Shown piece by piece: positions 1 to 64,000 of a DNA stretch of 64,000 nt (position 1 is its first letter; the number at the start of each line of letters is the position of its first letter). The position numbers and the translations under genes were made by a program. Location of the stretch: positions 1,178,001 through 1,242,000 of the forward strand of contig CP049016.1 in assembly GCA_004376055.2 (NCBI GenBank), in the 5' to 3' direction. The notes beneath the pieces are model-generated. The model made no database searches, was not told where the DNA came from, and worked only from the letters and a program-made list of their open reading frames with translations. The DNA comes from Nitrospirales bacterium LBB_01 (lineage in GTDB: Bacteria > Nitrospirota > Thermodesulfovibrionia > Thermodesulfovibrionales > Magnetobacteriaceae).

Positions 1-3000
1 CAACACAAAAAGGTTGACTCCGAACTCAACCGCACGGTTCACATTCTAACACTTTCCGCTAAGACCGACGAATCCCTTAGTAATCTTAGCAATCGATACA
101 AAGAAATATTGCCATCCTCAGACGTTACAATTAGAGACCTCTGTTACACTGCAAACATTGGACGGAATCATTTTGCTAAGCGCAGATTTGCTATAGGAGA
201 GACAGCAGATGAGTTTATTAACGGGCTGTCTGAAACTCAGGAGTTCCAATTACATGAGGGACACACAAAGATAGCCTTTCTTTTTACTGGACAAGGCGGG
301 CTTACTTCAAGCATGGGACGCAGCCTTTATGAAAGCAGTCCAATTTTCAGAGATACCCTTACCGAATGCGACAAGATACTGCGAAAATATATTGATGTGC
401 CGCTTTTGGAACTGATGTACGGCGGGGTGTCGGCGGCGGTTATCAATGAAACACGATATACTCAACCTGTGTTATTTTGTCTTGAATACAGTTTATACAA
501 GTTGTGGCAATCGTGGGGAATTGAGCCGGGAGCGTTGCTTGGTCACAGTATAGGTGAATACACTGCCGCGTGTGTCTCAGGGGTGTTTTCGCTTGAGGAT
601 GCGTTAATGCTTGTAGCAAAGCGTGGACACCTGATGTGGGAGGCTCCCGGAGAGGGCACAATGGCAGCGGTGTTTGCAAGTGAAACTCTGGTGCTGAAAG
701 AGTTGACCTCTGATAATGTTTCCATAGCGGCTGTTAATGGAATTGACAGCGTTGTAATTTCAGGGCTGCGAAATAGTGTAATGGAAACTTGCAAACATCT
801 TTCAGGGCGTGGCATAAAGAGCAAAGAACTTGTGGTTTCACACGGGTTTCACTCACATCTTATGGAGCCTGTATTAGATAGTTTTGCTAAGACCGCTGAC
901 ACAGTTGTCTATAACAAGGGCAAAATCCCTGTTGTATCAAACGTAAACGGGGAGTACTATAGTGGTGAGAAATTAAGCGCTGATTATTGGGTAAAACATA
1001 TCAGAGGAACTGTGAGGTTTTTCTCAGGCATTGAGACACTGTATAATGACGGCTACAGAGTATTTGTGGAACTTGGCCCTGCCTCTGTACTTCTTGGCAT
1101 GGGTAAAAGGTGCATCAATGATAAAGCCACCGCATGGTTTCCATCTCTAAGAACAGGTCAAAATGATTGGCGGCAGATGTTAAAATCACTTGGCGAACTA
1201 TACGTCTGCGGCATGGATATAAACTGGAGAAACTTTAATGAGCCGTATGGCTATAGAAAAGTTGCAGCGCTTCCAACATATCCATTTGCACGCAAGCATT
1301 ATCAAATAGACATGTCAAAAGCCCAAAATGTGACAGAGTTAAAGTGGAAATCTCCCGGCAAACGCATGATGCTTCCTATGAGCACTGAGATCAGGTTTGA
1401 ATCTGTTTTTAGAGCCGACTCACCATCCTATATCCCTGACCATCGCATCTTTGGCAGACTCATAGTGGCTGGGGCATCTCACATCTCTATGGTGATTCAG
1501 GCCGCAAAAGAAGTCTTTGGAGGTGGACACTGTAAGCTTGAGGATTTTGTTTTTCAGCAGCCTGTTGTAGTTCCAGAGGATGGCTCAGTAAATCTTCAGC
1601 TTATTCTTACTCCTTTACAGAAAGATAGTTACACGTTTCAGTTGGTAAGCGCCTCAACGAGTGACAGTAATAACGAGACATGGAGCACGCATATAAGCGG
1701 TAAACTTGAAAAATCAAACCCTGAAGTGAGTAACTCACATGAGGTGATGCAGATTGAAAAAACAATTGAAGGCTGGCAGGAAATTAATATAGAGGAGTTT
1801 TACGAGGAAATAAATAAATCAGGTCATCACCTTGGCGCATCTTTTTTATGGAACAAGCGCATTTGGTATAACAAGTTGGAGGCTTTCAATAAAATGCAGT
1901 GTCCTCAGTTTGATGGCAATGCTTATGAATATCTCCTTTACCCGGGACTTATAGATTCCTGTGTGCACTACTTTTGTGTAAAGGGACCTGAGGCTGTATT
2001 TGGCAAAGAAATATCGGATACCTTAAAACATGAGTACATTTACATACCTTTTTCTATTGAACGTGTGGATTTCTATCAGCCGCCCGTATCCAGGCATACA
2101 CTATGGTGTCATACGATATTTAAAGACAGCGACAAATCCATTAAAAGCATAACCGGCGATATCAGGCTTATAGATGAAACCGGAGTGGTTATAGCGCAAT
2201 TTATGGGTTTCACTGCAAGACAGTTTAGCCGCGCCTCTATAGCTCTCAATGATTCACACGATAATTTTATTTACGAGACAGATTGGGAGAAAAAAGAGAT
2301 TGAGCAGAGCGCAGAGTTACCCGACAGCACATGGGCGATATTTACCGGCAAAGATGGAGTTGGCAAGCAGCTGTCATCTCTCTTTAAGGAAAACGGGATA
2401 AAGAGTATCATTGTACAACCCGGAACTGCATACAGTGAGCTTTCCGATGGTAAAGGCTATGAGATAAACGCTCAGTCTGTTGGCGATTTTGAAAAACTCT
2501 TTGCCACATGCGGCAAACTCTCAGGTGTTGTTTATTTATGGAGCGCCAGAGTTTCTGGCTCTGAGTACGACGCTGACCACGTAGGAGTCATCGGTCTTCT
2601 TCATACCGTACAAATGCTTGTAAAACATGGCAATGCAAAACTTATGATAGTAACCCGAGGAGTGTGGTCAGTAGGGGAAAATGAAGACAATAAAAGTATA
2701 AATCCTGCACAGGCGCCGGTGTGGGGCTTTGGACGGGTAATGTTTCTTGAACACCCGGAGCTTAACGGCAAACTGGTGGATTTAGCGACAATTGCAGGGC
2801 AAGACGAAAGCCTGTTTTTTTACAATGAATTGTTTTATGGCGGCAAAGAACAACAGGTGGCTATGAGAGATGGCAGTAGATTTGTCTGCCGCCTCAAAAG
2901 ACGCAAGTCTAAAACTGTCGGTAGAGTGTCTGTGTCTGAAAACACAGTGCTAAGACTAAGTGACTACGGCAGACTGGATAAATTGGAATTAAAGCCTGTG

Positions 3001-5151
3001 GAGAGAAAAAATCCTTCTGAAAATGAGGTAGAGATAGAGGTAAAGTCAGCGGGGCTAAATTTCCGTGATGTGCTGAATGCTCTTGGAATGCTCATAGAGT
3101 ACACCGGCATTAAAGTGGCAGAGGATATGTCATTGGGTTTTGAGTGCTGTGGAGTAGTCAGCCGTATAGGTAAAGACGTAAAAGGCATAAAACCCGGTGA
3201 CTCAGTGATTGCAGCTCCGGTAAAAGGAGCGTTTTCAACTTATACGACAGCCTCATCATCATTTACAGTGCCTATGCCTGAAAACATATCATACGATGAG
3301 GCTGCCACTATACCGACATATCTGACCGCATGGTATGCTCTGATAGAGCTATGCAGACTTAAATCCGGCGACAGAATATTGATTCATTCTGCGGCAGGGG
3401 GCGTGGGACTTGCTGCCGTAAACATTGCAAAGATGGTTGGAGCAGAGATTTATGCTACCGCAAGCCGCGGCAAGTGGGATTTTTTAAGAGCGCAGGGTGT
3501 CAGTAACATAATGGATTCCCGAAGTCTTGATTTCTCAGATGAGATAATGGCTTTAACTCATGGCAATGGCGTAAATGTCGTGCTAAACAGTCTTAACGGC
3601 GACTACATCTCAAAAAGTCTGAGGGTGCTGTCTAATGGCGGGTGTTTCATAGAAATCGGCAAACTTGGCATATGGACAGAGGAGGATGTAAAACGCCATC
3701 GGCCTGATGTTTCATACTATAGCTTTGATATGGGTGAAGTATCCCAGAGAAATCCATCAGCTATACGAGACATGTTAATGCAAATATCATCGCATGTCAG
3801 TACAGGGAAACTAAAACCACTATTTCACAAAGTGTTTCCAATAACTGATGCGGAATCGGCATTCAGATACATGGCTGCAGCCAAACACACCGGAAAAGTG
3901 GTAATCAACATGAGTAATGCTTCGCTAAACGAAGGGATTATACATAGTGATGCAACCTATTTGATTACAGGCGGACTGGGTGCACTGGGTCTTGAGTTAT
4001 CCCATTGGCTTGTGGAACACGGAGCGCGTCACATAGCGCTGACAGGCAGAAGTAACGCAAATGAAAAGGCGCGTGAGAAAATCTCACAGCTTAAAGCACA
4101 AGGGGTCACTGTGATGACAATTTCAGCCGATGTCTCCGTTATGGAGGACGTTGTGCGGCTCTTTAGTGTGATAAGTGAGACGATGCCTCCAGTACGGGGA
4201 ATAATACACGCCGCCGGAGTTTTGGATGACAGTATGATTTTAAATCAGAGTGTGGAGAAATTCCAAAAAGTGATGAAACCAAAAGTTTCAGGCACATGGA
4301 ATCTGCACCTTAAGACAATTGACATGAACCTTGATTTCTTCGTGTGTTTTTCTTCGGTAGCTGCTTTGATAGGTTCAAAGGGGCAGAGCAATTATGCTGC
4401 TGCCAATGTCTTTATGGATGCACTGATGCGATACAGAAGGAGTTTGGGGTATCCTGGTTTAAGCATTAACTGGGGAGCATGGGGCGATGTCGGCATGGCC
4501 TCACAGCTTGGCGAGACTGAAAAAGCTCGGTTAGAGCGGCAGGGGATAGGGAGCATTGCGCTTAAAGAGGGCTTAAAAGCTCTTGAGAGTTTAATTACAG
4601 AAAACGCCATTAATGCCGCAGTGATTCCGATAGATTGGGGCAAATATGAGACAGAAGTTTACGCAGGGGAAATGCCGCCATTTTTTGATTCTGTAAGAAA
4701 GGTCAGTAATGCAGTAAAACCAACCGTCAATGTTTTGAGTTTTTCGGATGAGCTTATCAAACTGCCAACGTATCAGCATTTACAGCGGATAACCGCTTAC
4801 GTAAGGCAACAGGTATCGGCGGTGCTGGCGCTGGACTCATCGCAAGAGATAGGTCTAAGGGAGCGACTTTTTGATGCAGGGATTGACTCACTGATGGCTA
4901 TCGAGCTAAGGAATCGTCTTGAGGCAGGATTTAAACGCACACTTTCAGCGACCCTTGTGTTTGATTATCCCACAGTTGAGGCTCTTGTAAAGTATCTGCA
5001 TGATAGTTTCTCCGCTGTTTCGGATAAACCCGTTATAAAACCAAACGAGCCACAGCCTGAAGAAATATCCTCAGACATATCCGATGACGATATAGCTCGG
5101 CAATTAGCAGAGGAACTTAAAGACATTGACAATAAGAGGACTAATTATTAG
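1..5151 (+). CDS. Type I polyketide synthase, fully reducing module, 5' end outside window
   Basis: The reading frame is open from base 1, so the first possible start (TTG at 109) is internal; bases 1-250 read as the KS-AT linker and the ketosynthase lies upstream. Domains in order: acyltransferase (GQG near 286, GHSIG at 541-555, HGFHS near 841, closer to the malonyl-type HAFH than to methylmalonyl YASH); dehydratase (His at 1441, Asp of the LIDSCVH motif at 1954); enoylreductase (about 2940-3920, nucleotide motif AAGGVGLAA near 3390); ketoreductase (GGLGALG near 3965, Tyr of SNYAAAN at 4393); acyl carrier protein (GIDSL, phosphopantetheine Ser codon 4888-4890). A roughly 50-residue acidic tail follows the ACP. 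No thioesterase is present, so release needs another protein. All reductive motifs look intact, which predicts saturated chain extension, perhaps iterative. The family is certain; the product is unknown. Confidence 0.95.
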   Translation, partial: QHKKVDSELNRTVHILTLSAKTDESLSNLSNRYKEILPSSDVTIRDLCYTANIGRNHFAKRRFAIGETADEFINGLSETQEFQLHEGHTKIAFLFTGQGGLTSSMGRSLYESSPIFRDTLTECDKILRKYIDVPLLELMYGGVSAAVINETRYTQPVLFCLEYSLYKLWQSWGIEPGALLGHSIGEYTAACVSGVFSLEDALMLVAKRGHLMWEAPGEGTMAAVFASETLVLKELTSDNVSIAAVNGIDSVVISGLRNSVMETCKHLSGRGIKSKELVVSHGFHSHLMEPVLDSFAKTADTVVYNKGKIPVVSNVNGEYYSGEKLSADYWVKHIRGTVRFFSGIETLYNDGYRVFVELGPASVLLGMGKRCINDKATAWFPSLRTGQNDWRQMLKSLGELYVCGMDINWRNFNEPYGYRKVAALPTYPFARKHYQIDMSKAQNVTELKWKSPGKRMMLPMSTEIRFESVFRADSPSYIPDHRIFGRLIVAGASHISMVIQAAKEVFGGGHCKLEDFVFQQPVVVPEDGSVNLQLILTPLQKDSYTFQLVSASTSDSNNETWSTHISGKLEKSNPEVSNSHEVMQIEKTIEGWQEINIEEFYEEINKSGHHLGASFLWNKRIWYNKLEAFNKMQCPQFDGNAYEYLLYPGLIDSCVHYFCVKGPEAVFGKEISDTLKHEYIYIPFSIERVDFYQPPVSRHTLWCHTIFKDSDKSIKSITGDIRLIDETGVVIAQFMGFTARQFSRASIALNDSHDNFIYETDWEKKEIEQSAELPDSTWAIFTGKDGVGKQLSSLFKENGIKSIIVQPGTAYSELSDGKGYEINAQSVGDFEKLFATCGKLSGVVYLWSARVSGSEYDADHVGVIGLLHTVQMLVKHGNAKLMIVTRGVWSVGENEDNKSINPAQAPVWGFGRVMFLEHPELNGKLVDLATIAGQDESLFFYNELFYGGKEQQVAMRDGSRFVCRLKRRKSKTVGRVSVSENTVLRLSDYGRLDKLELKPVERKNPSENEVEIEVKSAGLNFRDVLNALGMLIEYTGIKVAEDMSLGFECCGVVSRIGKDVKGIKPGDSVIAAPVKGAFSTYTTASSSFTVPMPENISYDEAATIPTYLTAWYALIELCRLKSGDRILIHSAAGGVGLAAVNIAKMVGAEIYATASRGKWDFLRAQGVSNIMDSRSLDFSDEIMALTHGNGVNVVLNSLNGDYISKSLRVLSNGGCFIEIGKLGIWTEEDVKRHRPDVSYYSFDMGEVSQRNPSAIRDMLMQISSHVSTGKLKPLFHKVFPITDAESAFRYMAAAKHTGKVVINMSNASLNEGIIHSDATYLITGGLGALGLELSHWLVEHGARHIALTGRSNANEKAREKISQLKAQGVTVMTISADVSVMEDVVRLFSVISETMPPVRGIIHAAGVLDDSMILNQSVEKFQKVMKPKVSGTWNLHLKTIDMNLDFFVCFSSVAALIGSKGQSNYAAANVFMDALMRYRRSLGYPGLSINWGAWGDVGMASQLGETEKARLERQGIGSIALKEGLKALESLITENAINAAVIPIDWGKYETEVYAGEMPPFFDSVRKVSNAVKPTVNVLSFSDELIKLPTYQHLQRITAYVRQQVSAVLALDSSQEIGLRERLFDAGIDSLMAIELRNRLEAGFKRTLSATLVFDYPTVEALVKYLHDSFSAVSDKPVIKPNEPQPEEISSDISDDDIARQLAEELKDIDNKRTNY

Positions 5152-5152
5152 A

Positions 5153-5330
5153 AAAATCGCCTATGCAGTTAGCTCCGCAAACAAAAAAATGGATTCCTGC
5201 CTTCGCAGGAATGACAAGAAAAAGAAATTGCCCCCCTTTGTCATTCCCGCCTACGAGCGGGAATCCAGTCCTTTTAACTGTATCATTTGCTGACTGAAAA
5301 AAATTTACAGGAGTTAAATCAATAAGCATT
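5153..5330 (-). repeat. Dispersed hairpin repeat, copy A
   Basis: Reverse-oriented near-copy of the sequence at 46297-46510, and a more distant relative of 12005-12214. It contains two inverted repeats (a CCTGCNTTCGCAGG-type hairpin and a hairpin built on CATTCCCGC/GCGGGAATC). It lies between the convergent PKS gene and the small membrane protein gene. It resembles a REP/MITE-type non-coding element, and could act as a bidirectional terminator. Confidence 0.85.
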
Positions 5331-5350
5331 TTAAAAAATAGTATAGCACA

Positions 5351-5905
5351 CTAATCCTGTGCCTTTAAAAAAGTCCTGATGAAAAACAGCAGAACGAGTG
5401 AATATATTAAATTGGTAACAGTAAAAGTCACAACGGAGTTCACTCGTTTGACTCTTGTCTCAAACAGATGTTGAATGGAAAAAACAACCTCGTTAGCCAC
5501 ATTCCAGCAGTCTTCACTTTTTCTAACTACATCTTGCTCTGTTGCATTAGGCATATTGTTTCTATGATTAACAAGAAGGGTTTTAAGTTCATTCCATGAT
5601 TTGCTAAGTTTTAATATGCCCTTGTCGTACTCTATTTTGCTATTGTCGCTTAAGTGGATGCTGTCTTTGTCTGAGAGGGCAGTAATAATCCAGTCCACAT
5701 CAGTAAGATGTTTCTGGTAATCATCCTCATTCATCTCAAGTTTGACTATTCTCTGTATCGTTCCTCTTGCCATACCAGCATAATTTATAATTCTGTTTTG
5801 ATTTTCAATTTCGCCTATTTTCATAAATACAAACATGGCATTAGAGGTCAACATAAGAAATAAGATAACAGCAAAGAGCCAGAGTCTTTTAGATGTAGTA
5901 GTCAT
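5351..5905 (-). CDS. Small two-TM protein with PilJ-like sensory region
   Basis: 184 residues. An N-terminal membrane segment (about 8-28) is followed by a soluble, mainly helical region and a second membrane segment near the C-terminus (about 155-178). The stretch INYAGMARGTIQR after the first helix resembles the start of the PilJ/NarX-type periplasmic four-helix sensor domain found at the front of kinases, chemoreceptors and diguanylate cyclases. No output domain follows. The ATG directly abuts the moaA stop codon (TAA then ATG), so it is probably cotranscribed with moaA. Function unknown; a ligand-sensing partner of a separate signalling protein is one possibility. Confidence 0.6.
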   Translation of the reverse strand: MTTTSKRLWLFAVILFLMLTSNAMFVFMKIGEIENQNRIINYAGMARGTIQRIVKLEMNEDDYQKHLTDVDWIITALSDKDSIHLSDNSKIEYDKGILKLSKSWNELKTLLVNHRNNMPNATEQDVVRKSEDCWNVANEVVFSIQHLFETRVKRVNSVVTFTVTNLIYSLVLLFFIRTFLKAQD

Positions 5906-6889
5906 TTAGCCTCCAATTCGGGACAGAGTTTTAAGGTTAAACTTAGTGTCATGTTTTTCTGGTTTCAAATGTGCAGCGTTAAGGATAAGCAATTTGAGCG
6001 TCTCTTTTGAAGCGCCGTTTCTGATTAGAGTTTTGAAATCCACCTCTATATCGGAAAAAAGACATGGCCTGAGTTTGCCGTCTGAGGTAAACCGAAGCCT
6101 GTTACAGTCGCTGCAAAACTGGCATGTTACGCCGCTTATTATGCCTATTACTCCAGATGAATTCTCAAACGTGTAGTATCTTGCCGGACCGTGTTTTCTT
6201 AACTTTAGCGGAACAAGTGTTCCCATAGCGTTTAAACGGTACATGATTGTCTCCATCGACACAAGCCGTCCTCCATCATCGCTCTCACCGGTTATGCAAA
6301 CAGGCATAAGCTCTATGAATCTGACCTGATAGTCGGTTGTCATGGCAACACGAGCAAAATCTTCGATTTCGTCATCATTTACTCCCCTAAGCGGCACCAT
6401 GTTTAGTTTAATTGGCAAGAGGCCGAACTCCTCAGCTTTCTTAATTCCGTTTAGTACGCTCTCAAGCGAGCCGCCTCGGGTAATGTCAGAGTACCTTTGA
6501 GCGTTTAACGTATCAAGACTTACATTTACACGGTTTAGACCGCTTTCTGCGAGACTTTGAGCGTATTTTCCCAGTAGTTGCCCGTTTGTAGTCAGGCTAA
6601 TATCATTTATTGTTCCGATGGCTTTTATTGATTTTATAAAATCAGGCAAACCACGCCTTAATAACGGCTCTCCGCCTGTTATTCGTATTTTTTTTATTCC
6701 AACCTCTGAGGCAGCCTCTATGAATTTAAGAATTTCCTCAAATGAGAGAATATCCGGCAATGATGCCAATGCTCTGCCATCCGGCATACAGTATATGCAC
6801 CTTAGATTACATCTGTCAGTTATGGATATTCTGATGTAATCAATAACCCTGCCAAAGGTATCTCTGAGAAGCACACTGTTTTCCATCAT
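5906..6889 (-). CDS. moaA: GTP 3',8-cyclase MoaA
   Basis: Radical SAM enzyme that turns GTP into 3',8-cyclo-7,8-dihydro-GTP, the first step of molybdopterin synthesis. The N-terminal CNLRCIYC motif binds the SAM [4Fe-4S] cluster. The C-terminal CQFCSDCNRLR...C motif binds the second, substrate-side cluster, and the protein ends in the conserved Gly-Gly. ITGGEPLLR is the GGE motif. An upstream TTG-type start (6904) would overlap the preceding gene further; the ATG pair at 6889/6886, inside an ATGATGA overlap with that gene's stop, fits the family N-terminus better. It sits with an MoeA-like gene; moaC is 46 kb away. Confidence 0.95.
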   Translation of the reverse strand: MMENSVLLRDTFGRVIDYIRISITDRCNLRCIYCMPDGRALASLPDILSFEEILKFIEAASEVGIKKIRITGGEPLLRRGLPDFIKSIKAIGTINDISLTTNGQLLGKYAQSLAESGLNRVNVSLDTLNAQRYSDITRGGSLESVLNGIKKAEEFGLLPIKLNMVPLRGVNDDEIEDFARVAMTTDYQVRFIELMPVCITGESDDGGRLVSMETIMYRLNAMGTLVPLKLRKHGPARYYTFENSSGVIGIISGVTCQFCSDCNRLRFTSDGKLRPCLFSDIEVDFKTLIRNGASKETLKLLILNAAHLKPEKHDTKFNLKTLSRIGG

Positions 6890-8007
6890 TTTCCAAAAGG
6901 ACACACAGGATATTTACACTCTGGGCAGGACAGGCAAAAGCCGCCGTGTGCCATCTCTGCAAGTTGACGTCTATCTATGAGTTCTCCGGAAAGTACGCGC
7001 GGCAGTAATAAATCAAAAACCGTCGTCTTATTATACATTCCACATGCAGGCATACACATTACTGGAATGTCGTTACCGGAAAGATTTTTACACTTAGCGC
7101 CATCAACATAAGCTACTAAAAACATGGCCCCCGGCAGCACCGACGTCCCATAGTTATAATGACTAACGGGCAGTTTTTTAACAGCTATTGGCGTTACGTC
7201 ATCTGGGTCCACTGACATCCCACCGGTTGTTATTAATAGGTCTGCCCCTCTACTGAGCAGATATATAAGTTTGTCGTAAATGTAGTCAATATCATCAGGA
7301 GCGTAGAATTGTTCAATAATTTCGCCCCCAAAGGCGACAACTTTACGTTGTATTACGGGCAAAAAGGCGTCTTTTATGCGGCCATGAAACACCTCGTTTC
7401 CAGTTATAACTACGCCTACCCTCGGTTTTCTTATTTCCTTTATCCTAAGCACTGTACCATTTTGAGCGGTTTTAGCCTCATTAACTGCACTTTCTACATT
7501 GGCACGCTTTATGACAAGCGGTATTGCCCTAACGCCGCCCAATTTGCAGCCTTTTGTTACAACCGTGTTTGTGTGAACTGTGGCACACATAACATCCTCA
7601 GTCATATTAAATCTTGTAAGAGCATCTTTATCCACTATAAGGAGACCGTCGCAACCGGCTATAAAATCTATTTTACCCTCTTTAGGCTCACCGGAGGGAT
7701 AAACTCCGGTTTCTGCAGAGTTTCCCATAATGGCATTAGCTAGTACATGAGCGGCATCGTCTTCATGAAGCTCATCGTCCGCAATTTTAAGCAGATATAT
7801 GTTGTCTTTGCCAAGCCTTTGAAGGTGTTCTATGTCAGCCTTTGTAATTACATGACCCTTTTTAAACGCTCGACCTTTAAACTCACCCGGTCTTACCTCA
7901 GTTATATCATGGGCTAATACACAGCCCTCTGACATTTCCACAGGCAGTGTTGTAAAGCCTTTTTGGGTCTTAACCGTACATTCTTTATCCATACTCATGA
8001 CACACAA
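6886..8007 (-). CDS. MoeA/MoaB-like molybdopterin-binding protein with C-terminal Cys cluster
   Basis: The C-terminal half carries a MoCF_biosynth (MogA/MoaB-type) fold: VGVVITGNEVFHGR and LLITTGGMSVDPDD are its pterin/phosphate-binding motifs. The N-terminal part (ITEVRPGEFKGRAFKKGHVI) resembles MoeA domain I/II. At 373 residues it is a little shorter than MoeA. The last 16 residues hold four cysteines (CLSCPECKYPVC), unusual for MoeA and possibly a metal site. The first codon is TTG; ATGs at codons 4 and 6 are alternative starts. It overlaps moaA, so both belong to one molybdenum-cofactor unit. It could act in molybdate insertion or a variant of it. Confidence 0.8.
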   Translation of the reverse strand: MCVMSMDKECTVKTQKGFTTLPVEMSEGCVLAHDITEVRPGEFKGRAFKKGHVITKADIEHLQRLGKDNIYLLKIADDELHEDDAAHVLANAIMGNSAETGVYPSGEPKEGKIDFIAGCDGLLIVDKDALTRFNMTEDVMCATVHTNTVVTKGCKLGGVRAIPLVIKRANVESAVNEAKTAQNGTVLRIKEIRKPRVGVVITGNEVFHGRIKDAFLPVIQRKVVAFGGEIIEQFYAPDDIDYIYDKLIYLLSRGADLLITTGGMSVDPDDVTPIAVKKLPVSHYNYGTSVLPGAMFLVAYVDGAKCKNLSGNDIPVMCMPACGMYNKTTVFDLLLPRVLSGELIDRRQLAEMAHGGFCLSCPECKYPVCPFGK

Positions 8008-8016
8008 TTATATCAT

Positions 8017-9693
8017 TTATGTCATGTAATATGTTACAAAAACAACTTTTGTCACATCAAAACTTTTATCAATGCCGTCTTTTTGTTTTAGGATTAGTAT
8101 GTACTCATCAGAGGATGGATTATAAATCTTTGCATCCTCGCCCAGCACATAGAGATATTTACCATTTTCAAGATAATTGAATACCGCTATTTTTTCATAT
8201 TGGCGAAACATATTTTTCTGAAGCCACTCAAATATATACATAGGGGAGTTGTTACGCGGGGCCCATGATTTATACATATGGCAAAACACTATAAGTTTCG
8301 GGGGATTTGCAATTAGCTCCATTATTAGTTCTTTTTGCATACTGAGGTTTCCGGGGTGAATTTCCATAAGCCCGTAGGTATAAATGTAACCGGTAACCGA
8401 TATTCTGTCAGCTAAAAACAGGATTTCTGGTTCTGAACCTAATACCGCAATCTTGTCATTTTTAGCTGTGTTAGTTTTGATAATATCTGCAATCATCGGC
8501 GCTTCATTAAAGGGATTTTTGTTATAAATTGTATGACTGATTGTTGGGAGCGGGAGTTTAAAAAAATAATTTCTGTCTGACCAAAATCCGGTAGCAGCAA
8601 TGATTAAAAAAATAATCAGGGCGGTACTCGGAAGTTTTAGTTTATTGGTTAATAGTGTGCTTAGGGCTTCAATGGCAATAGCAATAAAGATGGCTGCTAC
8701 TGGAAGCAGCATTATAAAGTAGTGGGGCGCAAAGTATAGACCAGCTGATACCGCAAGAATAGCAAAAAACAAAAGCATATTGATAAAGACTTTTTTCCAC
8801 ATCGGTAATTTGGTAAGGAACAGCAAAAACAATCCCAATAAAGCCGTTATCCAAAGCAGTTGGAAACCTCTCAGAACATTTGGAATTGTGATTTTAAGCC
8901 GTGGAATTGAGGAACTGATAGTTTCATTGGATACGTAAGTGTAGGCATAGACAAACGTCCAGTTGAAAAAGTTTTTGAAATCTCCATGAGCATGTACCCA
9001 TGCGGCAACTAAAATTAGCGGGAGCAAAAACGCCGCAATGAGAGTGCATAGTCTTATAACTATGAACTTGGCGTTTTGTTTGGCGTATAACAACGAATGA
9101 TATAGAAAAAAAGTTATGGCAAATATGAAGAAATACATTCCGTGCTGCTTCATTAGAAATCCGATGCCAAGTGAAAATCCGGCAGCAAGGAATAATGCTG
9201 GGGTTTTCTTTTCTAATGCAATAAGCAAAAAATATAGTCCTAATGTGCAAAATAAGACAACAAGATGGGTAGCGTGAAAAGCAAACCCATAAAATGAATA
9301 GTGAAGAGTTAAAAACCCATACGACATGGCAGAAATTGCTGCAACTGTTGGATTAAACAAGCGTTTAACCAGCGCATAGACAGCAGCAATAGCGGCAAGA
9401 TTAGATATTAGGAGTCCTATGTGGATACCCCTTACGGTTTGACCAAACATGGACATGAAGAGGGCATAGACTAAAGCTGTGCCGGGGAGCTTCATTGTGT
9501 AAGCATATTTATACGGCTCAAGTCCATGAAGAATGAGCTTTGCTATATAAGCATACTCTCCCTCATCACGCTCTAACGGAAAATCCAGAAATCTGATTCT
9601 TACTGTGGTTATAAGGGCTATTGCTATAAGGAGCAAGAGAAATGAGTAAATATGGGAATGGGAACCACGAAAATTTAAAGACAATTTACACAT
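8017..9693 (-). CDS. ArnT/PMT-like membrane glycosyltransferase (GT39/GT83 type)
   Basis: 558 residues with about ten to twelve membrane segments in the first 370 residues and a soluble C-terminal part. The first extracytoplasmic loop has the acidic motif FPLERDEGEYAYIAK; an Asp/Glu pair there is catalytic in GT-C enzymes that take sugars from polyprenyl-phosphate donors. The following YTMKLPG stretch is also typical. Likely role: transfer of a sugar or aminosugar to a lipid or protein on the outer face of the inner membrane. The substrate cannot be read from the sequence. The start overlaps the kinase gene upstream by 8 bases. Confidence 0.8.
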   Translation of the reverse strand: MCKLSLNFRGSHSHIYSFLLLLIAIALITTVRIRFLDFPLERDEGEYAYIAKLILHGLEPYKYAYTMKLPGTALVYALFMSMFGQTVRGIHIGLLISNLAAIAAVYALVKRLFNPTVAAISAMSYGFLTLHYSFYGFAFHATHLVVLFCTLGLYFLLIALEKKTPALFLAAGFSLGIGFLMKQHGMYFFIFAITFFLYHSLLYAKQNAKFIVIRLCTLIAAFLLPLILVAAWVHAHGDFKNFFNWTFVYAYTYVSNETISSSIPRLKITIPNVLRGFQLLWITALLGLFLLFLTKLPMWKKVFINMLLFFAILAVSAGLYFAPHYFIMLLPVAAIFIAIAIEALSTLLTNKLKLPSTALIIFLIIAATGFWSDRNYFFKLPLPTISHTIYNKNPFNEAPMIADIIKTNTAKNDKIAVLGSEPEILFLADRISVTGYIYTYGLMEIHPGNLSMQKELIMELIANPPKLIVFCHMYKSWAPRNNSPMYIFEWLQKNMFRQYEKIAVFNYLENGKYLYVLGEDAKIYNPSSDEYILILKQKDGIDKSFDVTKVVFVTYYMT

Positions 9694-11908
9694 TAAACTC
9701 TAATGTAAATACGGCCCCGTCCTCTACACTCTTTGCATACACGCTGCCGCCTAAACTTTCCTCTACGATTACTTTAGACATATAAAGACCAATACCAGTG
9801 CCTTTATCTTCTTTGGTTGTAAAATAAGGCTCAAAAATTCTATCTATTATCTCTTCAGGGATTCCACCACCGTTGTCAGTTATCTCTAACTTTAGTAAGT
9901 TATTATCTCTGAAACAATCGACCGCTATAATGCCCTCTGTGCTCAACAGCCCTTTCTGTCTCCTTTCTATAATGGCATCAGTTGAATTACTTATTAAATT
10001 TAACAACACATGGGCTAATTGGTGTTTGTATGTTGTAATTGGTGTTCTGTCACATGGTATTACTTCTGAATAGTGCCTAAATATATTATTATGGCAATGA
10101 CATTTGATTTTATAGGATATTAAGTTGCTTTTTAGCTGCGCTGAAAGCAGTGAAAAAACTTCTTTTAAAAGAGTCATTATGTCAAATGTTTCTTTTTCTT
10201 TTGATGGCTTAAGGAAGTTTCTGAATTCATCTGCTGTCTTTGACATAAAAATAACTTGTTCCATTGTACTTTTTACAAGGTTGTCAATATAATCAGTATC
10301 AAGCTCTCCATATTCATGAACATCTTTCAGATCCTGGACAATAAGACCGAGAACATTCAAGGGCTGTTTCCATTGGTGAGTTATTACCCCTATCATCTCA
10401 CCCATAGCCGCCATCTTTGACTGTTGAATTAATAACTGCTCCTGCCTGTGAAGTCTCTCTTGTGCAAGCTTACGCTCTGTTATATCACGAAATATGCCCT
10501 GCATAAGTTTTTTACCATTAATCACTATAAGGCTGCAGGAGATTTCAACAGAAATCTTACCTCCGTCTTTTTTTAATACCTGTGTTTCTATGTAATCTGG
10601 GATGGCTTTTTCGACACAGCGCTGGAAACCATCAATAACACTCTCAAGCATATCCTGTGGATGAATGTCTGTGATTTTCAAACAAAGGAGCTCAGACCTA
10701 TCATATCCAAGTAACTCTACAGCCTTTTTGTTAGCCTTAAGTATATTTCCCTCTGTATCGGCTATCAATATGGCATCACTAGCGTTTTCCAACAACGCAT
10801 GTGATATCTTTTCCGACTCAAAAAGCGCCTTCTCTATACGTTTTTTCTCGGTAATATCTTTAATAATACCGCCTGAACCTAAAAAATCATCTTTTTTACA
10901 TCTTATAACACCCAATGTGCCTTCAAGGTCTGAGATGTGTTTATCAGAGTCGAACCTATATATTCCATAGCTGAATACCTCTGTAATGATTGACTTGTTT
11001 GGTAAGTCAGGATTCTTTACTTTTAAATGAACCTCAAGACCGGAGGTTTTTCTGTCAACGTCCCTTCTTTCGTCAAAGAGCTTGGGCGCTTCTAAATTAC
11101 CGGTGTGTTTTCCGATAAAATTCGGTAGAACCTTTACTCTGCTTATATTTTCTACGTCATCAGGGTGGATAATTTTACTAAAATGCTCTCCTATCAGCTC
11201 CTCAGGTTCATATCCATAGTTGCGTATGCTGTTATTTATAAAGGTAAATCTGCCTTCGCAATCAATTTTATAAATTACGTCTGGTATGGTTTGAACAAAA
11301 AACTTAAACATATTCTCGGATTGTTGAATTATGTGTTTCTGTTCAATAAGTTCGTTGTTAATTTTTTTAAGAGAGTCTCTGGAGTCCATGAGTTCTTGAT
11401 ATTGTTGAATGGAGTTTTCATAAGTGGCAATAAGAAGATTGAATACTTTCTTATAATTTGAGTAAACCATATGGGTTATCCCCTCGTAAGTTATCTCAAA
11501 TTCCCCACTGTCTGTCGCATCATCGCACGGAATAGTGGTATTAATATATAATTCAATTTTAGAAATAAGATTTTTCTCATTATACGGCTTAGTTATGTAA
11601 TCATCGGATAGTGATTCCAGCCCCTCCAATATGCTTGTGAAGGATTTTAGCTCGGTAAGCAATATTACCGGTATTCGAGCGGTATCTTTATTATTCTTAA
11701 TCTCACGGCAAAGCTCATAGCCGTTCATCTCAGGCATAATAACATCGCTTATTACAAGGTCAGGTTTGTTATTTAAAGCAAGCTCAAGACCAAGTTTGCC
11801 ATTTGATGCGGTAATGACACCGTAGCCGTGCTCCTGGAGAATGCGCTTTAGCGCTACCGCCTGTGTCATCGAATCTTCAACAACTAAAATTGTTCGTTTA
11901 TCCGTCAT
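9686..11908 (-). CDS. Response-regulator/PAS hybrid sensor histidine kinase
   Basis: Soluble 740-residue kinase. An N-terminal receiver (about 5-122) has phospho-acceptor Asp in LVISDVIMPEMNG and Lys in ITKPY. A linker with coiled-coil character is followed by PAS domains (about 205-350 and 370-490), a HisKA-type helix with His in MIGVITHQWKQPLNVLG, and a HATPase_c domain with DNGGGIP and GTGIGLYMSK boxes. The HQWKQPLN phosphorylation motif is typical of a large kinase group in Nitrospirota and Deltaproteobacteria. No membrane segment, so it senses an internal signal or receives phosphate from another kinase. It is the first gene of the minus-strand run ending at moaA. Confidence 0.93.
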   Translation of the reverse strand: MTDKRTILVVEDSMTQAVALKRILQEHGYGVITASNGKLGLELALNNKPDLVISDVIMPEMNGYELCREIKNNKDTARIPVILLTELKSFTSILEGLESLSDDYITKPYNEKNLISKIELYINTTIPCDDATDSGEFEITYEGITHMVYSNYKKVFNLLIATYENSIQQYQELMDSRDSLKKINNELIEQKHIIQQSENMFKFFVQTIPDVIYKIDCEGRFTFINNSIRNYGYEPEELIGEHFSKIIHPDDVENISRVKVLPNFIGKHTGNLEAPKLFDERRDVDRKTSGLEVHLKVKNPDLPNKSIITEVFSYGIYRFDSDKHISDLEGTLGVIRCKKDDFLGSGGIIKDITEKKRIEKALFESEKISHALLENASDAILIADTEGNILKANKKAVELLGYDRSELLCLKITDIHPQDMLESVIDGFQRCVEKAIPDYIETQVLKKDGGKISVEISCSLIVINGKKLMQGIFRDITERKLAQERLHRQEQLLIQQSKMAAMGEMIGVITHQWKQPLNVLGLIVQDLKDVHEYGELDTDYIDNLVKSTMEQVIFMSKTADEFRNFLKPSKEKETFDIMTLLKEVFSLLSAQLKSNLISYKIKCHCHNNIFRHYSEVIPCDRTPITTYKHQLAHVLLNLISNSTDAIIERRQKGLLSTEGIIAVDCFRDNNLLKLEITDNGGGIPEEIIDRIFEPYFTTKEDKGTGIGLYMSKVIVEESLGGSVYAKSVEDGAVFTLEFNV

Positions 11909-12004
11909 TGAAAATCCCTCTATATATAATTATTTAACTACCTTATTCTCATTATAATATCAAGAATAGTTTTTTGCAAGAGTTAAAACTACAATTTAGA
12001 ATTA

Positions 12005-12214
12005 TTGCTTAATACTTAACTCAAGTACATGGCTTTATGTCAGCCAAAGATACATTAAAAAAGACTGGATTCCCGCTCGGAGGCGGGAATGACAGAGGAG
12101 GGAATTTTTCTTTTCTGTCATTCCTTTACAGGGGAATCCCCTTTAGGGGACTGTCATTCCTGCGAAGGCAGGGATCCAGTTTTTTCTTTGCGGAGCTAAG
12201 GGCATAGGCAATTA
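12005..12214 (+). repeat. Dispersed hairpin repeat, copy B (diverged)
   Basis: Same order of elements as copy C: a TCAGC...GATACA stretch, GGATTCCCGCTCGGAGGCGGGAATGA hairpin region, an inner GGGGAATCCCC-type hairpin, a CCTGCGAAGGCAGG hairpin and the closing GCGGAGCTAAG...GCATAGGCAATT. It is less similar to A and C than those are to each other. It fills the gap between the kinase gene and the restriction-modification gene, which otherwise holds nothing recognisable apart from the AT-rich kinase upstream region. Confidence 0.8.
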
Positions 12215-12232
12215 GAATTATTGCTATAAATT

Positions 12233-15200
12233 TTACAAACCCAGCTCATCAAATAGCCGGCTTACCAGAGTATCAGCAAGTTTATGGTCATGGGTTCTGC
12301 TAAAATAAGCCGTAAAGAGTTTTTCCTTAATGTCTTTTACATAGAGTTCATAACTGGTTACAGCGTTTACGATTGCCGACGCATCTTTGGGTATTTTTAT
12401 TATAAATGAATTAGGTTTTTGACTATAGATTATAAACTTTGCCTCGGATGTGCTCTTGGAGCAGTATTTAAAACCATCCTCCGTTATAACATCCTGATGT
12501 CCCATAAAATAGTCGCCCAATTTTAATTTCTCATTTGGTACTGAAATCTCAATTGAATCCTTAAGATACTTTGAATCAATAAACTCCTCTGGGAATTTTT
12601 TTATCCCATCAGGGATTATCTCATCTGAAACCTGTTCAAATAATTTATCAACGTCTCTTTGAGTTTTTGTTTTCTTTGCTTTTTTGCGGGATTTGGCAAG
12701 ATCAATCCGTTCTCTTACAAGCGTTGTCAAACCCTCATATAGCGGTTTCAGATATTTTGTGGGGTCAAGACCAAGTGCTTCAAGCACTACGCTGTCAAGC
12801 GCCTGTCTGTCTTTTAACTTGACCTCGTCAAAGATAGGCTTAATCGGACGTGTGAGTAGTTTATTGAAAGCCTTTAGTATTGTTTTGTTGTAAGTAGTCG
12901 GAACATCAGGTATAAACAATTCTTCAAACTCGTAAACAGTCAAATCAAGTGCGCCATCTCCAAGCATTGTTCTTCCAGTTACCTCTATAAATAATGTAGT
13001 TAAAGTTGAATTTAACAATGCTGATAATAACACTTTGTCAGCTCTTGCTTTTATCTCATACAAACGCTTATCTGCTAAAAAAGAACCCTCATTTAACGGC
13101 ATAAAAAATCTTGTATTCCAATGTTCCTGTACAAAAATATCCCAGGGCTCACGGTGGGCAACATCATACCAAAGTTTTCTGTTCTTTACAGACTGTATGT
13201 CTGGATATGAAATGCCTGTCTCTGTTATTGTTTTTTCTCCATGCTTGATATATTTTAGTGCATTTGTGCCTCTTAATGCCCTCTTTTCTTTATCACAAGT
13301 AAAAAGAAAAAGATTTATTTTTTGGGATTTATCCAATACAATCTTATCAATTTCTTTAAAAGATTTAATTATCGGAATTAAAAACTCCTCTTCTATCCCC
13401 CAGTGTTTTATCTTTTTGTCGTCAAGATAGAAAAACTCGTTTATGCCTGTCGTATATCCTCTTCTAACATCAGCAAGCTCCTTTAAAGTAATAAGTTTAT
13501 CCTTACACGTCTCCATTATTTCAAAATAAATCTCCGGCGCCCTCATGTATTTGCCCCATTTTACCGTTTTACCTGAGGTCTCAATCTGTTCAAGCAGCGT
13601 GTCCTGTTTTAAAACGTTTATTCTGAAATTGTCGGTTTCATAGCTTGCACGGCCTTGTAAGTTATTCTCTATCGTCTCGTCTTTAATCTTGTAGTGCTCC
13701 GAACCTGACTTCTCAATTGCATGGGTCAGCTTGTAAAGATTAAACCATCTGTCCATTGGCAGTTTTATATCTGTGGGAATCAACTCTTTAAGGCGTTTTT
13801 TGATTTTTACAAATTTTACGTTATTTTCGTTTCTTTGTTTCAGGTCTTTACAAAGCTCCAGTATTATAAAAACCGTGTTTACGGCGGCATCGTCAAACCA
13901 TGCCTCACATCGGGATTCTACTATTGCAATTATCTTGAATTTTCTCAGAAAGAATTTTTGAAGCTCATACCCATACGCCACATCAAGCCACGAGTTAGAA
14001 GTGACAATGCCCATCCGACCACCATCTTTTAGCAGCCTTGCAGCATGAAAAAACAGGTACGCATAAATATCCGCCTGCCCGGAAAGCTTTGTGCCTCCAT
14101 TGTTAAAAAGCTCAGGGTACTCCGCTCTCCAATCCGCTATGAGAGTTTTTTCAATAACTCCCTTATAGCCCTGGATGCGCTTTTCAATAAGCTCCTGCCG
14201 TATATATGGGAAATTCCCGACAATTGCGTCAAATTGAGGGATTACCTCGTCAATCGTGAAATCAGTGCCGGCTGTAGGCTTTGGAGGCGGAAACTTAAAA
14301 ACATCTCCAGATTTTACTTCAAAAAAGTCTCTTGATTGTATTCTTGGAAAATTAGCGTAGTCCTCTATGTTTTGCCGATAAAGGTTTATTGTAGCTAATT
14401 CGGCTGGGAAACGCGCTATATCAAATCCCCATATCTGGGAAATCAATTCTTTGTGGCTTTTAGCGCCCTCGTGTCTCAGCTTGTCATAAGCCCTGATGAG
14501 AAAAGTGCCGGTTCCGCAGGCCGGATCCAAAACCCTGACAGATTTTGATGTGACACAAAAAGATATGATTAAATCCACAAGCTCTTCGTTGGTAAAATAC
14601 TGTCCAAGCGTATGTCTTTCATGCGGCGGAATTAGTTTTTCAAACACGTTTCCAATAACGTCCTGCGGCATATTGGAAAAATTGTATCTGTTAAGGTTAT
14701 CAATAAGTTTAATAAGCGGGGCAACGGCATTTTCTGGAAAAGGCACTTTGTCAGGAAAATCCTCTTCAAACACGGCCTGATAGTCTATCTGCCGGGCTCT
14801 CTGAAAATATTCTCTTATTTTACTATCTATACCAGCAGGATTTAAGCCGTTTAAATCAAATTTGGGAATATCTGTGCAAAACCGCCTTAGAGTCAGATAA
14901 AATAGAATTTTTCCAAGCAGCCTATAAACAATCTGTCTTGAGACGGTTTCATAAAAAGGCTCCCCTGCATCATACGAGGCTATTCCCTGCTTTACCGCCC
15001 AATCGAAAAGTCCGTCCTTAAACTGAACGCTCTTTCCTGTCTTTGTTATAAGCGATTCATGTATGAATGGCCAAAGTGTCTTTACTGCCTCATAAAGCTC
15101 GTGCACAAAAAAAGTGGTATCAGCATCGCTAAGGTAAAGGTGTCCTTCTCTGTGCAGAGTTGACAGGTCGTTTAAAATCTCTTTTGCCTTTGCCTTTAGT

Positions 15201-15634
15201 AACTCCCGTTTAGAGGCAACCCAGAGGTCATCAGGTACAGATACCTGAAAGACCGGTTCGTATGTCTTTAATCTGTGGACTTTTGATACCGGTTCAAGTG
15301 CGTACGGAGTTCTCCAGATAACGGCGTCTTTCATATTCCATGTTACGAAATAATCGGCAGACATAGAGCGTGCCTTTTCTGCGGCATTATTAAGCAGCTC
15401 ATTGTTATCAACCGGAGTTGTTGGAGTTTTTAACTCCCACCCGCAAAATCCCTGATTACCCTGTCTGTTTAACCATATCTGAATATCGGGGAATCTTGTT
15501 TTACCATCAGACACCTGTATAGAGGTCTCTGATGTTGCCACTTCAAATGGAGACGTTACGTCTGTTAGAAATTCATTAAGCCACGACGCTACCTGGGCTG
15601 CAAACTCTCTTTCGTTAGATTTAATATCGGTCAT
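12233..15634 (-). CDS. Single-chain type II (IIG/IIL-like) restriction-modification enzyme
   Basis: 1133 residues combining nuclease and methyltransferase. The N-terminus has a PD-(D/E)XK arrangement: Asp50 in FPDIQIW and Glu67-Leu-Lys69 in GWELKTP. A helical connector follows. The N6-adenine methyltransferase core has motif I LDPACGTGTFLI (about residue 370) and motif IV NFPY at bases 14204-14215, a variant of NPPY. The C-terminal 450 residues should hold target recognition. HTLGQYFTNEELVDL is the conserved stretch before motif I. Such enzymes modify one strand of an asymmetric site and cut at a distance. No separate specificity or partner nuclease gene lies beside it. It follows infC, where rpmI-rplT would normally be. 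BREX PglX-like function is less likely because the other BREX genes are absent. Confidence 0.85.
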   Translation of the reverse strand: MTDIKSNEREFAAQVASWLNEFLTDVTSPFEVATSETSIQVSDGKTRFPDIQIWLNRQGNQGFCGWELKTPTTPVDNNELLNNAAEKARSMSADYFVTWNMKDAVIWRTPYALEPVSKVHRLKTYEPVFQVSVPDDLWVASKRELLKAKAKEILNDLSTLHREGHLYLSDADTTFFVHELYEAVKTLWPFIHESLITKTGKSVQFKDGLFDWAVKQGIASYDAGEPFYETVSRQIVYRLLGKILFYLTLRRFCTDIPKFDLNGLNPAGIDSKIREYFQRARQIDYQAVFEEDFPDKVPFPENAVAPLIKLIDNLNRYNFSNMPQDVIGNVFEKLIPPHERHTLGQYFTNEELVDLIISFCVTSKSVRVLDPACGTGTFLIRAYDKLRHEGAKSHKELISQIWGFDIARFPAELATINLYRQNIEDYANFPRIQSRDFFEVKSGDVFKFPPPKPTAGTDFTIDEVIPQFDAIVGNFPYIRQELIEKRIQGYKGVIEKTLIADWRAEYPELFNNGGTKLSGQADIYAYLFFHAARLLKDGGRMGIVTSNSWLDVAYGYELQKFFLRKFKIIAIVESRCEAWFDDAAVNTVFIILELCKDLKQRNENNVKFVKIKKRLKELIPTDIKLPMDRWFNLYKLTHAIEKSGSEHYKIKDETIENNLQGRASYETDNFRINVLKQDTLLEQIETSGKTVKWGKYMRAPEIYFEIMETCKDKLITLKELADVRRGYTTGINEFFYLDDKKIKHWGIEEEFLIPIIKSFKEIDKIVLDKSQKINLFLFTCDKEKRALRGTNALKYIKHGEKTITETGISYPDIQSVKNRKLWYDVAHREPWDIFVQEHWNTRFFMPLNEGSFLADKRLYEIKARADKVLLSALLNSTLTTLFIEVTGRTMLGDGALDLTVYEFEELFIPDVPTTYNKTILKAFNKLLTRPIKPIFDEVKLKDRQALDSVVLEALGLDPTKYLKPLYEGLTTLVRERIDLAKSRKKAKKTKTQRDVDKLFEQVSDEIIPDGIKKFPEEFIDSKYLKDSIEISVPNEKLKLGDYFMGHQDVITEDGFKYCSKSTSEAKFIIYSQKPNSFIIKIPKDASAIVNAVTSYELYVKDIKEKLFTAYFSRTHDHKLADTLVSRLFDELGL

Positions 15635-15806
15635 TGATAACGTATTTTATCATTAAGGAGCATGGCATGTAAAATAAACGGAAAAGTGCTTTCATAAGAA
15701 TATCGTCAAGAAAAAAATATCACATTTGTTTAAAACAACACACTCCCTCAGGACGCAACACACCCTTTGGGCTGTTAAGGCTGTAATATATATGACCTGC
15801 TGGCTC

Positions 15807-16301
15807 TTACTTTGGCGCTACAACCATTATTATGCTCTTTCCATCAAGTTTGGGTTTAACCTCAATGTTGTAGTTACCCTGAAGTTTTTCAACGATATTA
15901 TCAAAAATAGCCATTCCGTGTTCTGGTCTTATGATTTCCCTGCCTCTGAAATACATTGACACTTTCGCTTTGTCACCCTCACCCAAAAATCCCATCATCT
16001 GGTTAACTTTCCTCTCCAGATCATGGTCGGAGATGCGAGGCCGGATTTTTACCTCTTTAACGTCCGTTGTTTTGCGGTGTGAGTGTTTCTTACTAATCTG
16101 ATACTTATACTTACCAAAATCCATGATGCGACACACCGGCGGATTTGCTCCGGGTGCTACCTCCACAAGATCAAGCCCTTTTTCCTTTGCCGATCTTATA
16201 GCATCCCTTACCGCTACGATACCAAGCTGCCCTCCCTCGACATCTATCAGTCTTATCTGAGGGGATTTAATCTGCTCGTTTACTTTAACCTTGTTGTTTA
16301 T
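15807..16301 (-). CDS. infC: Translation initiation factor IF-3 with AUA start
   Basis: 164 residues if started at ATA 16301-16299. The N-domain reads NEQIKSPQIRLID and continues into VAPGANPPVCRIMDFGKYKYQ; the C-domain ends MVVAPK. A GTG at 16166 would delete the whole N-domain, so it is not the start. AGGAGG at 16313-16308 lies 6 bases before the ATA, in frame. IF-3 rejects non-canonical start codons, and infC genes classically use AUU (or AUA) so that IF-3 limits its own synthesis. It lies just downstream of thrS as in many genomes, but rpmI and rplT do not follow. Confidence 0.93.
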   Translation of the reverse strand: MNNKVKVNEQIKSPQIRLIDVEGGQLGIVAVRDAIRSAKEKGLDLVEVAPGANPPVCRIMDFGKYKYQISKKHSHRKTTDVKEVKIRPRISDHDLERKVNQMMGFLGEGDKAKVSMYFRGREIIRPEHGMAIFDNIVEKLQGNYNIEVKPKLDGKSIIMVVAPK

Positions 16302-16313
16302 AGAACACCTCCT
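16302..16313 (-). promoter_or_regulatory. Ribosome binding site fixing the AUA start of infC
   Basis: The minus strand reads AGGAGG, six bases, then ATA. No ATG, GTG or TTG occurs in frame at a usable distance, and the N-domain coding begins directly after the ATA, so this site decides the start. The SD overlaps the stop region of thrS, suggesting coupled translation. Confidence 0.8.
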
Positions 16314-18202
16314 TAAATTTTGCCTTTTATTTCTTTCAGCAAAAAGGACAGAAATTCCTCTTTACTCTGAAAAGACATATTGTCTCCATTTCTTTTCCTG
16401 ACAGAAATAGTACCGCTCTCTGCCTCCTTGTCCCCTATTATAACTGCATACGGTATCTTTTTTACAGTTGACTGCCGCACCTTGTAGTTAATTTTTTCAT
16501 TTGCAGTGTCCTTTTCAACCCTTATACCCTCAGACTTTAAGTATTTGGACATCTCATCTGCAAACCCACTGTGCCGCTCCGATATTGTTAAAACTGACAC
16601 CTGTACCGGCGAAAGCCATACCGGAAATGCTCCGCCATAGTGCTCTATCAAAACCCCAAAAAATCTCTCAAGTGAGCCCATAAGTGCACGGTGAATCATT
16701 ATAGGCATATGTTCCTTATCATCCGCTCCACGGTATGATATGTCAAACCTCTCAGGATTATTAAAATCCACCTGTATCGTGCTGCACTGCCATTGCCTGT
16801 TAAGTGAGTCCTTAACCTTTATATCAATCTTAGGGCCATAAAACACACCCTCACCCGGGTCTGTCTCATACTTTAAACCCATAGTCTCAAGCGCCTTTCT
16901 GAGCGCATTTGTTGAAATCTCCCAATTGTCAAGAGTTCCCACATATTTTTCCGGCCTTGTCGAAAGATACACATCGTAGTCTTTAAAACCAAACGTGTTA
17001 AGCACAAAAATCGTAAAGTTAAGAACTGTTAATATCTCATCCTCAATTTGCTCAGTCGTGCAAAATATATGAGCGTCATCCTGAGTAAACCCACGCACTC
17101 GCATAAGGCCGTGAAGGACGCCTGAGCGCTCATACCGATAAACCGTGCCAAGCTCGGCATACCGAATCGGCAAGTCTCTGTAACTTCTAAGAGCGCTCTT
17201 ATAAATAGCCAGATGAAACGGACAATTCATCGGCTTTAGCTCAAAATCCACGCCATCTATATCCATCGGGGTGTACATGTTTTCTTTATAGAAATCAAGA
17301 TGCCCGCTTTTTTCCCACAGATTTATGCGCGCTATGTGCGGCGTATAGAGGAGTTTGTAGTCAGCTTTGATGTGCTCGTCTTTCCAGAAATCCTCTATTG
17401 TTTTTCTTATTATTGCACCATTAGGGTGCCAAAGAATCAACCCTGAACCAATCTCATCATTTATACTGAAGAGATCAAGCTCCTTACCAAGCCTCCTGTG
17501 GTCACGCTTTTTAACCTCTTCAAGGAAATCAAGATAATTTTTAAGCTCATCAGGTTTCGCAAAAGACGTACCGTAGAGTCGCTGCAGCATTTTGTTTTTC
17601 TCATCGCCTCTCCAGTAAGCGCCAGCAGTTTTCAGAAGTTTAGAGGCGGTTATAAATCCGGTTGAAGGCACATGAGGGCCAAGACACAAATCTGTAAATC
17701 CGCCCTCTTCATACAAACTCACCTCATCCACATCAAGAGCCTCAATTATCTCTACCTTATAGTTTTCACCCAGATTTTTGAAAAACTCTACAGCCTGCGC
17801 CTTTTTCATGAGTTTGCGGACAAAAGGGGTATTGCGCCTTATCAGCTCTGACATCTTTTTTTCTATCTTTACAAGGTCATCCTCTGTTATAGGTTTTTCT
17901 GTATCAAAATCGTAGTAAAACCCCTCTTCTGTAGCAGGCCCTATGGTTACTTTAACATCAGGAAACAACTCCTTTACTGCATGTGCCATTATGTGGGAAG
18001 CGCTATGACGGTTTATCCTTAATCCATCGGCGCTACAAACATCAATCGGGATTAACTCCGTGGACACGTCTAAATTCTTTATCTCATTGACATCTATTAA
18101 GCTATCACCAATTTTAAAAGCAAGAGTCTTGTTCTTTTTAGCCCTTTTAAAAATCTCATCTGTGCTAAGCTCTAACGTTTCTTCTTCTAATATAAGTTTA
18201 AT
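16313..18202 (-). CDS. thrS: Threonyl-tRNA synthetase with AUU start
   Basis: 629 residues from ATT at 18202-18200. The frame between 18202 and the first GTG (18067) encodes a 45-residue stretch (IKLILEEETLEL ... LIDVNEIKNLDV) that fits the N-terminal TGS domain; without it the enzyme would lack a domain most ThrS proteins have. Editing-domain motifs are HSASHIMAHAV and the later HRRLG region. The class II core has GLMRVRGFTQDDAHIFC, the zinc-site MNCPFHL and GSLERFFGVLIEHYGG. The C-terminal anticodon-binding domain ends at 16313. GGAGG lies 6 bases before the ATT. An AUU start for thrS is unusual and suggests IF-3 control of the whole thrS-infC unit. Confidence 0.9.
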   Translation of the reverse strand: MKLILEEETLELSTDEIFKRAKKNKTLAFKIGDSLIDVNEIKNLDVSTELIPIDVCSADGLRINRHSASHIMAHAVKELFPDVKVTIGPATEEGFYYDFDTEKPITEDDLVKIEKKMSELIRRNTPFVRKLMKKAQAVEFFKNLGENYKVEIIEALDVDEVSLYEEGGFTDLCLGPHVPSTGFITASKLLKTAGAYWRGDEKNKMLQRLYGTSFAKPDELKNYLDFLEEVKKRDHRRLGKELDLFSINDEIGSGLILWHPNGAIIRKTIEDFWKDEHIKADYKLLYTPHIARINLWEKSGHLDFYKENMYTPMDIDGVDFELKPMNCPFHLAIYKSALRSYRDLPIRYAELGTVYRYERSGVLHGLMRVRGFTQDDAHIFCTTEQIEDEILTVLNFTIFVLNTFGFKDYDVYLSTRPEKYVGTLDNWEISTNALRKALETMGLKYETDPGEGVFYGPKIDIKVKDSLNRQWQCSTIQVDFNNPERFDISYRGADDKEHMPIMIHRALMGSLERFFGVLIEHYGGAFPVWLSPVQVSVLTISERHSGFADEMSKYLKSEGIRVEKDTANEKINYKVRQSTVKKIPYAVIIGDKEAESGTISVRKRNGDNMSFQSKEEFLSFLLKEIKGKI

Positions 18203-18246
18203 ACTGTACCTCCGTGCTAAATAATAACTTATTCATATGCAGTATT

Positions 18247-19257
18247 TCAATAATTTTTTTGAATTTGGTCAACATAACTGCATGACTGAATTGGACAGCG
18301 CTCAGTGCTGTTGTCTAAAGGCATACCGTCTGGAACCTTATTGCATACCACCTGAGACGGTGTATTGGCATAGTTTAAGCGCCATATATCGGCTATCTGT
18401 GTAAGTGTCATCCACTGTACTTTACCAACACTTACATATGGCTCTAAGGTTAAAATATAATCCGAGACTGTACTTATAACTAAAGGATCCAACATCTTCT
18501 GGGGAACAAAGATAGAGGCCGTATAAAAACCACTGGGATTTAAAACTCCATTGTCTTTAACATTAATCAGATCAGCTATCCCGTACATGCTGCCGCAGCC
18601 GCCTCCAATATAAAGCAGCCTCTGAGACGGGTCGTGTTCATAAAAACCATATCCAGTTTTCGGTTTCCAAACCCCGAAACTTGTGTCATCCATTAAGCCA
18701 TGTTCATACGTAGCTGCTCCCCAGAGGTTATCAGCCTGCCAGAAATACAGCGGAAACTGCAGACCGTATATCCCAAACGTGTGCTTTTCCCATGACCCAG
18801 TTTCTGGAGGATAATACATAAACCCTCCAACATTTCTTGAGGGTGTAACGCCAAGCTGAGAAATCAAATAAGCCACATCTGCATAATTATAAACGGTCTC
18901 ATGTGTATGTGGGTCAACCTCAAATCCCAAATCCTCAACCAGCCACCTAACTATATTCTTACCATTTGTATCACTTACCACATCCCCAACATCATAATAT
19001 GCCACAGCAAGCAGATAGTTCCAATCAGCCTGAAGATTCAACACAGCCCCGTTTGATTTTATCATTAAGGCAAACTCTCTAAGCGCTGCCCTATTATTAT
19101 AATAGTACAACGGATTATTAAGATAATCTGGGTGACTATCATCCGGCTCCTCATTATGAACGACGATATTTACATAGACAGGCGTATAAGCACCTGCCCC
19201 ATATACAGGCGCTGCTATTACAAATAAGATTAAAACTACGTAAAGCGCTCTTAACAC
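18247..19257 (-). CDS. Secreted protein, possible deacetylase-like barrel
   Basis: 336 residues with a clear signal peptide (MLRALYVVLILFVIAAPVYGAGA, cleavage near 21-23). The mature part has NIVVHNEEPDD near its start, VDPHTHE near residue 135 and WMTLTQIADIW near the end. The early acidic motif and the His-x-His motif are reminiscent of polysaccharide-deacetylase-type (NodB-like) or related metal-binding (beta/alpha) barrels, but I cannot assign a family firmly. The tail has two cysteines (CPIQSC). It stands alone between thrS and the ribosomal cluster. Exported function in the envelope is likely; the reaction is unknown. Confidence 0.6.
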   Translation of the reverse strand: MLRALYVVLILFVIAAPVYGAGAYTPVYVNIVVHNEEPDDSHPDYLNNPLYYYNNRAALREFALMIKSNGAVLNLQADWNYLLAVAYYDVGDVVSDTNGKNIVRWLVEDLGFEVDPHTHETVYNYADVAYLISQLGVTPSRNVGGFMYYPPETGSWEKHTFGIYGLQFPLYFWQADNLWGAATYEHGLMDDTSFGVWKPKTGYGFYEHDPSQRLLYIGGGCGSMYGIADLINVKDNGVLNPSGFYTASIFVPQKMLDPLVISTVSDYILTLEPYVSVGKVQWMTLTQIADIWRLNYANTPSQVVCNKVPDGMPLDNSTERCPIQSCSYVDQIQKNY

Positions 19258-19345
19258 TAACTAAACCTGTCCGTCTTAAACCCTGGCATCAGTTATGTTG
19301 ATAGCACATTTGCATGAATTGACGACTTTATAACCACACCCCATC

Positions 19346-19513
19346 CTATTTCTTCAGATTGTCAGTGTCGTTTTTTTTGCTAACATCATCATTAGGAGAG
19401 CACGTCTCCTGGTGGCTGGTCGCTCAGGTTCGTATCCCAAACTTAGGGAAGATAAAAACCTGAAGCACTATCCAGAGTACCAAAAAACCCAACAAAAGCC
19501 ACGCATCAGACAT
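19346..19513 (-). CDS. Candidate small membrane selenoprotein (in-frame UGA at codon 30)
   Basis: ATG 19513-19511 overlaps the rplQ stop (TAATG). The first 29 codons encode a membrane helix (SDAWLLLGFLVLWIVLQVF) ending IFPKFGIRT. A TGA (19426-19424) follows, then the frame stays open for 25 more codons to TAG at 19348-19346 and includes one Cys (ETC). Read as Sec, the product is 55 residues: one N-terminal helix and a short polar tail with U30 and C38. A 6-bp stem with 5-base loop begins 13 bases after the TGA, matching the bacterial SECIS layout. If the TGA is a true stop, the gene encodes only a 29-residue peptide. Function is unknown; a membrane-anchored Sec/Cys redox centre is plausible. 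Confidence 0.6.
19394..19410 (-). promoter_or_regulatory. SECIS-like hairpin after in-frame UGA
   Basis: The minus strand reads AGGAGA-CGTGC-TCTCCT, a perfect 6-bp stem with a 5-base loop. The loop starts 19 bases after the UGA, and G is the second loop base. Known bacterial SECIS elements place a small hairpin loop about 16-37 bases after the UGA with a G among the first two loop bases. No U-tract follows, so it does not look like a Rho-independent terminator. Confidence 0.55.
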
Positions 19514-19911
19514 TAACTCTTTTCCTTTGCAGCTTTTGAAGACTTACTTGCAGTCTCGTAATCAACAAACTCAATGACTGCCATCTCTGCCTGATCTTTC
19601 AACCTACGGCGCGTCCTTACTATCCTCAAATAGCCGCCGTTTCTATCGCTGAAGCGTGGGGCTATGTCTGAAAACAACTTAGCTACCGTCTTTCTGCATG
19701 GAACATCTGAAAAAGCTATACGCTTTGCGTGTAAATCCCCACGCTTACCCAAAGTTACCATTTTCTCAGCCATACCCCTTATTGCTTTTGCCTTCGTAAT
19801 CGTCGTCTCTATTCTTTCGTATTCTATCAAAGCAACCAGCAGACTTCTAAACAATGCCTTGCGCTGATTTGCTGTTCTGTTAAAATGCCTTGTAGCTATT
19901 TTGTGGCGCAT
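19513..19911 (-). CDS. rplQ: 50S ribosomal protein L17
   Basis: bL17, 132 residues from ATG 19911 (MRHKIATRHFNRTANQRKALFRSL). A GTG one codon earlier is possible, but GGAGG sits 6 bases before the ATG. The start overlaps the rpoA stop as TGATG. The C-terminus is Lys/Ser-rich. Last ribosomal gene of the alpha operon here; its stop overlaps the start of the candidate selenoprotein gene. Confidence 0.97.
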   Translation of the reverse strand: MRHKIATRHFNRTANQRKALFRSLLVALIEYERIETTITKAKAIRGMAEKMVTLGKRGDLHAKRIAFSDVPCRKTVAKLFSDIAPRFSDRNGGYLRIVRTRRRLKDQAEMAVIEFVDYETASKSSKAAKEKS

Positions 19912-21014
19912 CACTTCCCTCCATTTTTAGCCAATAATTCCTTCTTTACCGTATCCATATCTATTTTCATGTTAAAATCCAGTCCCAGACTCAAAAGCAC
20001 ATCCCTGATTTCATCCAGTGATTTCTTGCCAAAGTTCTTCATCTTCAGCATTTCGTTGTCACTCCTTTGGACAAGATCATAGATGTACTTTACATCAGCA
20101 TTTTTTAAACAATTCTGACTCCTTACTGAAAACTCAAGCTCATCAACTGTCTTTACAAGATTTTTGTATAAATCTCTTGTTGCAGACGATGTTGACTGCT
20201 CATGACTCTGATGGTTCGCTGCAGAATCATCATCCACTGCCTTCTCAGAAGCCGACTCATCCTCGGGCACATTCGCAATCTCTGTTGAGTCATCAACATC
20301 CGAAACAAAGTTAAAATATCCCATATGCTTGGTCAAAATTGCTGTTGCCGTACTTACTGCTTCTTTTGGACTTAAATTCCCATCTGTCCATATCTCAAGA
20401 ATCAGCTTATCATAATCAGTGGCTTTGCCGACCCTTGTCTTTTCAACATTAAGCACCACCTTTTTAATTGGTGTAAACACTGCATCTACTGCTATGAAAC
20501 CAATCGGCGCTCCTTCTTTTTTTAAATCCTCGGCTTGCTTATACCCGCGTCCTTTGTTTATTGTAAGCTCTGCTGTGAACTCAGCATCATTGTCCAGGGT
20601 AGCTATATGAGCTTCAGGGTTTAAAAGCTCCAAAACCGAATCAGCCTCTATATCCTTTGCCGTTACCTCCCCTTTACCTGAAACATTTATCCTCGCTGTT
20701 ATCTCAGTGTCAGCGTGCAGTTTAAATCTCAACTTTTTCAGATTGAGAATTATCTCTACAACATCCTCTTTAACGCCCTTTACGGTAGAGAACTCATGAA
20801 ACACACCATCTATCTTAACAGAAGTTATGGCGGCACCTTCTATTGAAGACAGCAACACTCTTCTTAAGGCATTGCCAATTGTTATGCCATAACCTCGTTC
20901 CAATGGTTCAGCAATCAATTTGCCATACGTCTGAGAATATGTTTCCTCTTCCAAGTAAACATTTTCCGGCAGCTGAAAACCACTATTTTCAAGAAACATA
21001 TTGCCTCCGTTCAT
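19911..21014 (-). CDS. rpoA: RNA polymerase alpha subunit with extended linker
   Basis: 367 residues against about 315-340 in most bacteria. The N-terminal dimerisation domain has ERGYGITIGNALRRVLLSS; the C-terminal domain (from about 285) has SVRSQNCLKNADVKYIYDL and MKNFGKKSLDEIRDVL for UP-element and activator contacts. The extra length lies in an acidic, Ser-rich linker (about 235-282). Start is MNGGN at 21014 or Met6. rpsD lies directly upstream. Confidence 0.97.
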   Translation of the reverse strand: MNGGNMFLENSGFQLPENVYLEEETYSQTYGKLIAEPLERGYGITIGNALRRVLLSSIEGAAITSVKIDGVFHEFSTVKGVKEDVVEIILNLKKLRFKLHADTEITARINVSGKGEVTAKDIEADSVLELLNPEAHIATLDNDAEFTAELTINKGRGYKQAEDLKKEGAPIGFIAVDAVFTPIKKVVLNVEKTRVGKATDYDKLILEIWTDGNLSPKEAVSTATAILTKHMGYFNFVSDVDDSTEIANVPEDESASEKAVDDDSAANHQSHEQSTSSATRDLYKNLVKTVDELEFSVRSQNCLKNADVKYIYDLVQRSDNEMLKMKNFGKKSLDEIRDVLLSLGLDFNMKIDMDTVKKELLAKNGGK

Positions 21015-21641
21015 CTATCTTGAATAAAACTCTACTATTAATTGTTCCTTGGCGACAAGCGGAATATCATCTCTCTGTGGCACATGCAGTACCTTGCCGC
21101 TTAACGACGCTCCATCTAATTGCAGCCATGTCGGCACACCAGCGTGTTGCGCCTTTGACACATTTTCCTCAAACATTGCTACAGTCTTACTCTTTTCAAA
21201 AACCGCTACAGTGTCCCCTGCCTTCAATCTGTATGAAGGAATGTTGACCTTCCTGCCATTTACGACAAAATGCCCATGGTTAACCATCTGTCTTGCCTGA
21301 TTTCTGTTTGAAGCAAAACCAAGCCGGAAAGTTATGTTATCCAAACGAAGCTCAAGTAGTTGAAGTAAAAGCTCACCGGTTATTCCGCGCTTTTTCCCTG
21401 CTTCTTTGAAATACCTCCTAAACTGCCGCTCCAAGAGGCCGTAAGCTAACCTGACCTTCTGCTTTTCCCTTAACTGAATAGCATAGTCAGAGAGTTTACC
21501 CCTTCTTAAGCCGTGCTGCCCAGGTGCCGTCTTTCTCCTTTCCATTGAGCACTTATCTGTGGTACACCTGTCTCCTTTAAGAAACAGTTTCTCATTGTCC
21601 CTGCGGCATAGTCTGCAAAGTGGTCCTGTGTATCTGGCCAT
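21015..21641 (-). CDS. rpsD: 30S ribosomal protein S4
   Basis: uS4, 208 residues. The N-terminus keeps four cysteines (CRLCRR ... CTTDKCSMERR), the zinc-binding form. The S4 RNA-binding domain (LELRLDNITFRLGFASNRNQARQMVNHGHF) is intact. S4 is an assembly-initiating 16S binder and, in many bacteria, the translational repressor of this operon. One base separates it from rpsK. Confidence 0.98.
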   Translation of the reverse strand: MARYTGPLCRLCRRDNEKLFLKGDRCTTDKCSMERRKTAPGQHGLRRGKLSDYAIQLREKQKVRLAYGLLERQFRRYFKEAGKKRGITGELLLQLLELRLDNITFRLGFASNRNQARQMVNHGHFVVNGRKVNIPSYRLKAGDTVAVFEKSKTVAMFEENVSKAQHAGVPTWLQLDGASLSGKVLHVPQRDDIPLVAKEQLIVEFYSR

Positions 21642-21642
21642 A

Positions 21643-22032
21643 TTACACTCGCCTCCTTTTTGGAGGTTTACATCCGTTATGAGGCACCGGAGTTACGTCC
21701 TTTATTAAATTAACATCAATGCCTGCCGCCTGTATGGCTCTTATAGCTGATTCACGACCAGCTCCCGGTCCCTTTATAAAGACGTCTATCTGTTTCATTC
21801 CCATCTCTATGGCCTTTTTTGCCGCCGTCTCCGCCGCTATCTGAGCCGCATAGGGCGTTCCCTTTCTTGATCCCTTAAAACCCAGACTGCCTGCAGATGA
21901 CCACACCAACACATTGCCCGAGGTATCGCTTATCGTAACCAGAGTGTTGTTGAACGTTGTCTGCACATGTGCTATTCCGCTGGCTACGCGCTTTTTTTCT
22001 TTCTTTGGCCCTTTACGCTTTCTCGGCGGCAT
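21643..22032 (-). CDS. rpsK: 30S ribosomal protein S11
   Basis: uS11, 129 residues. It has the [19 protein letters not shown] core, the [12 protein letters not shown] motif and the basic tail [13 protein letters not shown]. It forms part of the platform around the 690 loop of 16S rRNA. The start shares one base with the rpsM stop. Confidence 0.98.
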
Positions 22033-22406
22033 TATTTACCTCCTTTTTTCTTGATTGCTGATTTAGTAGGACCACGTCTTGTTCTTGCATTTGTCTTAGT
22101 TCTCTGCCCCCTCACAGGCAGTCCCAGTTTGTGTCTTAACCCTCGGTAGCAGCCTATATCCATTAGCCTTTTGATGCTCATAGAGACTTCTTTTTTTAAA
22201 TCCCCTTCTACCTTATAGTCTCTGTCTATCACTGCCCTAAGTTTAGCCACGTCATCTGGTGTCAGGTCATTTACCCTCGTGTCGGGGTTTACGCCGGACT
22301 CTTTAAGTATCTTTCTGGAGGTTGGTCTCCCTATTCCAAATATTCTGGTTAAACCAATCTCCACTCGCTCTTTTCTGGGTAAATCCACTCCTGCTATTCT
22401 TGCCAT
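22032..22406 (-). CDS. rpsM: 30S ribosomal protein S13
   Basis: uS13, 124 residues, starting [26 protein letters not shown]. The basic C-terminal tail ([19 protein letters not shown]) reaches the A and P sites. It is head protein paired with S19. Its stop overlaps rpsK. Confidence 0.98.
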
Positions 22407-22421
22407 CTTATTCCCTCACAC

Positions 22422-22535
22422 TTAACCTTGCCGTTGTTTGTGCTTTGGTATCTCACATATCACCCGCAACACACCCTTGCGCTTTATCAACTTGCACTTT
22501 GAACATATTGGCTTAACCGATGCCCTGACTTTCAC
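22422..22535 (-). CDS. rpmJ: 50S ribosomal protein L36
   Basis: bL36, 37 residues from GTG 22535 ([20 protein letters not shown] ... [11 protein letters not shown]). It keeps the zinc ligands Cys-x2-Cys ... Cys-x4-His, so it is the zinc (C+) form. AAGGAGG lies 8 bases before the GTG. It sits between infA and rpsM, its usual place. Confidence 0.96.
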
Positions 22536-22606
22536 TATATATCCCTCCTTAACGACGTCTGACATGACCTATCACTCATAAGCTCACTGTCCTTTACGCC
22601 TGTAAA

Positions 22607-22888
22607 TTATTTGTACCTGTACGTAATCCTGCCCTTTGTCAAATCATACGGTGACAATTCCACTAAAACCTTATCACCGGGAAGTATCTTTATGTAGTGT
22701 ATCCTCATTTTACCGGAAACATATGCTATCACAACCTGTTTATTTTCTAATTCCACCCTAAACATTGCATTTGGCAACGCCTCCTGTATTGTGCCCTGCA
22801 CCTCAATACTATCCTCTCTGGTTGATTCCTTTACCTCATCAGTTGCCTTTTTATGCTTATCGCTTCTTGATTTTTTATAAAATTTCAA
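22607..22888 (-). CDS. infA: Translation initiation factor IF-1 with N-terminal extension
   Basis: The IF-1 OB fold ([27 protein letters not shown] ... [14 protein letters not shown]) is complete. Before it are about 25 residues ([21 protein letters not shown]) absent from the usual 72-residue protein. The TTG at 22888 overlaps the map stop (TTGA); no ATG, GTG or TTG occurs in frame between it and the core, so the extension appears real. It is Lys-rich and may contact rRNA. Confidence 0.93.
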
Positions 22889-23640
22889 TTTTCCAGCACC
22901 GTTAATACCTCCGGTTCTCCTTCGGTAACCAGTACCGTGTGTTCAAAATGTGCAGACAGTGTACCGTCACCAGTAACTGCTGTCCAACCGTCCTCAAGTA
23001 CCTTTACCTCGTACCCGCCGATGTTTACCATAGGTTCTATTGCTAAAACCATCCCACGCTTAAGCCTGGGTCCCTTATGCGGCGCACCGTAGTTGGGTAT
23101 CTGAGGCTCTTCATGAAGATCTCTGCCAACCCCATGCCCTACAAATGTCCTTACCACTGAGTATCCGTTACCTTCAACATAACTCTGAATCGCATGTGAT
23201 ATGTCTGACACCCTTTTGCCAGGTACTGCCTCTTTGATTCCCTTATAAAGAGACTCCTCTGTAACCGCTAACAGTCTTACTGCCTCCTGTTTAATCTTTC
23301 CAACAGCATAGGTCTTAGCTGCGTCCCCAATGAAGCCCCTATAAACGACTCCGATGTCAATACTAACTATATCGCCATCCTTAACCGTTCGCTTATGAGA
23401 CGGAATGCCGTGCACTACCTCATCGTTTATAGAAACACAGAGACTCGATGGATACCCCCTGTAGCCTTTAAACGCAGGAATTGCCCCGTGTTTTTTTATT
23501 AAACTCTCTGAAAACAATTCCAAATCCTTAGTTGTTATTCCCGGTTTTATAAAATCTCCAATGTTTGCCAATATCTCAGCTACGATTTTAGATGCCTTTG
23601 ATATTTTTCTAATTTCATCATCTGACTTTATTATTATCAC
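22885..23640 (-). CDS. map: Methionine aminopeptidase, type I
   Basis: 251 residues. Metal ligands are visible: Asp in [13 protein letters not shown] and GDAAKTY, His in [12 protein letters not shown], Glu in AIEPM and HFEHTV. It removes initiator Met from nascent chains. It follows secY by 16 bases with no adk between them, and overlaps infA. Confidence 0.97.
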
Positions 23641-23656
23641 TTAAGCCTTGCTTCAG

Positions 23657-24964
23657 CTATCCTCTTCGTCCTTTTAGCTTGCCCTTTTTAAGAAGGCCGT
23701 CGTACGATCTGGTAAGAAGGTGCGACTCTATCTGTGATACCGTATCAAGCGCTACTCCTACCACAATCAGAAGCGACGTGCCGCCAAAATAAAACGGTAC
23801 CCTAAACTTGCTTATCAGTATGCTGGGCAGCACACACACTACAGACAGATATATGGCGCCCACAAATGTCAGTCGTGAAAGCACCCTGAATATATAATCA
23901 GATGTGTTTTTACCTGGACGTATTCCTGGAATGTAACCTCCATACTTTTTCAGATTATCAGATATATCCACAGGATTAAACACTATTGCCGTATAAAAAT
24001 AGCAGAAAAACACTATCATCATCACATAAATTAAGTCATGGAGGGCGGAACCAGGTGTCAGCTGCTTAGCAAACGCCTGCACCCAAGGCACTGCAATAAA
24101 CCCTGCTATTGTCGCTGGAAACATTATTATCGAGGATGCAAATATCGGAGGAATAACCCCTGATGTGTTAATTTTCAGAGGCAGGTGGGTACTTTGACCA
24201 CCATAAACTTTGCGTCCAACTACCCGTTTTGCATATTGAACCGGTAGTTTCCTCTGTCCTCTTTCCATATAAATTATGCCAGCTATTACGGCTACCATCA
24301 TGGCAACCACAATCAAGAGCAGTATAATTGACAGCTCTCCAGCCTTTATAAGCCTGCCTGTGGTTATAATTGCATTGGGAAGCCTTGCGACAATTCCTGC
24401 AAATATAATCAGGGAAATCCCGTTACCTATGCCTCTTTCAGTTATCTGCTCTCCTAACCACATGATAAAGGCCGTGCCTGCGGTAAGCGTCAGCATGGTT
24501 AAAATCCTGAAGGCCCATCCCGGATGCTGTATGAACTGTCCGTTAGCCATAGTTTCAAGCCCCACGGATATTCCAAACGACTGCACCATGCTGATTAAAA
24601 CTGTGCCGTAACGAGTGTATTGCGTGATTTTCTTTCGCCCCTCCTCGCCCTCCTTTGCAAGCTTTGCAATGGCAGGGATTACTACCGTAAGGAGCTGAAA
24701 AATGATGGAGGCGCTGATGTATGGCATTATACCAAGAGCAAAAATCGTAACTCTGGAAAGGGCGCCGCCTGAAAACATATCAAAAAATCCCATAAGGGCG
24801 CCGCCCTTATCGGTGAGAAATTTGCTTAACTGTTCGCCATTTATACCTGGTGTGGGCACATGTGCGCCAATTCTATAAACTATAAGAAGAGCAAAGGTAA
24901 ATAGTACCCGCTTTTTTAACTCCTCTATTCTGAGTATGTTTTTGAAACTTGAAAGTGCTCCCAA
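23657..24964 (-). CDS. secY: Protein translocase subunit SecY
   Basis: 435 residues with ten membrane segments. Typical stretches are HVPTPGIN near the N-terminus, GIMPYISASIIFQLLTVVIP, TERGIGNGISLIIFAGI and GKVYGGQSTHLPLKINTSGVIPPIFASS. It forms the central channel of the Sec translocon in the inner membrane. It is placed between rplO and map. Confidence 0.98.
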   Translation of the reverse strand: MGALSSFKNILRIEELKKRVLFTFALLIVYRIGAHVPTPGINGEQLSKFLTDKGGALMGFFDMFSGGALSRVTIFALGIMPYISASIIFQLLTVVIPAIAKLAKEGEEGRKKITQYTRYGTVLISMVQSFGISVGLETMANGQFIQHPGWAFRILTMLTLTAGTAFIMWLGEQITERGIGNGISLIIFAGIVARLPNAIITTGRLIKAGELSIILLLIVVAMMVAVIAGIIYMERGQRKLPVQYAKRVVGRKVYGGQSTHLPLKINTSGVIPPIFASSIIMFPATIAGFIAVPWVQAFAKQLTPGSALHDLIYVMMIVFFCYFYTAIVFNPVDISDNLKKYGGYIPGIRPGKNTSDYIFRVLSRLTFVGAIYLSVVCVLPSILISKFRVPFYFGGTSLLIVVGVALDTVSQIESHLLTRSYDGLLKKGKLKGRRG

Positions 24965-24984
24965 TATCTATTCCTCTGACGGGG

Positions 24985-25428
24985 CTATAGCTGTACGGCC
25001 TGTCCGCCGGCTTGTGTTATTTTTTCTTGCGCTGTTTTACTAAAAACATTAGCCACTACCTTCACTGGCCGTGTCAACTCACCTCTACCTAACACCTTTA
25101 AACCGCTGTGGAATTTCTTTATAATCCCCCGCTCAAAGAGCACCTCTGGAGTTATCTCGTTTAAATCCACAATCGAATCAATATCGTCAACATTTATGAT
25201 TCCGTACTCTGTCTTAAAAGGAATATTCTTAAATCCTCTCTTAGGAAGTCTTCTCTGAAGCGGCATCTGACCGCCTTCAAAGCCTAATCTTTTACCAGCT
25301 CCGGCACGAGCCTTCTGTCCCTTATGCCCCTTACCCGAGGTCTTGCCACGCCCAGAGCCCGTACCGCGTCCTATCCGCTTTACGTTCTTTGTGCTGCCCT
25401 CAGCCGGGCTTAACTCATTTATATTCAC
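24985..25428 (-). CDS. rplO: 50S ribosomal protein L15
   Basis: uL15, 147 residues. The Gly/Arg-rich N-terminal extension (RIGRGTGSGRGKTSGKGHKGQKAR) enters the 23S core, and the C-terminal globular part follows (LKVLGRGELTRPVKVVANVFSKTAQEKI). It sits just upstream of secY. Confidence 0.98.
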   Translation of the reverse strand: MNINELSPAEGSTKNVKRIGRGTGSGRGKTSGKGHKGQKARAGAGKRLGFEGGQMPLQRRLPKRGFKNIPFKTEYGIINVDDIDSIVDLNEITPEVLFERGIIKKFHSGLKVLGRGELTRPVKVVANVFSKTAQEKITQAGGQAVQL

Positions 25429-25493
25429 TCTATAGCCTCCAAATGTCTCTTTCTTACACCAACGAACAGGTTTTTTCCCTGCTGCCGATAACT

Positions 25494-25676
25494 TTAACCC
25501 TTCAATACCTCTACCGAAAGCAGATGCGACACTTTGCGAATCATCCCTCTTATGGAAGGAATATCCTCTTTAACAACAACCATGCCGGGCTTTCTTAACC
25601 CAAGCGCTGCCAGTGTTCTTCTCATTTGCTCAGTTAATCCGGCATAACCCCTCTTTTGCGTTATCTTGTACATCAC
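25494..25676 (-). CDS. rpmD: 50S ribosomal protein L30
   Basis: uL30, 60 residues: [26 protein letters not shown] with a short C-terminal strand. The start overlaps the rpsE stop (ATGA) and probably depends on coupled translation. 65 bases separate it from rplO. Confidence 0.96.
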
Positions 25677-26188
25677 TTACCTGCCTCTTTAGCATGATAA
25701 TTTTCGTCATTACGCCCACGCAACTTCAACACCGCCTCGGTATCTTTTAACTTTGTCAGTCCATCTACAGTTGCTCCGACAGCGTTAAAAGCATTTGTGC
25801 TGCCAATCGACTTAGCCACCACGTTATGAACACCTGCTACCTCTAAAACCGCTCTCACCGGGCCTCCTGCTATTAACCCAGTTCCCTCTTTGCCAGGATT
25901 TAACACAACCATCCCCGAGCCGCAATACCCGATTATTCTGTGCGGTATAGTGCCGTCTTTAACAGGAAACTTAAGGAGTCCCTTTTTTGCCTTCTCAACC
26001 GCTTTCCGTATAGCCTCAGGCACTTCATTAGCCTTACCCTTGCCTACTCCCACGATTCCGTTACCATCTCCCACAACAACAAGAGCGCTAAATGAAAACC
26101 TGCGACCACCCTTTACGACCTTTGCCACTCGGTTTATAAAGACCACCTTTTCTTGTAAGTCCAAATCCTCGTGCTCTATTCTACCCAC
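25673..26188 (-). CDS. rpsE: 30S ribosomal protein S5
   Basis: uS5, 171 residues. The N-terminal double-stranded-RNA-like domain has [32 protein letters not shown]; the C-terminal domain has [16 protein letters not shown]. Its loop helps mRNA unwinding at the entry site. It is followed by overlapping rpmD. Confidence 0.98.
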
Positions 26189-26225
26189 TATACCTCCAGT
26201 TTAATTTTGGCGGTTCAATTTTGAA

Positions 26226-26588
26226 TTAAAACTCAAGTCCTGCCTCTCTTGCCGCCTTTGCCACAGCCTCAACCCTGCCATGATACTTAAATCCACCTTT
26301 ATCAAACACTACCTTTTGGATTCCCTTGTCTTTAGCCCGTTTGGCTATGATGTCTCCTACAAGCCCAGCAGATTTAACATTGCCCTTGTGGTTTGGCAAC
26401 TGTCTAATTTCCTTCTCCAACGTTGAGGCACTGACAAGCGTGCGCCCTGCTGTGTCATCTATTATCTGGGCATACATATGGTTTAGGCTTTTATAGACGG
26501 TAAGCCTCGGCCTTTCTTGGGTTCCAGTCACCTTCTTTCTTACCCTTAAATGCCTTCTTTCTCTTAATTCTATCTTATCTCTGTTCAA
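26226..26588 (-). CDS. rplR: 50S ribosomal protein L18
   Basis: uL18, 120 residues: [24 protein letters not shown] at the front and [24 protein letters not shown] at the end, the 5S rRNA-binding fold. 28 bases after rplF. Confidence 0.98.
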
Positions 26589-26616
26589 TTTCTGCCTAAG
26601 CCTCCTTTGTAACCCA

Positions 26617-27159
26617 TCACTTCGTACCAGTCTTACCAGGTTTTACCTTTATAACCTCTTCAGCATACCGTATGCCCTTACCCTTATACGCATCAGGCGG
26701 TCTTATACTTCTTATATCTGCCGCAAACTGTCCCAGCAATTCCTTATCTATTCCCATCAGAACCAGTTTAGTCTGCTTTTTATCGACCTCGGCAGTAACT
26801 CCAGTTGGCAGCGTCATCTCCACAGGATGCGAATACCCAACAGCAAACTCTATCTTATCACCTTTAACCTGCGCTCTGTACCCAACGCCAACAAGCTCCA
26901 TATTTCGTACAAACCCTGCGGAAACACCCGTGCACATGTTGCTGATGAGGGTCCTTGTAAGCCCGTGAAGCGATCTGTGGTCTTTGCTGTCGCTTTGACG
27001 CTCTACAGTCAGAGTGCTGCCAGATAGTGTTAACGTTACCCCCTCAGGCCGCCGCCAGTTTAGTTTCCCCTTTGGACCGGTCACAGCCACATTGGCACCA
27101 TCTATCTTAACCACTACACCTGATGGTATATCTATCGGTTTCCTTCCTACTCTTGACAT
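26617..27159 (-). CDS. rplF: 50S ribosomal protein L6
   Basis: uL6, 180 residues, two repeats of the L6 fold: [14 protein letters not shown] at the start, and the conserved [17 protein letters not shown] near the end. It lies near the factor-binding site of the 50S. Confidence 0.98.
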
Positions 27160-27224
27160 CTTCTCATGTTCTCCCTGTCAAATTCTCCATGTAAAACCTA
27201 GGGCTTTACTATCCCCGTTGGTAT

Positions 27225-27617
27225 TTACCAGATATGGGCAATGACCTCACCGCCCACCTTCTCCTGCCTGCTTGTGTTATCAGTTACAATTCCCTTAGGC
27301 GTACTGAGTATTGCTATTCCTACGCCTCCCATAACACTTTCCACGTCCTTGTAACCCCTATATACTCTGCGACCTGGGGTGCTGACTTTCTGAAGCCCTG
27401 TTATTACGCTTTTGTTTTCCACATACTTCAAAGACACTCGCAACACGCCCTGTTTTTTATCTTTTAATATCTTATAAGCCCTTATAAAACCCTCTTCTTT
27501 TAATAATTTTGCTATTTCCAGCTTGATTCTGGACGCCGGTATATCCACCTTTTCCGCCCGTATCATTATGGCGTTTCTAACTCTGGTCAGCATGTCTGCT
27601 ATCGGATCTGTCATCAT
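27225..27617 (-). CDS. rpsH: 30S ribosomal protein S8
   Basis: uS8, 130 residues: TDPIADMLTRVRNAIM at the front, and the RNA-binding STPKGIVTDNTSRQEKVGGEVIAHIW at the end. In Escherichia coli it is the translational repressor of the spc operon; I did not look for its site here. Confidence 0.98.
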   Translation of the reverse strand: MMTDPIADMLTRVRNAIMIRAEKVDIPASRIKLEIAKLLKEEGFIRAYKILKDKKQGVLRVSLKYVENKSVITGLQKVSTPGRRVYRGYKDVESVMGGVGIAILSTPKGIVTDNTSRQEKVGGEVIAHIW

Positions 27618-27630
27618 GATCTAATTACCC

Positions 27631-27816
27631 CTACCAACTTGATTTTATCACACCGGGAACTTTGCCCTGTAGTGCCAACATTCTAAAACATATACGGCAA
27701 AGGCCGAATTTCCTTAAATACCCGCGAGGCCTACCACACACCTGGCATCTATTGTATGCCCTCACTTTAAACTTAGACGGCCTCTTGCACTTTTCTCTCA
27801 TACACGTCTTTGCCAT
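27631..27816 (-). CDS. rpsN: 30S ribosomal protein S14, zinc type Z
   Basis: uS14, 61 residues, the short form. Cys-x2-Cys pairs in [10 protein letters not shown] and CRICFRML make the zinc ribbon. It starts [23 protein letters not shown]. The long zinc-free S14 is not in this window. Confidence 0.97.
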
Positions 27817-27856
27817 TTACCCTCCAATTCCATCATCTCACACATGCCCTCACTCA

Positions 27857-28399
27857 TCAGTCTCTAAAGGGCATTCCAAACTCTTTAAGCAGTGCCTTAC
27901 ACTCCTTGTCGTTTCTTGCTGTTGAACACACTACAACGTTAAGTCCATGCACTGTGTTGACCTTATCGTAATCTATCTCAGGAAATATAAACTGCTCTCT
28001 GACTCCTGTTGAAAAATTACCCCTGCCGTCAAAAGACTTACCGGAAATGCCCTTAAAATCCCTGATTCTTGGTAACGAGAGCGTTATAAACCTGTCCAGA
28101 AATTCATACATCATAACCCCGCGCAGTGTTACCATACAGCCTATCGGCATACCTTTTCTTAACTTAAACCCTGCTATAGACTTCTTAGCCTTCGTTACAA
28201 CCGACTTTTGCCCTGAAATTGCCTCAAGCTCTTTCTGTGCTGCATCAAGCAGTTTTATATCCTGTATCGCCTCGCCAAGCCCGACATTCAACACCACCTT
28301 AGTAAGACGCGGCACCTGCATTATGTTTTTATATGAAAAGTCCTTCATTAACTTAGGCACTATTTCCTTTTTGTATTTATCCCTCATCCGAACATCCAT
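27857..28399 (-). CDS. rplE: 50S ribosomal protein L5
   Basis: uL5, 180 residues from ATG 28399 ([21 protein letters not shown]). A longer frame back to TTG 28426 would overlap the end of rplX and exceeds the family length. It has the 5S rRNA-binding motif [17 protein letters not shown] and the P-loop [21 protein letters not shown]. Confidence 0.96.
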
Positions 28400-28404
28400 A
28401 ACGT

Positions 28405-28722
28405 TTAATCCATAACCTCCTTGCATTTCTTACAAACCCTGACCTTCTTACCACCCTCAAGCTCTATTGTACCTATTCTGGTTGGTTTGCTGCAACGGCT
28501 GCACAAGAGCATCACTTTTGATATGTGCAGCGGGTATTCCTTTTCAATTATTCCACCCTGTGAGTACTTTTTATTGGGCTTCATGTGCTTTTTTACTATA
28601 TTGACATTTTCTATAAGCACACTGTCCTTATCGGGCAGACTCTTTATGACGCGGCCTCTTTTGCCCTTTTCCTTGCCCGTCAGCACAATCACAGTATCTT
28701 CTTTTTTTATACTAAGTCCCAT
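28405..28722 (-). CDS. rplX: 50S ribosomal protein L24
   Basis: uL24, 105 residues from ATG 28722 ([23 protein letters not shown]), the KOW motif. Upstream in-frame ATG 28755 would overlap rplN. The C-terminal part has [11 protein letters not shown] and CKKCKEVMD, a Cys-x2-Cys pair on each side, so this L24 could bind zinc. Confidence 0.95.
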
Positions 28723-28735
28723 TATCTCACCACCT

Positions 28736-29104
28736 TTAAAGCACCTCTGGTGCAAGTGATATTATTTTAGTAAACTCTTTCCACCTTAACTCCCTTGCCA
28801 CAGGACCAAATATACGAGTACCTACAGGTTCAAGTGCCGCATTGATTAAAACCGCTGCATTTTGTTGGAACCTGATATATGTGCCGTCTGCCCGTCTTGT
28901 CTCTTTACGTGTTCTGACGACAACCGCTTTGGCAACCGATCCCTTTTTCACGTTACTTAGAGGTATTGCCTCCTTAACGCTTACAACAATTATGTCGCCA
29001 ATACGGGCATACCGCTTCTTATATCCGCCAAGCACCTTTATACACTGGACTTTTTTGGCACCTGAATTATCAGCGACATCCAAAACCGTTTCAACCTGTA
29101 TCAT
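28736..29104 (-). CDS. rplN: 50S ribosomal protein L14
   Basis: uL14, 122 residues, starting [27 protein letters not shown], with [13 protein letters not shown] near the end. It forms inter-subunit bridge B8. It overlaps the rpsQ stop by 14 bases. Confidence 0.98.
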
Positions 29105-29354
29105 CAGCGTGCTCCTTTTTGTCTTGTTTATTCACTACTACCCAGCGTTTTGTCTTACTGACTGGCTTTCCCTCCATCACCGACACTCTGTCGCCAATCT
29201 TACACATGTTCTGTTCATCATGCGCTTTGACCTTTAACGTGTGTTTCATCGTCTTTTTATAGCGCGGATGCTGGTAGAGGGACGTTATGGCAACTGTAAC
29301 AGTTTTGTCCATCTTATCACTAATCACATCTCCGGTATAAAGCTTCTTAGGCAT
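29091..29354 (-). CDS. rpsQ: 30S ribosomal protein S17
   Basis: uS17, 87 residues: [27 protein letters not shown], the OB-fold core, with [18 protein letters not shown]. It is an early 16S-binding protein. It overlaps rpmC by 8 bases. Confidence 0.97.
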
Positions 29355-29553
29355 TTCCTTTTCCCGCCTTAAGTTGTGTTTTTATTGTCAACACCCTTGC
29401 AATGTCCTTTCGTACGGCTCTGCAGCGCATCGGGTTTTGTATCTCGCCTGTTGCGCTTTGAAACCTGAGATTAAATAGCTCTTTCCTCAGTTCCCTTTCC
29501 TTTGTAATAAGCTCCGTTTCTGTCAAGGATTTTAATTCTGCCGCTTTTTTCAA
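29347..29553 (-). CDS. rpmC: 50S ribosomal protein L29
   Basis: uL29, 68 residues, two helices: [26 protein letters not shown] and [18 protein letters not shown]. It borders the polypeptide exit tunnel near the trigger factor site. It overlaps the rplP stop (ATGA). Confidence 0.96.
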
Positions 29554-29963
29554 ACCACAGCCTCCTCTCTACGCACAAACTTTGTTGATATTGGAAGCTT
29601 AAACGAGGCAAGCCGCATGGCTTCTTTAGCCGTCTCCTCGGTTACACCAGATAATTCATAGAGCATCCTGCCTGGTTTTACCACTGCTACCCAGTACTCA
29701 AGGTTACCCTTTCCCTTACCCATTCTTGTCTCAGCAGGTTTTTTAGTTATAGGCTTATCAGGAAAAATCCTTATCCAAAGCTTACAGCCTCTCTTTGCGT
29801 ATCTCGTAATGGCAATTCTTGCAGATTCAATCTGTCTGCTGGTTATCCAGCCCGGTTCAAGAGCTTTAAGACCAAACTCACCGAATGAGACATCGCAACC
29901 GCGGTAAGCCTTACCATTCATGTTACCTTTCATCATTTTTCTGTATTTTACCTTTTTAGGCAT
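29550..29963 (-). CDS. rplP: 50S ribosomal protein L16
   Basis: uL16, 137 residues from ATG 29963 ([22 protein letters not shown]); two codons earlier (29969) is an alternative. It has the conserved [24 protein letters not shown] and [20 protein letters not shown], which line the A-site region of the peptidyl-transferase centre. Confidence 0.97.
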
Positions 29964-30000
29964 CAACATGTCGTTTACTCCTTACCTCTCATTATCCCCA

Positions 30001-30645
30001 TCAGGCTGCACCCTTTGTCTCAGGGAGCACATCTCCTTTATATATCCAAACCTTTACGCCGATTATTCCATAAGTTGTTTTTGCGCGTGCCGTGCCATAG
30101 TCTATATCAGCTCTGAATGTGTGAAGCGGCACCCGCCCTTCTTTATACCATTCAGTGCGTGCTATTTCTGCTCCTGAAAGCCGCCCTGCACACGCTATCT
30201 TTACCCCCAGAGCGCCAAACCTCATAGAGGACAGCACAGATTTTTTCATTGCTCTTCTGTATGCCACACGCTTTTCTATCTGCATCCCAATATTTTCAGC
30301 TACCAGTTGAGCGTCAAGCTCTGGTTTTCTAATTTCCTTTATATCAATGCTGACTTGCTTTGTTATAGATGATTCGATGGCTTTTTTAAGGTTTTCAACC
30401 TCTGCACCCTTCTTTCCTATGATTATACCAGGACGTGCTGTGTGTATTATTATCTTTATCTTTTGCCCTGCACGCTCTATCTCAACCTTACTTATTCCCG
30501 AATGATACAACTTTTCCTTTATATACTGTTGCAACTTTAAATCCTCATGCAACTGCTGGGCATAAGCACTTTTACTGTACCACTTAGAGTCCCACGTCTT
30601 TATAATTCCAAGTCTGTTACCTATGGGATGTGTCTTCTGGCCCAA
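30001..30645 (-). CDS. rpsC: 30S ribosomal protein S3
   Basis: uS3, 214 residues. The type II KH domain has [19 protein letters not shown]; the C-terminal domain has [31 protein letters not shown]. It helps form the mRNA entry tunnel. Confidence 0.98.
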
Positions 30646-30657
30646 AAGCCACCTCCA

Positions 30658-30987
30658 TCACTCTGATAGAACCACTGTTATGTGGCTCGTTTTTTTCTTT
30701 ATTACATTTGCCCTGCCCATAGCCCGTGGCATAATGCGCCTCATCATTGGTCCCTCATCGACATACACACGTTGAAGCTTCATGTTTTCCGGATCGGCAA
30801 CGTCGCTCTGCTCAGCATTTGCCATTGCAGATTTCAGCAGTTTCTTAATAAGCACTGCCCCTCTGTAGGGCATATACTCTAACATCGTCATAGCCTCACT
30901 TGCCTTCTTTCCAGCTATCAGCCTAACAACCCGCCGTGCCTTCTGAGGTGTAATACGCGCATACCGTAATAGTGCTTTTGATTCCAT
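30658..30987 (-). CDS. rplV: 50S ribosomal protein L22
   Basis: uL22, 109 residues: YARITPQKARRVVRLIAGKKASEA at the front and the long hairpin VDEGPMMRRIMPRAMGRANVI, which reaches into the exit tunnel and carries the usual macrolide contact region. Confidence 0.98.
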   Translation of the reverse strand: MESKALLRYARITPQKARRVVRLIAGKKASEAMTMLEYMPYRGAVLIKKLLKSAMANAEQSDVADPENMKLQRVYVDEGPMMRRIMPRAMGRANVIKKKTSHITVVLSE

Positions 30988-30992
30988 ATTAT

Positions 30993-31298
30993 CTATTTAC
31001 CCTTCACCGATGTAGATTTTGCTGTTTTTGCGGATTTATCCGCTCCGGAGTGTCCCTTAAATGTACGCGTCGGGGAAAACTCTCCTAGCTTATGTCCTAT
31101 CATATTTTCAGTTACATATACCGGTATAAACTTTTTGCCGTTATAGACGGCAAACGTGTAACCGATAAAGTCAGGCACTATAGTTGAGCGCCTTGACCAT
31201 GTTTTGACAATCTTCTTTTCGCCGCTTTCCTGCAGCTTGGTTATTTTAAGCAACAGCTTTTCCTCTACAAACGGACCTTTTTTAACTGACCTGGGCAT
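30993..31298 (-). CDS. rpsS: 30S ribosomal protein S19
   Basis: uS19, 101 residues: [17 protein letters not shown] and [27 protein letters not shown]-type core (here VKTWSRR), [18 protein letters not shown]. The Lys/Ser-rich tail is slightly longer than in Escherichia coli. It sits in the 30S head with S13. Confidence 0.97.
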
Positions 31299-31310
31299 AC
31301 CTGCTCCCTC

Positions 31311-32129
31311 TTATTTCCTTCTCCTGACTACAAACTTGTCAGTGCGCTTGTTTTTCCTTGTTTTAATTCCCTCTGGCGTACCCCATGGTGTACATGGTGG
31401 TCTGCCGCCGGAACTCTTACCCTCGCCACCACCCAGCGGGTGATCTACCGGGTTCATGGCAACACCTCTGACTGTCGGTCTTTTACCTTTCAGCCTGTTT
31501 CGCCCTGCCTTTCCAATCGATATATTCTCATGCTCGGCATTGCCAACCTGCCCTATAGTTGCCATACACTCCATAGGTACGAGTCTTACCTCACCACTGG
31601 TTAACTTCACCTGAGCATACCCTCTGTCCTTAGCTACTAACTGCGCCTGTCCTCCTGCCCCTCTTACTAACTTACCGCCCTGGCCAGGTTTTAACTCAAC
31701 ATTGTGAATTACCGTACCTACTGGAATATCCTTTAGTTTCAGTGCATTACCTGGCTTTATCTCAGCCTCAGAGCCGCTCATTACGTCATCGTTGACATTT
31801 AAACCCATGGGCAAAATTATGTAGCGTCTCTCACCATCTCTATACTTTAACAAAGCGATTCTTGCCGTTCTATTAGGATCATACTCAATGGTCTCTACCT
31901 TTGCAGCAATACCGGCCTTGTCTCTTTTAAAATCAATTATCCTGTACTGTCTCTTTGTCCCGCCGCCTCTGTGCCATGCAGTTACGCGGCCAGTGTTATT
32001 TCTGCCGCCGGTCTTTTTTATCGGCTCTGTCAGCGGCTTAAAGGGCTTATCTACAGTTACATTGTCAAAATCTGAGACAGTCTGAAAACGTCTGCCTGCC
32101 GATGTTGGTTTATATCTTCTTACTCCCAT
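31311..32129 (-). CDS. rplB: 50S ribosomal protein L2
   Basis: uL2, 272 residues. It has [25 protein letters not shown] in the N-domain and [21 protein letters not shown], the conserved His loop that approaches the peptidyl-transferase centre. Required for subunit joining. Confidence 0.98.
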
Positions 32130-32420
32130 TTAAACACCTTCTATGAAGTCTAACTTTTCGCCCTTACCAAGTGTAACTATGGCCTTTTTTATCGTCTGCG
32201 TCATACCGATAGACTTACCATACTTTTTCCACTTGCCAGGCTGTGTTATTGTTGACACTTTAACCACCTTAACCTTAAAAATCTCCTCAAATGCTCTCTT
32301 TATCTCTATCTTATTTGAAGACATATCTACCTCTATCAGGAGTTTACCGTTTAGCTCCTTTATAAAGGTGCCCTTTTCCGTAAACATTGGCCTCTTAATT
32401 ATTGTGTATGCGTCCTTCAT
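32130..32420 (-). CDS. rplW: 50S ribosomal protein L23
   Basis: uL23, 96 residues: IIKRPMFTEKGTFI, FKVKVVKVSTI and the conserved GKWKKYGKSIGMT. It docks trigger factor and SRP at the tunnel exit. It overlaps rplD by 26 bases and abuts rplB. Confidence 0.97.
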   Translation of the reverse strand: MKDAYTIIKRPMFTEKGTFIKELNGKLLIEVDMSSNKIEIKRAFEEIFKVKVVKVSTITQPGKWKKYGKSIGMTQTIKKAIVTLGKGEKLDFIEGV

Positions 32421-33042
32421 CGTTTAACCCTTTTACTGTATTTAGTGCGTCTTTTGTTAATAACAAAAATTCGTGATTTATTATATCGTAAGTGTTGATG
32501 TCCTGTACTCTAACCACTTTAACTCCCACTATGTTTCTTGAGGAAAGCACAAGCGAGTTGTCTTTTTCGGGCACAACTATCAGCACCTTTTTATCCACAA
32601 GTCCTATGTTTTTTAAAATCTCCACGACATCCTTCGTTTTAGGTTTCGTTATCTGAAAAGCGTCGAGTATAAAGATATTACCTGAGCTGCTTTTTTCTGA
32701 CAAAGCAAGTCTTACTGCAAGACGACGCAGCTTCTTATTAACTTTGTAGGAATAATCCCTTGGTTGCGGGCCAAAAACAGTTCCACCGCCTTTCCAAAGC
32801 GGAGACCTTATACTGCCATGCCTTGCTCGCCCCGTATGTTTCTGTTTCCACGGCTTTTTTCCACCGCCTCTTACCATGCCTCTGGTCTTTGTCGCATGAG
32901 TTCCCTGCCTCTGATTTGCTAGATAATTCTTCACAACATCATGCAAAATATCGGGTCTGGATTCAAGGCCAAAAACATCTTCAGGCAATGCCGTACTTTC
33001 CAGTTTATTATTACTTCTGTCTCTTATTTCAATCTCTAACAT
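32395..33042 (-). CDS. rplD: 50S ribosomal protein L4
   Basis: uL4, 215 residues. It has the extended loop RQGTHATKTRGMVRGGGKKPWKQKHTGRARHGSIRSPLW-type region that lines the exit tunnel, and the C-terminal globular domain. In Escherichia coli L4 represses the S10 operon; no evidence for that here. Confidence 0.97.
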   Translation of the reverse strand: MLEIEIRDRSNNKLESTALPEDVFGLESRPDILHDVVKNYLANQRQGTHATKTRGMVRGGGKKPWKQKHTGRARHGSIRSPLWKGGGTVFGPQPRDYSYKVNKKLRRLAVRLALSEKSSSGNIFILDAFQITKPKTKDVVEILKNIGLVDKKVLIVVPEKDNSLVLSSRNIVGVKVVRVQDINTYDIINHEFLLLTKDALNTVKGLNDEGRIHNN

Positions 33043-33077
33043 ATCCGTTTAGCCCTTGTCATCTTAAGTTGCAGGCT

Positions 33078-33695
33078 TTAAAAACCCTTCCTTATTTCCA
33101 CTATATCACCCTTTGCTCCGGGCACTGCACCCTTTATTATCAACACATTCTGCTCAGCTCTCACACCCACTATCGTAAGGTTTCTGACCGTTACCCTCTC
33201 TGAGCCCATGTGTCCAGGCATTCCCTTATTTTTCCACACTCTTGATGGAAATGAACTGGCGCCGATTGAGCCAGGTGCTCTGTTAAACATCGAGCCGTGA
33301 CCGCCAGGACCTCCTGCATAATTATGTCTTTTCATTACTCCTTGAAAGCCTTTCCCTTTGGACACTCCTGCTATCTTTACCAAATCTCCTGCTGCAAATC
33401 TCTCCACTGTTACAAAATCTCCAACTTTTAGCCCATCTATTGGAAACTCTCTGATTATCTGCATAGGTTTTAAACCTGTTTTCTCAAAAATTCCCCTCAT
33501 AGGTTTGTTAGCCTTTCTTGTCTCTATAAAGCCAACCTTTACAGAATCATAACCATCCCTTTCAGCGGTTTTTATCTGGATAACACTACATGGACCAGCC
33601 TCTATCAAGGTTACCGGTACAACATTACCTGTCTCTGTAAATATCTGAGTCATTCCCAGCTTTCTGCCTATTATACCAGTCTTTTCAGTGCTCAT
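33078..33695 (-). CDS. rplC: 50S ribosomal protein L3
   Basis: uL3, 205 residues, starting with [13 protein letters not shown] after a short lead. The central loop reads [20 protein letters not shown]; the Gln that PrmB methylates in Escherichia coli (GSIGQN) is Ala here, so that modification is not expected. The start overlaps the rpsJ stop. Confidence 0.97.
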
Positions 33696-33997
33696 AGTTT
33701 TATCTCCACATCTACACCGGCTGCTAACTCTAACTGCATAAGGGCATCCACTGTCTGTTGAGTGGGGTCGTGAATATCAATCAACCGTTTATGCGTCCTT
33801 ATCTCAAACTGCTCTCTGGACTTTTTATCCACATGAGGCGATCTCAACACAGTGAATTTCTGAATATGTGTCGGCAACGGTACCGGTCCTGCTATTCTTG
33901 CGCCAGTCCTGTGCACCGTGTCAACAATTTCCTTCACAGACTGATCCAACAGTCTGTGGTCAAATGCCCTTAGTTTTATTCTGATTTTTTCGTTCAA
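33692..33997 (-). CDS. rpsJ: 30S ribosomal protein S10
   Basis: uS10, 101 residues from TTG 33997 ([25 protein letters not shown]). The open frame runs back to 34063 within tuf, but that lead is the antisense-free overlap with tuf and is not S10-like. AGGA precedes the TTG by about 5 bases, just after the tuf stop. First gene of the S10 block, cotranscribed with tuf. Confidence 0.96.
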
Positions 33998-34001
33998 GTT
34001 C

Positions 34002-35201
34002 CTACTCCAAAACCTCTGTAACAACGCCGGCACCAACCGTTCTGCCACCCTCTCGGATTGCAAATCGTAGTTCCTTCTCCATTGCTATCGGCGCTATCAA
34101 CTCTACTCTTATGCTTATGTTATCACCAGGCATTACCATCTCCACTCCCTCAGGCAACTCACACACTCCAGTCACATCTGTCGTTCTGAAGTAAAACTGC
34201 GGCCTGTACCCTTTAAAAAACGGCGTATGCCTGCCGCCCTCTTCCTTTGTTAACACATACGCTTCTGCCTTAAACTTTGTGTGCGGCGTTATGCTGCCAG
34301 GTTTTGCCAACACCTGACCTCTTTCCACCTCATCCTTACCAACTCCTCTTAAAAGCGCCCCTATGTTATCTCCGGCTCGTCCCTCATCAAGAAGTTTTCT
34401 AAACATCTCAACTCCGGTTACCACAGACTTTCTCGTTGCCGATATTCCCACTATCTCTACATCTTCGCCCACTTTGACTATCCCGCGCTCCACTCTGCCC
34501 GTTACCACTGTCCCTCTGCCGCTTATTGAAAACACATCCTCTATCGGCATTAAAAACGGTTTGTCAAGCGGTCTCTGTGGCTGCGGTACGTACGAATCCA
34601 CTGCATCCATCAGCTCTGCTATACACTTATACTCAGGCGCTGTCGGATCCGTTGCCGTGCTCTCTATTGCCTTTAACGCACTGCCCTTCACTATCGGTAT
34701 CTCATCCCCAGGGAATCCATACTTGCTCAAAAGCTCTCGGATCTCAAGCTCCACCAACTCTATCAGCTCAGGATCATCCACCATATCAGTCTTATTCATA
34801 AACACCACAATGCAGGGCACTCCTACCTGACGTGCCAACAGTATGTGTTCTCTCGTCTGAGGCATAGGGCCGTCTGCGGCACTAACCACTAGGATTGCAC
34901 CATCCATCTGTGCCGCTCCTGTTATCATATTCTTTACGTAATCGGCGTGCCCCGGACAGTCCACATGCGCATAGTGCCGGTTATCGGTCTCGTACTCCAC
35001 ATGTGCCGTTGCTATCGTGATTCCTCTTGCCTTTTCCTCCGGCGCATTATCTATCTGATCGTAGGCCGTAAACTTCGCCTGCCCCTTCATTGCCAACACC
35101 TTGGTTATCGTTGCTGTCAGTGTTGTCTTACCGTGGTCAACGTGCCCTATCGTGCCAACATTGACGTGCGGCTTTGTCCTTTCAAACTTGGCCTTTGCCA
35201 T
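34002..35201 (-). CDS. tuf: Elongation factor Tu
   Basis: 399 residues. G motifs are [11 protein letters not shown] (G1), RGITI (G2), [11 protein letters not shown] (G3), NKTDMVDD (G4). Domain 2/3 stretches are [13 protein letters not shown] and FFRTTDVTG-type (here YFRTTDVTG). It delivers aminoacyl-tRNA. AAGGAGG lies ahead of the ATG. It has its own promoter (35304-35332). Confidence 0.99.
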
Positions 35202-35303
35202 CTCTCTCTACCTCCTTAGTTTCGTGTCTTCAACAAGACAGCCGAATCTGAAGTTTATCTTAATATAATTTTAATAGTTCACAATTTCACTGACAAAATA
35301 GGT

Positions 35304-35332
35304 ATCTTAGCAGATATTTTACTGTTTGTCAA
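35304..35332 (-). promoter_or_regulatory. Sigma-70-type promoter for tuf and the S10-spc-alpha block
   Basis: The minus strand has TTGACA (35332-35327), a 17-base spacer and TAAGAT (35309-35304). It lies in the only large gap between fusA and rplQ, so it can drive tuf and everything down to rplQ. The roughly 95-base leader contains a 6-bp hairpin (35225-35240) just before the tuf SD. Confidence 0.8.
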
Positions 35333-35341
35333 GTAAAATAT

Positions 35342-37423
35342 TTAGAGTCCCTTAATTTTTTTTATTACCTCATCAGCAACACTTTTAGGGAGCTCTTCGT
35401 ACAGGGCAAGCTGCATTGTGTAGCTTGCCCTGCCCTGACTATTTGACCTTAAATCGGTTGCATATCCAAACATCTCAGACAGAGGCACATGTGCCTCAAT
35501 TACCTGTGTCTTACCTCTTTTATTTATCTGGTGTATCTTTCCACGTCGTGAGTTTAGGTCTCCAATAACGTCCCCCATGTAGTCTTCGGGGGTCACAACC
35601 TCAACACTCATAATCGGCTCCAAAAGCACAGGTTTTGCCCTGGCTACAGCTTCCTTTAACGCCATAGAGCCGGCAATTTTGAAAGCCATCTCAGATGAGT
35701 CCACCTCATGATAAGAGCCGTCGTATAATGTGGCCTTTACGTCCACTATCGGATACCCTGCCACAACACCAACATTTACTGCCTCCCTCATGCCTGCCTC
35801 TACAGCTGATATATACTCTCTCGGAACCGATCCGCCGATTATCTTATTTTCAAACTCAAACCCTGTTCCTCTCCCAAGAGGCTCTATCCTTATCTTAACA
35901 TGGCCGTACTGCCCTCTGCCTCCAGTTTGCCTAATGTACTTACCCTCGGCTTCGGCGCTGTCCTTTATGGCCTCTCTGTATGCAACCTGTGGTTTTCCCA
36001 CATTTGCTCCTACCTTAAATTCTCTTATCAAACGGTCTGTTATAATCTCAAGATGAAGCTCACCCATACCGGATATAAGTGTTTGACCGGTCTCCTCATT
36101 ATATGACATCTTAAAAGATGGGTCTTCTTGTGTAAGTTTTCCTAATGACTGAAACAATTTATCCCTGTCGTCTTTTGTCTTAGGTTCAATCGCTACTGAG
36201 ATAACAGGCTCAGGGAATTTCATAGACTCCAGAATGACCGGACTCTTCTCAAAACATAGAGTGTCGCCGGTAAGTGTATTTTTAAGCCCAACAATTGCCG
36301 CTATATCGCCAACACATACCTCGTCTATCTCTTCTCTCTTATTAGCGTGTATTCGTAAAAGTCTGCTGATTCTTTCTTTTTTTAGTTTTGATGAATTATA
36401 AACGTATGAGCCGCTAGCTAAAACTCCCGAATAAACCCTGATAAAAGATAACTGTCCGACATAAGGGTCGGTCATTATCTTAAAAGCAAGCGCTGCAAAC
36501 GGCTCATCATATGAGGCCATGCGAATCGCTTCGCTGTTGTCATCAGGATTAATTCCCTTAATAGCTTCAACGTCAAGCGGCGATGGCAGGTATTTTATTA
36601 TGCCGTCAAGGAGCATCTGCACTCCTTTGTTTTTAAATGCTGCTCCGCACAGCACTGGTGTTATCAGTCTGGCTGCTACACCTTTTCTTATTGCCTCAGT
36701 TATCTCCAGCTCAGTTATCTCAATTCCACCCAGATACTTTTCCATTATCGCATCGTCAAGCTCAGAAACTGACTCAAGGAGTTTTTCTCTGTACTTAAGG
36801 GCTAACTCCATTAACTCGGTGGGAATCTCGTCCTCTACATAGCTTGAACCTAATGCCTCGTCATCAAAGTAATAGGCCTTCATCCTAACAAGATCAATTG
36901 GCCCTCTGAATTTTTCCTCAGAACCCATTGGTATTTGTAAAGGAACCGGATTTGCTCCTAGTTTTTCCACCATAGAATCAACTGACATATAAAAATCCGA
37001 GCCCACTCTGTCCATCTTGTTAAGAAACGCTATCCTTGGCACTTCATATCGCTCCGCCTGTCTCCATACGGTTTCAGTTTGAGGCTCCACACCTGAAACA
37101 GAGTCAAGCAGTATCACTGCCCCGTCAAGAACTCGCAGCGACCTTTCCACCTCTATGGTGAAATCCACGTGGCCGGGCGTATCTATTATATTAATCTTGT
37201 TGTCTTTCCAATAACAGGTAGTTGCAGCCGACGTTATAGTAATCCCACGCTCCTGCTCCTGTGGCATCCAGTCCATTACGGCAGTGCCATCATGAACCTC
37301 GCCTATCTTATAGGTAACTCCAGTGTAGTAGAGAATCCTCTCCGTAGTTGTCGTTTTACCAGCGTCAATATGAGCCATAATACCGATATTGCGGGTTTTT
37401 TCCAGTGAGAATCGTTCAGACAT
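35342..37423 (-). CDS. fusA: Elongation factor G
   Basis: 693 residues. G motifs are [28 protein letters not shown] and NKMDRVG. Domain IV has [13 protein letters not shown] and domain V has [27 protein letters not shown]. It catalyses translocation and ribosome recycling. Ten bases separate it from rpsG. Confidence 0.99.
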
Positions 37424-37432
37424 TTATCAGGA

Positions 37433-37903
37433 CTACCATCTGTAGTGAGCGAACGCTTTGTTAGCTTCTGCCATTTTGTGCGTATCTTCCTTCTTTTTAA
37501 TAGAACTTCCAACATTGTTAAAAGCATCAACGAGCTCTCCGGCAAGCCGGTCCGTCATCGTTTTTTCATTACGGCCTCGTGCATAGTTTATTATCCATCT
37601 GAAAGCCAGAGCAAGCCTTCTTTGTGGCCTTATCTCCACAGGCACCTGATATGTTGCTCCTCCAACCCTGCGCGGTTTTACTTCTATAAGCGGCTTAACA
37701 TTTTCAATCGATGTCTTAAACACCTTTAGAGGATCCTCGCTTGTTTTGGTTTTGATAACTTCAAAGGCACCGTAACAGATACGCTCTGCTATCGCCTTTT
37801 TGCCATCCTCAACCAGGATGTTAATGAACTTTCCGACCAGCTTGCTGTTATACAAGGGGTCGGGCAATATTTCTTTTTTCTCAGCTACTCTTCTTCTTGG
37901 CAT
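37433..37903 (-). CDS. rpsG: 30S ribosomal protein S7
   Basis: uS7, 156 residues: [27 protein letters not shown] at the front, [25 protein letters not shown] and [15 protein letters not shown] in the core. It nucleates assembly of the 30S head. Confidence 0.98.
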
Positions 37904-37917
37904 TTCCTATGTCCTCA

Positions 37918-38289
37918 TCATTTAGGCTTTTTGGCTCCATACTTAGAGCGCCCGCGTCTTCTGTCGGCAACACCTGTTGTATCAAGTGTTCCTCTTATAA
38001 TATGATAACGTACGCCGGGAAGGTCTTTTACACGCCCTCCCCTTATCAACACTATCGAGTGCTCCTGTAGGTTGTGACCAACCCCAGGTATATAGGCCGT
38101 TACTTCAAAGCCGTTTGTCAATCTCACTCTGGCAACCTTTCTCAATGCCGAGTTCGGTTTCTTGGGCGTAGTTGTATAAACTCTCACACACACACCCCTT
38201 CTCTGAGGACACTCCTCCAATGCGGGGCTCTTGGTCTTTTTAATGACCTGTTCTCTACCTTTCCTGACTAACTGCGATATAGTCGGCAA
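37918..38289 (-). CDS. rpsL: 30S ribosomal protein S12
   Basis: uS12, 123 residues, start TTG 38289 with GGAGG about 4 bases ahead. The decoding-site loops [19 protein letters not shown] and [13 protein letters not shown] keep the Lys residues at which streptomycin resistance usually arises in their sensitive form. First gene of the str block. Confidence 0.98.
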
Positions 38290-38334
38290 TGTTCCTCCAA
38301 ACTAAATTTGTATTAGTATTTTTCACAAAGGTGA

Positions 38335-38364
38335 ATTGTAAAACAGACGTTTTAGCTTTGTCAA
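38335..38364 (-). promoter_or_regulatory. Strong sigma-70-type promoter for rpsL-rpsG-fusA
   Basis: The minus strand has TTGACA (38364-38359), an 18-base spacer and TACAAT (38340-38335), 45 bases upstream of rpsL. The rest of 38290-38528 is AT-rich and holds no gene. Confidence 0.8.
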
Positions 38365-38528
38365 GTGTAAATTTACTTTTTTTTACTGCTTAATTTCCTG
38401 GCATCTCCTAAACACATTAATATCATACAATTGTATCATGATTTGTATTGTAAATCATTAGATATTAAAAAGTAAAGCTATCCTAAAAAAAAATTTCCCA
38501 TAATCATTTATTTATGATGAGGTACTAG

Positions 38529-40406
38529 TCAACGCTTAAAAATCGCCCTAAGAGAACACGAGCCATCCTCGTCGTATCTTTCTATGGTAGCATCCAGTGA
38601 CTTAAATAAGGCAATCATTGAATGGTTTTCTGACATGGTTTCTGCAATAAAACCAAGAAGTCCCTGTTTTAGTGCTATAAATGTCAGATATTTAATCAAC
38701 TCCTTCCCTATTCCCTTTCCCTGATAGTCATCTCTGACTACAAAGGCAACTTCAGCCATAAAATTATCCTTAGAAAGTGCATACTGGGCAACTCCGACAA
38801 TACTCTCCACATTACCCGTTTGCATAATAGCAACAATAACAATTTTAGACCTGTAATCAACAGCAATAAACTCCTGAAGTCTCTCATGGGGCATGTCTTT
38901 TCTTACTGAAGTAAAGCGCCTATAGAGCGTATCGTCAGAGAGAGAATAAAAAAACTCCTTCATAAGCGGCTCATCGCTTATCTTAACCGGTCTGACAAAA
39001 ATCTCCATGCCGGAGCTAAGTCTCTTGTGCGTTTCAAGCTCTGATGGATAGTTGCCTGTAACAGTAGCTTGATCTTTATAGATTAAGTTAAGTCTCTTAG
39101 CCTCCTCAATAAGCCACGGTCTGAACTCTGGATGAGATATGGATATAAGCTGCATTGCCCGTTCTCTGATATTTTTGCCGTGAAGATAGCTGATTCCATA
39201 CTCTGTTACAACATACTGAATATCGCCACGATTAAGTGTTACCCCTGCCCCCTTGCTAAGCAGGGGAACTATCCGTGAAACTGTTTGTGCTGCTCCATTT
39301 TTATCAATAACATCGGCAGTTGACTGGAGAGTTAAAATGGTCTTACCACCTTTGGATAAAACCGCTCCACGCATGAAATCAGCCTGCCCCCCTATGCCGC
39401 TGTAAAAAATCTTTCCTATGGATTCAGAGGAGGCCTGTCCTGTTAAATCCAACTGTAATGTACTGTTTATTGCCACCATATTGTCGTGCGAGGCTATCAC
39501 CATTGGATCATTCGTATAATCTATGGTTCTGAACTCTATTGATGGATTGTTGTTAATAAAATCGTAAGTGGTCTGAGCGCCCATTGCAAAAGACGCAACG
39601 GTTTTGCTGCGGTTTATGTTTTTTTTAATATTGTTAACATTGCCGTTTTTTATTAAGTCAACTATTCCGTCTGAAATCAGCTCTGTGTGAATTCCTAAGT
39701 TATTTTTTCCAGACAGATGGACCATCACAGCATTTGGAATACTCCCGTAACCAACCTGTAGAGTATCGCCGTCCTGAATCAATGTTGATACGTATCGTCC
39801 GATGGCTTGTACAGTGTCACAGTCAGCATCTGACTGGTATTGCAGTATGGGCTCATCTGCCTCCACAATGAAATCAATGTCATTAAGGTGAATGAAGCCG
39901 TCACCGTGCACAATGGGGCTTTGACTATTTATCTGAACAACAACCATAGAGGCTACCTCAAGAGCAGCTTTGACTATATCGACACTGACACCAAGATTCA
40001 TGTAGCCGTGTGTATCCGGTGGTGAACACTGTATCAGAGCCACATCAACAGGAATAATCCTCCGTATAAACAGCCCGGGCACCTTAGAGAGGAACACTGG
40101 GGTATAGTCGGCCATTCCCTCATTCACCGCCGCTCTGACACTGCCGCCAATAAAAAATGAATTGTATCTGAAGTTATTTTTAAACTTTTCATTGGTGTAA
40201 GGGGTTACTCCAAGTGACCAAACATGAAAAATCTCAGTGTCAGAAAAAGCCTTCGGGTGAGTCTCGGCATATTTTATCAGCGCTCTTACCAGATACTGCG
40301 GTTCGGCACACCCGGTGCCGATAAAAATCCTCGAGCCTCGCCTAATGTGACTGAAAATCGCCTCCTCAGCTGCACATTTTTTGCGGTAGAGTTCATCCTG
40401 GTTCAT
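38529..40406 (-). CDS. Acetyl-CoA hydrolase/CoA-transferase fused to GNAT acetyltransferase domain
   Basis: 625 residues. Residues 1-450 match the acetyl-CoA hydrolase/4-hydroxybutyrate CoA-transferase family: VGYGSIPNAV for CoA binding, IHTELISDGIVDL with the likely catalytic Glu, and GIGGQADFMRGA. Residues 465-625 are a GNAT domain (IFVRPVKISDEPLMKEFFYSL ... VRDDYQGKGIGKELIKYL, the acetyl-CoA pyrophosphate loop). It could exchange CoA between acetate and another acyl group, with the GNAT part acetylating the enzyme itself or a partner. It is near a thiolase and overlaps the MscS gene by one base. Substrates are inferred from family only. Confidence 0.87.
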   Translation of the reverse strand: MNQDELYRKKCAAEEAIFSHIRRGSRIFIGTGCAEPQYLVRALIKYAETHPKAFSDTEIFHVWSLGVTPYTNEKFKNNFRYNSFFIGGSVRAAVNEGMADYTPVFLSKVPGLFIRRIIPVDVALIQCSPPDTHGYMNLGVSVDIVKAALEVASMVVVQINSQSPIVHGDGFIHLNDIDFIVEADEPILQYQSDADCDTVQAIGRYVSTLIQDGDTLQVGYGSIPNAVMVHLSGKNNLGIHTELISDGIVDLIKNGNVNNIKKNINRSKTVASFAMGAQTTYDFINNNPSIEFRTIDYTNDPMVIASHDNMVAINSTLQLDLTGQASSESIGKIFYSGIGGQADFMRGAVLSKGGKTILTLQSTADVIDKNGAAQTVSRIVPLLSKGAGVTLNRGDIQYVVTEYGISYLHGKNIRERAMQLISISHPEFRPWLIEEAKRLNLIYKDQATVTGNYPSELETHKRLSSGMEIFVRPVKISDEPLMKEFFYSLSDDTLYRRFTSVRKDMPHERLQEFIAVDYRSKIVIVAIMQTGNVESIVGVAQYALSKDNFMAEVAFVVRDDYQGKGIGKELIKYLTFIALKQGLLGFIAETMSENHSMIALFKSLDATIERYDEDGSCSLRAIFKR

Positions 40407-41683
40407 TAATTTATATGCACGTCTCTTTGCGGATATGGGATTTTTATATTGTTAGAGTTGAATCTGTCCAGTATTCCAAGGTTAATCTCGCTTTTTACGT
40501 TAGCAATGCCGTTTTGCGGATCACTTATCCATGCTCTCAGTGAGAGATTTAAGGAGCTGTCTGCAAACTCTGTAAATCTGCACACAGGCTCAGGGTCCTT
40601 GAGCACTCGCTGCACACTCTTTGCCGCATCCACGGCTAAATTCATTGCCAGCCTTACATCAGAGTCATACGATATACCCACCGGCAGCACAATTCTTATA
40701 CGATTGTCGGAGTGCGACCAACTGACAACTCTATGGGTTATTAATTCCTCGTTTGGGATTATATACTCCTTGCCATCCCTTGTCCTTAGAGAAACGTATC
40801 TTGCCCTTAAATCGGTTATCCATCCAAATCTGTCACCAACCTCGATTACGTCTCCAGGCTTTATGGATTTATCAATTAGCAGTATTATTCCACTTATATA
40901 ATTGGAAAATATATTTTTTAGACCAAAACCTATACCTATACCCAGAGCACCGCTAAAGTAATGAAGCGACTTAAGACTAAATCCTGCCATCTCAAGCCCA
41001 GCAGCCGCTGAGATGATAACAACCAGAGTTTTTGACAGCTTTAGAAACAACACCTCAAGTGTCGGGTTTAGCCCTGATGTTTTTGAAATCTTTACCGAAA
41101 TACTATCTACAATAAAGTTTCCGACAGAGAACACCAGTGCGGTTAATGCAACCCCTTCTATGAGGGTCAATACACTGATTTTTGTGCCTGTAAACATAAA
41201 ACCTATACCGTCCAGCAGTGCCATTAGAGGAGCGAGTAAACCCAGAATATTAAGACAGGTAAGTATCAAAACTACAATTTTTACAGCCTTTGCAATTTCT
41301 TTTTTCTTTATAGCTGTTGACACAATGCTTATAGCTATACATGCAATATAGATGTTAGCTGCCAGTTGTAAAATTTTGGTTTGATGGTGTAACTCCACTG
41401 ATACATGACGGGCAAAAAGAAGCAGCAGAGCAATTATAATGCCGCTTATATGATCTAATATATTTCTGATAACCAGCGAATAACCGCTTTCAGCAAAGCT
41501 AAACCTGTCTGTGGACTTCTTAGCAAAGGATTTTATCGGCTTTTTAAAAATACTTACTAAAACTATAATAGCAGCTACCAACAAAATCTGAATCAAGGAG
41601 CTAAGGACAAAGATATTACCCTTTAACCATATAAGGTGAGAGTCAACAGACCTCAAGAGCATATCGTACGACAGAACGCTCAT
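40406..41683 (-). CDS. MscS-family mechanosensitive ion channel
   Basis: 425 residues with about six membrane segments. The pore helix and beta domain carry the MscS signature: LHYFSGALGIGIGFGLKNIFSNYISGIILLIDKSIKPGDVIEVGDRFGWITDLRARYVSLRTRDGKEYIIPN. The N-terminus has extra helices compared with MscS (286 residues), similar to YbdG/YnaI-like members. It is an inner-membrane channel for osmotic downshock or a related response. Confidence 0.9.
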   Translation of the reverse strand: MSVLSYDMLLRSVDSHLIWLKGNIFVLSSLIQILLVAAIIVLVSIFKKPIKSFAKKSTDRFSFAESGYSLVIRNILDHISGIIIALLLLFARHVSVELHHQTKILQLAANIYIACIAISIVSTAIKKKEIAKAVKIVVLILTCLNILGLLAPLMALLDGIGFMFTGTKISVLTLIEGVALTALVFSVGNFIVDSISVKISKTSGLNPTLEVLFLKLSKTLVVIISAAAGLEMAGFSLKSLHYFSGALGIGIGFGLKNIFSNYISGIILLIDKSIKPGDVIEVGDRFGWITDLRARYVSLRTRDGKEYIIPNEELITHRVVSWSHSDNRIRIVLPVGISYDSDVRLAMNLAVDAAKSVQRVLKDPEPVCRFTEFADSSLNLSLRAWISDPQNGIANVKSEINLGILDRFNSNNIKIPYPQRDVHIN

Positions 41684-41687
41684 GATG

Positions 41688-42290
41688 TTACTCCTGATTT
41701 TTTACCGGTTCTGATTCTGTGTCTTTTGTCGCATCAGGTTTGGTTTCAGCTGCAGGCACTGGTTTGACATTGGACTCAGGCTGCGGTTTCACATCATTTG
41801 ATGGTTCTGTTTTTTTCTCCGGTTCAGGCTTAGTATCGGCTGGTGGTTCTGGCTTTCTTTCGGGTTCAGACTCTTTCTTAGGCTCAGATTTTTTCTCTGC
41901 TGCGACATCAGGTTTTGTAGCAGCTGGTGGTTCCGATTTTTTCTCAGACTCAGGTTTTATGTTTTTTGCGGGATCCTCGGGCGTACAAGAAATCCTTTCG
42001 TCTTTTGAATAACAAGAGCCCCACAGACCATACACCATACACCGTCCGCTGCACCCTCTGACTTCTTTGTCACATATATTGGCTATCTCAGTGTAATCGT
42101 AACAAAACTGGCAGGTCATAAATAAGTTTTCACAAAGAGGCACCATGACAGAACCCTTAAGGACAAATGGCTTTTGATAACCAAAACATGAAACTCTTGT
42201 AGCTACACATACTGGTGTACATGCAGAAGCTAAAAATAACAGTAAGACGCACGCCGCCAAAATCTCTATTTTTTTCATCTTTCCTCTCAA
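41688..42290 (-). CDS. Cys-rich lipoprotein with Lys/Glu/Pro-rich tail
   Basis: About 200 residues; Met5 (MKKIEILAA) is the likelier start. The signal sequence ends in lipobox LASAC, so Cys is lipidated. The next 85 residues contain about ten cysteines (CVATRVSC, CENLFMTCQFC, CDKEVRGCSGRC), probably disulphide-bonded or metal-binding. The last 95 residues are low-complexity repeats of Lys-Pro-Glu/Ser-Glu-Pro. No family recognised. The tail may span the cell wall or the periplasm. Confidence 0.75.
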   Translation of the reverse strand: MRGKMKKIEILAACVLLLFLASACTPVCVATRVSCFGYQKPFVLKGSVMVPLCENLFMTCQFCYDYTEIANICDKEVRGCSGRCMVYGLWGSCYSKDERISCTPEDPAKNIKPESEKKSEPPAATKPDVAAEKKSEPKKESEPERKPEPPADTKPEPEKKTEPSNDVKPQPESNVKPVPAAETKPDATKDTESEPVKNQE

Positions 42291-42317
42291 GTGCTCTCCT
42301 GTACCATTATACAGTTT

Positions 42318-43403
42318 TTAACCACTTTTAAGTATCTTACAGATGGCATCGGCAACACCGGAGGTACCCACAGCAGTTTTGTCATCTGGGCTGGGCTTCA
42401 TGTCATAGGTTACATCTTTGCCTTCTCTGATTATTTTAGCAATAGCGCTGTCAAGCGCAGATGCGGCATCTTTCTCTCCAAGGTAGTTAAGCATCATTAT
42501 GGCGGAGAGCATCATAGCGATAGGGTTTACCTTGTTTAGCCCCTTATACTTGGGGGCGCTGCCATGAGTGGCTTCAAACACTGCCATTTCTGTTCCAATG
42601 TTGGCTCCAGGCGCAAGCCCCAGCCCGCCTATTAAACCAGCAGCTAAATCCGACACCACATCGCCGTAGAGATTTGGCAGCACCAGCACGTCATACTGCT
42701 CCGGCTTTTGCACAAGCTGCATACACATGTTATCTATGATTCTGTCTTCAAACTCTATGTCAGGGTACGACTCCGCTACTTTTTTTGATACCTCAAGAAA
42801 CAGACCATCGGAAAACTTCATTATATTAGCCTTATGCACCGACGTCACCTTCCGTCTGCCATTAGCTCGTGCGTAGTCAAAGGCAAACCGCACAATACGT
42901 TCCGTACCAAACACGGAAATCGGCTTTATGCTTATTCCTGAATCACTTCTTATAGTTTTGCCGATTTTTGACTTTATAAAATCAATCAGTGACAGGGTGT
43001 TCTCATCGTCTTTCTTAAACTCAATCCCTGCGTAGAGGTCCTCGGTGTTTTCTCTAACTATTACAATATCCACTTCAGGAAACCTTGTGCGCGCCCCTTC
43101 ATAAGCCTTACATGGTCTTAGACAGGCATAAAGGTCAAGCTCCTGCCGCAAAGTTACATTGACGCTTCTAAACCCTCCGCCAACAGGGGTTGTTACCGGG
43201 CCCTTTATTGCCACTTTGTTTTTCTTTATGCTTTCTATAACTCTTTGAGGAAGGGGATTTCCCTCAGCCTCAAACACGTCAATTCCTGCATTTTGCACAT
43301 CCCAGTTAAACTTTACTCCGGCAGCCTCAACAACCCTTACCACTGCTTCAGTTATCTCAGGGCCTGTACCGTCCCCGGGAATTAACGTTACATTGTGCGT
43401 CAT
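42318..43403 (-). CDS. Isocitrate dehydrogenase-type decarboxylating dehydrogenase
   Basis: 361 residues of the isocitrate/isopropylmalate dehydrogenase family: LIPGDGTGPEI, the substrate loop SVNVTLRQELDLYACLRPC, IVRENTEDLYAG, the metal site DNMCMQLV ... NLYGDVVSDLAAG, and the cofactor region ATHGSAPKYKG. The SVNVTLRQELDLYA loop is that of isocitrate dehydrogenases, not LeuB (which has a longer, different helix). The lack of basic residues typical for NADP specificity suggests NAD, but this is weak. It overlaps the LeuA-like gene by 4 bases. Together they could run citrate to 2-oxoglutarate, or, less likely, homoisocitrate. Confidence 0.85.
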   Translation of the reverse strand: MTHNVTLIPGDGTGPEITEAVVRVVEAAGVKFNWDVQNAGIDVFEAEGNPLPQRVIESIKKNKVAIKGPVTTPVGGGFRSVNVTLRQELDLYACLRPCKAYEGARTRFPEVDIVIVRENTEDLYAGIEFKKDDENTLSLIDFIKSKIGKTIRSDSGISIKPISVFGTERIVRFAFDYARANGRRKVTSVHKANIMKFSDGLFLEVSKKVAESYPDIEFEDRIIDNMCMQLVQKPEQYDVLVLPNLYGDVVSDLAAGLIGGLGLAPGANIGTEMAVFEATHGSAPKYKGLNKVNPIAMMLSAIMMLNYLGEKDAASALDSAIAKIIREGKDVTYDMKPSPDDKTAVGTSGVADAICKILKSG

Positions 43404-44650
43404 AGGGTAACCCTCAGAATCTCTCTTACCTCATCGGGGTTGCTGGCTATGAATTTTAACTCGTCATCGGTCAGCGGCTTTTGCGTGTGCAGGTTAGCGT
43501 ACTGAACAAGCTCAAGTATGTCGCGTGCCTCATCATCGTTAGCAAAATAAACGCCAAGGTTATCGTAAACGTGGCGAAATCCCTTTATGCCGCCGTAGGC
43601 TCCAGTGGTTATAACGCGCCCTGTGCCAAGCAAATCAGAGTGCCCGCGTCCTACGTCCTCAGGGTCGTAGAGTTCATAGTTTCTTCTGTCTTTAAGAGCG
43701 CCGTCAGCGTGAATCCCTGACTCGTGAGCAAACACGTTAGCTCCGACTCCGGGCTGATTTATCGGCAGCGGCAAACCAAACGCATACGAGGCGTACTTAG
43801 CGATTCTCCACGAATGCTTTAAGTTCACATTGTCCATGAGATAAACCTTGTCGGCAAAATGGTTAGAGTACTTAAGCGCAAGCAAAATGGATACGAGATC
43901 GGCATTGCCTGAGCGCTCTCCATAACCGTTGACTGTTGTGTTTATGTATGTATCCAAACCGCACATGGTTGCTGCCCTTGCTCCGGCAATTGAGATTGCC
44001 TCTGCCATTCCTAAATCGTTGTGACAGTGCATTTCTATCGGGAAATTTGTTTTTTCTGACAGTTCTTTTATTTTTTCATAAATAGAGATTGGCCCCTCAG
44101 CGCCCAGCGTGTCGCAGTACCGGAAACGGTCAGCTCCTGCCTCTTTGCCGGCAATAATAAACTCCTCTATAGCGCCCAAATCCGTCCGAGAGGCATCCTC
44201 AGCGTTAACTCCGAGGGTCTCTACCCCAAGGTCACGCGCAGCCTTTACTGCCTTTACCATTTGATCTATAACGTCTTTAAAGGTTTTTTTGCCCATAAAC
44301 TTGCCCCGAATCAAAATATCCGACGTAGAGGCCGAAATGTTTAAGTGCTTTATATCCGGGCAGTTCTTAAATGTTAACTCTACATCTTCTGTGACAGCCC
44401 TGCACCACCCTTCAAGATGAATCTGCTTGATAACCCCTTTTTTGAACAGTTTGAGATTGGCGTTAATGTAGCCTATTTCGTGCTTAAGTGTTGGGAACCC
44501 TACCTCGCTCTGGTAAATTCCCATCTCATCCAAATAGAGATTAAGCATGGTTTTGGAGAGCTTTGGCAGAAGTATCCTTGATGTTTGAACGCCATCTCTG
44601 TTGGTCACGTCAATTATATGGACTGTGCTGTTTTGTTTCTTACTTTCCAT
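43400..44650 (-). CDS. Citrate/homocitrate synthase-like enzyme of the LeuA family (candidate Re-citrate synthase)
   Basis: 416 residues, DRE-TIM metallolyase. The N-terminus reads HIIDVTNRDGVQTSRI (catalytic Arg-Asp), the metal site is EMHCHNDLGMAEA, and GYGERSGNADLV plus HESGIHADG follow. The LeuA regulatory domain is absent, so it is not a standard isopropylmalate synthase. Relatives include homocitrate synthase, NifV and Re-citrate synthase of strict anaerobes. The directly overlapping isocitrate dehydrogenase favours Re-citrate synthase, replacing Si-type GltA. No nif or lysine genes are nearby. Start ATG 44650 has GAGGG 7 bases upstream. Confidence 0.75.
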   Translation of the reverse strand: MESKKQNSTVHIIDVTNRDGVQTSRILLPKLSKTMLNLYLDEMGIYQSEVGFPTLKHEIGYINANLKLFKKGVIKQIHLEGWCRAVTEDVELTFKNCPDIKHLNISASTSDILIRGKFMGKKTFKDVIDQMVKAVKAARDLGVETLGVNAEDASRTDLGAIEEFIIAGKEAGADRFRYCDTLGAEGPISIYEKIKELSEKTNFPIEMHCHNDLGMAEAISIAGARAATMCGLDTYINTTVNGYGERSGNADLVSILLALKYSNHFADKVYLMDNVNLKHSWRIAKYASYAFGLPLPINQPGVGANVFAHESGIHADGALKDRRNYELYDPEDVGRGHSDLLGTGRVITTGAYGGIKGFRHVYDNLGVYFANDDEARDILELVQYANLHTQKPLTDDELKFIASNPDEVREILRVTL

Positions 44651-44733
44651 GTTTTATCCCTCAAATTCTAATTTTTTTTGACACATAGCATAACATTTAA
44701 CAAAGAACAATATCAAGCGTTAAAAAAATGCTC

Positions 44734-44763
44734 TTGACACAAGAAAAACACAATAGCTATTAT
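44734..44763 (+). promoter_or_regulatory. Promoter for the thiolase gene
   Basis: TTGACA at 44734, 18-base spacer, TATTAT at 44758. It is about 95 bases upstream of the ATG, which has AAGGAGGAG in front. It lies between divergent genes. Confidence 0.6.
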
Positions 44764-44857
44764 GTCATGGTGGGGGGTGTGCGTTTGATTTGAAGCAACC
44801 CTTAAGTATGTAACGGCTTGATATGAACCAATTAACCTAAATAAGGAGGAGTACACG

Positions 44858-46150
44858 ATGAGAGAAGTGGTAATAGTGGGTGGAGTGAGGACGCCTGTTG
44901 GAGCATTTGGCGGCACGCTTAAGGATGTATCGGCGATAGATTTGGGGGCGCTGGTAATCAAAGAAGCCTTTAAAAGAGCAGGGCTTAGGCCGGTAGTAAG
45001 CGATGAGATGAGAGCCAATGCACCTGATAAGTTAAAAGAGCAGGGCACAATAGAGCTTGAAAAAAAGGCTCAGGATTGGGACTCTTCTCTTAAAGCCGTA
45101 ACCGTTGACGATGTGATAATAGGCAATGTTGTACAGGCAGGGCAAGGGCAAAATCCCGGCAGACAGGCAATGATAAGGGGCGGAATACCTAAAGAGACTC
45201 CCGCCATGACTATCAACAAGGTATGCTCCTCCGGTTTAAAAGCTATAGCGCTGGGAGCAACGTCCATCATGGCAGGCGAGGCGGATGTTATCGTAGCTGG
45301 CGGTATGGAAAGCATGAGCAATATTCCGTTTGCCTCGCTTCAGGCACGGTGGGGTTATCGTATGGCTTTGACCGGTGTTGGCGAGCTTCATGATTTAATG
45401 GTATTTGATGGACTTTATGAGATATTTTATGGCTACCACATGGGGATAACTGCTGAGAATATAGTTGACCTCTACGGCATAAGCCGTCAGGAGCAGGATG
45501 AGCTTAGTCTCCTTAGCCACAACAGAGCCATGAAAGCTATCAAAGACGGCACATTTGCCAAAGAAATCGTACCCGTTGTGATAAAGGGCAGAAAAGGCGA
45601 CACTATTATAGATACGGATGAGCGCCCTATGGAAACCAACATGGAAAAGCTGGGCAAAATGAAACCAGCATTTAAAAAAGACGGCTCAGTAACAGCCGGT
45701 AACGCCTCTGGAATTAATGACGGCGCCGCCGCTGTTATCATGATGTCGGCTGACAAAGCTAAAGAGCTTGGTCTTAAGCCTTATCTGAAAGTGAAAGGAT
45801 TTGCCGCCGGCGGCCTTGACCCTGCATACATGGGACTAGGACCCATTCCAGCTATCAGAAAACTCCTTAAGGCTAATAAACTGACAGTAAAAGACATTGA
45901 CATGTGGGAATTAAACGAGGCTTTTGCTGCTCAGGCAATAGGCTGTCTAAGGGAGCTTGGTTTACCCAATGATAAGCCCAATGAACTTGGAAGCGGTATA
46001 TCAATAGGGCATCCAATTGGCTGTACCGGAGCAAGACAGATGGTAACCGGCATGAACCTCATGCAGCGCAATGGTTACAAACACGGCATTATCAGCATGT
46101 GCATAGGCGGTGGTATGGGCTTTGCTATGCTCGTTGAAAACGCCGGTTAA
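44858..46150 (+). CDS. Acetyl-CoA C-acetyltransferase (thiolase) with N-domain insertion
   Basis: 430 residues; usual thiolases have about 392. Catalytic residues: Cys in INKVCSSGLKA, His in NEAFAAQ-GHPIGCTGAR, and Cys in CIGGGMG. It condenses or cleaves acetyl-CoA/acetoacetyl-CoA. Between AGLRP and VTVDDVIIGNV lies an insertion of roughly 35 residues (SDEMRANAPDKLKEQGTIEL...), Lys/Glu-rich and helical. It is alone on the plus strand with its own promoter and terminator. Confidence 0.93.
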   Translation: MREVVIVGGVRTPVGAFGGTLKDVSAIDLGALVIKEAFKRAGLRPVVSDEMRANAPDKLKEQGTIELEKKAQDWDSSLKAVTVDDVIIGNVVQAGQGQNPGRQAMIRGGIPKETPAMTINKVCSSGLKAIALGATSIMAGEADVIVAGGMESMSNIPFASLQARWGYRMALTGVGELHDLMVFDGLYEIFYGYHMGITAENIVDLYGISRQEQDELSLLSHNRAMKAIKDGTFAKEIVPVVIKGRKGDTIIDTDERPMETNMEKLGKMKPAFKKDGSVTAGNASGINDGAAAVIMMSADKAKELGLKPYLKVKGFAAGGLDPAYMGLGPIPAIRKLLKANKLTVKDIDMWELNEAFAAQAIGCLRELGLPNDKPNELGSGISIGHPIGCTGARQMVTGMNLMQRNGYKHGIISMCIGGGMGFAMLVENAG

Positions 46151-46170
46151 TGTTAATTTAGTATAGAAAT

Positions 46171-46195
46171 AGGGGAAGGACTCTGTCCTTCCCCT
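46171..46195 (+). terminator. Terminator hairpin after thiolase gene
   Basis: A perfect 11-bp stem (AGGGGAAGGAC/GTCCTTCCCCT) with a 3-base loop lies 20 bases after the stop. The U-tract is weak. A second palindrome (CACGGGGAAT-G-ATTCCCCGTG, 46210-46230) follows; the pair may also be a dispersed repeat. Confidence 0.6.
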
Positions 46196-46296
46196 TAAAC
46201 CCCATCCTGCACGGGGAATGATTCCCCGTGACCCCCAGTTTTGTGGTCAGCGTTATCCTAAATTAAACAGTTTGTTATTATGTTTAAATAATTTAT

Positions 46297-46510
46297 AATG
46301 CTTATTGAGTTAACTCCTGTAGATTTTTTTCAGTCAGCAAATGATACAGTTAAAAGGACTGGATTCCCGCTCGTAGGCGGGAATGACAAAGGGGGGCCAT
46401 TTTACAGGGGAATCCCCTTTAGGGGAGGTCATTCCTTTTTTTCTTGTCATTCCTGCGAAGGCAGGAATCCATTTTTTTGTTTGCGGAGCTAACTGCATAG
46501 GCAATTTTTT
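46297..46510 (+). repeat. Dispersed hairpin repeat, copy C (longest)
   Basis: Nearly identical over most of its length to the reverse complement of 5153-5330, but with about 36 extra bases that add a GGGGAATCCCCTTTAGGGG hairpin in the middle, also seen in copy B. A 64-codon open frame here matches a 62-codon frame in copy A only because the DNA repeats. Confidence 0.85.
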
Positions 46511-46546
46511 TTATTATTGACAAACTGTGAGTATTAGTGGTTTAAT

Positions 46547-46918
46547 ATGCCCATGAAAATAACTAATACCTCCTTAACAGTCATATTTGTATTCATTGTC
46601 AGCATATTAATAGCTGAAGTCTGTGCTGCTGATAATAGGTCTGAAAGACCCCTATCTGAAGTAGTATCTGAATTATCTCAAAAAAACCTTATTAACTCTT
46701 CTCCTCCTTCATTTAAATTTTCCTCTCGAAGAAAGTGTGATAACTGTACTGACTATGATGATTATTTAAATTACTCGATAGGTAAGGTTTATTTTTCGAA
46801 AACAAACATATCTTTACCCAATGACATCCATGAGGCTATCTATAGTGGACCCCATTGTCAAGACCACTTTTTAGTGGACTTAAGGTATAGCCCTCTAAGA
46901 GGGTATTTAGTCTGTTAG
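46547..46918 (+). pseudogene. Exported protein gene cut off by the IS end
   Basis: The product starts with a signal peptide (NTSLTVIFVFIVSILIAEVCAAD) followed by a polar region with CDNCTDYDDYLNY. From base 46841 the frame runs into the left end of the IS3 element, and the last 26 codons come from IS sequence. The original C-terminus is lost. No family recognised. The gene was probably at least somewhat longer than the about 98 native codons left. Confidence 0.7.
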
Positions 46919-46948
46919 TATAAGGGTAAGGGATAGGGTAATGCATCC

Positions 46949-47776
46949 TTACGCCGCCATCGCAAAATCAGAGCTTTTATAAACCTCGGCAGGTGTTTTG
47001 CCTCTAAGCGTAGAATGCGGACGCTCATTGTTATAAAAATCAAAATAGCTCCTTAGCGCTTTAATCAACTCATCAACAGTTTCATAATCTTTTATATAAA
47101 CCTCCTCATACTTGACACTGCGCCACAGCCGCTCAATCATGATATTATCCATAGCCCGTCCTCTGCCATCCATACTTATCCGAATCCCATTGCTCTGAAG
47201 CACATTGATAAACGCTGCCCCTGTATACTGGCTGCCTTGATCTGTGTTGAATATCTCAGGACTGCCATAGAGCCTAAGGGCTCGCTCAAGGCTACTTACG
47301 CAAAAACCATCATCCATTGTCACTGACACCTCCCATGACAGCACATAGCGGCTATACCAGTCCATTACTGCTGTCAGATACACAAAGCCATGTCTCATTC
47401 GAATATACGTTATATCACTGCACCAGACTTGGTTGATGATAGTAATATCTAATAATCGCAGTAGATAAGGGTAAACTTTATGTTGCTTATTCCGTACTGT
47501 CGTTCTTTTTCTGGGTGCTATAGATACAAGACCCATCAACATCATCAAACGCTTTACTCGCTTGCGATTTACTTTATATCCTGCTCGGAAAAGAATGTAA
47601 ACCATTGTGCGGCTTCCATACCATGGATGCATTGTGTACTGCTCATCTATTGCCCTCATCACCTTCAAATTCTCCTCGCTCTCCGGTACTGCCTGACGAT
47701 AATAACTGGAGCGTGGAAGGCTTAGCAGGTTACACTGCTGACGAATACTCAATTCCTTATTTGCTGGCTCTATCAT
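46949..47776 (-). CDS. IS3-family transposase OrfB (DDE integrase)
   Basis: 275 residues. An HTH_21-type region (YGSRTMVYILFRAGYKVNRKRVKRLM) precedes the integrase core with catalytic Asp in WCSDITYI, Asp in FNTDQGSQYT and Glu in MIERLWRSVKYEEVY, then NNERPHSTLRGKTPAEVY. It is in the -1 frame relative to orfA, so the active transposase is probably the OrfAB fusion. The frame is intact. Confidence 0.95.
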   Translation of the reverse strand: MIEPANKELSIRQQCNLLSLPRSSYYRQAVPESEENLKVMRAIDEQYTMHPWYGSRTMVYILFRAGYKVNRKRVKRLMMLMGLVSIAPRKRTTVRNKQHKVYPYLLRLLDITIINQVWCSDITYIRMRHGFVYLTAVMDWYSRYVLSWEVSVTMDDGFCVSSLERALRLYGSPEIFNTDQGSQYTGAAFINVLQSNGIRISMDGRGRAMDNIMIERLWRSVKYEEVYIKDYETVDELIKALRSYFDFYNNERPHSTLRGKTPAEVYKSSDFAMAA

Positions 47777-47790
47777 CGCTCGTTTCTCAC

Positions 47791-48084
47791 TTACCGTTGC
47801 GCAAGTAACAGGCTCTTTTTTTTTAGCCAGTCCACTTCTACTTGCAACTTCCCTATTTGACTATATAACCGCTCTCGCTCTGATTCATATGCCGCCTGAG
47901 AATTTTCTTGCACTCCATTAAATAACGTTGACGCCCCTTCTACTAAATGCTTTTTCCATTCATTCACCTGGTTCACATGAATATCAAATTCCTGCGCTAT
48001 CTCATTGGCTGTCCTCTGACCTTTGAGCGCTTCTATTGCTACTTTTGCTTTGTACTCTTTGCCAAACTTCCGTCTGTTTTTCAT
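47791..48084 (-). CDS. IS3-family OrfA (helix-turn-helix protein)
   Basis: 97 residues. An N-terminal HTH (RRKFGKEYKAKVAIEALKG ... EIAQEFDIHVNQVNEWKK) is followed by a leucine-zipper-like helix ending DWLKKKSLLLAQR. It binds the IS ends and regulates OrfAB. Confidence 0.95.
   Translation of the reverse strand: MKNRRKFGKEYKAKVAIEALKGQRTANEIAQEFDIHVNQVNEWKKHLVEGASTLFNGVQENSQAAYESERERLYSQIGKLQVEVDWLKKKSLLLAQR
47816..47824 (-). promoter_or_regulatory. Programmed -1 frameshift site between orfA and orfB
   Basis: Nine A residues on the coding (minus) strand near the end of orfA (LKKKS codons). Slipping back one base gives a reading (LKKKEPVTCATVSEKRA) that joins orfB directly without a stop, as in known IS3 elements. 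Confidence 0.75.
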
Positions 48085-48146
48085 TTTATCCTCCCATTCA
48101 TTACAACCAGCTCTATCTTAACTGATTGTCTCATATTTGGGATCCA

Positions 48147-48626
48147 CTATACTCTATATGAAATGTCCAAAAGGAGAACAGGGAGCGGCATGCCGGTAAA
48201 TATACTTAGTAAAACACCTGATTTGTCAAAATAGCTATTTATATATTTTTGAAGATTTTTAATACTTTCTGTTTGCTGTATTATGTTGATTAAAATTTTC
48301 GTCTCAATTGGTTTCCCCAAAACACGAAAAACCTCAGGCATATTGTTAAGATATTCTGCTTCTTCAGGATAACCCGTAAGAATAATGATGTGTGTAGTTA
48401 TAAAACCATTTTCATCTGTCTTTGATAGCTTTTTGATTGTTTCTTCTGGAGCACCTCTTATTATGGAATAATCAAGAATTATAAAATCATCATTTTTCAC
48501 CTCATTAAAGGCATCATCAGGGTGACTATATGCAAGCGCCTCATAACCTTTTGCCTTAAGTAATCTCACTAAACTTTCACGTGTATTGTTGTCTCTCTGA
48601 ATTACACGAATCATCTCATTGACCAA
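48147..48626 (-). pseudogene. Response-regulator receiver protein truncated by the IS
   Basis: Receiver domain (about 1-125) with Asp in DFIILDYSI and Lys in VLGKPIE. After a short linker, the frame reads LLSIFTGMPLPVLLLDIS, which looks like the first strand of a PAS domain, and then enters the IS right end and stops. The rest (PAS and any output) is missing. It overlaps the kinase gene by 11 bases, so it was the third member of that signalling unit. Confidence 0.75.
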
Positions 48627-49350
48627 GAATAAGCGGTATTTTTATTTGAAATATTGTACCGCTATACATATAGCTGCTTTTTAATTCAATGGCTATGCCA
48701 TTGTTAAGAGCCAGGTTGTACACTATGTATAAACCTAAGCCGACGCCGTCTTTGACTTTTGTAGTAACAAAAGGCTCAAATATCTTTTTGTAATCTTTTC
48801 TGTGTATCCCCTTTCCTGTATCTTCAACGGTAATAATGATAGGTAACTCCTGCTCCGGAAAATAGTCTAAGCTAATTTTTACAAGTCCGTATGCTTTATC
48901 ATTATGGTGTATTGAATTTAAAACAAGATTTGTTAATATCTGACCTAACACTATTGATGGAAAAGTAATGGACTTTAAAATATCTCTTTCCGGTAATTCA
49001 ATAACTATATGGACATCATTTGATTTAGCAGCAGGTTGCAGCATTGCTGTATATTTTTTGATTATTTCAACAACAGGCAGAGATGTGTCCCCCCAGCGCT
49101 TTATCAAAGATGAAAAAAGATATGTTAGATCGGACATATTTTTAGTATAGTTTCTCATCTTTGTTAAGTCATTTGAAAATTCGCTTATGAATTTATAGTC
49201 ATATATCGGGTTTTTCTTTTCAGTAAGTTCTTTCCAGTTTGCATCAAGAAGACCTCTTGTGCTTTCCAGCGATTGTAGTCTGTTCCTGATTTCATGAATT
49301 AAACCGCTTGCAAGTCTGCCGGAGAGACTGAAAACAAGTTCTTTTTCCAA
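48616..49350 (-). CDS. Histidine kinase core without sensor domain
   Basis: 244 residues. His in GRLASGLIHEIRNRLQSL (HisKA-like), N box LTNLVLNSIHH, G1 box DTGKGIHRK, F box IFEPFVTTK, G2 box GVGLGLYIV. The start (TTG 49350) lies 52 bases inside the upstream S1-REC-GAF gene in another frame. The upstream codons in this frame (YKDILEKELVFSLSGRLASG) read like a GAF-to-kinase helical linker. It may be a separate protein that pairs with the upstream gene, or the C-terminal half of one protein split by a frameshift. Confidence 0.88.
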   Translation of the reverse strand: MEKELVFSLSGRLASGLIHEIRNRLQSLESTRGLLDANWKELTEKKNPIYDYKFISEFSNDLTKMRNYTKNMSDLTYLFSSLIKRWGDTSLPVVEIIKKYTAMLQPAAKSNDVHIVIELPERDILKSITFPSIVLGQILTNLVLNSIHHNDKAYGLVKISLDYFPEQELPIIITVEDTGKGIHRKDYKKIFEPFVTTKVKDGVGLGLYIVYNLALNNGIAIELKSSYMYSGTIFQIKIPLILGQ

Positions 49351-50888
49351 TATGTCTTTATATAAGCTCTTTTCAAAATTAAAGAAAGCTTTTCTGGAAA
49401 TATTTCTCCTTTTTCAAACTCCTCTTTTGTGAATAACCGCCCATCAGTCCTAAATAACGCAATGACATATTTGGTCTCACCTTGAATATACACTGGATAG
49501 CCAATCATAGAGGTAACATTGGGAATAAAATCGTGAAAGTATCTGAACTGATTTGTCTCATCCCTCTGCATAAAAACAGCCTCTCCTTCTTTAAAAATGT
49601 CTGCAACAGGCGAATAAGCAATATTTTTAATATGTATGTTGTCTCCAGGCAGAGACACTCCATCATAGAACGACAACACAATATTCTTAACTGTCTCTTC
49701 ATACGAAAATATCACTATGGCATCACATCTAATCAGTCTCTTAATTTCTTCAAATAAAATCTTTATTTGCTCTTTAATGTCAAATTGAAATAGCCTGATT
49801 TCACTTTTAACCCTTTGGAAAACAGCATTGCTTAAGCGCTCTTTGATTTCATCTGAATGTACCTTCGTAAGCGCACTCTTATAGTTTCCCATTAAAATAT
49901 CTCTTAAAGTGGTGCTATGTATCGGTTTTAAAAGAATATCAGTTACTTTCATGTTAATTAATTCTTTAATATCAAGATTGCTGTTCTCCTCACCGGTTAT
50001 CAGAAAAATTCCTTTTTGTGGATATTTACCCTCTTGATGTAAAATCCGTATAAGGTCAATTCCGTTTTTCTTTTCGTCAAGATACTTATCAATAAAAATA
50101 AAATCGTATTGTTCAGTTTTAATATAATTTTCAGCTTTAGCAAACGTATCTGCTTTATCTATAACCGTTCCAAAAGAACGTAAATAATCAGCCAACGAAT
50201 TTAACACTGTGTTTTGGCCATCCACTACTAATATCCTGTAAGGAGGCAGTTTTAATTTCTTTTCACGCTCAATTTTTATAACCGCTAAGTTGCCAATCGT
50301 TGTTTTATTCTCTTCTTTTATTCTGTCCTTTTTTTCTTCTTCCTTAATAGTAGCGTTATAATCTTTAATGCTCAAGCACACATCATATTTTTTGAAGCCT
50401 ACTTCAGTAATTACCCCTCTTACAGAGTCACCCACTTCAAGAAAATCATTCATCTTACTTGAATGTGAAATGGTAAAATCTCTTAGAGGAATAAAGCCTT
50501 GTATATAACTGTCATCTAAGCGTAGGAAAGCCGCTCTTTCATCTAACGCAATAACAACACCAGTTACAACAGTATTTCTCAATAAAGGAAATGGGTTTTG
50601 CAGCCACGGGTTATTATGTGTTAACGCCTCGCTGCCGTATTTATCTTTTTGATGCATTCCTTTTTCGTCAAATACGAAGACATCAATCTGCTGTCCAATT
50701 ACCAGCTTTTTACGCAAATCGTCCCAGAGTGTGCATCCTCGTACATCAAAATTAGAAAGATTTATTTTATTGTTAGATTCGTCAACTAAGAGAGCGCCGT
50801 CAAACTCGACATTTACAACTCTTGCAGAAACAGTTTTCCCTAAGAGTGAGCCATCAGTTTTTTTACTGCCTCTATCCTGCCCGTCCAT
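49299..50888 (-). CDS. S1-S1-receiver-GAF signalling protein
   Basis: 529 residues with an unusual order: S1-like OB domain (about 14-80, GKTVSARVVNVEFDGALLVD), second S1 (about 103-178, VVTGVVIALDERAAFLRLDD ... GDSVRGVITEVGFKKYDVCLSIKD), a charged linker, receiver (about 218-335, Asp in FIFIDKYLDEKKNG, Thr in LITGEE, Lys in LLKPIH), and GAF (about 365-515). The first acidic pocket is a single Asp (VVDGQ), weaker than the usual pair. S1 domains bind RNA, so phosphorylation might control an RNA-binding event. Not a recognised named family. Confidence 0.85.
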   Translation of the reverse strand: MDGQDRGSKKTDGSLLGKTVSARVVNVEFDGALLVDESNNKINLSNFDVRGCTLWDDLRKKLVIGQQIDVFVFDEKGMHQKDKYGSEALTHNNPWLQNPFPLLRNTVVTGVVIALDERAAFLRLDDSYIQGFIPLRDFTISHSSKMNDFLEVGDSVRGVITEVGFKKYDVCLSIKDYNATIKEEEKKDRIKEENKTTIGNLAVIKIEREKKLKLPPYRILVVDGQNTVLNSLADYLRSFGTVIDKADTFAKAENYIKTEQYDFIFIDKYLDEKKNGIDLIRILHQEGKYPQKGIFLITGEENSNLDIKELINMKVTDILLKPIHSTTLRDILMGNYKSALTKVHSDEIKERLSNAVFQRVKSEIRLFQFDIKEQIKILFEEIKRLIRCDAIVIFSYEETVKNIVLSFYDGVSLPGDNIHIKNIAYSPVADIFKEGEAVFMQRDETNQFRYFHDFIPNVTSMIGYPVYIQGETKYVIALFRTDGRLFTKEEFEKGEIFPEKLSLILKRAYIKTYWKKNLFSVSPADLQAV

Positions 50889-50929
50889 TATTTAAGCTGT
50901 CCTCCAACGCACTTAAAACTTTGTTGCAA

Positions 50930-50959
50930 ACTTTACCATACATTAGTAAGCACGGTCAA
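50930..50959 (-). promoter_or_regulatory. Possible promoter for the S1-REC-GAF operon
   Basis: TTGACC (50959-50954), 18-base spacer, TAAAGT (50935-50930), upstream of the ATG at 50888. A second TTGACA lies 10 bases further upstream. Divergent TTGTCA-N17-TAAGTT (50965-50993, plus) could serve bamD. Confidence 0.4.
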
Positions 50960-51011
50960 TACTTTTGTCAATAAAAAAAATCATATTTAAGTTAAAGACG
51001 AAAAAAAACAG

Positions 51012-51797
51012 TTGACTAAACTATTCAATAAAATATTTAATATAGGTGTGTTGAAATTAAAGACAGTGATAATGATGATTGTGATTTCGTTGATTGTATC
51101 CTCTTGCTCAAAAAAGACGGTCAAACCAACATACACCGAGCCTAAAGAGACTTATGCAAGCGCTCGGAAGCTAATAGATGACAAAGACTACGAAGAAGGG
51201 CGCAAACTCCTTACTGAGATAACCAACCGCGGCAGCGCTACTGACTATGCCCCCGAGGCTCAGTTACAAATTGCTGAGTCATACACAAGAGAAGATGAGA
51301 CGGAGCTTGCCATCGCTGAATACAGAAAATTTCTCCGCCTATACCCAAACAACAAGTACGCCCCATACGCTCAGTACATGATTGCAACTCTAACGTTTAA
51401 CCAGATTGAAGGAGCTGACAGAGGGTTCAGAGCAGCTGATAACGCCATCAAGGAATTTAATAAGCTTACGGAATTGTTCCCACGAAACCCATATCGTGAG
51501 GTCATCGCCCTGAGAATTCAAAAGTGCAGAAACATCCTGGCTGAACACGAATTCTATGTCGGCGCTTTTTATCTTAAAAAAGAATCGTATCAAGCAGCTC
51601 TAGGACGTTTTAACGTTGTACTTAAAGAGTACCCGGATTTTCATAATATGCCCGCACTGTATTACAATTTGGCATTAACAAACATGGGACTTAAAGACAT
51701 CCCTTTGGCTAAAGAGTATTTTCAGAAAGCATTAGATACCGCTACTGATAAGAAAATCCTAAAAGACGCAAGAGCAAAACTCAATTCGCTTAAATGA
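51012..51797 (+). CDS. bamD: Outer-membrane assembly lipoprotein, BamD family
   Basis: 261 residues. Signal with lipobox IVSSC, then tetratricopeptide-like repeats: YASARKLIDDKDYEEGRKLLTEI, AQLQIAESYTREDETELAIAEYRKFLRLYPNN, and later AALGRFNVVLKEYP. BamD is the periplasmic lipoprotein partner of BamA. The start is TTG 51012 or an ATG near the hydrophobic segment (MMIVISLIVSSC). A general CpoB/YbgF-type TPR lipoprotein is an alternative. Confidence 0.8.
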   Translation: MTKLFNKIFNIGVLKLKTVIMMIVISLIVSSCSKKTVKPTYTEPKETYASARKLIDDKDYEEGRKLLTEITNRGSATDYAPEAQLQIAESYTREDETELAIAEYRKFLRLYPNNKYAPYAQYMIATLTFNQIEGADRGFRAADNAIKEFNKLTELFPRNPYREVIALRIQKCRNILAEHEFYVGAFYLKKESYQAALGRFNVVLKEYPDFHNMPALYYNLALTNMGLKDIPLAKEYFQKALDTATDKKILKDARAKLNSLK

Positions 51798-51798
51798 A

Positions 51799-52437
51799 GT
51801 GGATTTCTATCCTGTTTTTGTTTCTATAAAAGGTAAAAAGTGTATAGTCTTAGGCGGTGGTAACGTTGCTCAAAGGAAGGTGTTGACGCTTTTAGAGGCT
51901 GGGGCAGATGTAACAGTTATAAGCCCGGTTTTGACGCCAGTTTTGGAATTTCTAAGGGCTGAGGGTAAAATTCACCACATTGCAAGATGCTATCAAGACG
52001 GAGACCTTGCGGAGGCTTTCATTGTGATAGATGCTACTGATGACATAAACCTTAATAAAGCAGTTTCTACATCCTTTGGCGGCCTTATAAATACTGCTGG
52101 GGGCGGCGGTAATTTCATTGTGCCCTCATCTTTTCAGAGCGGAAGCTTAACGTTTGCAATATCAACAGATGCTATAAGTCCTGCCCTTGCTAAAACCATC
52201 AGAGAGGAACTGCAAGACCTCTACAGCGGAGACTTTGCCGCCTATCTTGATTTCTTAAAGGAATTCCGTCAAAAGGTTCTTACATCTATTTCAGATAATT
52301 CCGCAAGACAAGAAGTTTTACGTATTGCTGGAGGAATAGACTCGGTTAAAAAAGTACGTGCCGGAGAAATTGAAAAATTGAAAGAGGAACTATGCACAAA
52401 TTTAAAAAATATATTGCCACTCAAAAACCATGAGTGA
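51799..52437 (+). CDS. Precorrin-2 dehydrogenase / siroheme synthase N-domain
   Basis: 212 residues, SirC/CysG-N type. An NAD-binding fold opens with [37 protein letters not shown]. Further motifs: [23 protein letters not shown] (substrate/active region) and [24 protein letters not shown]. It oxidises precorrin-2 to sirohydrochlorin, for siroheme or heme d1 type cofactors. GTG start two bases after the bamD stop. It overlaps moaC by 8 bases. Confidence 0.9.
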
Positions 52438-52927
52438 TTTAACCCATTTTGATGAAAACGGGGCAGCCCGCATGGTTGATGTGACCTCAAAAGGGGTTAC
52501 CGATCGTTTTGCTCGTGCTGCGGCTTCTGTCAGGATGCACCCTGAAACACTAAACCTTATCGTAAATAAGGCGTTGGCTAAGGGTGATGTGCTTGCTGTG
52601 GCAAGACTTGCCGGCATAATGGCTTCAAAGCAAACCCCTCATCTCATACCACTGTGCCACCCTCTTATGATAACATCAGTGACTGTGGATTTTAAGATAG
52701 AGACGGCAGAGTCGCTGGTGCAAATCAGTGCTGAAGTAAAAACATCAGGACAGACAGGGGTTGAGATGGAGGCACTGACTGCAGCTACCGTAGCAGCCCT
52801 CACCATATATGACATGTGTAAGGCTGTGGACAAAGGTATGGTCATCTCAGATGTAATGCTTATAGAAAAACGCGGGGGTAAGAGCGGAATTTTTAGAAGG
52901 GAGACCCAAAGTGACGCTAAAAGTTAA
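52430..52927 (+). CDS. moaC: Cyclic pyranopterin monophosphate synthase MoaC
   Basis: 165 residues. [34 protein letters not shown] (active-site His/Lys region), [26 protein letters not shown] are diagnostic. It converts the MoaA product to cPMP. It overlaps both neighbours, so the sirC-moaC-trpF group is one translation-coupled unit. Confidence 0.97.
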
Positions 52928-53543
52928 AATATGCGGCATTACAAATATTGAAGACGCACTTTTAGCTTGTAAATTCGGCGCTGACGCTCTTGGTTTCGTT
53001 TTTTACGAAAAAAGTCCGCGAAATGTGACTATTGCTAAGGCAAAGACAATTATAGAAGCGCTGCCTCCTTTTGTAATAACCGTGGGGGTGTTTGTTGACG
53101 AGAGACTGGATACAATCCTACATACGTGTAAGGAGACAGGCATTGACACTGTTCAGCTTCACGGGGATGAACCGCCTCAGATGTGCAGCGATCTGAAACC
53201 TCACGTAAGGCGGGTTGTGAAAGCCTTTAGAGTAAGAAACTTTACTGACCTTAATGCACTTAAGGCTTTTAGCGGAGCCGATGCCTTTTTATTGGATACA
53301 TACTCAGAGAAACTATATGGCGGCAGTGGTACCGTCTTTAACTGGGACATCGCACAGGAGGCTGGAGAGTTTGGTAATATAATCCTTGCCGGAGGTCTTA
53401 CACCTGAAAATATAGAAGAAGCCGTCAGACGGGTTAATCCATACGCAGTTGACGTAAGTTCAGGGGTAGAAGAGAAAAGGGGCAAGAAAGACCGAGAAAA
53501 GTTGCGCTTATTTATAGAAAAAGCAAAATCCGTTTTATTTTAA
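52911..53543 (+). CDS. trpF: Phosphoribosylanthranilate isomerase
   Basis: 210 residues, TIM barrel. KVKICGITN (catalytic Cys), [33 protein letters not shown] (catalytic Asp), [19 protein letters not shown] and VDVSSGVE. Third step after anthranilate in tryptophan synthesis. No other trp gene is present in the window. GTG start 17 bases inside moaC. Confidence 0.97.
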
Positions 53544-53568
53544 AAATAATTCATACTTGTAACCTATG

Positions 53569-53599
53569 CTGAGAGAGAGCACACAAAACCCTCTCTCAG
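53569..53599. terminator. Bidirectional hairpin between convergent genes
   Basis: A 9-bp stem (CTGAGAGAG/CTCTCTCAG) with a 13-base loop, placed between trpF (plus) and the phage tail gene (minus). U-tracts are weak on both sides. Confidence 0.55.
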
Positions 53600-53608
53600 G
53601 TTTCTTAG

Positions 53609-54391
53609 CTAGTCCTTAAACAAAAACCGCCCTGTGCCATCATCAGTAGTCAACACCTCACCGCTGAATTTAAGCTCTGTAAACTTATTGGAGATTAAAT
53701 CTATCTCGCTCACAGGCGTTATTGAGGCCTTTAAAAGCTCAAGCTCACAGCTACGCCTGTTGACTCTGTCCAGCCCTATAAATCGTACAAAAGCCTCTAT
53801 ACGCTTATTGGTTGATATACTGGTTATGCTGGCTGTTAGTGCATCATAGGAGTAATCCACTTTTAACTTTTGAGCATCACCGATGCCGCCCTCTTCAATC
53901 GTATATATGCGGCCTGTTTCATAATCCACCTCGTAATCTGTACCGGCTACATACGTAACTGACGGATCTGTTGCTGCGGTTACTACCGCATCCATCGGAG
54001 TACTCTTTACATTTCTGTACGCTAACTTTGTGTATTTACCCATATAAGCCGTTATTTCCTCGTTAGTTACCGAGCCCGATAGCTGGACTAAGTTTTCATT
54101 GTCACCCAAAAATGCAAGACGCAGAGTTTCCTTTGTATAGTCTGAAAGGGTAAACTCAAGCGACTGCTTATACCCTGTTATTACTGATTTTATAACATTA
54201 CCGTAGGAGCCCCTCGTTTTGGATTTCATATCCACTTTGGTTATCTTTGGCACCGTAAGTTTAAACTCTGTGACATTACCAAGCAGTATTTCACCCGTTT
54301 TTGCACCTGTGGTGTTATCCAAAATGTCTATATACAGATTTCCTGAGCCGATAAACGCCCCTTGTACATAACTCTTTAAACTATCTCCCAT
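53609..54391 (-). CDS. Phage tail-tube-like protein
   Basis: 260 residues, beta-rich. GNLYIDILDNTTGAKTGEILLGNVTEFKLTVPKITKVDMKSKTRGSYGNVIKSVITGYKQSLEFTLSDYTKETLRLAFLGD is typical of a phage major tail/tube protein front half, and the middle contains an AGTDYEVDYETGRIYT segment seen in tail proteins. It is paired with a tiny membrane gene upstream; no other structural phage gene is nearby, so this is a remnant, a cargo gene or a captured tail protein. Confidence 0.65.
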   Translation of the reverse strand: MGDSLKSYVQGAFIGSGNLYIDILDNTTGAKTGEILLGNVTEFKLTVPKITKVDMKSKTRGSYGNVIKSVITGYKQSLEFTLSDYTKETLRLAFLGDNENLVQLSGSVTNEEITAYMGKYTKLAYRNVKSTPMDAVVTAATDPSVTYVAGTDYEVDYETGRIYTIEEGGIGDAQKLKVDYSYDALTASITSISTNKRIEAFVRFIGLDRVNRRSCELELLKASITPVSEIDLISNKFTELKFSGEVLTTDDGTGRFLFKD

Positions 54392-54404
54392 TTTTCATAC
54401 CCCG

Positions 54405-54581
54405 TCATTTCTCCCCGTCTTTTGCTGCTAACAACCCTGCTGCCGACATTACTCCGATAACGGAAAGCGCCGTGTCCTTATCAATTTTCCCCATAAGCAA
54501 TGCCGCCACTGTCATCAAAATAACCGCTCCGGTCAGTGACGTCCTCGGGTGTTGAGTTATTGCCTCTATAAGCTTATCCAT
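54405..54581 (-). CDS. Small membrane protein, possibly holin-like
   Basis: 58 residues (MDKLIEAITQHPRTSLTGAV ... LLAAKDGEK). Two short hydrophobic segments (TGAVILMTVAALLMG and ALSVIGVMSAAGLLAA). AGGAGG lies 6 bases before the ATG 54581, a strong ribosome site. It lies 13 bases upstream of the tail-tube gene on the same strand. Phage-derived, with holin or membrane-anchor roles possible. Confidence 0.65.
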   Translation of the reverse strand: MDKLIEAITQHPRTSLTGAVILMTVAALLMGKIDKDTALSVIGVMSAAGLLAAKDGEK

Positions 54582-54603
54582 ATATTGCCTCCTTGTGTTT
54601 TTT

Positions 54604-54631
54604 GTAGGGGCGAATAATTATTCGCCCCTAC
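54604..54631. repeat. 28-bp perfect palindrome
   Basis: GTAGGGGCGAATAA followed directly by its reverse complement. Its length and composition look like a REP-type element rather than a terminator, because no gene ends into it. It marks the edge of the phage-derived pair. Confidence 0.75.
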
Positions 54632-54649
54632 TTATTCCACGAACATTAA

Positions 54650-54702
54650 GGGCTATACCTTAAGTCCACTAAAAAGTGGTCTTGACAATGGGGTCCACTA
54701 TA
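54650..54702 (-). repeat. Isolated 53-bp copy of the IS3 element left end
   Basis: Reverse complement of 54650-54702 is identical to 46841-46893, the left end of the IS element, and similarity stops on both sides. No transposase is here, so this is a relic or a mobilised end. Confidence 0.9.
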
Positions 54703-54745
54703 AGGAGTAGTCACCTGCCAATACCCTCAAGTTATTAATTTGCGA

Positions 54746-54774
54746 TTGATTTTATAAAGCGCATGGGTTATTAT
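54746..54774 (+). promoter_or_regulatory. Promoter of the SDR gene, leaderless arrangement
   Basis: TTGATT (54746-54751), 17-base spacer, TATTAT (54769-54774). The expected start of transcription (about 54780-54782) coincides with the ATG at 54782, and there is no SD sequence before it. Confidence 0.5.
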
Positions 54775-54781
54775 AGCTGTC

Positions 54782-55774
54782 ATGTTATCAGATGAAATCT
54801 TAAAGAGTTTCTACAGAAAAAACGTGTTGGTTACCGGCGGCACAGGGCTTATCGGGCGCAAAGTGGTGCGGATACTGGAACAGGCGCAGGCGCATATAAA
54901 AATCGTCTCACTGGATACGCTAAAAGTCTCAGATTCTGCCCAATACGTCTATGGCGATCTCTCTGATTTTAACTTATGCAAAGAACTCACCAAAGACATG
55001 GACTACGTGTTTCATCTTGCCGGCGTTCAGGGGAATGCCTACACGTCAAAGGCAAAACCTGCCAGCCATTTTGTTCCCATTCTGATGGTCAACACTAATG
55101 TGCTTGAAGCAGCACGGATAAACAAGGTCGGTAAGGTTGTCTATGTCAGCACAATTGGTATATACGAGGAGGCCGGCGTTTTACGTGAGTCCGATTTCAG
55201 ATGCGATTCCGCTCCAATGGACTTTGCCGGATGGGCAAAACGAATGGGAGAGCTTCAGATTGGCGCTTATAAGACTCAGTACGGCTATGATAATTTTTCT
55301 ATCGTCTGCCCTGCTCATGTCTATGGGGAGGGGGATAATTTTGACCCTAAAGTGAGTCTGGTCATTCCGGCACTGCTTTATAGATTGAGCGAGGGACAGG
55401 AAAATCCGCTTGTCGTGTGGGGAGATGGGAGCGCTGTGCGCGATTTCGTCTATAGCGGCGATGTGGCCGAGGGCATTGTGCTTGCCATGTATCACGGTAC
55501 GCATGGAGAGCTTGTTAATCTGGGCAGCGGTATAGGCACATCCATACGAGAGCTTATTGAAACTCTGCACACATTTATCCCGTTTGAGTACCGCTTTGAC
55601 AGCTCTAAACCAACCGGCGTCGCTAAACGAGTAATGGATATTTCCCGCGCCAAAACCATGATTGGGTACAATCCACAAACGTCCCTTTATGAGGGACTTA
55701 AGATAACCTGGGACTGGTATATTAATAACCCCGATGAACACCTAAAAAAGAAAAACCACTACGCTGATGATTAA
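54782..55774 (+). CDS. NAD-dependent epimerase/dehydratase (extended SDR)
   Basis: 330 residues. Rossmann motif VLVTGGTGLIGRKVVRI, YVFHLAGVQGN, YVSTIGIYEEAG and HVYGEGDNFDPKVSLVIPALL, VWGDGSAVRDFVYSGDVAEGI are typical of sugar-nucleotide epimerase/dehydratase. The usual YxxxK pair reads AGWAK near residue 149-153 (bases 55226-55240), so the catalytic Tyr position is Ala. The enzyme may use another residue or have changed chemistry. Bases 55043-55774 are duplicated at 56445-57176. It is followed by the radical SAM gene, 8-base overlap. Confidence 0.85.
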   Translation: MLSDEILKSFYRKNVLVTGGTGLIGRKVVRILEQAQAHIKIVSLDTLKVSDSAQYVYGDLSDFNLCKELTKDMDYVFHLAGVQGNAYTSKAKPASHFVPILMVNTNVLEAARINKVGKVVYVSTIGIYEEAGVLRESDFRCDSAPMDFAGWAKRMGELQIGAYKTQYGYDNFSIVCPAHVYGEGDNFDPKVSLVIPALLYRLSEGQENPLVVWGDGSAVRDFVYSGDVAEGIVLAMYHGTHGELVNLGSGIGTSIRELIETLHTFIPFEYRFDSSKPTGVAKRVMDISRAKTMIGYNPQTSLYEGLKITWDWYINNPDEHLKKKNHYADD

Positions 55775-56444
55775 AGAGCGTGTGGGTCTGGTTCAGATAA
55801 ACAACAGTTTCTCTAATCAAAACTATTTTCCTCTTTCAGTAGGATTGCTCCAATCGTATGCGATGGCGTATTTAAAAAATCCCTCAGATTTTCAATTCCT
55901 TCTGCCAATATATAAAAACGTAGCACCAGAGCAGGCAGTCGGCATTCTTAAGGATGCCTCCATTGTGGCATTCAGCGTATATGTCTGGAATGAGCGACTG
56001 TCGTTAGAGATAGCTGCTGCGCTCAAACAGCGATCGCCAAAAACCCTTATAATTATAGGAGGCCCAAGCGTCCATGAAGACAGAGGCAAGGCTCAGGCTT
56101 TCCTTCGCACACACCCTTACGTGGATATCCTCTGTCACGGAGCCGGCGAGGAGGTGTTTGTAAGCATTCTTGAGAATTTTAAAACCAAACGCTGGCAGAA
56201 AGTCTCCTCAATCAGCTTTATAGACAAAGAAGGTAAATTTATAAGCACACCGTGTATACAATCTAAAACCTTTGACATTAACGCTATCCCATCGCCATAC
56301 CTGAGCGGCGTATTTGATCCTCTTATGGCGGCAAATCCCGATGAGACATGGTTAGCCCTTTGGGAAACTAACCGCGGCTGCCCGTTTTCCTGTGCGTACT
56401 GTCAATGGGGATATAACACCAATAAAAAGATATATTCCTTTGAT
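55043..56444 (+). repeat. Tandem duplication, first 1402-bp unit
   Basis: Base for base the same as 56445-57846 as far as I compared, including identical long antisense frames. It covers the C-terminal three quarters of the SDR gene and the first 225 codons or so of the radical SAM gene. The junction shows a 2-base (AC) microhomology. Confidence 0.95.
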
Positions 56445-57176
56445 ACGTCAAAGGCAAAACCTGCCAGCCATTTTGTTCCCATTCTGATGGTCAACACTAA
56501 TGTGCTTGAAGCAGCACGGATAAACAAGGTCGGTAAGGTTGTCTATGTCAGCACAATTGGTATATACGAGGAGGCCGGCGTTTTACGTGAGTCCGATTTC
56601 AGATGCGATTCCGCTCCAATGGACTTTGCCGGATGGGCAAAACGAATGGGAGAGCTTCAGATTGGCGCTTATAAGACTCAGTACGGCTATGATAATTTTT
56701 CTATCGTCTGCCCTGCTCATGTCTATGGGGAGGGGGATAATTTTGACCCTAAAGTGAGTCTGGTCATTCCGGCACTGCTTTATAGATTGAGCGAGGGACA
56801 GGAAAATCCGCTTGTCGTGTGGGGAGATGGGAGCGCTGTGCGCGATTTCGTCTATAGCGGCGATGTGGCCGAGGGCATTGTGCTTGCCATGTATCACGGT
56901 ACGCATGGAGAGCTTGTTAATCTGGGCAGCGGTATAGGCACATCCATACGAGAGCTTATTGAAACTCTGCACACATTTATCCCGTTTGAGTACCGCTTTG
57001 ACAGCTCTAAACCAACCGGCGTCGCTAAACGAGTAATGGATATTTCCCGCGCCAAAACCATGATTGGGTACAATCCACAAACGTCCCTTTATGAGGGACT
57101 TAAGATAACCTGGGACTGGTATATTAATAACCCCGATGAACACCTAAAAAAGAAAAACCACTACGCTGATGATTAA
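55767..57176 (+). CDS. Chimeric protein: B12/radical SAM N-terminus joined to SDR C-terminus
   Basis: 469 residues created by the tandem duplication. Residues 1-226 are the same as the front of the 657-residue radical SAM enzyme (B12-binding-like fold and GCPFSCAYCQW), ending at SFDT. Residues 227-469 are the SDR from SKAKPASHFV onward. The join is in frame, since 1402 leaves a remainder of one base and the two genes differ by exactly that frame. The radical SAM barrel and the Rossmann NAD motif are both missing, so it is unlikely to be active in either role. Confidence 0.85.
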   Translation: MIKERVGLVQINNSFSNQNYFPLSVGLLQSYAMAYLKNPSDFQFLLPIYKNVAPEQAVGILKDASIVAFSVYVWNERLSLEIAAALKQRSPKTLIIIGGPSVHEDRGKAQAFLRTHPYVDILCHGAGEEVFVSILENFKTKRWQKVSSISFIDKEGKFISTPCIQSKTFDINAIPSPYLSGVFDPLMAANPDETWLALWETNRGCPFSCAYCQWGYNTNKKIYSFDTSKAKPASHFVPILMVNTNVLEAARINKVGKVVYVSTIGIYEEAGVLRESDFRCDSAPMDFAGWAKRMGELQIGAYKTQYGYDNFSIVCPAHVYGEGDNFDPKVSLVIPALLYRLSEGQENPLVVWGDGSAVRDFVYSGDVAEGIVLAMYHGTHGELVNLGSGIGTSIRELIETLHTFIPFEYRFDSSKPTGVAKRVMDISRAKTMIGYNPQTSLYEGLKITWDWYINNPDEHLKKKNHYADD

Positions 57177-57846
57177 AGAGCGTGTGGGTCTGGTTCAGAT
57201 AAACAACAGTTTCTCTAATCAAAACTATTTTCCTCTTTCAGTAGGATTGCTCCAATCGTATGCGATGGCGTATTTAAAAAATCCCTCAGATTTTCAATTC
57301 CTTCTGCCAATATATAAAAACGTAGCACCAGAGCAGGCAGTCGGCATTCTTAAGGATGCCTCCATTGTGGCATTCAGCGTATATGTCTGGAATGAGCGAC
57401 TGTCGTTAGAGATAGCTGCTGCGCTCAAACAGCGATCGCCAAAAACCCTTATAATTATAGGAGGCCCAAGCGTCCATGAAGACAGAGGCAAGGCTCAGGC
57501 TTTCCTTCGCACACACCCTTACGTGGATATCCTCTGTCACGGAGCCGGCGAGGAGGTGTTTGTAAGCATTCTTGAGAATTTTAAAACCAAACGCTGGCAG
57601 AAAGTCTCCTCAATCAGCTTTATAGACAAAGAAGGTAAATTTATAAGCACACCGTGTATACAATCTAAAACCTTTGACATTAACGCTATCCCATCGCCAT
57701 ACCTGAGCGGCGTATTTGATCCTCTTATGGCGGCAAATCCCGATGAGACATGGTTAGCCCTTTGGGAAACTAACCGCGGCTGCCCGTTTTCCTGTGCGTA
57801 CTGTCAATGGGGATATAACACCAATAAAAAGATATATTCCTTTGAT
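56445..57846 (+). repeat. Tandem duplication, second 1402-bp unit
   Basis: Second unit of the direct repeat. The sequence after it (from 57849) continues the intact radical SAM gene. Perfect identity implies a recent event or an assembly error. Confidence 0.95.
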
Positions 57847-59142
57847 ACAGAGCGGCTGCATAGAGAGATTGACTGGTTTAGCGGTAAACGCATTGAGTTT
57901 ATATACTGTTGTGATGCTAATTATGGAATATTGCCACGTGATATTGACATTGTTAATTATGTCGTAAAAAATAAGATAAAATACGGCTATCCAAAGGCGT
58001 TTTCTGTACAAAACACTAAAAACTCCACCGAAAAGACGTATAAAATCCAAAAAACCCTCTCTGACGCTGGAATGAACAAAGGGGTCACGATGTCTTTGCA
58101 ATCCCTAAACCCTGCCACGTTAAAGGCGGTTAACCGGCAAAACATCTCAACAGGAGTTTTTCAGGAGCTGCAAAACAGATTCACTGCCGACAAAATTGAA
58201 ACCTACACCGATGTCATACTTGGGCTGCCCGAGGAAACTATTGAAAGCTTTACCAGAGGGGTAGCCGAGATAATCGAAAAAGGCCAACATAACCGGATAC
58301 AGTTTAATATCCTCGTTATTTTAGATAACTCTGAAATGGGACAAGAGACATACCATGAGCGCTACGGTTTTGTTGTAAGAGAAACGCAGATTATAAATTT
58401 TCACGGGGGGTTGACGACTGATAGCGTAACAGAGCGTGCCGAGACTCAGAAAATCGTTGTAGGCACAAATACGATGCCCCCGGCAGATTGGTTGAAAGTG
58501 CGGGCATTTGGATGGATTACAGCTCTTATCTATTTTGATAAACTTCTACAGATACCGCTTCTAATGCTTCACAAGCGCTATGGCGTCAGGTTTAAGGACA
58601 TATTAGAGGGGTTTGTTAGAGGTCAGTTAAACACACCTGTGATAAATGAAATAAATGCGTTTTTTATCAACAAGGCGCTGGAGATTCAAAACGGCGGCGC
58701 TGAGTACTGCGCTTCAAAGGAATGGCTTGGGATATGGTGGCCGGCAGATGAGTATATATTTATAAAGCTATGCAAAGAGGGAACACTTGAAAAGTTTTAT
58801 GAAGAAAGCAAAATCCTACTTTTTTCGCTTTTAAAACAATATGGGATTATACCGGAGACAAATCTTCTTGATGAGGCCATTTTGCTAAACCATGAATTAA
58901 TAAAGCGTCCGTTTCAGGATGCTGATTACGATATTGAATTAAGCTATAACGTGTGGGACTACTACCGCGCCGTACTTGCCGGCGATACCTCATCACGCCT
59001 CATCCGCGGCAGTTACACATACCGGATAGACCGCACAACCGAGCGCTGGAGCAGCTGGGAGCAGTGGTATAAAGAGGTGGTCTGGTACGGTAATAAAAAA
59101 GGCGCTTACCTTTATACATGCTCACAGGAGGTTCACAGATAA
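57169..59142 (+). CDS. B12-binding-domain radical SAM protein
   Basis: 657 residues. An N-terminal Rossmann-like B12-binding domain (VGLVQINNSFSNQNYFPLSVGLLQSYA, LIIIGGPSVHEDRG) lacks an obvious DxHxxG cobalamin motif. The radical SAM CxxxCxxC motif is GCPFSCAYCQW (about 57778-57810), followed by IEFIYCCDANYGILPRD and TDVILGLPEETIESFTRG. A C-terminal domain of about 200 residues is not recognised. Methyl or other radical transfer on a sugar-like or aminoacyl substrate is likely. It overlaps upstream SDR codons and sits one base before the DegT gene. Confidence 0.9.
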   Translation: MIKERVGLVQINNSFSNQNYFPLSVGLLQSYAMAYLKNPSDFQFLLPIYKNVAPEQAVGILKDASIVAFSVYVWNERLSLEIAAALKQRSPKTLIIIGGPSVHEDRGKAQAFLRTHPYVDILCHGAGEEVFVSILENFKTKRWQKVSSISFIDKEGKFISTPCIQSKTFDINAIPSPYLSGVFDPLMAANPDETWLALWETNRGCPFSCAYCQWGYNTNKKIYSFDTERLHREIDWFSGKRIEFIYCCDANYGILPRDIDIVNYVVKNKIKYGYPKAFSVQNTKNSTEKTYKIQKTLSDAGMNKGVTMSLQSLNPATLKAVNRQNISTGVFQELQNRFTADKIETYTDVILGLPEETIESFTRGVAEIIEKGQHNRIQFNILVILDNSEMGQETYHERYGFVVRETQIINFHGGLTTDSVTERAETQKIVVGTNTMPPADWLKVRAFGWITALIYFDKLLQIPLLMLHKRYGVRFKDILEGFVRGQLNTPVINEINAFFINKALEIQNGGAEYCASKEWLGIWWPADEYIFIKLCKEGTLEKFYEESKILLFSLLKQYGIIPETNLLDEAILLNHELIKRPFQDADYDIELSYNVWDYYRAVLAGDTSSRLIRGSYTYRIDRTTERWSSWEQWYKEVVWYGNKKGAYLYTCSQEVHR

Positions 59143-59143
59143 A

Positions 59144-60340
59144 ATGAAAATCCCTTTTGGTACTATATCGGTAACAGAGAAATCAAAAGAGTTAATCCGT
59201 GAGATACTGGAGAAAAACAGACTCTCAAGCGGTAAGTATGTGAGGGAGTTTGAGAATAAGTTTGCGGCTCTAACAGGAGTTAAAGAAAGTGTGACCGTAA
59301 GCACGGGCACTGATGCTCTTGCGCTTGCGCTTGCGGTGCTCTACGATTATGGTGCAAAGAGAGGCGATGAGATAATAGTCCCTGCCCTGTCTTTTGTAGC
59401 AACAGCAAATGCGGTGCTTCAGGCTGGGTTTACGCCGGTCTTTGTCGATGTTCAGAAAGAGACCTTAAACATTGATACGAATAAAATAGAGACTGCTATA
59501 ACAGAGAAAACCCGAGCCATCCTGCCCGTGCACCTTATGGGAAAACCAGCCGAGATGGATACAATTATAAAAATCGCAAAAGCCCATAGATTACTCGTAA
59601 TAGAGGACGCTGCAGAGGCACACGGAGCAGTATATAAGGGTAAAAAGGCCGGAGCTATGGCCGATATGGGATGCTTTAGTCTCTATGTGGCACACATTAT
59701 CACAACGGTTGAGGGAGGCATTGTTACTACCGACAATGAGGACTACGCTGAAATCTTGAGATCGTTAAGGAGTCACGGCAGAGCGTGTAAATGCAAAAGC
59801 TGCGTGCTTAATACCGCCTCAGCCTATTGTTCAAAACGGTTTGAACACGGAGAAGACATCAGGTTTTATTTTGAACGGGTGGGGTTTTCCTCAAAAATGA
59901 ATGAGCTTGAGGCCGCAATAGGAATTGGAAATCTTGATATATATGATGAGATTCTTACAAAAAGACGAGAAAATCTTTACTATTTAATGAATGCACTGAA
60001 AGCACATTTTTCCTCATACATTTATACGATAACGAAAGAGGAGTACGAGGAAATAGGCCCGCACGCGCTCCCAATTATAATCAAAGAGGGAGCCAAATTT
60101 GTGAGACAGCAGTTGATAGATTTTTTTGAGAAAAAAGAAATAGACACACGCACGCTATTTTCCTCAATGCCAACCCAGTGCCGCGGATATGAGTATTTGG
60201 GGTACAAAACGGGCGATTTCCCAGTTGCCGAATATGTTGGATTAAACGGTATTCACATCGGCGTACATCAGGACATCACTCTGGCCCACTGTGAGTACAT
60301 AATAGAGACGCTAAATGAATTTCTCAGTCAATATAGTTAG
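59144..60340 (+). CDS. DegT-family PLP enzyme with His in place of the PLP Lys
   Basis: 398 residues of the DegT/DnrJ/EryC1/StrS family: TVSTGTDALALALAVL, IVPALSFVATANAVLQAGFTPVFVDV, VIEDAAEAHGA. The position normally holding the PLP-binding Lys (SFYxxK) reads SLYVAH, with His184. Relatives with His here are the sugar 3-dehydrases ColD and RfbH/E1. The region GRACKCKSC (Cys215, 217, 220) plus Cys229 resembles the iron-sulphur segment of E1. It is therefore probably a deoxygenating dehydratase, not an aminotransferase. It follows the radical SAM gene by one base and is the last gene of the locus. Confidence 0.85.
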   Translation: MKIPFGTISVTEKSKELIREILEKNRLSSGKYVREFENKFAALTGVKESVTVSTGTDALALALAVLYDYGAKRGDEIIVPALSFVATANAVLQAGFTPVFVDVQKETLNIDTNKIETAITEKTRAILPVHLMGKPAEMDTIIKIAKAHRLLVIEDAAEAHGAVYKGKKAGAMADMGCFSLYVAHIITTVEGGIVTTDNEDYAEILRSLRSHGRACKCKSCVLNTASAYCSKRFEHGEDIRFYFERVGFSSKMNELEAAIGIGNLDIYDEILTKRRENLYYLMNALKAHFSSYIYTITKEEYEEIGPHALPIIIKEGAKFVRQQLIDFFEKKEIDTRTLFSSMPTQCRGYEYLGYKTGDFPVAEYVGLNGIHIGVHQDITLAHCEYIIETLNEFLSQYS

Positions 60341-60426
60341 ATAGAGGCCCTGATAGCCTTATTTTCAGATAGCTGTTGTGAAGTGGGCGATAGACTTTAA
60401 AGTGAGCTCTGACCCTAAAACACTCT

Positions 60427-60456
60427 TTGACTTAACAAAAGTGAATCAGCTAAAAT
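60427..60456 (+). promoter_or_regulatory. Promoter for the HPP gene
   Basis: TTGACT (60427-60432), 18-base spacer, TAAAAT (60451-60456), 72 bases upstream of the ATG. The rest of 60341-60527 shows nothing else. Confidence 0.5.
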
Positions 60457-60527
60457 AATCACTCAGCAGAGAGTTCAAATAAATAAGCACTGGGAGGCGG
60501 CAAATTTTAGAAAATTACCTCAGTAAG

Positions 60528-61046
60528 ATGAAAAGCAAAACTGCTGCACCTGCAAGGGTAAGCGTTTCAGAGGTCGTCTGGTCGTGGATAGGGGCGTTAT
60601 TAGGTATAATGGCAGTAGCGTATATCAGCTATAATATTTTAGACGGCACTGGTTTTACGATAATAATAGGCTCATTCGGCGCCTCTGCGGTGTTAATCTA
60701 CGGAGCGATAAAAAGCCCGCTTGCTCAGCCCAGAAATCTGATAGGCGGTCATATACTTTCAGCCATAATCGGCGTTACTTGTTATAAATTGTTTCACAAT
60801 CACATGTGGTTTGCTGCCCCGCTTGCAGTTGCAACCGCTATAGCCGTCATGCACCTGACTCGCACGCTGCATCCGCCGGGTGGCGCAACTTCTCTGATAG
60901 CGGTAATCGGCGGTAAAACCATCCACGACCTCGGTTATGTGTATGCCATCGTGCCTGCTGGAGCTGGGGCTGTCATTATGCTTATCGTTGCACTCATAGT
61001 TAATAATATTCCCAAAAATAGAAGCTACCCAGAATACTGGTTTTAG
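60528..61046 (+). CDS. HPP-family membrane protein
   Basis: 172 residues, four membrane segments and the signature LHPPGGATSLIAVIGG. HPP proteins of cyanobacteria and chloroplasts carry nitrite; in other bacteria they may move other small anions. FGASAVLIYGAIKSPLAQPRN is the other conserved stretch. The start ATG 60528 lacks a clear SD. Confidence 0.9.
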   Translation: MKSKTAAPARVSVSEVVWSWIGALLGIMAVAYISYNILDGTGFTIIIGSFGASAVLIYGAIKSPLAQPRNLIGGHILSAIIGVTCYKLFHNHMWFAAPLAVATAIAVMHLTRTLHPPGGATSLIAVIGGKTIHDLGYVYAIVPAGAGAVIMLIVALIVNNIPKNRSYPEYWF

Positions 61047-61136
61047 CATAGTTGTTTTCTTACCGGTGGTAAAAGTGTTAAAATACTGTGTAAATTGAGT
61101 GAGCTTAGGCATGTACAGGATTTGGGGGACTTAAGG

Positions 61137-61289
61137 ATGCAGTCATTTGATAAGCAGCCATCAGAGGAGGATGTAGTGCGTCTTGTTAAAAAGCTTCAGG
61201 AGCAGTTTGAAAAAAGTACGAGCCTTGATGCTGTTATCAAGAAAAACCTGGAGGAGCTTATAAAAAACTACACTGAGGCTGGTCAATAA
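61137..61289 (+). CDS. Small helical protein of unknown function
   Basis: 50 residues from ATG 61137 (MQSFDKQPSEEDVVRLVKKL); a longer 64-codon frame starts at 61095. Two charged helices (VVRLVKKLQEQFEKS, AVIKKNLEELIKNY). No motif recognised. Upstream of greA; the gap holds a promoter-like TTGACT-N16-TATAAC (61292-61319) for greA. Confidence 0.5.
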   Translation: MQSFDKQPSEEDVVRLVKKLQEQFEKSTSLDAVIKKNLEELIKNYTEAGQ

Positions 61290-61388
61290 AATTGACTAAC
61301 CAAAGTATAGCTATATAACTATATTATTTTTTTCTCTATAATAAACAAGCGGGAATACCCGCACTGAGGAACACCTGGAGGAACTTTG

Positions 61389-61862
61389 ATGGAAAGAATA
61401 CCGATGACGCCAGACGGCTACAAGAAGATGAAAGATGAGCTAGACAGGCTGCTCAAGGTGGACAGGCCGCAAAACATAAAAGACATCGCAACGGCAAGAG
61501 CACACGGCGATTTGTCTGAAAATGCAGAGTACCATGCAGCTCGTGAAAAGCAGTCTTTTATAGAGGGCAGAATTCAGGAGCTCCAGTCAAAAACCGCTAA
61601 AGCACAGGTAATTGATCCGTCAAAACTCAAACACAGCAAGGTTGCCTTTGGCGCAAAGGTTAAACTTTTTGATCTTGAAACAGATGAGGAAAAGGAATAC
61701 TTTCTTGTAGGACCTGATGAGGCAGATGTTAAAGACGGTAAGATATCCATCACGTCTCCGGTTGCTAAAGCTCTGCTTGGTAAAGAGGTCGGCGATGAGG
61801 TCACAATACAGGCCCCGTCAAAGATTTTCAAGTATGAGGTGATTGAAATCGTCTTTGAGTAG
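61389..61862 (+). CDS. greA: Transcription elongation factor GreA
   Basis: 157 residues from ATG 61389 with GGAGG 8 bases upstream. The N-terminal coiled coil keeps the acidic tip in ARAHGDLSENAEYHAAREKQ, and the C-terminal FKBP-like domain has FGAKVKLFDLETDEEKEYFLVGPDEAD and SPVAKALLGKEVGDEV. It rescues backtracked RNA polymerase by stimulating transcript cleavage. The stop is 4 bases from the convergent glycosyltransferase stop. Confidence 0.97.
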   Translation: MERIPMTPDGYKKMKDELDRLLKVDRPQNIKDIATARAHGDLSENAEYHAAREKQSFIEGRIQELQSKTAKAQVIDPSKLKHSKVAFGAKVKLFDLETDEEKEYFLVGPDEADVKDGKISITSPVAKALLGKEVGDEVTIQAPSKIFKYEVIEIVFE

Positions 61863-61865
61863 GTA

Positions 61866-64000
61866 TCATGAGATTATAGAGAAATCGTGTTTAAGATGGG
61901 GGTTATGGTAAGGGTCACTGAAAGACCTTACATTCCATCTGCTTTGAAGTAAATCCACCTCATAGACAAATAAGGACTTACTTCTGTGTGTCTCATCCAG
62001 AGTTCCAACCGATATGGACTCATGATGGTATAGCTTAGCGTGCGGTGTGTAAATGTTAGCGTATCCGGCTTTCCATATCTTTAAACAAAAATCAATGTCA
62101 TTAAAGGCAATCTTAAATTCAGGGTCAAAACCGTTAACCTCTTCATATACCTTTCTTCTGACCATAAGACAAGCCCCCGTTACTGCCGTTACATTTCTTA
62201 CTAAGTCTTTAGCGTGATGAAACGGAGAGCCCATAAGAATTTTATCACTGTAGTGTTTACAAATATGGGCAGCACCTCCGGATAGCCCAACTACAACCCC
62301 AATGTGCTGAATTGTGTCATCCGGATATAATAGCTTAGAGCCAACCACACCAACTTGTTCCATAGCTGCATATCCAACCATTTGCTCTAACCAATCGCCG
62401 TTTATTACCTCCGTGTCGTTGTTTAAAAATAGGATGACATCGCCTGTTGAGTTATTAACTCCGAAATTGTTAGCATCCGAGTAATTAAACTCAGGTCTAT
62501 GGAATTCCACTATCCTAACTTTTGGATTGTGTTTTACACTGTCGTAAAAGTGAAAAGTCTTCTCATCTTTACTACCCGTATCAACAATGATAATCTCATA
62601 GTTTTCATACGTGGTTTTCTCTAAAATTGAATTGATACATACGGTTATATAATCAACCTTGTCCTTTGTGGGAATTATGATAGAAATCTGCGGTTTTATA
62701 CTTAGATGATGTCTCAGGCGGTAGCAGCCTAAAATATCTGTAAATTCCACATCAGCTTCAATAGCGTTTCTTTGCAGATATTGAGTCAACGCTGTTTTTG
62801 CATTTTCGTATGCATAGTGTTTACTTTCAGAGGCGCTGGCAATAGAGCCTTGTATCATTCTCCAGTGGTACAGAATCTCAGGAATATGAGCAATTTTCGC
62901 AGGTGATGTATGCTCTATAAACCTTAAGGTCATATCGTAGTCCTGAGAGCCAAAGAATCCCTCTCTGTAGCCTCCGATTTTTTCGACAATAGATTTCCTA
63001 TAAACACTCAGATGCCCTGTAAACATCATACTGAGAAATAAAAACAAAGACCAATCTGGCTTAAAAAAAGGCACATCACGTTTGCCGTCCTCATCAAGCT
63101 TATCCTCGTCGCTGTATATGAAATCAAGGGCGGGGTTAGCGTTAAGGAGTTTTGCAAATTCTAAAAGAGCATGGGGTGCAAGCTCATCGTCGTTATCTAA
63201 AGGAGCGATAAAGTCTCCGGTTGCAAGTTTTAGCGCTTCATTAGAGGCCCCTGCTATGTGCAGATTATTCTTTCCGTAGGAGATTTTTATCCGCGTATCT
63301 TCTCCCTCCCAACCTCTTAAGCATTCTAACGTCTCAGCAGAAGTTGAGGCGTCGTCATAAAGACACAGCTCCCAGTTTTCGTAAAGTTGATTTAAAACAG
63401 ACTCTATGCACTTGTTAAGCCACTGCGGCTCCACATTGTAAACAGGAGTTATTATTGAAAACTTTGGTTTATAAGTAAATTTCTTTATTTCCTTCTGAGC
63501 TGCTGCAACGGTTGGAATTTCCAGTTTAGAGAGATACTCAAAATAGGAATCACTTCTCGTTGCGCAGCGCTTTTCGTTTATGAGCCCATCCTTTGATTTT
63601 GCTCTAACTGTAACCGTGTGATTAATGTCGTCAAGAGGACTCAGGAGTCCTATATCAAAAGAAAAACCACAATTCATCACATCTTTATAGCCCTGAAAGC
63701 TCCTTGCAACATCTGGTCTTGAAATCACCGGAACTACATGTCCATAAACAGTGTCATCTACTAATATCTCCACCTCTGACACCCCATCGGGAAACACAGC
63801 CCACCCGGAGACGTGCAGATGTCTGCTTGTAACATTAGCAGAGTCAATATATGATAGTCTTTCAAACAAATTCTCTTTGAGGTATTGCTCAAAAGTTTGT
63901 GAGACTTCTATTATCTGTGAAAACTCTTTTACAAACCCGCCGTTTGTCAGCACCTTTAGTGTTGCCGTGTGCTTACCCCTAAGCAGCCTCTCCTTCGGTT
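61866..64000 (-). CDS. Double-domain GT2 glycosyltransferase, 5' end outside window
   Basis: The first GTG is at 63953, but the frame stays open to base 64000 (PKERLLRGKHTATLKVLTNGG), so the gene starts beyond the window. A roughly 150-residue N-terminal module is followed by two GT-A domains. The first has SIITPVYNVEPQWLNKCIESVLNQ and LDNDDEL (DxD-type metal site, about base 63190). The second has ISIIIPTKDKVDYITVCINSILEKT and FLNNDTEVINGDWLEQMVGY. Two GT2 domains in one chain is the pattern of polymerising or sequentially adding enzymes of cell-surface polysaccharide. Convergent with greA. Confidence 0.88.
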   Translation of the reverse strand, partial: PKERLLRGKHTATLKVLTNGGFVKEFSQIIEVSQTFEQYLKENLFERLSYIDSANVTSRHLHVSGWAVFPDGVSEVEILVDDTVYGHVVPVISRPDVARSFQGYKDVMNCGFSFDIGLLSPLDDINHTVTVRAKSKDGLINEKRCATRSDSYFEYLSKLEIPTVAAAQKEIKKFTYKPKFSIITPVYNVEPQWLNKCIESVLNQLYENWELCLYDDASTSAETLECLRGWEGEDTRIKISYGKNNLHIAGASNEALKLATGDFIAPLDNDDELAPHALLEFAKLLNANPALDFIYSDEDKLDEDGKRDVPFFKPDWSLFLFLSMMFTGHLSVYRKSIVEKIGGYREGFFGSQDYDMTLRFIEHTSPAKIAHIPEILYHWRMIQGSIASASESKHYAYENAKTALTQYLQRNAIEADVEFTDILGCYRLRHHLSIKPQISIIIPTKDKVDYITVCINSILEKTTYENYEIIIVDTGSKDEKTFHFYDSVKHNPKVRIVEFHRPEFNYSDANNFGVNNSTGDVILFLNNDTEVINGDWLEQMVGYAAMEQVGVVGSKLLYPDDTIQHIGVVVGLSGGAAHICKHYSDKILMGSPFHHAKDLVRNVTAVTGACLMVRRKVYEEVNGFDPEFKIAFNDIDFCLKIWKAGYANIYTPHAKLYHHESISVGTLDETHRSKSLFVYEVDLLQSRWNVRSFSDPYHNPHLKHDFSIIS

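Follow-up and report, generated by a model that had tools for sequence, protein, structure and literature searches.

The locus lies in a window of 64,000 nucleotides (positions 1178001-1242000) in the single-contig genome of Candidatus Magnetomonas plexicatena LBB01, which is 3,273,455 bases long and 99.87% complete, with a G+C content of about 42.3% over 864 kb of its length. The organism is a magnetotactic member of the Nitrospirota, and its genome (CP049016) was reported as circular, with a size of 3.27 Mbp and 42.0% G+C (PMC9376291). Four open reading frames follow one another here on the forward strand (all positions below are those of the window). The first, at 54782-55774, encodes an intact SDR of 330 amino acids that belongs to the Epimerase family and, from profile and structure matches, resembles GDP-fucose synthase, which is also the closest solved structure. 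It is followed by a hybrid frame of 469 amino acids (55767-57176), an intact cobalamin-dependent radical SAM protein of 657 amino acids (57169-59142), identified from its frame and from profile and structure matches as KedN5/TokK/CysS-like, and the next gene of the operon, a DegT/DnrJ/EryC1 aminotransferase (59144-60340). The first three frames are joined by 8-base ATGATTAA overlaps at 55767-55774 and 57169-57176, and they agree with the preliminary description, which had reported a 469-codon fused gene set in frame between intact SDR and radical SAM genes.

In the SDR the position of the catalytic tyrosine is occupied by Ala149, and the canonical tyrosine of the YxxxK motif is likewise absent from the other SDRs that are paired with a radical SAM protein (L009, L010, L005 and L114), all of which read AGWAK at this site (residues 149-153 in the window protein); an unpaired SDR relative, L115, reads PGWAK. 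As relatives share the loss of this tyrosine, the SDR is possibly not a redox enzyme of the classical type. The radical SAM protein carries the cluster motif CPFSCAYC, its residues 18-482 match TokK (E 1.3e-82), it also matches CysS (E 8.3e-59), and by its sequence it is a relative of the TokK/CysS/KedN5 cobalamin-dependent C-methyltransferases. It differs from them in sitting in a sugar-type gene pair, and we do not file it as a family member, its score of 264 bits being below the curated NCBIfam cut-off of 700 for the KedN5 family.

Several other features were seen in the surroundings. A perfect 28-bp palindrome, GTAGGGGCGAATAATTATTCGCCCCTAC, lies upstream of the SDR gene at 54604-54631 and occurs in nine copies genome-wide at no more than one mismatch, with none in a reversed control. 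Just upstream, on the minus strand at 53609-54391, is a protein that matches phrog_807, a family of phage major tail proteins, with an E value of 3.8e-48, and a prophage remnant beside the operon is possible. Dispersed over the window are also three related repeats, each about 200 bp long and 69-81% alike (5143-5335, 12003-12213 and 46292-46518), together with a 54-bp sequence that recurs exactly in inverted orientation (46841-46894 and 54649-54702).

Self-comparison of the window revealed that 55043-56446 is repeated at 56445-57848, identical without interruption over 1404 bases at an offset of 1402, bearing out the earlier observation that this offset holds over the whole unit. The structure is that of a 1402-bp unit present twice, with a 2-bp overlap: the first copy (55043-56444) runs from codons 88-330 of the SDR gene into codons 1-226 of the radical SAM gene, the identical second copy occupies 56445-57846, and both are read on the forward strand. 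The AC that follows the second copy (57847-57848) is the only sequence common to the left break point (CCTAC|ACGTC), the right break point (TTGAT|ACAGA) and the junction (TTGAT|ACGTC), so that the 2-base AC junction previously placed at 56444/56445 was recovered by sequence comparison. The flanks of the unit are unique, and the break-point regions contain no direct repeats beyond the AC, which places the event in the short-junction type. An origin through flanking repeats or a mobile element was rejected, as the break points share nothing else. The computed chance of a 2-bp overlap at a random join is about 0.16, and an exact repeat of 1404 bp cannot be a chance occurrence. The window contains no other exact direct-orientation repeat of at least 40 bases, and no Rfam match for a structured RNA was found inside or beside the unit.

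The SDR-radical SAM pair is found once, with the same gene order, in the related genomes G001 (76% identical DNA), G008, G201 and G256, as well as in a Planctomycetota MAG. The single-copy state is strongest for the missing fusion junction, since short-read-only assemblies could conceal a collapsed duplication. A segment that is single in these relatives is thus present in LBB01 as two adjacent direct copies, as expected of a spontaneous tandem duplication; single-copy relatives would equally be expected if the LBB01 cells themselves held one copy. The fused frame was absent from all 295 genomes of the phylum (the genome of the window set aside), and a conserved natural fusion was rejected on these grounds. 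In G008, from a related genus, the SDR is intact, and the adjacent radical SAM gene (L010, 1498-3409) is broken by stops and split between frames, which suggests a gene in decay.

A tandem duplication that starts within one gene and ends within its downstream neighbour always leaves the outer copies of both genes intact, with a hybrid of the second and the first between them. The arrangement of intact parents and a middle hybrid is therefore automatic for end points of this kind, and as the odds of an in-frame fusion are 1 in 3, chance suffices to explain the open frame. The hybrid joins residues 1-226 of the 657 of the radical SAM protein to SDR residues 88-330, the 243 C-terminal residues of that protein, and neither part brings a complete catalytic domain. 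The radical SAM part comprises the B12-binding domain and is cut soon after the CPFSCAYC motif, which it retains, so that most of the barrel, all that lies past the first Cys-motif loop, is missing, and the SDR part lacks residues 1-87, with the first four Rossmann strands and the NAD motif GGTGLIG. In the hybrid, Pfam profiles gave no Radical_SAM domain, and the Epimerase match began only at position 86 of its profile. An AlphaFold model of the hybrid, built on a shallow alignment of 12 sequences, had a mean pLDDT of 71.7 and a pTM of 0.53, with values below 50 across the junction (residues 197-241), and the intact SDR (6 sequences) reached 81.8 and 0.85. Most likely, the B12-type domain would fold, the tail would misfold and the product would lack enzyme activity; the hybrid is probably without function.

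These properties bear on the idea that the duplication is real and has been retained by selection, either for dosage or for a function of the hybrid B12-domain/SDR protein. In its favour, the hybrid frame is open and has translational coupling to both its neighbours, and its B12-binding part is predicted well, with a pLDDT of about 90 for the greater part of residues 1-160. However, neither gene gains a complete extra copy, which removes any simple dosage benefit, the hybrid has lost the radical SAM barrel and, from the SDR, the NAD-binding half, the predicted fold is poor compared to that of the intact SDR, and the 295 genomes of the phylum offer no counterpart. We regard selective retention as very improbable, and as even less probable a population-level duplication caught at birth, with a hybrid that is expressed and is coming under selection as a new cobalamin binder. 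The preliminary description proposed that a new fusion protein could become fixed through the duplication; this finds little support, given the incomplete catalytic domains, the low-confidence junction and the absence of the fusion from the 295 genomes of the phylum.

How the genome was made bears on whether the repeat exists in the cells. The LBB01 DNA came from a magnetically enriched lake population and was amplified with GenomiPhi, a phi29 MDA procedure, and ONT R9.4.1 and DNBSEQ 2x150 reads were assembled with SPAdes-meta and then reassembled with Unicycler 0.4.6 (PMC9376291). The cells might hold one copy, with the join introduced into the assembly graph by a phi29 MDA chimera, in which a 3' end used the AC to prime again on the same strand, 1.4 kb upstream, or by an artefactual tandem nanopore read; the hybrid assembler would then have walked the resulting simple loop once too often. 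MDA chimeras join sites with 2-21 nt in common, and 90.9% of direct joins over less than 10 kb have at least 2 bp of complementarity (PMC1855051); artefactual tandems in ONT reads are known to enter bacterial assemblies (PMC10589936). MDA depth is uneven, and a depth filter could therefore let through a chimera that had been over-amplified locally. Short reads cannot resolve tandem repeats longer than the insert size, a further point for an artefact.

The direct-orientation MDA chimeras of Lasken and Stockwell (2007; PMC1855051) resemble the join at this locus in their short overlaps, in sites less than 10 kb apart and in their source in MDA DNA, but theirs were found in single reads, and the join in the window stands in the consensus of a finished assembly. 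Moreover, the local direct class is rare: direct joins of less than 10 kb made up 11 of 475 MDA chimeras, 85% of chimeras were inverted, and inverted joins were favoured about 26-fold within a molecule (PMC1855051). For one join to dominate bulk DNA would require very few templates or local over-amplification. Unicycler removes from its graph any contig with less than half the median depth, except where dead ends would result, and it uses long-read support to pick paths; a chimeric join that is rare should therefore be lost. Further cases in the same assembly, which would support an artefact and are not strictly required by it, were lacking: 63 further stretches beyond the window, bringing the sample to about 1.3 Mb (40%) of the 3.27-Mb genome, contained no second comparable repeat, the longest exact direct match within any 16-20-kb stretch being 226 bp. 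The assembly is thus not generally prone to such repeats, and a systematic assembly fault was rejected. The stretches around three MreB-family matches, sampled in a search for two reported mad28 genes, also held no long exact tandem repeat. In our judgement the probability that the repeat is an artefact falls somewhat short of even.

The rarity of local direct MDA chimeras and the assembler's low-depth filter lead us to lean slightly towards a real, very recent, neutral or near-neutral tandem duplication of 1402 bp, which we place just above an even chance; that the duplication is real at all, the selected case included, is somewhat better than an even chance, and this is a judgement and not a computed value. 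An exact repeat with unique flanks, a 2-bp overlap and a pair that is single in related genomes are what such an event would leave, and bacterial duplications with microhomology or no-homology junctions are commonplace (PMC11721125). The locus shares with spontaneous short-junction tandem duplications the head-to-tail copying of a unique segment, a microhomology-only junction, intact parents and a hybrid gene at the join, but differs from them in being known from an assembly alone (PMC11721125). Against a real duplication stand the MDA origin of the DNA, its uneven depth, and 2-bp overlaps that are also typical of MDA chimeras. Tandem repeats are also unstable (PMC11721125), so that a high frequency in the population is not expected without selection. 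The two alternatives set out in the preliminary description, a very recent duplication or an assembly artefact, thus proved to be the right pair, and present evidence does not separate them decisively.

If the duplication is present in the cells, we propose that two unrelated sites sharing only AC were joined within a sugar/polysaccharide gene pair by an illegitimate, microhomology-scale event in replication or repair. The result would be near-neutral, as both parents remain intact and translationally coupled, and the hybrid would fold only in its N-terminal B12-binding domain and gain no new activity. RecA recombination between the copies would later delete or amplify the duplication. The absence of any difference between copies would in principle imply a divergence below about 0.2%, but we rejected this as a date; perfect identity is weak evidence of age, since bridge sequence in Unicycler comes from the short-read graph, which is thus the source of both copies as written.

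What the locus shows is either an artefact or a short-junction tandem duplication of an ordinary kind. CP049016, presented as the first magnetotactic Nitrospirota genome to be completed, serves as a reference, yet it derives from MDA-amplified DNA, and for this reason structural features confined to one locus, the present one included, need to be checked at the level of reads before they are interpreted biologically. If real, the duplication would be a clean case of a fresh short-junction event giving rise to a hybrid open reading frame in an uncultured bacterium.
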